Shown: one piece after another, positions 1 to 32,615 of the stretch
Layout of the letters: the number at the start of each line of letters is the position of its first letter
Position numbering within the stretch: the stretch's first letter is position 1
Assembly (NCBI GenBank): GCA_947453415.1
Contig: CANGGG010000036.1
Coordinates: 1-32,615 of the forward strand
Origin: Bacteroidota bacterium
Lineage (GTDB): Bacteria; Bacteroidota; Bacteroidia; UKL13-3
Direction of reading: 5' to 3'
DNA: 32,615 nt
Program-made: the position numbers and the translations under genes
Notes under the pieces: model-generated
Databases searched by the model: none
Told to the model about the DNA's origin: nothing
Seen by the model: the letters and a program-made list of their open reading frames with translations, nothing else

Positions 1-1
1 A

Positions 2-1387
2 GATAGTAAGGTACTACCTGAAAACGGTAAAGTGGATATAGGTAAAGATGCTGAAATGTTTGAATTGCTAAATGCAAAAATTAACGCTGATACTATTACT
101 AATTATCATAAAATAGAGCAAGTAACCTTAAAAATAAATGGGCGTACGGATGTGCGTGGCCAAGGAAATTATATCTATTTAGATAAAAACAAAAAGCCAC
201 AACGTTTTTATTTGAATGAAATTTATACCGAAGATAAAAAGTTTTTGGGCGGAAAATCTAATATTCCAGATTCAATTAATTTTAATGTTGGAACTAAATT
301 GGCTTTTAGAGGAAATGCTTTGTTACACTCTTATAATAGAAACCTTGAATATAATGGATTTTTTAAACCTCTTCATAATTTGTATGAACCTAAAACAGAT
401 TGGTTTAAATCTGCAACTGTAATAAATCCAGATACAGTTTATATTAATTTATTACCACCATTAACTAACTTAAACAGACAAGCATTGTATAACGGAATTA
501 ATGTAAGTGCCGATGCCGCACACGTTTATCCTGCTATGTTTAGTCGCATGATTTCAAAAAGTGATGCGGAACTTCTAAAAATTGAAGGAACATTTGCTTA
601 TAACGATCAATTTGAAGAATTTAGAATTGGTCCCTATGCAAAAGTATTTGGACAAGGTGCCAAAAAAGGAAATTTTATGGCAGTTAGTGAAGCTAAAAAA
701 GCAATATATGCTGAGGGTAAATTTAATTTTGGTTTTGATGCACCTAAGTTTAAAGTTTTATCAGCAGGAAAAAGCAGTTTTGATTTAAGAGATACTATTT
801 TTACCATGCATATATCCATGGTTTTTGATTTTGAATTACCCGAAAATGCTTTAAAAGTAATGGCAGATTCCATTAATGATCAATCTGCTATAAATTCCAA
901 TGAATTTTATAACAAAGAAATATTGAATATTTCTATTCCTGAATTAGTAGAAGACAAAGTTTTGAAAAAAATTAGTGATGAAGCCAGTGATGAATTAAAC
1001 GGAAAATTGATCAATAATTTATTCAAAATGTTTTTCATAACCGATTTAAAGTTCAAATGGAATCAACCAACACGTTCATTTATTAACCAAGGTGATTTTG
1101 GAGTAAGAAGCATTGATAAATATTTAATTGAACGTAATTTACAGGGAAGAATAGAAATTAAAAAAGGCAGAACAACTGATGAAGTGGTAATTTATTTACA
1201 GCAAAATAATGGTTCTTGGTATTATTTCAAATACTTAAAAGGAAACATGAATGTGCTAAGTAGTGATATGGTATTTAATGAAGCAATTAAGAAAAGCGCG
1301 GGCAAGGTTAGTGGCGATGGTTACACGCTCCGCCAAGCAAGTATTAGCGATAGAAATAAATTATTAAGAGCAATGAGAATAAAGTAA
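2..1387 (+). CDS. C-terminal part of a large conserved hypothetical protein (5'-truncated by window edge)
   Basis: The reading frame is open from base 2 to the TAA at 1385-1387, so the true start lies left of the window and the GTG at 32 is not a credible start. About 461 residues are visible. The sequence is mixed alpha/beta with no membrane segment, no lipobox and no T9SS tail at the C-terminus, which ends in a basic stretch (RNKLLRAMRIK). No catalytic motif was recognised. The composition and the beta-rich, Asn/Tyr/Phe-rich character resemble the ends of very large periplasmic or secreted Bacteroidota proteins, but that is an impression. The beta-lactamase-like gene follows after 27 bases and may be co-transcribed. 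I do not recognise the family and assign no function. Confidence 0.75.
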   Translation, partial: DSKVLPENGKVDIGKDAEMFELLNAKINADTITNYHKIEQVTLKINGRTDVRGQGNYIYLDKNKKPQRFYLNEIYTEDKKFLGGKSNIPDSINFNVGTKLAFRGNALLHSYNRNLEYNGFFKPLHNLYEPKTDWFKSATVINPDTVYINLLPPLTNLNRQALYNGINVSADAAHVYPAMFSRMISKSDAELLKIEGTFAYNDQFEEFRIGPYAKVFGQGAKKGNFMAVSEAKKAIYAEGKFNFGFDAPKFKVLSAGKSSFDLRDTIFTMHISMVFDFELPENALKVMADSINDQSAINSNEFYNKEILNISIPELVEDKVLKKISDEASDELNGKLINNLFKMFFITDLKFKWNQPTRSFINQGDFGVRSIDKYLIERNLQGRIEIKKGRTTDEVVIYLQQNNGSWYYFKYLKGNMNVLSSDMVFNEAIKKSAGKVSGDGYTLRQASISDRNKLLRAMRIK

Positions 1388-1414
1388 TTTTTATTGAAAC
1401 CTAAATAAACAAAT

Positions 1415-2536
1415 ATGTTAACAGTAAATAAGCAGCTTTGGACTAAATTATTGATATTTTTTTTGATTGTAATTACAATTAATTCATGTCAATTGGTACG
1501 TTTTGTATTTTATAATTTTGCAGATATAAATGACCATAAAAAATTTCAATCAAGATCATTGAAAAATGATTCTTTAAAGTATTATTTTTATGCAAACGAA
1601 AAAGGGAAATTTCCCAAAAAGTTGAATGACGGAAAGAATAATGAAGTTACATTTGATAAATACCTTGAGGATAATAATACTGTTGCTTTTTTAATAATTC
1701 AAAACGACACCATACAATACGAAAAATATTTTAAAGGTTACAACAAGGAACGCATTGTTCCATCGTTTTCCATGGCAAAATCGGTAACATCTATTTTAAT
1801 TGGTTGCGCAATAGATGATGGATTTATTCAATCTGTGAATGAGCCAATTACAGTTTATATTCCTGAATTAACCAAAAGTGGTTTTGAAAAAATCACAATC
1901 AAACATCTGCTACAAATGACTTCTGGCATTAAGTTTAACGAAAGTTATATCAATCCTTTTGGCGATGCAGCATCGTTTTATTATGGACTTAATTTGAGAA
2001 AAGAAATTAGTAAAATGAAGATAAAAACTGAGCCTGGTAAAGAGTTTGAATATGTAAGTGGAAACACACAGTTATTAGGTTTGGTGTTAGAGCGTTCGCT
2101 AAAAGGAAAAACCATTTCTGAATATTTACAACAAAAAATTTGGATACCGCTGGGCATGGAATATGATGCATCTTGGAGTATTGATAGAAATAAAAATGGG
2201 TTAGAAAAAACATTTTGTTGCTTAAATGCACGAGCCAGAGATTTTGCAAAAATTGGAAGATTATATTTAAATAAAGGCAATTGGAATGGCAAACAAATTG
2301 TGGCTAAAAATTGGGTTGAGCAATCAACCAAAGCAGAAAATAAAAATGGAAGTGTTCAGTATTATCAGTATCAGTGGTGGCTTCCAAGTGCCAATGGCGA
2401 CTTTATGGCTGAAGGTATTTTGGGTCAATTTGTATATGTAAATCCATCAAAAAAATTAATCATTGTTCGTCTTGGAAAAAATGAAGGCAGTGCAGATTGG
2501 TGGAACATTTTTACAACTTTGGCATCAGCATATTGA
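1415..2536 (+). CDS. Serine hydrolase of the beta-lactamase / class C (S12, NylB-like) family, lipoprotein
   Basis: This 373-residue protein has the beta-lactamase-fold motifs of peptidase family S12: SMAK at 119-122 (nucleophile Ser119, general base Lys122) and YVSGN at 213-217 (Tyr213). A GILGQF segment near residue 335 sits where the third (KTG/HTG-like) motif normally lies. The Y-x-S-G-N-T-Q-LLG form is typical of the 6-aminohexanoate-dimer-hydrolase-like branch rather than of true beta-lactamases. The N-terminus is a hydrophobic signal followed by ITINSC, a lipobox with Cys25, so the enzyme is probably a membrane-anchored periplasmic lipoprotein. Likely role: an esterase, amidase or D-amino-acid peptidase of unknown substrate. 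No own promoter was seen, and the 27-base gap suggests read-through from the upstream gene. Confidence 0.88.
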   Translation: MLTVNKQLWTKLLIFFLIVITINSCQLVRFVFYNFADINDHKKFQSRSLKNDSLKYYFYANEKGKFPKKLNDGKNNEVTFDKYLEDNNTVAFLIIQNDTIQYEKYFKGYNKERIVPSFSMAKSVTSILIGCAIDDGFIQSVNEPITVYIPELTKSGFEKITIKHLLQMTSGIKFNESYINPFGDAASFYYGLNLRKEISKMKIKTEPGKEFEYVSGNTQLLGLVLERSLKGKTISEYLQQKIWIPLGMEYDASWSIDRNKNGLEKTFCCLNARARDFAKIGRLYLNKGNWNGKQIVAKNWVEQSTKAENKNGSVQYYQYQWWLPSANGDFMAEGILGQFVYVNPSKKLIIVRLGKNEGSADWWNIFTTLASAY

Positions 2537-2607
2537 TTTGGCAATAAAATATTTTTTTAATAAATAAATTATAAAACTATCACTTACTAATCAACTTACA
2601 AACCTTA

Positions 2608-2886
2608 TTAACTTCCCACTACTTTTTTCTTTTTTTCCTTTATTACCAATAGTTTTGGGTCAATGCCTTTGCGGGTAATATAAACAAATGTGTTTTCTAA
2701 TCGTACGCGAGCCCAAGGGGTTTTACGTAAAAAAGTTAAGCTCGATTTGATAGAAGGATTACTTTTAAAACAGTTTATAGGAATTTGATCATACAACTTT
2801 TCCCAGCCATAATATCCGTGTAAATAGGTTAAAATAGTTTCTAACGTATAGCCATGAAGCGGATTATTTTCTTGTATATTTTCCAT
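2608..2886 (-). CDS. VF530-family (DUF2132) DNA-binding protein
   Basis: This is a small protein of 92 residues from the ATG at 2886. An in-frame TTG at 2901 would add only MKKNK and is the weaker start. The core [41 protein letters not shown] is the hallmark of the VF530/DUF2132 family, named after a Vibrio fischeri protein with a small helical DNA-binding fold. The C-terminus is lysine-rich (KEKKKK). It probably binds DNA, but target and role are unknown even for the family. It is divergent from the MBL RNase gene, with about 150 bases between the start codons. Confidence 0.85.
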
Positions 2887-3020
2887 TTTATTTTTTTTCA
2901 AAAATACATTTTTCTATTTCATAAAAAGTTAAATATTAATTCCAACATTTTACCAATTTGAATCATTACATTTTGAATATATAATCATCTTAATATTTAA
3001 TTTTCGAATTAAATAAATAA

Positions 3021-3028
3021 TACATTTG
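3021..3028 (+). promoter_or_regulatory. Bacteroidota -7 box before the MBL RNase gene
   Basis: TACATTTG is a perfect match to the Bacteroidota -7 consensus TAnnTTTG and ends 8 bases before the ATG at 3037, so the transcript would have almost no leader. No clear TTG lies at the -33 position. The box match is read directly; activity is inferred. Confidence 0.4.
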
Positions 3029-3036
3029 TTTAATAT

Positions 3037-4440
3037 ATGGAAGTTCAATTTTTAGGTGCAGCGCAAACAGTTACTGGTAGTAAACATTTATTAACTACAG
3101 TAGATGGAATAAAAATTTTATTAGATTGTGGTTTGTTCCAAGGCAAGGGAAGTAATGAAGGTGATAAAAATAGAATATTTAATTTTAACCCTGCAAGCAT
3201 TGATTTTATAATTCTTTCTCATGCCCATATTGACCATTCTGGGAATATTCCAAATTTGGTAAAACAAGGATTTAAGGGTGCTATTATTTGTACTCCAGCC
3301 ACAGCAGATTTATGTGAAATAATGTTGAGCGATAGCGCCCATATTCAAATTAATGATTTAAAATTTATCAATAATAGAAGAATCAAACGCGGGGAAGAAC
3401 CCTTAATACCGCTTTACGATTTGGATGATGTGGCTCAATGTTTAACTCAAATAATTAAGGTAAATTATAACCAAAGCTACGAAGTGTGCAAAGATGTAAA
3501 ACTTACCTTTACCGATTCCGGACATATTTTAGGAAGTGCAGCCATCAACATTGCATTTACCGAAAACAATATAACCAAACACCTTTGTTTTACTGGTGAT
3601 ATTGGCCGCTATGATGGTTCAATATTAAGAGATCCTCAACCATTTCCCCAAGCCGATTATATCATTGCAGAATCAACTTATGGAGATAGGTTACATAGCA
3701 ACAAAGATATGAGTGAAAAGGAGCTTTTGGAAGTAGTTTATAACACTTGTGTTACTAAAAAAGGAAAATTAATAATTCCCGCATTTAGCCTAGGACGAAC
3801 GCAAGAAATAGTTTATGCCTTAGATCAATTAGCATCAAAAAAAAAATTGCCTAAAATTAATGTTTATGTAGATAGTCCGCTTTCTATAAACGCTACAAAC
3901 ATTATGCGCGCGCATGAGGAATGTTTCAATGAAGATATTTTAGAATACATGAAAAAAGATGAAGATCCTTTTGGATTTAATAACTTAATTTATGTGAAAA
4001 CGGTAGAAGAATCGAAAAGTTTAAACGAACTCAAAGGTCCTTGTATCATAATTTCTGCATCAGGTATGATTGAAGCAGGACGAATAAAGCACCATGTGGC
4101 AAATAATATTGGTAATCCTAAAAATACTATTTTAATTGTTGGTTATGCCGAGCCACATTCTACAGGAGGTAAAATCAGAAATGGTGATAAAACAATAAAA
4201 ATATTTGGTGAAGAACATCAAATTTATGCCGATGTTGTAGTCTTGGATTCTTACAGTGCGCATGGCGATTATCAAGAAATGATTCAATACTTAAGTTGTC
4301 AAAATAAAAGAAAAGTGAAACAACTTTTTTTGGTGCATGGCGAATATGCTACGCAAGTAAATTATAAAGAAAGATTATTAGATGCCGGGTTCAAACACAT
4401 AAGTATTCCTGCTGCTGACGATAAAATTAAGCTTGATTAA
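3037..4440 (+). CDS. MBL-fold / beta-CASP ribonuclease (RNA-specificity metallo-beta-lactamase)
   Basis: The 467-residue protein is a complete metallo-beta-lactamase of the beta-CASP RNA-processing group (COG1236, the Ysh1/CPSF73-like exonuclease family). Zinc ligands are visible: HAHIDH at 62-67, His163 in DSGHILGSA and Asp188 in FTGDIG. C-terminal conserved pieces are SASGMIEAGRIKHH, SAHGDY and LVHGEY, the motifs around the beta-CASP and second histidine positions. The length is normal for bacterial members. It is expected to act as a cytosolic RNA exo- or endonuclease. Its stop overlaps the convergent TIGR02757 gene by 14 bases, so the two 3' ends are antisense to each other. Confidence 0.92.
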   Translation: MEVQFLGAAQTVTGSKHLLTTVDGIKILLDCGLFQGKGSNEGDKNRIFNFNPASIDFIILSHAHIDHSGNIPNLVKQGFKGAIICTPATADLCEIMLSDSAHIQINDLKFINNRRIKRGEEPLIPLYDLDDVAQCLTQIIKVNYNQSYEVCKDVKLTFTDSGHILGSAAINIAFTENNITKHLCFTGDIGRYDGSILRDPQPFPQADYIIAESTYGDRLHSNKDMSEKELLEVVYNTCVTKKGKLIIPAFSLGRTQEIVYALDQLASKKKLPKINVYVDSPLSINATNIMRAHEECFNEDILEYMKKDEDPFGFNNLIYVKTVEESKSLNELKGPCIIISASGMIEAGRIKHHVANNIGNPKNTILIVGYAEPHSTGGKIRNGDKTIKIFGEEHQIYADVVVLDSYSAHGDYQEMIQYLSCQNKRKVKQLFLVHGEYATQVNYKERLLDAGFKHISIPAADDKIKLD

Positions 4441-5203
4441 AGTTTGGCATTACGCTCAATCCAAATAATGCATAATCGTATTTTACAGGATCGTTTTTAT
4501 CTAATTTACTTAGGTTTTTAGTTAGTTCTAACACTGCTTTCCAATCGCTTTGAGTACGTGAAAGTAAGCCTAATTGAATGGCAGTTCGTTGCACATGCAA
4601 ATCAAGCGGAATCATTAACTGGTTTGGGTTTATAGTTTTCCAAATTCCAAAGTCAACTCCATTATTGTCGTTTCTAACCATCCATCGCAAATACATACAC
4701 AAGCGCTTGCATGCAGAATTTTGATTTGGTGAAGCAATATGTTTCATGGTTCGCAACGAAACATCTGGCAACGAAAAAAAAGTATTTCTAAATCCATTCA
4801 ATGCATTTTCTATGTTTATATCTTTTGGTAATAAATGGTTTGAAAATGCAGTTTCTAAACTTTCATTTTGAGTATACCAAAAATTCAGAAATGAAACAAA
4901 ATAAAGTAAATCGGTATCATTAAAGGTTCTGTGTTTGAAGTTTAATAAACGTTTCAAATCTTTGGCAGAATGTTGCAAAACAAATTGATGCGGAGCTTGG
5001 TCCATTCTATCCATTAAATCCGTACATTTATTAATAATGGTGGTTCGCTGTCCCCAAGCAAAAACAGCTGCAAATAAACCTGCTATTTCTATGTCTTGTT
5101 TCTTAGTAAATAAATGCGGAATACAAATTGGATCTAATTCAATAAAACCTTTTTGATTATAAATTTGAACTTGTTTGTTTAAAAAATCTTTGGTGTTGTG
5201 CAT
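4427..5203 (-). CDS. TIGR02757 / DUF2400 family protein
   Basis: The 258-residue protein matches the Bacteroidota TIGR02757 (DUF2400) family as recalled: an N-terminal DPICIPHLF, then IAGLFAAVFAWGQR, a central helical region with CKRLCMYLRWMVR, then the LDLHVQRTAIQLGLL motif and a C-terminal YDYALFGLSV. The helical architecture and the W-V-R/LDxH pattern recall helix-hairpin-helix DNA-repair glycosylase-like folds, but no activity is established. The ATG at 5203 lies only 4 bases after the stop of the DUF1801 gene, so the two form an operon. The 3' end overlaps the opposing MBL RNase gene by 14 bases. Confidence 0.88.
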   Translation of the reverse strand: MHNTKDFLNKQVQIYNQKGFIELDPICIPHLFTKKQDIEIAGLFAAVFAWGQRTTIINKCTDLMDRMDQAPHQFVLQHSAKDLKRLLNFKHRTFNDTDLLYFVSFLNFWYTQNESLETAFSNHLLPKDINIENALNGFRNTFFSLPDVSLRTMKHIASPNQNSACKRLCMYLRWMVRNDNNGVDFGIWKTINPNQLMIPLDLHVQRTAIQLGLLSRTQSDWKAVLELTKNLSKLDKNDPVKYDYALFGLSVMPNFNQA

Positions 5204-5207
5204 TTAT

Positions 5208-5591
5208 TTATTGATTCTTATTTTTTTTATTTTCTTGCTTTGCAATGGCAGCAATAATTCTATATTTTACCATACGAGCAATTAAATCTTCTGGCAATGG
5301 TTCATTAATGGGAAATTGCACCGCCCCTTTTGAATATTTGTAATTATCAAATTCTTTTTCAAAAGCTTTAATTCCACCGGCAGTTGGATAAAAGCCAATA
5401 TGGTTTTTATAAGCAGCAAAGTAAACCAAACATTCGAATTGCTTATATGCAGGCATTTTATAACTGATTAGTTCAATAGCATTTGGCGCAGTTTGAATGA
5501 TTATTTTTCTCAAATTTGTTAACTGCAATTGTACATTTTCCGGAAATTGTTTAATGTATAAATCTACTTCATTTAGTAATTTTTTAGCCAT
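5208..5591 (-). CDS. DUF1801 (YdhG-like) family protein
   Basis: This 127-residue soluble protein has the DUF1801 signature: an N-terminal helix pair (VDLYIKQFPENVQLQLTNLR), ISYKMPAYK, a beta segment YFAAYKNHIGFYPTAG, and the ending KGAVQFPINEPLPEDLIARMVKYR. Automatic pipelines often call relatives an iron chaperone by distant similarity to the frataxin fold; that function is not established for this branch. It is the first gene of a two-gene operon with the TIGR02757 protein. A TATATTTG box (reverse strand, 5612-5619) lies 20 bases upstream of the ATG. Confidence 0.85.
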   Translation of the reverse strand: MAKKLLNEVDLYIKQFPENVQLQLTNLRKIIIQTAPNAIELISYKMPAYKQFECLVYFAAYKNHIGFYPTAGGIKAFEKEFDNYKYSKGAVQFPINEPLPEDLIARMVKYRIIAAIAKQENKKNKNQ

Positions 5592-5611
5592 ACTGTTTAC
5601 TTTTATTGAAA

Positions 5612-5619
5612 CAAATATA
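5612..5619 (-). promoter_or_regulatory. -7 box for the DUF1801-TIGR02757 operon
   Basis: Read on the minus strand this is TATATTTG, a perfect TAnnTTTG match about 20 bases from the start codon. No TTG was found at -33. Activity is inferred. Confidence 0.4.
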
Positions 5620-5672
5620 ACTTGCTTTTTTTCCTAATAAAAAAACTTAATTTTAAATGTTAAACTCTGGCT

Positions 5673-5680
5673 TATATTTG
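5673..5680 (+). promoter_or_regulatory. -7 box before the deoxyhypusine-synthase-like gene
   Basis: TATATTTG matches the TAnnTTTG consensus perfectly and lies 32 bases before the ATG at 5713. It faces away from the minus-strand box at 5612-5619, so the 121-base gap is a divergent promoter region. No clear -33 element was seen. Confidence 0.45.
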
Positions 5681-5712
5681 CGCACTTTTTTAATTTTATA
5701 AAACAAAACAAC

Positions 5713-6687
5713 ATGACTAAAGGACCTATTTCAAATTTTATTGAAACACACTATAAACACTTTAACGCAGCAGCATTAGTTGACGCAGCTAAAGGTTACG
5801 AAGCCCATTTAACTGAAGGTGGAAAAATGATGATAACCCTTGCTGGTGCTATGAGTACAGCCGAGTTGGGTAAATCGTTAGCCGAAATGATTCGTCAAGG
5901 AAAAGTAGATATTATTAGCTGCACCGGTGCAAACTTAGAAGAAGATATTATGAATTTGGTGGCGCATAGTCACTACAAACGTGTTCCTAATTACCGCGAT
6001 TTAAGTCCACAAGATGAATGGGATTTGTTAGAAAACCATTATAACCGTGTTACCGATACTTGTATTCCTGAGGAGGAAGCATTTAGAAGATTACAAAAAC
6101 ACATTTATAAAATATGGAAAGATGCTGAAGATAAAGGGGAACGTTATTTTCCGCATGAGTTCATGTATAAAATATTATTGAGTGGTGAATTGCAACAATA
6201 TTATGAAATAGATCCTAAAAATTCTTGGATGTTAGCTGCTGCTGAACGCAATTTGCCAATGGTTGTGCCAGGTTGGGAAGACAGTACCATGGGAAATATT
6301 TTTGCTTCTTATGTTATAAAAGGTGAATTACAGGCGAGTACCATGAAATCAGGTATTGAATACATGGCTTGGCTAGCAAAATGGTATCCTGAAAACTCAG
6401 GGGGAAAAGGAGTAGGATTTTTTCAAATTGGTGGCGGAATTGCTGGCGATTTCCCTATATGTGTAGTTCCTATGTTATACCAAGACATGGAAATGACTGA
6501 TATTCCTTTTTGGAGTTATTTCTGCCAAATTAGTGATTCAACAACCAGTTATGGTTCTTATTCAGGAGCAGTTCCAAATGAAAAAATTACTTGGGGTAAA
6601 TTAGATATTCATACGCCAAAATTCATTGTAGAAAGTGACGCAACAATTGTTGCTCCGCTTATGTTTGCTTGGATTTTAGGCTGGTAG
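5713..6687 (+). CDS. Deoxyhypusine-synthase-like protein lacking the canonical catalytic lysine
   Basis: This 324-residue protein belongs to the deoxyhypusine synthase superfamily, NAD-dependent aminobutyl-transfer enzymes. Recognisable parts are ITLAGAMSTAELG (41-53), the NAD-binding segment CTGANLEEDI (70-79), the substrate-pocket motif WEDSTMGN (188-195), a glycine motif IGGGIAGDF (239-247) and SGAVPNEKITWGK (284-296). By my alignment to the human enzyme as recalled, its active-site Lys329 in GGGVVKHH falls on Gly245 here. Bacteria lack eIF5A, the classical substrate, so the role is probably polyamine-related or has diverged. The gene is monocistronic, with its own -7 box and a strong terminator at 6715-6756. 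Confidence 0.88.
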   Translation: MTKGPISNFIETHYKHFNAAALVDAAKGYEAHLTEGGKMMITLAGAMSTAELGKSLAEMIRQGKVDIISCTGANLEEDIMNLVAHSHYKRVPNYRDLSPQDEWDLLENHYNRVTDTCIPEEEAFRRLQKHIYKIWKDAEDKGERYFPHEFMYKILLSGELQQYYEIDPKNSWMLAAAERNLPMVVPGWEDSTMGNIFASYVIKGELQASTMKSGIEYMAWLAKWYPENSGGKGVGFFQIGGGIAGDFPICVVPMLYQDMEMTDIPFWSYFCQISDSTTSYGSYSGAVPNEKITWGKLDIHTPKFIVESDATIVAPLMFAWILGW

Positions 6688-6714
6688 TTTTTAGATGACT
6701 GGTTAATTTGCAAT

Positions 6715-6756
6715 AAAAAAAGCTACAACATTTTTTAAAATGTTGTAGCTTTTTTT
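6715..6756. terminator. Bidirectional intrinsic terminator
   Basis: A near-perfect palindrome: AGCTACAACATTT (6721-6733) pairs with its complement at 6738-6750 around a tiny loop, flanked by six A on the left and six T on the right. It sits between the convergent deoxyhypusine-synthase-like and cytochrome-like genes, 27 bases after one stop and 54 bases after the other, so it can terminate transcription from both directions. Confidence 0.85.
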
Positions 6757-6810
6757 ATTTTATAAATTTTCAAATTGCTTCACGCCCTGCGTAAAATGTA
6801 TTGCCAATTG

Positions 6811-7458
6811 TTATTGCAGACAACCAGTAGCGGCCCAAATTTGAATTTTTCTGATATCACATTTGCTTAATGAAGGACCGCCTTTTGGCATAATAGCACA
6901 GCCACTTGCTGTAATGGTACAAATCATTTTTCCAGTTGTTGTACATGTTTTTGTAGAAGTATAATTATCTAAATTAACTGATCCACCTGCATTTGTAGTA
7001 TTATGACATCCTTTACAATAAATATTCATGATTGGAGCTATATGAGTAGTGTATTTCACATTTGCTGTATCGCAAACATTTGCGGTACAAATTCTATTCA
7101 ATGTTCCTTCTTTTATCCAACGTTTTATCAAGTTAATACTTGCTGTATCCATTCTTGGTTGTGGTTTTGGTGGCATAACTTTTCCAGTTGTTTTAGAAGC
7201 ATAACTTAAAATTGTGCTTGCATTTAATTTAATATTTGCATAGTTATTTAAGGTAGTATGGCAACCACTTTGTGCACAACTTGCAACAACTATTGGCAAA
7301 ATTTGAGTGTTGAAACAAACAGAATCATTGGTTGGTATAACAACAACTGTTGGTCCATTATTTGAACCATTTCCTTTGATTGTTACAATTGGTTCGTGTT
7401 TACAAGTAGTAAAAAAAATCACTAACAGCGAGGCAATTAATAAGTATCTTTTTTTCAT
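6811..7458 (-). CDS. Duplicated c-type-cytochrome-like lipoprotein
   Basis: The 215-residue protein starts with a signal ending in VIFFTTC, a lipobox with Cys19. The mature part consists of two tandem units. Unit 1 (about 46-124) has ILPIVVASCAQSGCH, a CX4CH motif at 61-67, then VMPP (Met95). Unit 2 (about 127-215) has HIAPIMNIYCKGCH, a canonical CXXCH haem motif at 148-152, and IMPKGGP (Met190). Each unit ends with a similar helix (INLIKRWIKEG / IRKIQIWAATG). This resembles planctomycete-type or cytochrome-c-like domains attached to the cell envelope; an electron-transfer role is inferred. Extra cysteines (129, 172, 180, 187, 200, 213) could form disulfides. The gene converges on the deoxyhypusine-synthase-like gene across the terminator at 6715-6756. 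Confidence 0.8.
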   Translation of the reverse strand: MKKRYLLIASLLVIFFTTCKHEPIVTIKGNGSNNGPTVVVIPTNDSVCFNTQILPIVVASCAQSGCHTTLNNYANIKLNASTILSYASKTTGKVMPPKPQPRMDTASINLIKRWIKEGTLNRICTANVCDTANVKYTTHIAPIMNIYCKGCHNTTNAGGSVNLDNYTSTKTCTTTGKMICTITASGCAIMPKGGPSLSKCDIRKIQIWAATGCLQ

Positions 7459-7474
7459 TTTATTTTTATTTTTT

Positions 7475-7511
7475 CAAATATAATATTTTTTTTAAATATA
7501 ATATTTTTTTT
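7475..7511 (-). promoter_or_regulatory. -7 box inside an 18-bp tandem duplication, upstream of the cytochrome-like gene
   Basis: Minus-strand TATATTTG (7475-7482) fits the -7 consensus and lies 16 bases from the start codon. It is part of an exact 18-bp tandem duplication (AAATATAATATTTTTTTT at 7476-7493 and again at 7494-7511). Only the gene-proximal copy has the C that completes the box on the other strand. Confidence 0.4.
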
Positions 7512-7596
7512 AAAAAAACAGTATTGTAAAATGTTTTTAAAACTAAATTCGATTTAAACTTCCCCAATAATTTAATAATAAAAATTTGTTTTTGGG

Positions 7597-7628
7597 CTTG
7601 TAGTTAAACAAGAATAACAATACATTTG
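7597..7628 (+). promoter_or_regulatory. ndk promoter
   Basis: CTTG at 7597-7600, a 20-base spacer, then a perfect TACATTTG at 7621-7628. This is the full Bacteroidota -33/-7 arrangement, 22 bases upstream of the ndk ATG. Confidence 0.6.
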
Positions 7629-7650
7629 CCAAGCAAAAAAACAATTAAAA

Positions 7651-8067
7651 ATGAGCAATATTACATTTACAATGATTAAACCTGATGGCGTGGCTAATGG
7701 TTACATCGGGAAAATTTTAGATCAAATTACTTCTGCAGGTTACAAAATAGTAGCCATGAAATACCTACACTTAACTGCAAAAACAGCTGGTGAATTTTAT
7801 GCAGTTCATAACGGTCGTCCGTTTTATAACGATTTAGTAAGCTTTATGAGCAGTGGTCCTATAGTTGCAGCAGTGTTAGAAAAAGAAAATGCAGTAGCTG
7901 ATTACAGAGTTTTAATTGGCGCTACTGATCCAACTAAAGCTGATGTAGGAACAATTAGAAATTTATATGCAAAATCAATTGATGCTAATGCTGTTCATGG
8001 AAGTGACAGCGATGAAAATGCTGCTATTGAAGCATCTTTCTTCTTTTCAAGTTTAGAAAGATTTTAG
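7651..8067 (+). CDS. ndk: Nucleoside diphosphate kinase
   Basis: The 138-residue protein is a full-length Ndk, which transfers the gamma-phosphate from ATP to nucleoside diphosphates through a phosphohistidine. The start [10 protein letters not shown], the [18 protein letters not shown] segment (53-70), [14 protein letters not shown] (90-103) and the active-site motif NAVHGSDS with His116 are all intact, followed by [12 protein letters not shown]. It is a cytosolic housekeeping enzyme. The gene is its own transcription unit, with a clear promoter at 7597-7628 and a strong terminator at 8085-8121. Confidence 0.97.
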
Positions 8068-8084
8068 TTAAATAAAATAATTAT

Positions 8085-8121
8085 AAAAACCCATTTAGCT
8101 TATAAGTTAAATGGGTTTTTT
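8085..8121 (+). terminator. Intrinsic terminator of ndk
   Basis: AAAAACCCATTTA (8085-8097) pairs perfectly over 13 bases with TAAATGGGTTTTT (8108-8120) around a 10-base loop, and the descending arm ends in a T run. It lies 17 bases after the ndk stop. Confidence 0.88.
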
Positions 8122-8145
8122 GTTGTTGTAAAATAAAAAAAATAT

Positions 8146-8176
8146 TTTGTTTCAATGTTGTCAATCCTTATAATTG
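8146..8176 (+). promoter_or_regulatory. Promoter of the subtilase-barrel-menA operon
   Basis: TTTG at 8146-8149, a 19-base spacer and TATAATTG (7 of 8 to TAnnTTTG) at 8169-8176. The box ends three bases before the ATG at 8180, so the predicted transcription start falls on or next to the start codon and the message would be essentially leaderless. The ndk terminator just upstream isolates this promoter. Confidence 0.5.
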
Positions 8177-8179
8177 CTC

Positions 8180-9841
8180 ATGTTTAATTTTTTGAAATTT
8201 ATACTTGTAAGCTTATTACTTTTTTTGTTTTCAAATGTGTTTGCACAAATTGAAACAAAAACTTATGTGGTTTATTTAAAAGATAAATCAAAGGAAAATT
8301 TTAATCCTTATTCTTATTTTGATATAAAAAATATTGAACGTAAACAATTGACTCATTTATCACTTTATGATGAGCGAGATTTACCTTTAAACAATAATTA
8401 TATTACTCAAATAGAAAGTCCTCAAGTTCATGTTTTAGTAGCTAGTCGGTGGTTAAATGCCTTATTTATTCAAACCAATAATGAGCAAATTTCTAAAATA
8501 AAAGCACTGCCTTTTGTTAAACAAGTTGATATATATAAACAATCCAACAAAAAGATAATTGCATCGGAAAACAAAGATATAACAGAAGTTGATCAAAAAA
8601 TTTTAGTATACCAAACTGAAAGATTACAAGCAAAAGAATTTGCTAATAAAAATTTATCAGGTAAAGGTATTCGCATAGCAGTTTTTGATGTTGGTTTTAG
8701 TGGAGCAGATAAACATGAAGTTTTTGCCCATTTGCGTAGCAATAATCAAATAAAAGCCACTTATAATTTTATCAATAAAAATGAAAATGTTTACTTAGGT
8801 GGCGCCCATGGAACCAATACTTTAAGTTGCATAACTGGAATTTATAAAGGACAAAAAATGGGAATGGCCACCGATGCAGAATTTTTATTAGCCAGAACTG
8901 AATGGTCTTCAAAAGAAGATAAACAAGAAGAATATTTTTGGTTAGCTGCCGCTGAATGGGCCGATAAAAATGGAGCAAACATCATCAGTAGTTCATTAGG
9001 TTATGGCAGCGACTGGTATAACGTAAACGACATGGATGGAAAGAAAAGTGTAGTGTCTTTTGCAGCAACAGTTGCTGCTCAAAAAGGTATTTTAGTGGTA
9101 AATTCTGCTGGAAATGAATACCAAGACGATTGGAAAACTATTATTACCCCTTCCGATGCTGACAGCGTTTTATGTGTGGGCGGAACCAATCCTTTTAACG
9201 ACAGACATATTGATTTTTCGTCAAGTGGGCCAAGTGCTGATTACAGAAAGAAACCCAATATTAGTGCTCCCGGACAAGTCATAGCTGCCAATCCAAATGG
9301 AACAATTAGCACAACTTTTGGAACCTCATTTTCCTGTCCGCTTATCAGTGGTTTTGCTGCTTGTGCTTGGCAAAGCAATCGCAGTTTAACCAATATGCAA
9401 TTGTTTAGAGAAATTGAAAAGTCAGGCCATTTATACCCGTATTTTGATTACATGCACGGACATGGAATTCCTCAAGCAAGTTATTTTACAAACGCCAATA
9501 AAACCATACCTTTGGCTAATTTTAAAATATTAGATTCATTGAAACAAAACAATGAAATTACCATACAAATTACTGATACAGTTATTCTGAATCAATTTAA
9601 AGTTTTTGATGTATTCACAGATTTTATGAAAGAAAATGGAATTGAAAAGCAAAAAATTAATACACCTCTGGGACTTAATTTTTATTGGAACATTTCGAAC
9701 GAATTGGGTAAAATTTTACATTATGAAGTAATATTGATTAACACCACTGACGACATTATTATTAGACCAGAAAACATACAAAAAGGAAATATTTTAAACT
9801 TTCATTTTGAAGGATACACTCAAACTAAAACAATAGAATAA
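8180..9841 (+). CDS. Secreted S8 (subtilisin-like) serine protease
   Basis: The ATG at 8180 is preferred over an in-frame TTG six bases earlier, which overlaps the promoter box; it gives 553 residues. A signal peptide (FILVSLLLFLFSNVFAQ) is followed by a prodomain and a subtilase domain. Numbered from the TTG (subtract 2 for the ATG form), the triad is Asp172 in IAVFDVGFSG, His212 in GGAHGTNT and Ser385 in GTSFSCP, with oxyanion Asn314 in NSAGNE. A C-terminal beta-rich extension of about 120 residues follows, with no clear T9SS sorting tail. It probably acts in the periplasm or at the cell surface. It is the first gene of an operon with the barrel-like protein (3-base gap) and menA. Confidence 0.92.
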   Translation: MFNFLKFILVSLLLFLFSNVFAQIETKTYVVYLKDKSKENFNPYSYFDIKNIERKQLTHLSLYDERDLPLNNNYITQIESPQVHVLVASRWLNALFIQTNNEQISKIKALPFVKQVDIYKQSNKKIIASENKDITEVDQKILVYQTERLQAKEFANKNLSGKGIRIAVFDVGFSGADKHEVFAHLRSNNQIKATYNFINKNENVYLGGAHGTNTLSCITGIYKGQKMGMATDAEFLLARTEWSSKEDKQEEYFWLAAAEWADKNGANIISSSLGYGSDWYNVNDMDGKKSVVSFAATVAAQKGILVVNSAGNEYQDDWKTIITPSDADSVLCVGGTNPFNDRHIDFSSSGPSADYRKKPNISAPGQVIAANPNGTISTTFGTSFSCPLISGFAACAWQSNRSLTNMQLFREIEKSGHLYPYFDYMHGHGIPQASYFTNANKTIPLANFKILDSLKQNNEITIQITDTVILNQFKVFDVFTDFMKENGIEKQKINTPLGLNFYWNISNELGKILHYEVILINTTDDIIIRPENIQKGNILNFHFEGYTQTKTIE

Positions 9842-9844
9842 AGG

Positions 9845-10528
9845 ATGAAAAAATCAAAAGTAACAAGCATACTTTTATTTATTACATTTTTGCTGCAAGC
9901 ACAAACAGTAGTAATAGAGGAAACAGTTGAAAAACTAACTCCAAAAATAGCTAAACCAAATAAATTAGCAATTGGAATTATTTGGGATTTGACTTTTTAT
10001 GGTGGTGCTGACCAAAAAGGTATAGCAGGAACCTTAGCTAATTCTGTTGGTTTAAATGTTTTGATAAATGCCAAATATAAACTCAATAAACACTTTTTAA
10101 CAATTGGATATTTGGGTTTCAATACAGAGAATTATGGTTTTAAAAAAACAAGTGATAATGATAGTTTTCCAAATAACTATAGTAACAAGTTAGAGAAATA
10201 TAGTTTAGGTGCCATTTCTGGTGGATTAGGATTTCGATTTACAACTAATAAAAAAGCATTTCTAGAAATTGGAGCATTTGCCAAATATAATCACACCCGT
10301 GATTTATATATGGAGAAAAATGATGCAAATGGTAATGTAAACGAAGTAACAATTAAAGACTTAAATTATATCAATCAATTTAATTATGATGCTTATGCAA
10401 GGTTAGGTTATAAAGCCATCAGCATAGTGGCTTATTACAGAATGAATGATATGTTTTCGGTGAGTAATATAGCGCCTGTAGTTTATGAAATGCCAAGGTT
10501 AAGATTAGGTATAAGTTTAGGAATGTAA
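9845..10528 (+). CDS. Small outer-membrane beta-barrel-like protein
   Basis: The 227-residue protein has a signal peptide ending in LLQAQ (about residue 20). The rest alternates polar and aromatic or hydrophobic residues in strands bounded by Gly/Asn turns, such as KHFLTIGYLGFNT, GGLGFRFTTN, AFLEIGAFAKYN, YAYARLGYK-like segments and the C-terminal RLRLGISLGM. This pattern is typical of 8- to 10-stranded outer membrane barrels of the PorT/OmpW size class. Exact family and ligand are unknown. The ATG follows the protease stop by three bases with AAGG in front, and menA follows four bases later, so it is an operon member. Confidence 0.75.
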   Translation: MKKSKVTSILLFITFLLQAQTVVIEETVEKLTPKIAKPNKLAIGIIWDLTFYGGADQKGIAGTLANSVGLNVLINAKYKLNKHFLTIGYLGFNTENYGFKKTSDNDSFPNNYSNKLEKYSLGAISGGLGFRFTTNKKAFLEIGAFAKYNHTRDLYMEKNDANGNVNEVTIKDLNYINQFNYDAYARLGYKAISIVAYYRMNDMFSVSNIAPVVYEMPRLRLGISLGM

Positions 10529-10532
10529 ATAA

Positions 10533-11435
10533 ATGAAAAATTGGATTGAGGCCTTCAGGCTGCGTACTTTAATGCTTTCATTAGCATGTATATTAATGGG
10601 TGTTTTTTTAGCTAAAATGAGTCATGTTGATATTAATATTTTATCAATCACATTTACTTTTTTAACCGCTTTGTTTTTACAAATTTTATCGAATTTAGCC
10701 AACGATTATGGCGACAGTAAACATGGAGCCGATCATGATGGTAGAAAAGGACCCAAACGCGCGGTTCAATCGGGTAAAATTTCATCAGCAAAAATGCTAA
10801 ATGGCATAAAATTATTTTTGGTGTTAAGTTTAATCAGCGGCATGTTATTACTTTATTTTTGTTTGCCAATCATTGGAAATATAGGAGTAATTTCATTATT
10901 TGTTTTGGGAATTGCAGCGATTATAGCTGCAATAGCTTATACCAACGGGAAAAAACCTTATGGTTACATGGGCTTAGGCGATATTTCTGTTTTTATTTTC
11001 TTTGGATTAATTGCAGTTTGTGGTACTTATTATTTATTAGTTGGATCCATTAGTAGCATGGTATTATTGCCAGCTATTAGTTGCGGATTGTTTTCGGTTG
11101 GAGTATTGAACCTAAATAATATGCGTGACATTGATTCTGATTTACAAGCTGGAAAAAACAGCATTCCTGCACGAATTGGTTTTGCTAAAAGTAAAATATA
11201 CCATTATAATATTATTGTCATTGGATTGCTTTGCACCTTAGTATTTGTAATGTTTTACAAAGAAATGCCAACATGGAGAAACTTATCATTTGTGGCATGT
11301 TACCCGTTTTTTTTAAAGCAATTATTTACCATTAAAAATACAACTGATAAACAAAAATTAGATCCAATGTTAAAACAATTAGCTATTTCAACCATGCTTT
11401 TTGTAGTATTATTTGGTTTAGGAAATGCTTTTTAG
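10533..11435 (+). CDS. menA: 1,4-dihydroxy-2-naphthoate polyprenyltransferase (MenA), UbiA family
   Basis: The 300-residue integral membrane protein carries both aspartate-rich motifs of UbiA prenyltransferases: NDYGDSKHGADHDG (57-70), with GPKRAVQSG following, and NMRDIDSDLQAGK near 200. About eight hydrophobic helices surround them. The wording of both motifs is that of MenA, which attaches a polyprenyl chain to DHNA in menaquinone synthesis. The family starts with WIEAFRLRTL, as here, so the ATG at 10533 is right. It is the last gene of the subtilase operon. No other men genes are in the window. Confidence 0.93.
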   Translation: MKNWIEAFRLRTLMLSLACILMGVFLAKMSHVDINILSITFTFLTALFLQILSNLANDYGDSKHGADHDGRKGPKRAVQSGKISSAKMLNGIKLFLVLSLISGMLLLYFCLPIIGNIGVISLFVLGIAAIIAAIAYTNGKKPYGYMGLGDISVFIFFGLIAVCGTYYLLVGSISSMVLLPAISCGLFSVGVLNLNNMRDIDSDLQAGKNSIPARIGFAKSKIYHYNIIVIGLLCTLVFVMFYKEMPTWRNLSFVACYPFFLKQLFTIKNTTDKQKLDPMLKQLAISTMLFVVLFGLGNAF

Positions 11436-11490
11436 TTGTCAGCTGATAGTTGTCAGTTGATAGTTGTCAGTTGATAGTTGACAGTTATTA
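11435..11490. repeat. 14-bp tandem repeat, four copies
   Basis: Four head-to-tail copies of GTTGTCAGTTGATA (copy 1 has CAGCTGATA, copy 4 is GTTGACAGTTATTA) start at the last base of the menA stop codon. Similar TGACAGTTGATAG-type repeats occur in intergenic regions of other Bacteroidota, as far as I recall. No spacer structure is present, so it is not CRISPR. Confidence 0.85.
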
Positions 11491-11500
11491 AACCCAAAAT

Positions 11501-11540
11501 TAACAATTCAACAATATAGCAATTTAACAATACAACAATT
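11501..11540. repeat. AACAAT-rich degenerate tandem repeat
   Basis: Six AACAAT/GCAATT-type words (TAACAATTCAACAATATAGC and onward) follow each other between the 14-bp repeat and the SET-domain gene. With the 14-bp repeat it fills nearly the whole 115-base gap, leaving no clear promoter. Confidence 0.5.
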
Positions 11541-11550
11541 ATAAAACACA

Positions 11551-11970
11551 ATGTCATTATACATAGATGAGAGCACCTTGGCAGGTGCAGGGAAAGGATT
11601 ATTTACAGATACTTTAATAAAACGAGGCGAACGAATAGTAGAATATACAGGTGATATAATTACTTGGAAAGAATGTGAGCGCAGAAATAATGCTATGAAA
11701 GATGGAATAGGGGCATATTATTTTTATGTGTCAGCAAAAAAATGCATTGATGCACAATATCATTTAGACAGCATGGCCCGTTATTGCAATGACGCCAATG
11801 GATTTACAAAAGTTTCAGGACTAAAAAACAATGCTAGATTTGAAATTATAAAAGGTAAAGTTTATATCATAGCAAGTAGAAATTTAAAGCCAGGAGTTGA
11901 AATATTTGTGCCTTATGGAAAAGAATATTGGCAAGCCATAGCCGAGCAAGGTTATGGTCCTAAATTGTAA
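11551..11970 (+). CDS. SET-domain protein (putative protein-lysine methyltransferase)
   Basis: The 139-residue protein is essentially a bare SET domain. The N-terminal SAM motif is AGAGKGLFTD (11-20) with ERIVEYTGDII; the catalytic core equivalent to RFxNHSCxPN is ARYCNDANG (76-84), keeping Asn80 but with Asp81 in place of the usual His; NARF (94-97) and GVEIFVPYGKEYW (115-127) with Tyr122 form the post-core part. It would transfer a methyl group from S-adenosylmethionine to lysine of an unknown cytosolic protein. The length is normal for bacterial mini-SET proteins. It is preceded by tandem repeats and followed by comM after a promoter, so it looks monocistronic. Confidence 0.85.
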   Translation: MSLYIDESTLAGAGKGLFTDTLIKRGERIVEYTGDIITWKECERRNNAMKDGIGAYYFYVSAKKCIDAQYHLDSMARYCNDANGFTKVSGLKNNARFEIIKGKVYIIASRNLKPGVEIFVPYGKEYWQAIAEQGYGPKL

Positions 11971-12015
11971 TTTTATTTTAAAATATTAAACAATTTTCTT
12001 TTTCATGAATATACC

Positions 12016-12046
12016 TTGTTTAAAATTTTAATTGCATGTATTATTG
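12016..12046 (+). promoter_or_regulatory. Promoter of the comM/yifB-like gene
   Basis: TTG at 12016-12018, a 20-base spacer and TATTATTG (7 of 8 to TAnnTTTG) at 12039-12046, 27 bases before the ATG. Spacing and position fit a Bacteroidota housekeeping promoter. Confidence 0.45.
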
Positions 12047-12073
12047 CTTTAATTTAATTTAAATAATAAATAT

Positions 12074-13627
12074 ATGCTTATAAGAACCTTTGGTAGTGCG
12101 GTGTATGGTGTAGATGCAGTTACTATTACAGTTGAAGTAAATGTGGGTGAAGGTAATGGAGTTGGATATTTTTTAGTTGGCTTGCCCGATAATGCAGTAA
12201 AGGAAAGTCAGCATAGAATAGAAACTGCTTTAAAAAATAATCATTATAAAATGCCTAGGCAAAAGGTAGTCATAAACATGGCTCCTGCCGATATTAGAAA
12301 AGAAGGTTCATCTTACGATGCAACAATTGCAATTGGTTATTTAGCCGCTTCCGACCAATTGAATCCTGATAGAATTGAGAAATACATTATTATGGGTGAG
12401 TTGAGTTTGGACGGTTATTTAAAACCCATCAAAGGTGCTTTGCCCATTGCTATTAAAGCTCGTGAAGAAGGTTTTGAAGGATTTATTTTACCAAAAGAAA
12501 ATGCCAAAGAAGCTGCCATTGTAAATAATTTAAAAGTTTATGGTGCTACTCATATTCGTGAAATCATAGAATTTTTTAATGGTGATGAAACCCATTTAAC
12601 TCGATTTGAAATTGATACGCGTAAAGAATTTGAAGATAGTTTAGCATTAAATGAAGAAGATTTTTCGGATGTACGCGGACAAGAAAATATCAAACGTGCT
12701 TTAGAAATTGCAGCAGCAGGCGGACATAATGTAATATTAATTGGCCCGCCAGGAGCAGGAAAAACAATGCTAGCCAAACGTCTGCCAAGTATTTTGCCTC
12801 CTTTAAGTTTACATGAAGCTTTAGAAACCACAAAAATTCATTCGGTTGCCGGAAGGTTAAAATCAAATTCATCATTACTTTATTCAAGACCATTTCGATC
12901 TCCACATCATACCATCAGCGATATAGCTTTGGTAGGAGGTGGAAATATTCCTCAACCAGGTGAAATTAGTTTGGCACATAATGGCGTTCTTTTCTTAGAT
13001 GAATTACCAGAGTTTAAAAGAACCGTTTTAGAAGTAATGCGTCAGCCTTTAGAAGAACGCAGAGTAACCATTTCGAGGGCAAAATTTAGCATTGAATATC
13101 CAGCTAGTTTTATGTTAGTAGCTAGCATGAATCCTTGTCCGTGTGGTTATTATAATCATCCTGAAAAGGAATGTGTTTGTGGAAGTACTGTGGTTCAAAA
13201 ATATCTGAGTAAAGTATCTGGTCCGTTGCTTGATAGAATTGATATTCACATAGAAGTTACACCTGTTAATTTTGATCAATTAACAGATGCACGCAAAGCC
13301 GAAAAAAGCGAAAAAATCAGGGAAAGAGTCATCAAAGCGCGGGAAGTTCAAAGCAGGCGTTTTGCCGATAATCCTTCCATTTATAGCAATGCACAAATGA
13401 GCAGCACGCAAGTAAGAACAGTTTGTCAGATTAGTAATATTGGACAAACATTATTGAAAACGGCCATGAATAAATTACAACTTTCGGCTAGGGCGTACGA
13501 CAGAATTTTAAAAGTAGCTAGAACCATTAGCGACTTAGCTGGAAGCGAAGAAATAAAAACCGAACACCTTGCCGAAGCCATTCAATACAGAAGCTTGGAT
13601 AGGGAATCGTGGGCAGGGAATGGATAA
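12074..13627 (+). CDS. comM: YifB/ComM family Mg-chelatase-like AAA+ ATPase
   Basis: The 517-residue protein has the full ComM layout: an N-terminal Lon-like/ChlI domain (1-170, with [10 protein letters not shown] and [13 protein letters not shown]), an AAA+ domain with Walker A GPPGAGKT (224-231), Walker B LFLDE (306-310) and the arginine-bearing SGPLLDRID (382-390), and a C-terminal Mg-chelatase helical domain ([21 protein letters not shown]). Four cysteines (355, 357, 367, 369) form a likely zinc knuckle, as in the family. ComM is a hexameric helicase that extends branch migration when transformed DNA is integrated; the bacterium may therefore take up DNA, though the gene is widespread. 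It is transcribed alone. Confidence 0.94.
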
Positions 13628-13685
13628 TAAGATAAATCTGTGCGGAAAAATTTACAGACATAACATGTTACGTCTCCTATAATAA

Positions 13686-13705
13686 AGACGTTGCATGCAA
13701 CGTCT
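13686..13705. repeat. 20-bp perfect palindrome (possible bidirectional terminator or REP-like repeat)
   Basis: AGACGTTGCATGCAACGTCT is a perfect 20-base palindrome between the convergent comM and LolC/E-like genes. A partial echo (ACGTCTC) lies about 20 bases upstream, and AACGTCTCTACA (13699-13710) recurs exactly at 32413-32424. The same core is, from memory, a dispersed repeat in other bacteria. Confidence 0.8.
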
Positions 13706-13770
13706 CTACAAATTTAATATTAATTCAAAAGGTTGTTAATAGCAAAAAAATCAGTGAATCTGTGGCGGTT

Positions 13771-15015
13771 CTAATTCAATTTCATGGCAATTTTCCTCGC
13801 TTTATTCCAAGGATAAATGGCTGTAAAAATTCCTAAAATAATTATTGTAATCAATACAATAATCGCATCACCAAACGCAAAAACGATGGGGTACGAAATA
13901 GGGGAATTTGGACTAATTTTTATAAATCCAAAATACTGTTGTGCTAAACAAATAAATAGTCCAACTACCAAACCAATAAATCCACCAACTGCAGCTATAA
14001 ATATGCTTTGCCAAGCAAATATATTAGCAATTTTTATAGCAGTTAAGCCCATGCTATGTAAAATTTTTATCTCGCGTATTTTTTCCATTACCAATAAATA
14101 AAGTGTGCCAATGGTATTGAAAATAGCTATAATTAATATAAAAAGTATAATAATATAGCTGATTAACTTTTCGGTTTTCACCAATTTGTAAAATGCTTCT
14201 CGTTGTTCAAACCTAGTTTTTACTTGAAACTGATTGCCCAAAAATGTTTGTAGTTTTTGCTTTACATTATTTAAATCGTTTTCGTTTTTAAGCTTAATTT
14301 CAATGGCACTTATTTCGTTTTCTTTTTCCAATAATTTGGATAAAAAACGCAATGGAACCAACACATATTTACCATCAATTTCGGGCTGAATGGCAAATAT
14401 TCCACTAGGAACAATCAAATCTCTGTTGAAAGCATTTTCAGGATTGATGAAATTTATTTCTCCTTTTTTAGGGGCGTAAATACTCAAAAAGTTAAATTGG
14501 TCAGATGGGTCAACTCCTAATTGATAAGCCAAACTTTCGCCACATAAAGCAAAGTTAGTATCACCACTTTGAATGATGGCTTCACCAACTTGAATGCAAG
14601 TATCAATATGTGCCACCTTTAAATAATTTTCATCTACAGCTTTTGCTGTAGCAATGGTTTCTTTGTTGTTATACCTTAGCAATACATTTTCTTCTAAAAC
14701 TTTGCTTGCATTGGCAATTTCATTCCATTGAGTTATTTCGGAATAATTCGCCTCGTTAATTTTAAATGTTTTGGAATGAACGGCTGTTATTTGCAGCTCT
14801 GCATCAAAGTTGCTGTACATTTTAGCAAATAAATTTTCAAATCCATTAAATACCGAAAGGATGATAATGAGCGCGCAAGTTCCAACAATATAACCCAATA
14901 AACTGATGCTTGAAATGACAGTAACTGCATTATAAGTTCCACTCTTTTTTTTTGAAAAGAAATACTTTTTAGCTATTTTAAATGATAACGACAATGGATA
15001 AAATAATAATGGCAA
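13771..15015 (-). CDS. FtsX-like ABC transporter permease, LolC/LolE type
   Basis: The protein has one N-terminal membrane helix (about 28-57, SSISLLGYIVGTCALIIILSVF type), a periplasmic domain of about 220 residues, and three C-terminal helices (about 285-405) in an FtsX fold. That is the LolC/E architecture that, with LolD, extracts lipoproteins from the inner membrane. No LolD ATPase is next to it. There is no ATG in frame before residue 66. The TTG at 15015 gives 414 residues. A second TTG at 14994 would give a start reading (M)SLSFKIAKKYFFSKK, which fits the family N-terminus better. It converges on comM. Confidence 0.85.
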   Translation of the reverse strand: MPLLFYPLSLSFKIAKKYFFSKKKSGTYNAVTVISSISLLGYIVGTCALIIILSVFNGFENLFAKMYSNFDAELQITAVHSKTFKINEANYSEITQWNEIANASKVLEENVLLRYNNKETIATAKAVDENYLKVAHIDTCIQVGEAIIQSGDTNFALCGESLAYQLGVDPSDQFNFLSIYAPKKGEINFINPENAFNRDLIVPSGIFAIQPEIDGKYVLVPLRFLSKLLEKENEISAIEIKLKNENDLNNVKQKLQTFLGNQFQVKTRFEQREAFYKLVKTEKLISYIIILFILIIAIFNTIGTLYLLVMEKIREIKILHSMGLTAIKIANIFAWQSIFIAAVGGFIGLVVGLFICLAQQYFGFIKISPNSPISYPIVFAFGDAIIVLITIIILGIFTAIYPWNKARKIAMKLN

Positions 15016-15116
15016 TAATAAAGCACTTGAACCAAAAAATTGTTATCAATTATTGTTAGCCAAACACTTTTTTTAGGTAAACAATCTTTATTGAAACATG
15101 GAAATAATTTCAGTTA

Positions 15117-15418
15117 TTCAACTCCTTCGGAGTTGTTTTCATATTTGCTTTAAAAATCACCGAGTTGCACTCAGTGCTATTCATATTCAACTCTTTCAGA
15201 GTTGTAAACAGAAAGAATTTTTGTAAAAAATTTCAAGGACAATAACCCCACTTGCACCGATAGGAGAATTTTATCCTTTCAGAGTTCTAAACAGAAAACA
15301 TTGTTAAACTAAATTGTAAAATGATCAAGAACAACAACTCTGAAGGAGTTGAATTTGAATAACCCTGCATGAAATGCAGGGTAAAATAACCAGAATGATA
15401 TCAACTCTGAAGGAGTTG
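15117..15418. repeat. Cluster of five small hairpin repeats of the CAACTCCTTCGGAGTTG family
   Basis: The 428-base gap between the permease and the P-loop gene contains no credible ORF but five related elements. Forward copies: CAACTCCTTCGGAGTTG at 15119-15135, CAACTCTTTCAGAGTTG at 15188-15204, and a half-copy ending TTTCAGAGTTC near 15277-15287. Inverted copies: CAACTCTGAAGGAGTTG at 15335-15351 and again at 15402-15418. Each complete copy is a 7-bp stem with a 3-base loop; copies 1 and 2 differ by a compensated C-G to T-A pair. Short flanks are shared (ATTCAACTC before, AAACAGAAA after two of them). Confidence 0.8.
15362..15382. repeat. 9-bp hairpin within the repeat cluster
   Basis: ACCCTGCAT and ATGCAGGGT form a perfect 9-bp stem around GAA. 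It lies between the two inverted CAACTC copies and shares their GAA/TTC loop type, so it is probably another member of the same class of mobile hairpins rather than a terminator; no T run follows. Confidence 0.65.
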
Positions 15419-15443
15419 AATAAGTGCAACAAAGGGAAATGTT

Positions 15444-15854
15444 TTATAACAACTTCACTTTGTATTTTTCGGCCATTTTTTCTAATTGCTCTTGGCTTAT
15501 ATCATGAACATTTTTATTATCATGGTATTTTTCAACGGTAATTACATAAAGCATATAATCAAACTCAGCGGCTAATTTAAAATAGGGTGTTAATTCCCAG
15601 TCTAATGTAAAAGTATTATCAATAAAAACCTTAGTAATTCCTTGTTTTAATGCTTCCTTACAAAGGTTTTCACATTGCTGATATGCAAGATAGTTTTCTG
15701 CAAAATTGAATACATATTCACCCGTAATTTTATTCGTAAAATAATTGTCAATGGCAAAAACTGGATACTTTTCACTTTCACTTAAAACGTTTGCCAAACT
15801 GCTTTTTCCAGCACCGGGCAAACCTCTTAAAAGTATCAGGTTTTTAGATTCCAT
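15444..15854 (-). CDS. P-loop ATP-binding protein (AAA/zeta-kinase-like)
   Basis: The 136-residue protein begins ILLRGLPGAGKSSLA, a Walker A motif at 11-18, followed by FAIDNYFTNKITGEYVFN, a region VFIDNTFTLDWELTPYF that plays the Walker-B/lid part, and a short C-terminal helix. This is the small nucleotide or polynucleotide kinase-like fold seen in NEDD4-binding-protein-2-like and zeta-toxin-like ATPases. The substrate is unknown. Its ATG shares one base with the TAA of the haem-binding protein gene (TAATG), so translation is probably coupled. It is not an obvious toxin, as no antitoxin neighbour is present. Confidence 0.8.
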   Translation of the reverse strand: MESKNLILLRGLPGAGKSSLANVLSESEKYPVFAIDNYFTNKITGEYVFNFAENYLAYQQCENLCKEALKQGITKVFIDNTFTLDWELTPYFKLAAEFDYMLYVITVEKYHDNKNVHDISQEQLEKMAEKYKVKLL

Positions 15855-16327
15855 TATGGAGTTGGAACAATTATTTTTTCAGCTGCTTGTTTTGCCCAAT
15901 TGGTTAAAACAGTCATTTGTTCAGCACTTAATTTTGTTTCGGTATGAATCAAAGTATACGACCACAAAGGCATTTCATGCTCATTTACTTGTTCTACAAT
16001 TTCTTCTAACTTATGTTTCTGACGTTTTAGTTTGTAATTTTTAAACTCAGCAAAATTCAATTCTTCTTTTCCTTCATTTACATGCCATTGCATCCATAAA
16101 CCTATAGGTTGAATATTGGTATACCAAGGATAATTGGTATGATTACTATGGCAATCATAGCAGGAAGTTCTGAGTATTTGCTGAACATTGTTAGGTACTT
16201 CAATTGTAAATGCAATATCATTATCTGATTTTTCCCAACCATTATTTTTGGTTGGTCTAATAAATTGTAGTATGATTAAAACTGCTACTAAACCCAATCC
16301 GATTTTTTTGAAGTTGAAGTAATTCAT
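15854..16327 (-). CDS. Haem-binding domain protein (membrane-anchored mono-haem cytochrome-like)
   Basis: The 157-residue protein has one N-terminal hydrophobic segment (LGLVAVLIILQFI, about 11-23), then RPTKNN and a single CXXCH motif in LRTSCYDCHSNHTNYPWY. The text after it (NIQPIGLWMQWHVNEGKEELNFAEF, EMPLWSYTLIHTETKLS) is that of the Bacteroidota haem_bd family (PF14376-like), with Met in EMPLW as the probable distal ligand. It should sit in the inner membrane facing the periplasm and carry one c-type haem. It overlaps the P-loop gene by one base and is the first gene of that pair. Confidence 0.88.
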   Translation of the reverse strand: MNYFNFKKIGLGLVAVLIILQFIRPTKNNGWEKSDNDIAFTIEVPNNVQQILRTSCYDCHSNHTNYPWYTNIQPIGLWMQWHVNEGKEELNFAEFKNYKLKRQKHKLEEIVEQVNEHEMPLWSYTLIHTETKLSAEQMTVLTNWAKQAAEKIIVPTP

Positions 16328-16387
16328 AATGTGTAATTTTTAAATAATTTAAGCTTCGAATTTACATTTAATTGTATCCGATTTTAT

Positions 16388-17326
16388 TTATTTATTCTTT
16401 AAATAATCAATAAAACTATTGATATGTCTGTCTTTTTTTGTTGGATAAATATCATCTATTGTGACCATAATACCTGTTTCCTCAACATAACCAAAGTGAC
16501 TATTTACAGCCGTTCCAAATGTTTTCATACTTGGGCTTAAGTTCATGTAATTATTAAACAAAGGAGGAATATATTCACCCAATGAGCGTACCATTTTATT
16601 TAAATATAAATGACCTTCTTTGAATGGTAAATCTTTGATTGTTTTCAAAAATTCAGTGCAATCAGTTTCTCCTTTTAATGGATTTGGAATAATGACTAAG
16701 CCTTCATTTTCGGGGAAATAAAAATCCATGAATGCCAAAATATAATCGCGGGCTTCTTTACCAAAATGTTGGTAGTTAGTAACCTTCCCGAAAAAATATT
16801 TAATATGAGGATGTAAAACTGTTAAAGCGCCTAATCCATCCCATAAATTATCTAAGCTAAAAAGTCCTTTGCGGTTATCTAACGAAGGTTGATATTGAGG
16901 TTGAACAAAACTTCTTCCCAATTCAATGGTATATGGAAAATATTCAGTTTTTAGTTTTTCACTGTAATCAAATATTTCAGCTGTTGAAAGATGGTAAACA
17001 CCATTTTCGTCAAGCACATCATTACATAAAGCATAACGGTAACCACCCACTATTTCTTCATCTTCTGGATTCCAAACTATTAGTTGTTTGTAAATATATT
17101 TTCCAGTGTCGTGCTCATCAATGTCAGCACTTTTAGATGATCCGCCTCCTGCCTCTCTGAAAGAAACTTCACGTAATCGTCCAACTTCCAACATTAAATT
17201 TGGAGCACTATTTCCGTCAAAAATATATATTTGGTTAGTTATATTATTAGTTGGTCTTACCAACCTTTCGGCTGTAAGTTCACTTTTTATTAAGTCCCTA
17301 TCTATTTTATCAACTATTTGCTGCAT
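16388..17326 (-). CDS. GNAT-fold N-acyltransferase, GlsB/OlsB-like (aminolipid synthesis)
   Basis: The ATG at 17326 is chosen over a TTG one codon earlier, giving 312 residues. The protein reads as a GNAT_acyltransf (hemolysin/OlsB type) N-acyltransferase: VGRLREVSFREAGGGSS (about 46-62), HDTGKYIYKQLIVWNPEDEEIVGGYRY, then IELGRSFVQPQYQ and LFSLDNLWDGLG. Such enzymes acylate the amino group of glycine or ornithine with a 3-hydroxy-fatty acid, the first step to aminolipids. The gene directly follows a PlsC-type acyltransferase gene on the same strand (171-base gap), matching the GlsA/GlsB pair known from Bacteroides. The substrate amino acid cannot be told from the sequence. Confidence 0.85.
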   Translation of the reverse strand: MQQIVDKIDRDLIKSELTAERLVRPTNNITNQIYIFDGNSAPNLMLEVGRLREVSFREAGGGSSKSADIDEHDTGKYIYKQLIVWNPEDEEIVGGYRYALCNDVLDENGVYHLSTAEIFDYSEKLKTEYFPYTIELGRSFVQPQYQPSLDNRKGLFSLDNLWDGLGALTVLHPHIKYFFGKVTNYQHFGKEARDYILAFMDFYFPENEGLVIIPNPLKGETDCTEFLKTIKDLPFKEGHLYLNKMVRSLGEYIPPLFNNYMNLSPSMKTFGTAVNSHFGYVEETGIMVTIDDIYPTKKDRHINSFIDYLKNK

Positions 17327-17500
17327 CAAAATTTATAATAGTTGCAAGATGTAAAAAAAAAAGTAATTTTTTAGCAAACCCCAAAAAAATATCTTGTTTG
17401 AATTCTTATTAGCTTTTTGTTTTTAAAGTTATTGCTTTGTTGGTTAAATAAATAACCACCACTTCTCAAATAAATTGGTTAAAACGATAAGTTCAATTTT

Positions 17501-18325
17501 TTATTTGCTAAAAAGAGCATGTTGGTTATCTTTCAATTTGTAAATAAAATGTTTCAATAGTTGAGCCCATTGATTCGCATTTTTACTTTTGTCAAAAACA
17601 GTTGATTCAATTGCTTTTCCAAAAGTAAACGTGATGGTTTTACCATTTTGTTTAAACATTTCATTTCCCAAAAAAAACATTTCAATATTTGCCTTGATTC
17701 CTAAGCGTTTTCTAATATTTGCCAAATTGTAAAAAAAGTTACTATTTGCTGCATTTATATGAGTTGGAATAATTGGTAATTGGTGTTTGATAGCCTGACT
17801 GATAAAGCTTTTTTGCCATGGTAAATCTAAAATTTCTCCACTTTGTTTTCTGCTACATAATCCAGCCGGAAAAATTAAAATGCAATGTCCTTCGCTGTAT
17901 AATTGTTCTATTTTTTGCAAATTTTGTTTGGTATTTGTGCCATGTTTATTTACCGGAATAAACACATGCTCCAAACTCTTAAATGACATCAATAAATCAT
18001 TTACAATAAACTTTAAATCGCTGCGTACTTTTCCCACTTCACCCAAAAAAGCCAATCCATCGGCACCGCCCAAAGGATGGTTGGCAGCTATAATTACACC
18101 GCCAGTTTTTGGTATATTTTCTAAACCATTAGAAACCGCTTTTGCACCTAAAGCAATCACTGCATTCGCACCAAACTGAATGCCATTACTTTTTTCGTTT
18201 TCAACAACAAATTGGTTAATTTCTTCTTGGTGAACAATGCGTTTCACCCAACGTATTACAAACCCTGGCAATAATTTATATAACTGCGGGTTTTTATCGT
18301 TAAATGCTTTGTCTATGTCTATCAA
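17501..18325 (-). CDS. PlsC-type acyltransferase, GlsA/OlsA-like (aminolipid O-acylation)
   Basis: The 274-residue protein contains the acyltransferase block I in a variant form, ANHPLGGADG (81-90), with five instead of four residues between His83 and Asp89. FIPVNKHGTNTK is a block II-like segment and ILIFPAGLCSRK is block III. The variant is, as I recall, usual in the Bacteroidota branch that O-acylates N-acyl amino acids. Pairing with the downstream N-acyltransferase supports synthesis of glycine- or ornithine-lipids at the inner membrane. No in-frame ATG exists upstream of the conserved N-terminus, so TTG at 18325 (MIDIDKAFNDKNPQLY) is the likely start. Confidence 0.85.
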   Translation of the reverse strand: MIDIDKAFNDKNPQLYKLLPGFVIRWVKRIVHQEEINQFVVENEKSNGIQFGANAVIALGAKAVSNGLENIPKTGGVIIAANHPLGGADGLAFLGEVGKVRSDLKFIVNDLLMSFKSLEHVFIPVNKHGTNTKQNLQKIEQLYSEGHCILIFPAGLCSRKQSGEILDLPWQKSFISQAIKHQLPIIPTHINAANSNFFYNLANIRKRLGIKANIEMFFLGNEMFKQNGKTITFTFGKAIESTVFDKSKNANQWAQLLKHFIYKLKDNQHALFSK

Positions 18326-18343
18326 TTTTGTTTGTTTTTTTGT

Positions 18344-18403
18344 CCCGCAGATTACGCAGAAAAACGCAGATTTTTTTCAGCGTAAATCAGCGCAATCTGC
18401 GGG
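18344..18403. repeat. 60-bp imperfect palindromic repeat with CCCGCAGATT ends
   Basis: CCCGCAGATT (18344-18353) and AATCTGCGGG (18394-18403) are perfect 10-bp inverted ends, with several CGCAG/CAGCG words between. From memory this is a widely dispersed intergenic element of Bacteroidota. It begins 19 bases upstream of the acyltransferase start. Confidence 0.8.
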
Positions 18404-18433
18404 AAATTATTTATTGCCAATTATACAGTCAGT

Positions 18434-18479
18434 TCGAGCGAAGTCGAGAAACAGTTACAAATGTCTCGACTCCGCTCGA
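18434..18479. repeat. Inverted repeat TCGAGCGAAGTCGAGA
   Basis: TCGAGCGAAGTCGAGA (18434-18449) and TCTCGACTCCGCTCGA (18464-18479) are complementary at 15 of 16 positions around a 14-base loop. The sequence type (TCGAGCG, GTCGAGA) recurs in many Bacteroidota intergenic regions, as recalled, and could form a hairpin. Confidence 0.8.
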
Positions 18480-18513
18480 CATGACCTCACAACATCATTT
18501 TATTTTGCCTATT

Positions 18514-18536
18514 GGTCATTGAGCTTGTCGAAATGA
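18514..18536. repeat. GGTCATTGAGCTTGTCGAAATGA element
   Basis: A 23-base element whose TCATTGAGCTTGTCGAAATGA core resembles the dispersed TCATTGAGCCTGTCGAAATG word of other Bacteroidota. TCATT and AATGA at its ends are inverted. It is the third repeat in a 214-base intergenic stretch and ends four bases from the aminopeptidase stop. Confidence 0.6.
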
Positions 18537-18539
18537 TTG

Positions 18540-19832
18540 CTACCCATTCATCAAATCTTCAATATGCTCCACTTCAATTGGAATATGCTTCATTAAATCT
18601 ATACAACCATTTTCAGTAATCAATATTTCGTTTTCTAAACGCACACCAATGGCTTCTTCTTTGATATAAATTCCAGGTTCACAACTAAACGTCATGCCTG
18701 CTTTCATCGGCTCGTAACGCATGCCCACATCATGTACATCTATTCCTAAAAAATGACTGGTTCCATGCATAAAATATTTTTTATAAGCAGGCCAATTTGG
18801 ATTTTGCTTTGCAATATCATCGGCAGTAATCAAGCCTAATTTTACCAATTCTGCTTCCATAATTAATCCAACTTGCGCTTGATAATCCATCAACATTACA
18901 CCTGGTTTTAACAATTTTTTTGCTTCATTCATTACTTGTAAAACAGCATTGTAAACTTGCTTTTGGCGTGGAGTAAATCGTCCATTAACAGGCAAAGTTC
19001 TGGTCATGTCACTGGCATAATTGGCATAATCAGCACCGGTGTCTATTAATATTACATCGCCATCTTTACACTGTTTGTTGTTGTCGTTATAATGTAAAAT
19101 ACACGAATTTTGTCCGCTAGCAACAATAGGTGAAAACGAATGTCCGTTGCCTCTATTGCTAATGTATGAATGAATAATTTCTGCTTCTATTTCGTATTCC
19201 CAAACATTTGGTTTTACAAATTTGAATAAACGGTGAATCATTTTTTCGCTTAAACCCACCGCTACATTCATTAAATCTAATTCGTATTTCGATTTGATAG
19301 AACGCAATCTTTGAATAATTGGTGCTGCACGTTCAAACTCATGCAAAGGATATTTTGCACGCATTTCGTTTGCAAAACGCAAGTCTTTATAAGGTGTATT
19401 TACGGTTGATCTGTCGTTTTCGTTCAAGCTTAAATAAATGTTGTTTGCATAGTTAATTGCAGGACGAATTTTTGCTTCAAAATCGTCTAACCAAAACACA
19501 TTTTGAATGCCACTTACTTCTTGCGCTTGCGCTTGTGTAAGCTTGTAACCATTCCAAGTTACCATTAAATCGCTGGTTTGTTTAATGAACAAAGCTTCAC
19601 GCATTTCGAGCGTTGGACTATCAGGATAAATCACCAAAATACTTTGTTCTTGGTCTATTCCACTTAGGTAAAAAATATCACTGTTTTGTTTGAATTTATG
19701 GGTAGCATCTCCGTTCCAAGGATGCTCATCGTTGGAGTTGAAAATGGCTATAGAATTACTCTTTAATTGCTTTGCAAAATTGGCTCTGTTCAGTTTAAAA
19801 AGTTCGTTATTAATGGCTTCGTATTTATACAT
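18540..19832 (-). CDS. pepP: Xaa-Pro aminopeptidase (M24B, aminopeptidase P)
   Basis: The 430-residue protein has an aminopeptidase-P N-terminal domain (residues about 1-150, with HPWNGDATHKFKQNSDIFYLSG) and a pita-bread M24 domain. Metal ligands by pattern: Asp264 in LIDTGADY, Asp275 in ASDMTRT, His360 in HGTSHFLG, Glu385 in SCEPGIY and Glu400 in VRLENEI. HDVG (367-370) is also present. It removes N-terminal residues followed by proline and is cytosolic (no signal peptide). The length is normal for PepP. It is transcribed leftward and is not obviously in an operon, since the repeat cluster separates it from the acyltransferase gene. Confidence 0.93.
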   Translation of the reverse strand: MYKYEAINNELFKLNRANFAKQLKSNSIAIFNSNDEHPWNGDATHKFKQNSDIFYLSGIDQEQSILVIYPDSPTLEMREALFIKQTSDLMVTWNGYKLTQAQAQEVSGIQNVFWLDDFEAKIRPAINYANNIYLSLNENDRSTVNTPYKDLRFANEMRAKYPLHEFERAAPIIQRLRSIKSKYELDLMNVAVGLSEKMIHRLFKFVKPNVWEYEIEAEIIHSYISNRGNGHSFSPIVASGQNSCILHYNDNNKQCKDGDVILIDTGADYANYASDMTRTLPVNGRFTPRQKQVYNAVLQVMNEAKKLLKPGVMLMDYQAQVGLIMEAELVKLGLITADDIAKQNPNWPAYKKYFMHGTSHFLGIDVHDVGMRYEPMKAGMTFSCEPGIYIKEEAIGVRLENEILITENGCIDLMKHIPIEVEHIEDLMNG

Positions 19833-19891
19833 AATGTAAAATTTTCTTGCTGCGAATTTATTTTATTTTTTGTAAATAAAATGATTATTGA

Positions 19892-19968
19892 CAAAGTTAC
19901 AAACTTTGCTTACTTATTCTCAGCAATGACTTTCGCTTTGCGAAGCTTAACATTTGCGAGATCGGGGG
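19892..19968. repeat. Degenerate REP-like palindromes upstream of the glycan operon
   Basis: CAAAGTT ACA AACTTTG (19892-19908) is a perfect 7-bp hairpin, and CTTTCGC/GCGAAG follows near 19930-19945. The end, GCTTAACATTTGCGAGATCGGGGG in two pieces (19945-19968), aligns with GCTAAAGACTTGCGAGAACTGGGGG at the right end of the window (about 32494-32518). This suggests a decayed copy of the same element. Confidence 0.5.
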
Positions 19969-19994
19969 ATATTATTTCAACTTTTTCCCTAACA

Positions 19995-20025
19995 TTTGAA
20001 ATAACAAGCATTTTTACTATTATTG
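19995..20025 (+). promoter_or_regulatory. Promoter of the N-glycan-core operon
   Basis: TTTG at 19995-19998, a 19-base spacer and TATTATTG (7 of 8) at 20018-20025, 28 bases before the hexosaminidase ATG. No regulator gene or obvious operator is adjacent. Confidence 0.5.
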
Positions 20026-20053
20026 TTTATTAAATTTTAAAGCAATAAAACCC

Positions 20054-21679
20054 ATGTTGAAAAAAATATTTTTAAGTGTATGTACCTTGTTTTTTTTTAT
20101 TCAATCGCAAGCACAAATATTTCCCTTAATACCTTTTCCTAACCGCATTCAAAAAGTAGCAGGAACATTTTCTATCAATGAAAACACAGTTATTTTTGCT
20201 AACAATAGTTCCAATGAAGCCAATTATTTACAACAATATTTATTGCAGAATTATGGGCTGAAAATTAAAATAGTTTATGAAGTTAATAAGGTTAATAATG
20301 TAATTTCATTTTTAATTGCCCCTGCAAAAATTGATGTTAATGACAAAGAAAAATACCAATTAAATATTGATAGCAATTCAATTAAAATTTTTGCTGTTGA
20401 CAATGCAGGAATTTTTTATGGTATTCAAACATTGATTCAATTATTACCCATTGAAAAAACTAATGTTTTAAATATTCCTTGTTTGCAAATAAACGATGGA
20501 CCACGTTACCAATGGCGTGGCATGCACTTAGATTGTAGCCGACATTTTTTTACTAAAAACGAAGTGAAAAAATACATTGATTATTTGGCCATGTATAAAC
20601 TAAATGTTTTTCATTGGCATTTGGTAGATGACCAAGGTTGGCGAATTGAAATAAAAAAGTATCCGTTTTTGACTAAAATTGGAAGTAAACGCAAAGCTAC
20701 TTTAATTGGAAAACCAACCTTTGATTCATTGGGAAATCCTTCGGCAAACGATAAATACGATAGCACATTGTATGAAGGATTTTATACGCAAAACGATATC
20801 AAGGAAATTGTTGCGTATGCAAAAAACAGACATGTTACCGTACTTCCAGAAATAGAAATGCCCGGACATTCATTAGCTGCTTTGGCTGCGTATCCGCAAT
20901 ATGCGTGTAATGCTGGTCCGTTTGAAACCTATAGCCGTTGGGGCGTTTCCGATGATGTGTACTGCGCGGGCAATGATGAAACTTTTGTGTTTTTAGAAAA
21001 CATTTTAAAGGAAGTAATGGAATTATTCCCAAGTAAATACATTCATATTGGTGGCGATGAATGTGTAAAAACTAAATGGAAATCGTGCGAAAAATGTCAA
21101 AATCGAAAACTGAATGAACATTTAAAAAATGAAGCGGAATTACAAAGTTATTTCATTACCAGAATTGAAAAATATGTGAACGCTAATGGACGTCAAATTA
21201 TTGGTTGGGACGAAATTTTAGAAGGTGGATTGGCGCCCAACGCAGCATTGATGAGTTGGCGAGGAATCAATGGTGGAATTGCTGCAGCAAAACAAAATCA
21301 TTATGTGGTGATGAGTCCAGGAAGACCCTGTTATTTTGACCATTATCAAAGCAAAGATAAAGGTACTGAACCCATGGCAATTGGTGGATTTAATCCATTA
21401 GATTCCGTTTATAATTATAACCCAACTCCAGATTCTTTAAATGAAAATGAACAAAAATTTATCATGGGTGCGCAAGCAAATGTTTGGACAGAATACATTA
21501 CCAATTTTTCACAAGTTGAGTACATGGCTTTGCCCAGAATGAGCGCTTTGTCGGAGGTTTTATGGACCAATATGGAGAACAAAAATTTTACTGATTTCAA
21601 AGAAAGATTATATATTCATAAGGGAATTTTAGATAGAATGAAAATTAATTACGCCAAACATTTTTTACCTATTAAATAA
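20054..21679 (+). CDS. Beta-N-acetylhexosaminidase, GH20, secreted
   Basis: The 541-residue protein has a signal peptide (LSVCTLFFFIQSQAQ, cleavage near residue 20), a GH20b N-terminal domain (about 25-150) and a GH20 TIM barrel. Motifs: RGMHLDCSRHF (155-165), FHWHLVDDQGWRIEI (186-200), PEIEMPGHS (265-273) and the catalytic pair in HIGGDE with Asp335 (stabilises the acetamido group) and Glu336 (acid/base). It releases terminal GlcNAc or GalNAc from glycans, probably in the periplasm. No T9SS tail or lipobox. It is the first gene of the operon; its TAA shares a base with the next ATG (TAATG). Confidence 0.95.
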   Translation: MLKKIFLSVCTLFFFIQSQAQIFPLIPFPNRIQKVAGTFSINENTVIFANNSSNEANYLQQYLLQNYGLKIKIVYEVNKVNNVISFLIAPAKIDVNDKEKYQLNIDSNSIKIFAVDNAGIFYGIQTLIQLLPIEKTNVLNIPCLQINDGPRYQWRGMHLDCSRHFFTKNEVKKYIDYLAMYKLNVFHWHLVDDQGWRIEIKKYPFLTKIGSKRKATLIGKPTFDSLGNPSANDKYDSTLYEGFYTQNDIKEIVAYAKNRHVTVLPEIEMPGHSLAALAAYPQYACNAGPFETYSRWGVSDDVYCAGNDETFVFLENILKEVMELFPSKYIHIGGDECVKTKWKSCEKCQNRKLNEHLKNEAELQSYFITRIEKYVNANGRQIIGWDEILEGGLAPNAALMSWRGINGGIAAAKQNHYVVMSPGRPCYFDHYQSKDKGTEPMAIGGFNPLDSVYNYNPTPDSLNENEQKFIMGAQANVWTEYITNFSQVEYMALPRMSALSEVLWTNMENKNFTDFKERLYIHKGILDRMKINYAKHFLPIK

Positions 21680-22665
21680 TGACAGACAGAAGAAAATTTT
21701 TAAAAACATCGGCATTGGCTTCGGCAGCATTATTGGTAAATAGTAGTGCAAATGCTGAAATTAAACCCAATGTAAAAGTGAACAAACCCATTGTTTTATC
21801 CACTTGGAAATTTGGACTAAAATGCAATGAAACTGCATGGGAAATATTGAAAAATAATGGTAAAGCATTAGATGCGGTGGAAGCTGGAGTAATGGTTTGC
21901 GAAGCGGATCCAAATGAACGAAGTGTGGGTTATGGCGGCCGACCAGATAGAGATGGAAGAGTTACATTAGATGCTTGCATCATGGACGAAATGTCGAATA
22001 TTGGTTCCGTGGCTTGTTTAGAATTTATTAAGCATCCTATTTCGGTGGCAAGGGCTGTTATGGAAAAATCGCCACACGTCATGTTTGTGGGTGATGGTGC
22101 ATTGCAATTTGCACTTTCGCAAGGTTTTAAAAAAGAAAATTTATTGGTAGAAGCTTCCGAAAAAGAATGGAAAGAATGGTTAAAAACTTCCCAATACAAA
22201 CCAATTGTAAATATTGAAAATCATGATACCATTGGCATGATTGCCTTAGATGCAAATGGCAATCTTTCGGGTGCATGTACTACCAGCGGAATGGCTTTCA
22301 AAATGCATGGTCGAGTGGGCGATTCACCCATTATTGGTGCAGGTTTGTACGTAGATAATGAAATTGGCGCGGCCACTGCAACAGGTCATGGTGAAGAAGT
22401 AATTAGAATTGCTGGTTGTCATTTAGTGGTTGAGTTAATGCGTCAAGGGAAATCGCCACAAAATGCGTGTGAGGAAGCAGTAGCAAGAGTGGTAAAATTA
22501 ATGAAACTAAGGAAGAAAGAATTGAAAGATATTCAAGTTGGTTTTATTGCGTTAAATAAAAATGGTGAACATGGTTCGTATTGCGTGCAAAGTGGCTTTA
22601 ATTATGCCGTTCACGACAATTCAGGAAATGTTTTATTGGATGCACCTTATCATTTTAAACTTTAA
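21679..22665 (+). CDS. N4-(beta-N-acetylglucosaminyl)-L-asparaginase (glycosylasparaginase)
   Basis: This is a 328-residue Ntn-hydrolase precursor. The N-terminus MTDRRKFLKTSALASAALL looks like a Tat signal (RRKFLK), so the enzyme is probably exported folded. It is made as a precursor that cuts itself between Asp183 and Thr184 in NHDTIGM, making Thr184 the new N-terminal nucleophile. Substrate-site sequences GRVGDSP and ATGHGEE are present. It hydrolyses the GlcNAc-Asn link once the glycan has been trimmed. It overlaps the hexosaminidase stop by one base, and CutC follows after 15 bases. Length and motifs match flavobacterial aspartylglucosaminidases. Confidence 0.94.
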   Translation: MTDRRKFLKTSALASAALLVNSSANAEIKPNVKVNKPIVLSTWKFGLKCNETAWEILKNNGKALDAVEAGVMVCEADPNERSVGYGGRPDRDGRVTLDACIMDEMSNIGSVACLEFIKHPISVARAVMEKSPHVMFVGDGALQFALSQGFKKENLLVEASEKEWKEWLKTSQYKPIVNIENHDTIGMIALDANGNLSGACTTSGMAFKMHGRVGDSPIIGAGLYVDNEIGAATATGHGEEVIRIAGCHLVVELMRQGKSPQNACEEAVARVVKLMKLRKKELKDIQVGFIALNKNGEHGSYCVQSGFNYAVHDNSGNVLLDAPYHFKL

Positions 22666-22680
22666 AAAGTTTGAATATTT

Positions 22681-23352
22681 ATGCAGAAAAATCATTTAGA
22701 AATTGCTTGCTTTAAAATAGTATCTGCCATCATTGCGCAGCATGCCGGAGCCAATAGAATTGAGTTTTGTGCAGACATGAATGTAGGTGGTGTTACCCCA
22801 AAATTAGCAGATTTTATTTTATTAAAATCAAAAATTCATATTCCCGTTTTTGTAATGATTCGTCCAAGAGGAGGAAATTTTGTTTATTCAAATGAAGAGT
22901 TTGAACAAATGAAAAACGATATTTTGAATTTTAAAAATGCGGGTGCAGATGGATTTGTTTTTGGAATATTAACTGACAACAAGGAAGTAAATTTCATTCA
23001 AAATAAAGAATTGGTTCAATTAGCAAATCCTTTGCCATGCACATTCCATAGGGCTTTTGACGAAATAAATAATCAAATGGATGCCTTGGATAAAATCATT
23101 GGATGTGGATTTAAAACAATACTAACATCGGGAAATGCTAATAATGCATTGGAAGGATTAGTATATTTAAAAGCTTTAGCCTCTATTTCAAATAATAAAA
23201 TTTGCATCATGCCGGGTGGTGGAGTTCGTGCAACAAATATTGAAATATTGAAAGAAAATATTAATACCAATTGGTTTCATTCATCAGCTGTTTTACAAAA
23301 TGAAACAGCCAATATGGATGAAGTTTTTATACTTAAATCCAAACTAAATTGA
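22681..23352 (+). CDS. cutC: CutC family protein
   Basis: The 223-residue TIM-barrel protein matches CutC: LEIACFKIVSAIIAQHAGANRIEFC, GGVTPKLADF, VFVMIRPRGGNFVYSNEEFEQM, GADGFVFGIL, TFHRAFDEI, KTILTSGNA and IMPGGGVRATN. CutC is named for copper tolerance in E. coli, but that role is disputed and the binding pocket looks like that of a metabolic enzyme. Here it sits between glycosylasparaginase and beta-mannosidase, with its TGA overlapping the mannosidase TTG start (TTGA), so it is very likely co-translated with glycan-degrading enzymes. It has no signal peptide, hence cytosolic, unlike its neighbours. Confidence 0.92.
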   Translation: MQKNHLEIACFKIVSAIIAQHAGANRIEFCADMNVGGVTPKLADFILLKSKIHIPVFVMIRPRGGNFVYSNEEFEQMKNDILNFKNAGADGFVFGILTDNKEVNFIQNKELVQLANPLPCTFHRAFDEINNQMDALDKIIGCGFKTILTSGNANNALEGLVYLKALASISNNKICIMPGGGVRATNIEILKENINTNWFHSSAVLQNETANMDEVFILKSKLN

Positions 23353-25880
23353 AGAAATTCACCATCCTTTTTTTAGCTATAATTTGCTTGCCAATTTTTG
23401 CCCTTTCTCAAATTGCTAAAAGAGATTTGTCGAAGGAAAAATGGTTATTTAAAAACACCCAAGAAAATAAATGGTTTTCCGCTAAAATTCCTGGAACTGT
23501 TCATACCGATTTATTCCAAAATAAAATTATTCCAAATCCTTTTACAGGCAATAACGAAAAGCTTTTACAGTATATTGATCGTGAAAATTGGGAATATAAA
23601 ACTGAATTTATTATTACTCAAACCGAATACCAAAATGAATACATTGATTTGAATTTTGAGGGCTTAGATACTTATGCAAAAGTGTATATAAACGACTCAT
23701 TAATTTTAACTGCCAATAACATGTTTCGTACTTGGAATTTGGAGGTAAAAAGACTTTTGAAAATTGGTAACAATCAATTAAAAATTGTTTTTGAATCAGC
23801 AGTTAATAAGGGAGAAGCTGAAGCAAAAAAACTACCTTATGAATTGCCTGGAAATGAAAAAGTTTTTACCCGAAAGGCTCTGTATCATTACGGTTGGGAT
23901 TGGGGTCCACGATTTGTAACTTGTGGAATTTATAAAGCTATTCATTTGCATTTTTGGAATCAAGCCAAAATTAATCATGTACAATTTATTCAAGAAAAAC
24001 TCACCAAAGAATTGGCGCAAATTCAATTGAAGGTGGAAGTAAATTGTAGTCAAAAAGGGATTTATAATTGTAAAATGTATAATTCAAAACCAAGTCGTGA
24101 TTTACCATTATTTAAAGATACTTTTATAGAACTGCAAAAAGGAATAAACACTGTTTTATTAAATACTACAATTAAGAATCCCGAACTATGGTGGACGCAT
24201 AATTTAGGTAAACAAAATTTATATAATTATACGATTGTTTTAGAATCAGCCAGCAAAAAAATTGATTTAAAGGATGTAACCTTTGGGTTGCGAACCATTG
24301 AATTAGTGCAGGAAAACGACAGTTTAGGAAAATCGTTTTTGTTTAAATTAAATGGCATTCCTGTTTTTATGAAAGGTGCAAATTATATTCCTGAAGACAA
24401 CTTTTTACCACGCGTTACATATTCAAAAACCAAACAATTAATTAATGATGCCAAAGCTACAAACATGAATATGCTGCGCGTTTGGGGTGGTGGTGAATAT
24501 GCGAGTGATTATTTTTATCAATTATGTAATGAAAACGGCATATTGGTTTGGCAAGATTTTATGTTTGCATGCGCAATGTTTCCTGGAGATACCCCTTTTT
24601 TGGAAAACGTAAATGCGGAAGTAAATGATCAAATAATTCGTTTAAGAAATCATCCTAGTTTGGCCATTTGGTGTGGTAACAATGAAATAGATGAAGGATG
24701 GAAAAATTGGGGTTGGCAAAAACAATATAAGTATAATACCACTGACTCAACTAAAATTTGGAATGACTATGTTTTATTGTTTGAAAACAATATTAAAAAT
24801 GCCATACAATTTTTGGACAAATCAAGGTTTTATTGGCCAAGCTCACCATCTATTGGTTGGGGACGAAAAGAAAGTTTAACGCAAGGCGATGCACATTATT
24901 GGGGTGTTTGGTGGGGAATGCAGCCGTTTGAAACTTATGAAAAAAAGGTGGGAAGATTCATGAGTGAATATGGTTTTCAAGGGATGCCTTCATTAAGCAC
25001 TTTTACAAAAATGGGTGCTTTGAAATGTAAAAATAATGTTTTTAAAATTGATTCCAGTGTTTTAAAAACTCATCAAAAACACCCAACTGGATTTGAAACT
25101 ATTCAAACTTATATGGAACGCGATTACCCTATTCCAAATAGTTTTGATAATTACATATATGTTTCACAATTGCTGCAAGCAGAAGGAATGAAAAGAGCCA
25201 TTGAAGCGCATCGAAGGGCCATGCCATATTGTATGGGAACGTTGTATTGGCAGTTAAACGATTGTTGGCCAGTTACATCTTGGAGTTCTATAGATTATGA
25301 TGGAAATTGGAAAGCTTTACACTATCAAGTAAAAAAATCGTACAATGATTTATTAATTTCGTTTGAAGAAAAAAACGATTCAGTTTTAGTATTTATAGTT
25401 TCAGATTTATTAGAAAATATAAATGGAAATTTAAATGTTAGCGTATTAGATTTTAATGGTAAAATTGTTTTCACTGAAAATGTGGAAACCATTGTTAAAT
25501 CAAATACTAGCGGCATTTATTTTTATTTTGATAAAAGTAAGTTGAAAGGTGAATTCAATTGGAATAATTTGGTTTTATCAGCTACATTTAACAACGTAAA
25601 TTTCAATATAAATTCTTTGCATTATTTTGTAAAGCCAAAGGATTTATTACTTCAAAAACCTGCTATTAAATTTAAATATTTAAATTATAATCAAATAGAA
25701 ATATCAAGTGATAAATTAGCCAAAAATGTTTATTTAAGAACTGATAATAAATCTTATCAATTTGAAGAAAACTACTTCGATTTACTTCCAAATGAAAAGA
25801 AAATTATTCAAGTTTCTGGTAAATATTCCAAAATAGATTTTTTTGAAACATGCCCAAAATCTTTGTTTGATGCTCAATAA
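23349..25880 (+). CDS. Beta-mannosidase, GH2, secreted
   Basis: The 843-residue protein starts at a TTG that overlaps the cutC stop; only this start gives the signal peptide KKFTILFLAIICLPIFALSQ. It is a GH2 enzyme: an N-terminal jelly roll (DLSKEKWLFKNTQ, PGTVHTDLF, the latter typical of beta-mannosidases), an Ig-like domain, and a TIM barrel with the acid/base Glu446 in WCGNNEID and the nucleophile Glu540 in MSEYGFQGMPS. WDWGPRF near 185 is also a beta-mannosidase signature. It would remove the beta-1,4-mannose of the N-glycan core or of mannan oligosaccharides in the periplasm. It is the last gene of the operon. Confidence 0.93.
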   Translation: MKKFTILFLAIICLPIFALSQIAKRDLSKEKWLFKNTQENKWFSAKIPGTVHTDLFQNKIIPNPFTGNNEKLLQYIDRENWEYKTEFIITQTEYQNEYIDLNFEGLDTYAKVYINDSLILTANNMFRTWNLEVKRLLKIGNNQLKIVFESAVNKGEAEAKKLPYELPGNEKVFTRKALYHYGWDWGPRFVTCGIYKAIHLHFWNQAKINHVQFIQEKLTKELAQIQLKVEVNCSQKGIYNCKMYNSKPSRDLPLFKDTFIELQKGINTVLLNTTIKNPELWWTHNLGKQNLYNYTIVLESASKKIDLKDVTFGLRTIELVQENDSLGKSFLFKLNGIPVFMKGANYIPEDNFLPRVTYSKTKQLINDAKATNMNMLRVWGGGEYASDYFYQLCNENGILVWQDFMFACAMFPGDTPFLENVNAEVNDQIIRLRNHPSLAIWCGNNEIDEGWKNWGWQKQYKYNTTDSTKIWNDYVLLFENNIKNAIQFLDKSRFYWPSSPSIGWGRKESLTQGDAHYWGVWWGMQPFETYEKKVGRFMSEYGFQGMPSLSTFTKMGALKCKNNVFKIDSSVLKTHQKHPTGFETIQTYMERDYPIPNSFDNYIYVSQLLQAEGMKRAIEAHRRAMPYCMGTLYWQLNDCWPVTSWSSIDYDGNWKALHYQVKKSYNDLLISFEEKNDSVLVFIVSDLLENINGNLNVSVLDFNGKIVFTENVETIVKSNTSGIYFYFDKSKLKGEFNWNNLVLSATFNNVNFNINSLHYFVKPKDLLLQKPAIKFKYLNYNQIEISSDKLAKNVYLRTDNKSYQFEENYFDLLPNEKKIIQVSGKYSKIDFFETCPKSLFDAQ

Positions 25881-25926
25881 TTTTAAGGAGCAAAAGAATA
25901 TTTTCAAGTCAATCAAATATTCAAAA

Positions 25927-25965
25927 TTGAATTAACCAAGTAAAATATTACTTTCGTAAAAGTAA
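25927..25965 (+). promoter_or_regulatory. Promoter of the DUF5683 gene with an overlapping palindrome
   Basis: TTG at 25927-25929, a 19-base spacer and TACTTTCG (7 of 8) at 25949-25956. Around the -7 box, TTACTTT (25948-25954) and AAAGTAA (25959-25965) form an inverted repeat that could be an operator. The ATG is 40 bases downstream of the box. Confidence 0.4.
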
Positions 25966-25996
25966 AATCCCGATGTAATGGGAGCAAAAAGCTTTT

Positions 25997-26557
25997 ATGT
26001 TAAAAAAAATATTATTCATTCTTTGTCTGTTAACGCTTGTAAATACAGCATATGCACAAAGAGTGGAAGATAAACCTTACGTTTCCGATACTACCAAATG
26101 GAGCAGGCCGAAGAAAGCTACTTACCTTGCTTTTGTTCCTGGATTAGGTCAAATTTATAATAAAAAATATTGGAAGTTACCCATTGTTTATGGAGGATTT
26201 GCTGCATTAATTTATTCCGTTGGGTTTTACCAAACTCAGTACGACCAATTAAAACAGGCTGTTTTAGATAGAAAAGCCAACAAGTCTTTATCGGATCCTA
26301 CTTTAGAACCATTAGATTTAGCTAATTTAATTTCATTTAGAGATTTTTACCGTGAAAACCGCGATTTATCGTGGATAGGAATGGGAGGATTGTATGCTTT
26401 GCAAATATTAGATGCAGCTGTAGACGCCCATTTACAAGAGTTTGATGTAACTGAAAATCTTTCTCTAAAATGGCAACCTGATTATAGAATCCAATCAGGA
26501 CAGACATTTGTAGGTGCAACAATTTGGTTGCAATTAGGAAAATCTGTTAAGAAATAA
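25997..26557 (+). CDS. DUF5683 family membrane protein
   Basis: The 186-residue protein has a signal peptide (LFILCLLTLVNTAYAQ), then RPKKATYLAFVPGLGQIYNKKYWKLPIVYGGFAALIYSVGFY, the DUF5683 signature with a hydrophobic helix, and a second hydrophobic part DLSWIGMGGLYALQILDAAVDAHL. These are short envelope proteins typical of Bacteroidota; the function is unknown. In many genomes the family lies next to parAB, but here it does not. Its stop is separated by one base from that of the convergent alpha-amylase gene, with no terminator between them. Confidence 0.87.
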   Translation: MLKKILFILCLLTLVNTAYAQRVEDKPYVSDTTKWSRPKKATYLAFVPGLGQIYNKKYWKLPIVYGGFAALIYSVGFYQTQYDQLKQAVLDRKANKSLSDPTLEPLDLANLISFRDFYRENRDLSWIGMGGLYALQILDAAVDAHLQEFDVTENLSLKWQPDYRIQSGQTFVGATIWLQLGKSVKK

Positions 26558-26558
26558 T

Positions 26559-28397
26559 TTACTCTTTCACCCATTTTTTTACATTTCCATTGTCTAATTT
26601 AACAAAGTAAATTCCTTTTGAAAGCATTTCAATGTCAATTGAATTTGTTTCGTTTGAAAAAATATTTTTTGTTAAAATCAATTTCCCAACTGCATTAAAA
26701 ATTTGTATTTCGTAACTTGGTTTCAATTGAGTTCCTTCTAATAAAATGGTGATATTATCATGACTAGGATTTGGGAAAATGGTAAAGTCAGTTTTAGCAT
26801 TTACTTCATTTAAACCAGTGCTTTTATCTATTAAAATAATTTTTGTTTCAAAAGGTAACAAATTAACGCCAGTGCCAACATTATCAGTAATCGACAAATA
26901 ATCAGTTCCATTGTTCAACACATTTTTTGCAGTGAAAATTCCATTATTCCAATTCAAAGCATTTAAACTCAAATACAGGTAACCGGCATTTCTATTCGAA
27001 GTATTTACCATTACCAAAAATGTTTGGTTATTATAAACTCTCAAAAAACTAAAAACTGCTGAATCGCTACAAATAATATTTTGATAAGTTCCAACAGATA
27101 AAGCTTGGTAATTGTTGCGCATTTTAATTAATTTCTTGTAATAACTCAACAATGAATTGGTATCTGCTTGCATTAGTTGAACATTATAACTGCTGTAATT
27201 TGTGTTTATACTTATCCAAGGATTAACGCTACTAAATCCCGCATAATTTCCCGAATTCCATTGCATGGGCGAACGAATGAACTCATCAGGTTTACTACCT
27301 TTCATTCCCACTTCTTCTCCATAATAAACATAAGGAGTTCCAGGTAAAGTTAAGTATATAGATGCGGCAGTTTTTAGTTTTGAAATACTTCCACCTAATT
27401 CATCAAAAACCCTGTTTTGGTCGTGATTGGTTAAAAAAGTACTGAATTTATTGAACTGTAAATTAGTATAAGCATAGGTCATTTCGTTTCTTAAAGCTAA
27501 GGTATTGCTTGTTTTCATTACATTCAACATGGCACTTGCCAAATCAAATTCAAAACAATTTTCCAATTTATTATTATAACTTTTTACAGTGCTAGTGGAA
27601 GTCCAAACTTCTCCTACAGTCATAAAATTTGGGTTCAAATTTTTGCAATAAGTATTAAAGTCGCTCCAAAACTGATATGTTTCTGGTTGGTTCATTAAAT
27701 TACTTCCATTTTCGTATAAATACATGGCAGCATCTAACCTAAAACCATCTATGTTCATGCTATCGATCCAGAATTTAGCAGCATCAAAAATACTGTCTTT
27801 TACAGGTTGATAATTATAGTTTAAATCTGGCATTTCGCTCCAAAATAAGGCGTAATAATTACTGCTATTTTTGGTATACCAAACATCTTGCCCCCACGGA
27901 CCTTTATAAGTTGGTTTGGTGCTGCTCCATCGGTAAAAATTTCTATAAAAAGGATCGTTAGCCGCTGATTTTATAAACCAAGGATGTTGGCTAGATGAAT
28001 GATTAATAACAAAATCAATGATTACTTTGATACCACGTTTATGTGCTTCTGTAACCATGTTTTTAAATTCTACGGTAGTTCCGTATGCAGGGTTTACAGC
28101 TTTGTAATTTGTAACATCGTAACCATGACTACTTGGTGAGGCATTGATGGGCATTAACCAAATTCCTTTTATTCCTAAATCAGTATTGGTTGTAGTATCG
28201 CCATCATTTAAATAATCTAATTTGGCTGTTACCCCATTAAAATCGCCAATTCCATTGCCATTGCTATCGTAAAAACTACGCACAAACAATTCGTAAAAAA
28301 CAGATTGGTTCCACCAATTAGTAGCGGGCTGCGCCAATAAATAATTAGGTAATAAAAGAACAAGGAGAAGTATATATTTTGAAAAGTGTTTATTCAT
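26559..28397 (-). CDS. Alpha-amylase family GH13 enzyme with T9SS sorting domain
   Basis: The 612-residue protein has a signal peptide (YILLLVLLLPNYLLAQ), the GH13 barrel and a type A T9SS tail. Conserved regions: I VIIDFVINH (125-133), II DGFRLDAA with nucleophile Asp222, III VGEVW with acid/base Glu263, and IV FLTNHDQNR with Asp326. The tail (about 530-612) has FTIFPNPSHDNITI and KGIYFVKLDNG and ends with a basic KKWVKE, the usual signal for passage across the outer membrane. Likely extracellular or cell-surface glucan hydrolysis. The exact substrate (starch, maltodextrin or other alpha-glucan) is open. No susC/susD pair is next to it. Confidence 0.93.
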   Translation of the reverse strand: MNKHFSKYILLLVLLLPNYLLAQPATNWWNQSVFYELFVRSFYDSNGNGIGDFNGVTAKLDYLNDGDTTTNTDLGIKGIWLMPINASPSSHGYDVTNYKAVNPAYGTTVEFKNMVTEAHKRGIKVIIDFVINHSSSQHPWFIKSAANDPFYRNFYRWSSTKPTYKGPWGQDVWYTKNSSNYYALFWSEMPDLNYNYQPVKDSIFDAAKFWIDSMNIDGFRLDAAMYLYENGSNLMNQPETYQFWSDFNTYCKNLNPNFMTVGEVWTSTSTVKSYNNKLENCFEFDLASAMLNVMKTSNTLALRNEMTYAYTNLQFNKFSTFLTNHDQNRVFDELGGSISKLKTAASIYLTLPGTPYVYYGEEVGMKGSKPDEFIRSPMQWNSGNYAGFSSVNPWISINTNYSSYNVQLMQADTNSLLSYYKKLIKMRNNYQALSVGTYQNIICSDSAVFSFLRVYNNQTFLVMVNTSNRNAGYLYLSLNALNWNNGIFTAKNVLNNGTDYLSITDNVGTGVNLLPFETKIILIDKSTGLNEVNAKTDFTIFPNPSHDNITILLEGTQLKPSYEIQIFNAVGKLILTKNIFSNETNSIDIEMLSKGIYFVKLDNGNVKKWVKE

Positions 28398-28584
28398 GAC
28401 ACAAGATTAAGGATTATTGTTGGGAAAAGTGGAACAATAAAGAAGAAACTTATGCTATTTAACCACAATGTTAGTTTGCAAATATCATTTAATCAAAGGG
28501 ATTAGTATATATCAATCCATAATTTTTTCCATTTGGAAAAAATTACTAAGCACTTTAAAAAGTTTTTTAGCATATTCGCAACTT

Positions 28585-28944
28585 ATGGTAAGCGAATTAT
28601 TTGACGAAACTACCAAGTTAAACTGGTATAAAGTAATATTTGGGTTGAAAAAGCAGTTTGGGAAAAAGCCAGATATGAATGGAATTTTGTTTTTAATTGG
28701 CATTAGGGAATTAGGACAAAATAGGGAATTTACCAAAGCAGAAAAAATGGATTTATTCCACATTGCTACATGTAAATTATTAAGCTATGAAGGCTATTTT
28801 AAATATGAATATACAGATGAAGACGGTTGGCCTCATTACGATTTGGTAACTCAACCCGAATATACCGATTTGCTTTCGCAAGAGTATTATTTACGTAAAT
28901 TGGTAGTTAGGTATTTTTTAGAAAACGATTTAATTACAGACTAA
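28585..28944 (+). CDS. Conserved hypothetical protein of Bacteroidota
   Basis: The ATG at 28585 gives 119 residues (MVSELFDETTKLNWYKVIFG). The upstream in-frame ATG at 28468 would add 39 residues that do not look conserved. From memory, relatives begin with a short D-x-x-K-x-x-W-Y-K segment, as here, so 28585 is preferred. Other recognisable pieces are LKKQFGKKPDMNGILFLIGIRELGQ, FTKAEKMDLFHIATCKLLS and YEYTDEDGWPHYD. The protein is soluble, mostly helical, with no known activity. The cyclophilin gene follows after seven bases, so they are likely co-transcribed. Confidence 0.7.
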   Translation: MVSELFDETTKLNWYKVIFGLKKQFGKKPDMNGILFLIGIRELGQNREFTKAEKMDLFHIATCKLLSYEGYFKYEYTDEDGWPHYDLVTQPEYTDLLSQEYYLRKLVVRYFLENDLITD

Positions 28945-28951
28945 AACACGG

Positions 28952-29818
28952 ATGAAAAAGAACATATTTATATTGCTTTTAATAACATTTAGCTCATTTG
29001 CATTTGCTCAAAAACCTGCAAGTACTAAAAGTAAAGTGAAACAAAAACCTGCAAAGGAATTAAAGGAGTATGTGGTAATTAGTACCAAATTTGGCAACAT
29101 GATTTTTACATTATACGATGAAACTCCATTGCACCGCGATAATTTTAAAAAATTGATAAAGAGTAAATATTACGATGGTTTATTATTTCACAGAATTATC
29201 AGAGATTTTATGATTCAAGGTGGTGATCCAAATTCTCGCAATGCCGATTCCAATACTGTACTTGGAAATGGTGGGCCTGATTATACCATTCCTGCCGAAA
29301 TAAATCCAAACATTATTCATACCAAAGGTGCTTTGGCTGCTGCTAGAACTGGCGATAACATCAATCCAATGAAAGAGTCAAGTGGCAGTCAGTTTTTTAT
29401 AGTTCAAGGTAAAAAAGTAGACAAAAAAGAGCTAGAAGAAATTATGAATGCCAAAAATTATCAGCGTAAGCAAGAAGTGTTTAATAATATAGTTTCAAAA
29501 GATACTGCAGTGGCAAACAGATTGAATTTAATTCAACAAACCAAAGGCAAAGAAGCCGTTCAAGAATATGTAATGAAACAATTAGGACCTGTGATAGATG
29601 AAGCATACAAAAAGAAAGAGTTTTTATACAACGGAACACAAATAGATGCTTATAAAACATATGGTGGAACTCCTTTTTTAGACATGGATTACACTGTTTT
29701 TGGTCAAATGATAGTTGGATTTGAGGTATTAGATAAAATTGCTATTTTATACAATAACCCACAAACTAACAGGCCTTTTGAAGATGTGAAAATGAGAATA
29801 AGTTTGATTAAAAGATAA
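28952..29818 (+). CDS. Secreted cyclophilin-type peptidyl-prolyl cis-trans isomerase
   Basis: The 288-residue protein has a signal peptide (FILLLITFSSFAFAQ) and a Lys/Pro-rich linker, then a cyclophilin domain (about 40-288). The core reads FGNMIFTLYDETPLH, YYDGLLFHRIIRDFMIQGGDP (Arg81 in the active site), and SSGSQFFIVQG (142-153). About 83 charged residues (154-236, LEEIMNAKNYQRKQ and a helical run) are inserted between that strand and the closing YTVFGQMIVGFEVLDKIA. It is a folding catalyst of the periplasm, possibly aiding export. It is about 100 residues longer than E. coli PpiA, mainly because of this insert. Confidence 0.93.
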   Translation: MKKNIFILLLITFSSFAFAQKPASTKSKVKQKPAKELKEYVVISTKFGNMIFTLYDETPLHRDNFKKLIKSKYYDGLLFHRIIRDFMIQGGDPNSRNADSNTVLGNGGPDYTIPAEINPNIIHTKGALAAARTGDNINPMKESSGSQFFIVQGKKVDKKELEEIMNAKNYQRKQEVFNNIVSKDTAVANRLNLIQQTKGKEAVQEYVMKQLGPVIDEAYKKKEFLYNGTQIDAYKTYGGTPFLDMDYTVFGQMIVGFEVLDKIAILYNNPQTNRPFEDVKMRISLIKR

Positions 29819-29855
29819 TTTTTAAAAATATAAATCCCTATTTCTTCCATTCAAT

Positions 29856-32402
29856 TTGATAAAGTATTTTTTCATTTTAAGTTTTATTCTACTTGGTTTT
29901 GTTAGCATGGCTCAGCAAAATGAAGAACAAGTTACAGTTATTCAAGGTAAAATTATTGATAAACGTAACAGAGAGCCTTTGCCTTTTGTTACCATTACTT
30001 TTAAAGGCACTCGCATAGGAACTACCAGCGATTTTGAAGGAAACTTTAAGTTAAAAACTATTCAAAAAGTTGATTCAATTAAAGCCAGTTATGTAGGTTA
30101 CAAAACATATGTGAGAAAAATTAATTACGGGCAAACTCAAACGTTTAATATTGAAATGAGTGAGGCAAGTTCAGAGTTAAAAGCGGTAACTGTTAGGGTA
30201 GGAATAAATCCTGCACTTAGAATAGTAAATAATGCACGCAAAAACAGAGGTGTAAACAATCAAGAAAACTTAAAAGCATACCAATTCGATAGCTATAATA
30301 AAGTAGATGTTTCGCTAAATAATGTAAGCGATGAAATGAAAAACAGAACCATGTTTAAACCCATTAAAGGTTTATTCGATACTGCTTTTCAAATGAAGAA
30401 CGAAGAAGGAAAATACATTTTACCTTTATTTATAAACGAAACTTTTAGTCAGTATTATTACAATAAATTTCCATCAAAAAACAAAGAGGTAATGGTAGCC
30501 AGCAGCACCACAGGAATAGGTGTTGGCGATAAAAGTTTTATAACCGATTTGATGGGAACAAGTTTGCAAAGCTTTAATTTTAATGAAAACTTTGTACGCA
30601 TATTAGGCAAAGATTTTATATCGCCATTAAGTAATGTTTGCCACCGTTATTATGTTTATACATTGCTTGATTCAAGCATAGAAAACGGTAAGAAAAACTA
30701 TAAACTACAACTAAATTTAAAAAGTGAACAAGACTTAGGTTTTTTAGGCCACATGTGGATAGAAGAAGGTACTTGGGCATTAACAAGAATAGATGTTGAG
30801 ATATCGGAAAATGCAAATATTAACTTCATTGATAGAATAAAATTACAACAAGAATTAAAGCAAACTACTGCAGGTCCTTTCATTCCATATAAAAACCGCA
30901 TGATTCTAGATGTGGCCGAATTAACTAAAAATTCCAGTGGCATGATTGCTAAGTTTTATAACTCTGCTTCTAATATTGTGGTAAATGAATTTAAGGAAAT
31001 TACTTTTTACGACAGATTAATAGAACGAGCTGAAGAGGAAACCTTAGAAAAAGATTCCAATTTTTGGATCAGCAAGCGCCCAGAAGCTTTTACCAATATT
31101 GAAAGGCGAATGTTTAATATGGTAGATTCTATTAAAAATCTTCCTGCTATTCAAACTTATATTGATGTGGTTCGTTTGGTGGTAGAAGGTTACAAGCGCA
31201 TTGGGGGCTTTGATTGGGGTCCTTATGTGTTTTTATATGGTTATAATAATGCCGAAGGTAATAGGTTGCGTTTTGGATTTAAAACCAATGCTATTTTTAG
31301 TAAGCAATGGGTTTTAAAATCTCATTTGGCTTATGGCTTTAAAGATGAAAAAATAAAATATGGCTTATCGGCCGATTACATCAGCAATAGAAGAGATTGG
31401 ACAGTTTGGAGTGCAAGCTATCGTGATGATTATGACGTGTTAGGAATTACCACCGATTTTGGTCCGGGTGCTAATTCATCTAATATATTTCAAGCCATTA
31501 GTATTTTTGCCAAAGGCATTAGAATTAATAGAACGCAAGAAATAAAGTTAGGATTTTTTAAGCAGTTTAAACCAGATTGGAGTTTTAAAATGAATGCCCA
31601 ATATAACACTTTTGAACCAAGAGGTAATTTTCATTTTGCTTATATTAACACTGAAATAGGAAACGACAGTTTAAAAGAAAGTTTTAATAATGCTCAAATT
31701 ACAGCGGAAGTTCGTTGGGCTTATCAAGAGTTGTTAATTGCCAGGGGCAATGATAGACTAAGACTAAAACGTCCTCTTTTACCTACTTTAACATTAACAT
31801 ATACCCATGGTTTTAAAGGAGTTTTTGGAAGTAATTTTGATTACAATAAAATACAATTAAACCTTTGGCACCATGCCAATACTGGTGTATTGGGCACGGC
31901 AGATTACTGGATTACTGGAGGTAAAATTTTCGGTAAGTTACCATACCCATTATTAGACGTGGCAAGAGGCAATCAAGTATTTATATATTCTGACTTTAAC
32001 TACAGTTTGATGGATGTATATGAATTTGTAAGCGACCAATATATTCACTTAACCTATATTCAACATTTTGAAGGACTATTTTTAAATAAAATTCCTGTTG
32101 TAAAAAACTGGAAATGGCGAAACTTTGCTTTTGTAAAAGCAGCATATGGTAGCTTAAGCAATGAAAATAAAAGTTTAATGCCCGAAGAAAAACCCATTAC
32201 TGTTCTTAGCGAAAGAACTTTTAATAGGGTTAATTCTTTCAAAGACAATATTCCTTATGTGGAAGTAGGTTACGGATTTGAAAACATTTTCAGAATTCTT
32301 TCTATCAATATGGTACATCGTTTAACTTATTTAGAACCTGTTCCTTTCTATCCTTCTCATAGGCGTTGGGGAATAAATGTAGGCTTAAAATTCCAGTTTT
32401 AG
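29856..32402 (+). CDS. DUF5686 / carboxypeptidase-regulatory-like domain outer-membrane protein
   Basis: The 848-residue protein starts at TTG 29856; the only alternative ATG would destroy the signal peptide (KYFFILSFILLGFVSMAQ). Residues about 28-112 form a carboxypeptidase-D-regulatory-like beta-sandwich (VIQGKIIDKRNREPLPFVTITF, GTTSDFEGNFKL, DSIKASYVGYKTYVRKI). The rest is DUF5686, with many alternating beta strands and a C-terminal RRWGINVGLKFQF ending in Phe, as outer-membrane barrels do. There is no TonB box or plug like SusC, so it is probably a stand-alone barrel; function unknown. It follows the cyclophilin gene after 37 bases. Confidence 0.92.
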   Translation: MIKYFFILSFILLGFVSMAQQNEEQVTVIQGKIIDKRNREPLPFVTITFKGTRIGTTSDFEGNFKLKTIQKVDSIKASYVGYKTYVRKINYGQTQTFNIEMSEASSELKAVTVRVGINPALRIVNNARKNRGVNNQENLKAYQFDSYNKVDVSLNNVSDEMKNRTMFKPIKGLFDTAFQMKNEEGKYILPLFINETFSQYYYNKFPSKNKEVMVASSTTGIGVGDKSFITDLMGTSLQSFNFNENFVRILGKDFISPLSNVCHRYYVYTLLDSSIENGKKNYKLQLNLKSEQDLGFLGHMWIEEGTWALTRIDVEISENANINFIDRIKLQQELKQTTAGPFIPYKNRMILDVAELTKNSSGMIAKFYNSASNIVVNEFKEITFYDRLIERAEEETLEKDSNFWISKRPEAFTNIERRMFNMVDSIKNLPAIQTYIDVVRLVVEGYKRIGGFDWGPYVFLYGYNNAEGNRLRFGFKTNAIFSKQWVLKSHLAYGFKDEKIKYGLSADYISNRRDWTVWSASYRDDYDVLGITTDFGPGANSSNIFQAISIFAKGIRINRTQEIKLGFFKQFKPDWSFKMNAQYNTFEPRGNFHFAYINTEIGNDSLKESFNNAQITAEVRWAYQELLIARGNDRLRLKRPLLPTLTLTYTHGFKGVFGSNFDYNKIQLNLWHHANTGVLGTADYWITGGKIFGKLPYPLLDVARGNQVFIYSDFNYSLMDVYEFVSDQYIHLTYIQHFEGLFLNKIPVVKNWKWRNFAFVKAAYGSLSNENKSLMPEEKPITVLSERTFNRVNSFKDNIPYVEVGYGFENIFRILSINMVHRLTYLEPVPFYPSHRRWGINVGLKFQF

Positions 32403-32446
32403 AAAAACGCTAAACGTCTCTACATAATTCTGCTGTTTATAATTTT

Positions 32447-32514
32447 CAGCTCTCGCAAGTGCTAAACATTGCATAGCGAGTGTCACTTGTGAGGCTAAAG
32501 ACTTGCGAGAACTG
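32447..32514. repeat. REP/MITE-like inverted-repeat element
   Basis: CAGCTCTCGCAAGT (32447-32460) and ACTTGCGAGAACTG (32501-32514) are complementary at 13 of 14 positions, closing a 40-base interior that has its own GCGAGTGTCACTTGTGAG words. The size (68 bases) and CG-rich arms in AT-rich surroundings fit a small non-coding mobile element. No transposase is present in the window. Confidence 0.65.
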
Positions 32515-32524
32515 GGGGGGGAAA

Positions 32525-32615
32525 GAAAAAAGAAAAAAGAAAAAAGAAAAAAGAAAAAAGAAAAAAGAAAAAAGAAAAAAGAAAAAAGAAAAAAGAAAAA
32601 AGAAAAAAGAAAAAA
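32525..32615. repeat. (GAAAAAA)13 heptanucleotide microsatellite at the window end
   Basis: Thirteen perfect copies of GAAAAAA fill the last 91 bases, after eight G (32514-32521) and GAAA. A perfect 7-mer array running off the edge suggests a contig end at an unresolved repeat, or a phase-variable tract. The exact copy number should not be trusted. Confidence 0.85.

Follow-up and report, generated by a model that had tools for sequence, protein, structure and literature searches.

What does a gene named for copper homeostasis do in a run of glycan-degrading genes? The question is raised by a 32,615-nucleotide contig from a Bacteroidota bacterium, analysed here at its full length and referred to as the window, in which the open reading frames and their Pfam matches define a tight plus-strand run of four genes at 20054-25880. 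The run opens with a GH20 beta-N-acetylhexosaminidase (20054..21679, + strand, 541 aa; PF00728, 1.3e-122), in which the letters GGDE are visible, presumably the motif of the GH20 family. This gene is followed on the same strand by glycosylasparaginase, or AGA (21679..22665, 328 aa; PF01112 Asparaginase_2, 9.8e-73), by cutC (22681..23352, 223 aa; PF03932, 1.1e-58), and by a GH2 beta-mannosidase (23349..25880, 843 aa; Pfam Glyco_hydro_2_N2, Mannosidase_ig and Ig_mannosidase). The GH20 and AGA genes have one base in common (TAATG), the ATG of cutC lies 15 bases past the end of the AGA stop, and the GH2 gene starts with a TTG that overlaps cutC by four bases (TTGA); the latter two junctions had been described in an earlier note on this DNA, and both can be read directly from the letters. 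Between 19833 and 26100, promoter-like sites showed no excess over shuffled sequence (29 vs 30.1), and one terminator-like site was found, on the minus strand, vs 4.2 expected, so that the operon assignment is drawn from gene spacing only. Elsewhere in the window, 5713-6687 encodes a bacterial deoxyhypusine synthase-like protein (PF01916, 2.2e-41), and 11551-11970 encodes a small protein with a SET domain (PF00856, 1.1e-13).

The name of the gene suggests a role in copper handling. The window protein belongs to the CutC family, as its PF03932 score of 198.5 bits lies well above the curated cut-off of 23.3, but its score to the NCBIfam equivalog NF008603, 'copper homeostasis protein CutC', is 182.8 bits against a curated cut-off of 311, and it is therefore not filed as that equivalog. 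The proposed copper ligands of human CutC, Cys31 and Cys52, are equivalent to positions 9 and 30 of the window protein. Cys30 is kept in 76 of the 77 rows of our CutC alignment, whereas position 9 is Cys in just 40 rows and is Ala in the window protein, which thus differs from human CutC at one proposed ligand and lacks the full cysteine pair. In the same 77 rows, and unlike the cysteine pair, E7, R26, E28, D127 and H200 are invariant. The earlier note had seen no copper pump or chaperone in the window, and in agreement with this none of the 28 open reading frames scanned, three of which have no Pfam match, belongs to a Pfam copper family. Among 179 neighbour families, counted over 149 proteins at 45 Bacteroidota cutC loci, the 25 most frequent likewise include no copper family.

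Doubt over a copper role for CutC is not new. A 2019 paper explains the sensitivity to copper of cutC mutants in E. coli wholly by inactivation of the sRNA MicL (PMC6538781), an origin that is thus already known, and cutC deletion is again taken as loss of MicL in PMC8216713. The CutC of the minimal cell Syn3.0 is thought unlikely to bind copper, and perhaps to bind zinc (PMC4993169). A role in copper homeostasis, with adjacency to AGA being incidental, would be in keeping with the family name and NCBIfam label, with the near-universal retention of Cys30, and with the higher copper tolerance of E. coli overexpressing cutC in Dub-seq, though this was credited by its authors to the sigma-E response (PMC6338753). 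Weighed against the MicL origin of the mutant phenotype, the Ala at the second ligand position, the lack of copper families in the window and among the 25 most frequent neighbour families and a conserved residue set that does not include the cysteine pair, such a role is very unlikely.

To which genes is cutC linked across the phylum? Among 247 Bacteroidota genomes, sampled evenly and with AGA called by profile at E 1e-70, CutC is present in 76 and AGA in 123; AGA occurs in 75 of the 76 cutC genomes vs 48 of the 171 without cutC. At a stricter AGA cut of 1e-100 these counts become 70 of 76 and 31 of 171, one side being slightly weaker. A Fisher test on these genome counts ignores phylogeny, and its p values are not for face-value use. 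Within the class of the window, 61 genomes were sampled, of which 50 carry both genes, one carries cutC only (G230), none carries AGA only and ten carry neither. These ten belong to four families, and three of them come from a genus whose other sampled members have both genes. GH20 is found in all 51 cutC genomes of this class and also in 4 of the 10 genomes without cutC and AGA, indicating that AGA tracks cutC more tightly than GH20 does. These distributions bear on whether CutC could serve general housekeeping or the repair of metabolite damage, with AGA as just one source of its substrate and the glycan linkage as just one context. Cells without AGA do carry cutC, and the gene is retained in Syn3.0 as MMSYN1_0433 (PMC4993169), both of which fit a general function. 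However, cutC occurs in under a third of the Bacteroidota sampled, and in the class of the window 60 of the 61 sampled genomes have either both cutC and AGA or neither; we therefore regard a general housekeeping function as rather unlikely.

Co-occurrence is accompanied by physical linkage. We fetched 76 Bacteroidota cutC loci from 74 genomes, with two each from G138 and G150 and with the split match of G037 and the window itself (G000) excluded. At 35 of these loci, which come from 22 of 47 genera, cutC has an AGA gene no more than 1 kb away (upstream in the same orientation at 30, divergent at 5), vs about 0.07 loci expected by a rough estimate under random placement; at the other 41, AGA is not that close. 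A further 80 named loci include 56 with AGA within 1 kb, although these loci were picked by similarity to the window protein and are thus biased to Flavobacterium and Chryseobacterium. The remaining named loci come from 24 genomes, and the AGA profile has a match at 1e-30 in 16 of these, including 13 at 1e-70. A census of up to two neighbours per side gave 187 proteins from 47 loci, one per genus; with proteins of more than 700 residues excluded and the list taken to its first 150 entries, which cover 45 loci, 149 proteins were scanned, the overlong AGA frame of L092 being left out. Asparaginase_2 accounts for 22 of the 149, and the next family for 4. The earlier note had proposed that the neighbours of cutC be counted for GH20, GH2 and asparaginase genes alike, and this linkage holds for AGA and is far weaker for the two glycosidases: GH20 lies within 5 kb of cutC in just 5 of the 76 loci and GH2 in just 6, and we reject both as constant partners. 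The conserved partner of cutC is AGA.

The linkage is also spread over the CutC tree. A quickly built tree of 136 CutC proteins requires 14 changes of the AGA-linked label, a figure that is rough given the many open forks and the long L247 branch, and that indicates that AGA linkage is not one inherited block. AGA-linked proteins are found in several distant clades, and two of them share a clade, made up mostly of Pseudomonadota, with proteins linked to ROK kinases. No signature columns set AGA-linked apart from unlinked CutC at a 70% cut, and thus we do not claim a specialised subfamily. Three further observations concern individual loci. At L074, L077, L079, L085, L088, L089 and L096, which belong to several genomes of a single genus, a cluster represented by arginyl-tRNA synthetase (argS) is found some 3 kb from cutC; E. 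coli cutC is also near argS. The locus L111, on a contig titled Bifidobacterium breve, holds a Flavobacterium-like AGA-CutC-GH2 arrangement, which suggests that the title is probably wrong. In G037, the CutC match (C34, 6846-7396) is in two pieces with internal stops and is likely a decayed copy.

What does the partner protein do? Judged by its sequence, the window AGA is a true glycosylasparaginase, with 523 bits to solved glycosylasparaginases vs 144 to isoaspartyl peptidases. The beta chains of solved glycosylasparaginases, such as 1ayy_B, align from residue 184 of the window protein, and H182, D183 and T184 are invariant in an 18-row alignment; processing is predicted before Thr184, with this Thr opening the beta chain. 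By eye, the protein begins with a twin-arginine signal (RRKFLK), and almost all 37 AGA genes listed share such a twin-arginine start, the exceptions being L057, which is lipoprotein-like, and L092, which is ambiguous. The window GH20 has a Sec-type signal-like start and the GH2 beta-mannosidase a signal-like start, also by eye. For CutC, inspection by eye found neither a signal-like start in the window protein nor a recurrent signal peptide in related rows. From these starts, GH20, AGA and GH2 look exported and CutC looks cytosolic.

The CutC protein itself looks like an enzyme. Its AlphaFold model is a TIM barrel with a mean pLDDT of 96.8, which, together with the lack of a signal-like start, agrees with the earlier description of a cytosolic TIM barrel. 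The model has the CutC fold, with a Z of 37.2 to human CutC (3iwp_A) over 222 residues, and solved CutC members (3iwp, human; 1twd, 1x7i and 1x8c, Shigella; 2bdq; 4r9x) match it over the whole length with Z 29-37 and rmsd 0.9-1.6. Outside the family, the nearest fold is MJ1099 (MfnB; Z 20.9-21.7), followed by the phosphate-binding TIM barrels HPS, PdxJ, TrpF, HisA and DeoC (Z about 17-19). Among the matches listed, MJ1099 and the phosphate barrels have 7-16% identity to CutC and no clear sequence relation to it, and a sequence search for distant relatives gave weak profile matches only, the best being DHDPS (E 0.015) and DeoC (0.04). The invariant or near-invariant residues of the 77-row alignment comprise R61, R63 and H123 in addition to the five invariant positions. 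In the model, E7, E28, R61/R63, H123/D127, S150/G151, G179/G181 and H200 sit within strands 1, 2, 3, 5, 6, 7 and 8 or immediately behind them, and strand ends are the usual place of the active site in TIM barrels. The conserved G151, G179 and G181 are at the ends of strands 6 and 7, in a model whose Z to many phosphate barrels is 17-22; this modelled likeness alone shows no function. The conservation pattern is active-site-like and suggests catalysis.

Three results computed here, namely the recurrent linkage to AGA, the shared occurrence with it and a conservation pattern like that of an active site, together support a role in amino-sugar breakdown. We consider it reasonably likely that this CutC works in the cytosol as an enzyme that catabolises amino sugars, and is not a copper protein. 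In such a pathway, exported GH20, GH2 and related glycosidases would trim the N-glycan to GlcNAc-Asn, which Tat-exported AGA would split into aspartate and the glycosylamine 1-amino-GlcNAc. The latter would decay to GlcNAc, and the sugar would be imported into the cytosol, both export and import being predicted steps. CutC may then act on the sugar or its kinase product, before or beside GlcNAc kinase and deacetylase. The least certain part is the exact CutC reaction, which might hydrolyse or isomerise 1-amino-GlcNAc or its 6-phosphate, interconvert GlcNAc anomers, or be an epimerase step. The suggestion of the earlier note that CutC handles an imported sugar or amino-sugar product of glycan cleavage has thereby gained genomic context from the AGA linkage, and the identity of the substrate is still something that we infer.

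Loci from other phyla extend this picture. CutC occurs in 31 of 199 Pseudomonadota genomes, in 5 of 192 genomes of the class of G369 and in 25 of 120 Spirochaetota genomes. True AGA (E < 1e-100) is present in 6 of the 31 Pseudomonadota cutC genomes: it adjoins cutC in G360, G364, G459 and, divergently, G410, is one gene off in G394, and lies elsewhere in the genome in G452, where a GH2 mannosidase relative comes after CutC at L226. The G394 locus (L247, 1109-11574) is a compact run of GH92, SSF, GH2 mannosidase, CutC, GH85 and AGA, a gene set that, as annotated, is coherent for N-glycan breakdown and would place much of the pathway in one operon. At L246, two SIS genes, a ROK kinase and an amidohydrolase precede CutC, which is followed by a dihydroxy-acid/phosphogluconate dehydratase; the four families before CutC are matched at L244, where an additional gene stands ahead of the amidohydrolase. 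ROK kinases adjoin cutC at L228, L293, L295, L297 and L299 (Pseudomonadota and Spirochaetota), phosphomannose isomerase at L300, a fucosidase on a Sphaerochaeta contig, and an M20 peptidase at L291, where an AGA relative is 3 kb off. The linkage of cutC to amino-sugar genes thus recurs in two further phyla beyond the Bacteroidota set. A census of cutC-adjacent genes outside Bacteroidota (53 of 59 genes scanned, with the 25 commonest of 59 families listed) gave AzlC 7, GNAT 6, LysR 4 and patatin 3, next to ROK 6 and Asparaginase_2 3. In Spirochaetota, a metallopeptidase of the M81 (MlrC) type directly adjoins cutC at L165 (8732-10207) and L296 (4407-5867).

These ROK-containing loci invite a narrower form of the amino-sugar role, in which CutC is a GlcNAc anomerase, or an epimerase of GlcNAc and ManNAc or their 6-phosphates, feeding a ROK kinase and a deacetylase. 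The ROK kinases beside cutC fit this reaction, as do the amidohydrolases of L244 and L246, which are probably NagA-like from their Amidohydro_1 match and context, and ribulose-phosphate 3-epimerase is a fold relative (Z 17). An anomerase or epimerase would, however, leave unexplained why the commonest partner is AGA and not GH20, and our confidence in it is low.

Does an AGA-based pathway always include CutC? The 48 AGA genomes without cutC all lie outside the class of the window. AGA loci from 20 of them (L301-L320) have an SSF match within three genes in 6 and GH92 in 6, and recurrent clusters nearby, each judged from one representative, are Ham1-like, pfkB kinase and GH47. No single gene stood out in these 20 loci as a replacement for cutC beside AGA. 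The presence of AGA beside SSF, GH92 or GH47 without cutC indicates that CutC is not required for the pathway everywhere, and L301-L320 resemble a second type of N-glycan operon that lacks it. The 41 of 76 unlinked Bacteroidota loci, the 48 AGA genomes without cutC and the 25 of 31 Pseudomonadota cutC genomes without true AGA count against a role of CutC with AGA, as do the many Pseudomonadota and Spirochaetota cutC neighbours that are not sugar genes and the apparent export of AGA but not of CutC. Overall, the data support CutC acting with, though not only with, AGA.

A known AGA system helps to place the candidate reactions. The alf-2 cluster of Lactobacillus casei (AlfH, AlfC, AsdA, PepV, AsnA2, SugK; PMC6960285) is likewise an AGA-centred route of GlcNAc-Asn catabolism with a ROK kinase, and the M20 peptidase and AGA relative at L291 add to the likeness. 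The alf-2 AGA acts intracellularly, whereas the AGA described here bears a Tat signal, and the paper on alf-2 does not mention CutC (PMC6960285). The L. casei enzyme yields 1-amino-GlcNAc, a compound described there as not metabolizable as such and as unstable at acid pH, where it decays without an enzyme, and the step is treated as spontaneous (PMC6960285). CutC might hydrolyse or isomerise this compound, or its 6-phosphate, left by AGA, a second narrower form of the amino-sugar role. Its appeal is that the strongest linkage of cutC is to the very enzyme making the compound, and that TrpF and HisA, whose substrates are N-glycosylamine phosphates, are among the structural matches (Z 17-18). 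That Z is, however, shared by many other phosphate barrels; cutC is found in AGA-free genomes and next to a run of ROK and amidohydrolase genes as well, AGA also occurs without cutC, and 1-amino-GlcNAc should form in the periplasm, away from a CutC that looks cytosolic. Our confidence in this reaction is correspondingly low, and it is doubtful that a CutC kept from bacteria to man converts AGA-released 1-amino-GlcNAc, or its 6-phosphate, to GlcNAc. Under the broader role in amino-sugar catabolism, the candidate substrate that asks for the fewest assumptions is the product of AGA, but the ROK and amidohydrolase context and the AGA-free genomes leave GlcNAc or its phosphates as candidates too. 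A search of the open-licence literature found no published link between CutC and glycosylasparaginase, or among CutC, asparaginase and hexosaminidase, a scope that leaves the absence of such a link unproven.

CutC spans the range from a Mycoplasma-derived minimal cell (PMC4993169) to man (3iwp), yet it is called a copper protein chiefly because of a phenotype in E. coli that has since been traced to an sRNA. The conserved genomic partner AGA narrows the likely substrate to the cleavage products of GlcNAc-Asn and the GlcNAc route, which turns the long-open function of CutC into a short list of assays. If true, an amino-sugar role would also mean that PF03932 should no longer be counted among copper domains, a practice followed in PMC6769254.
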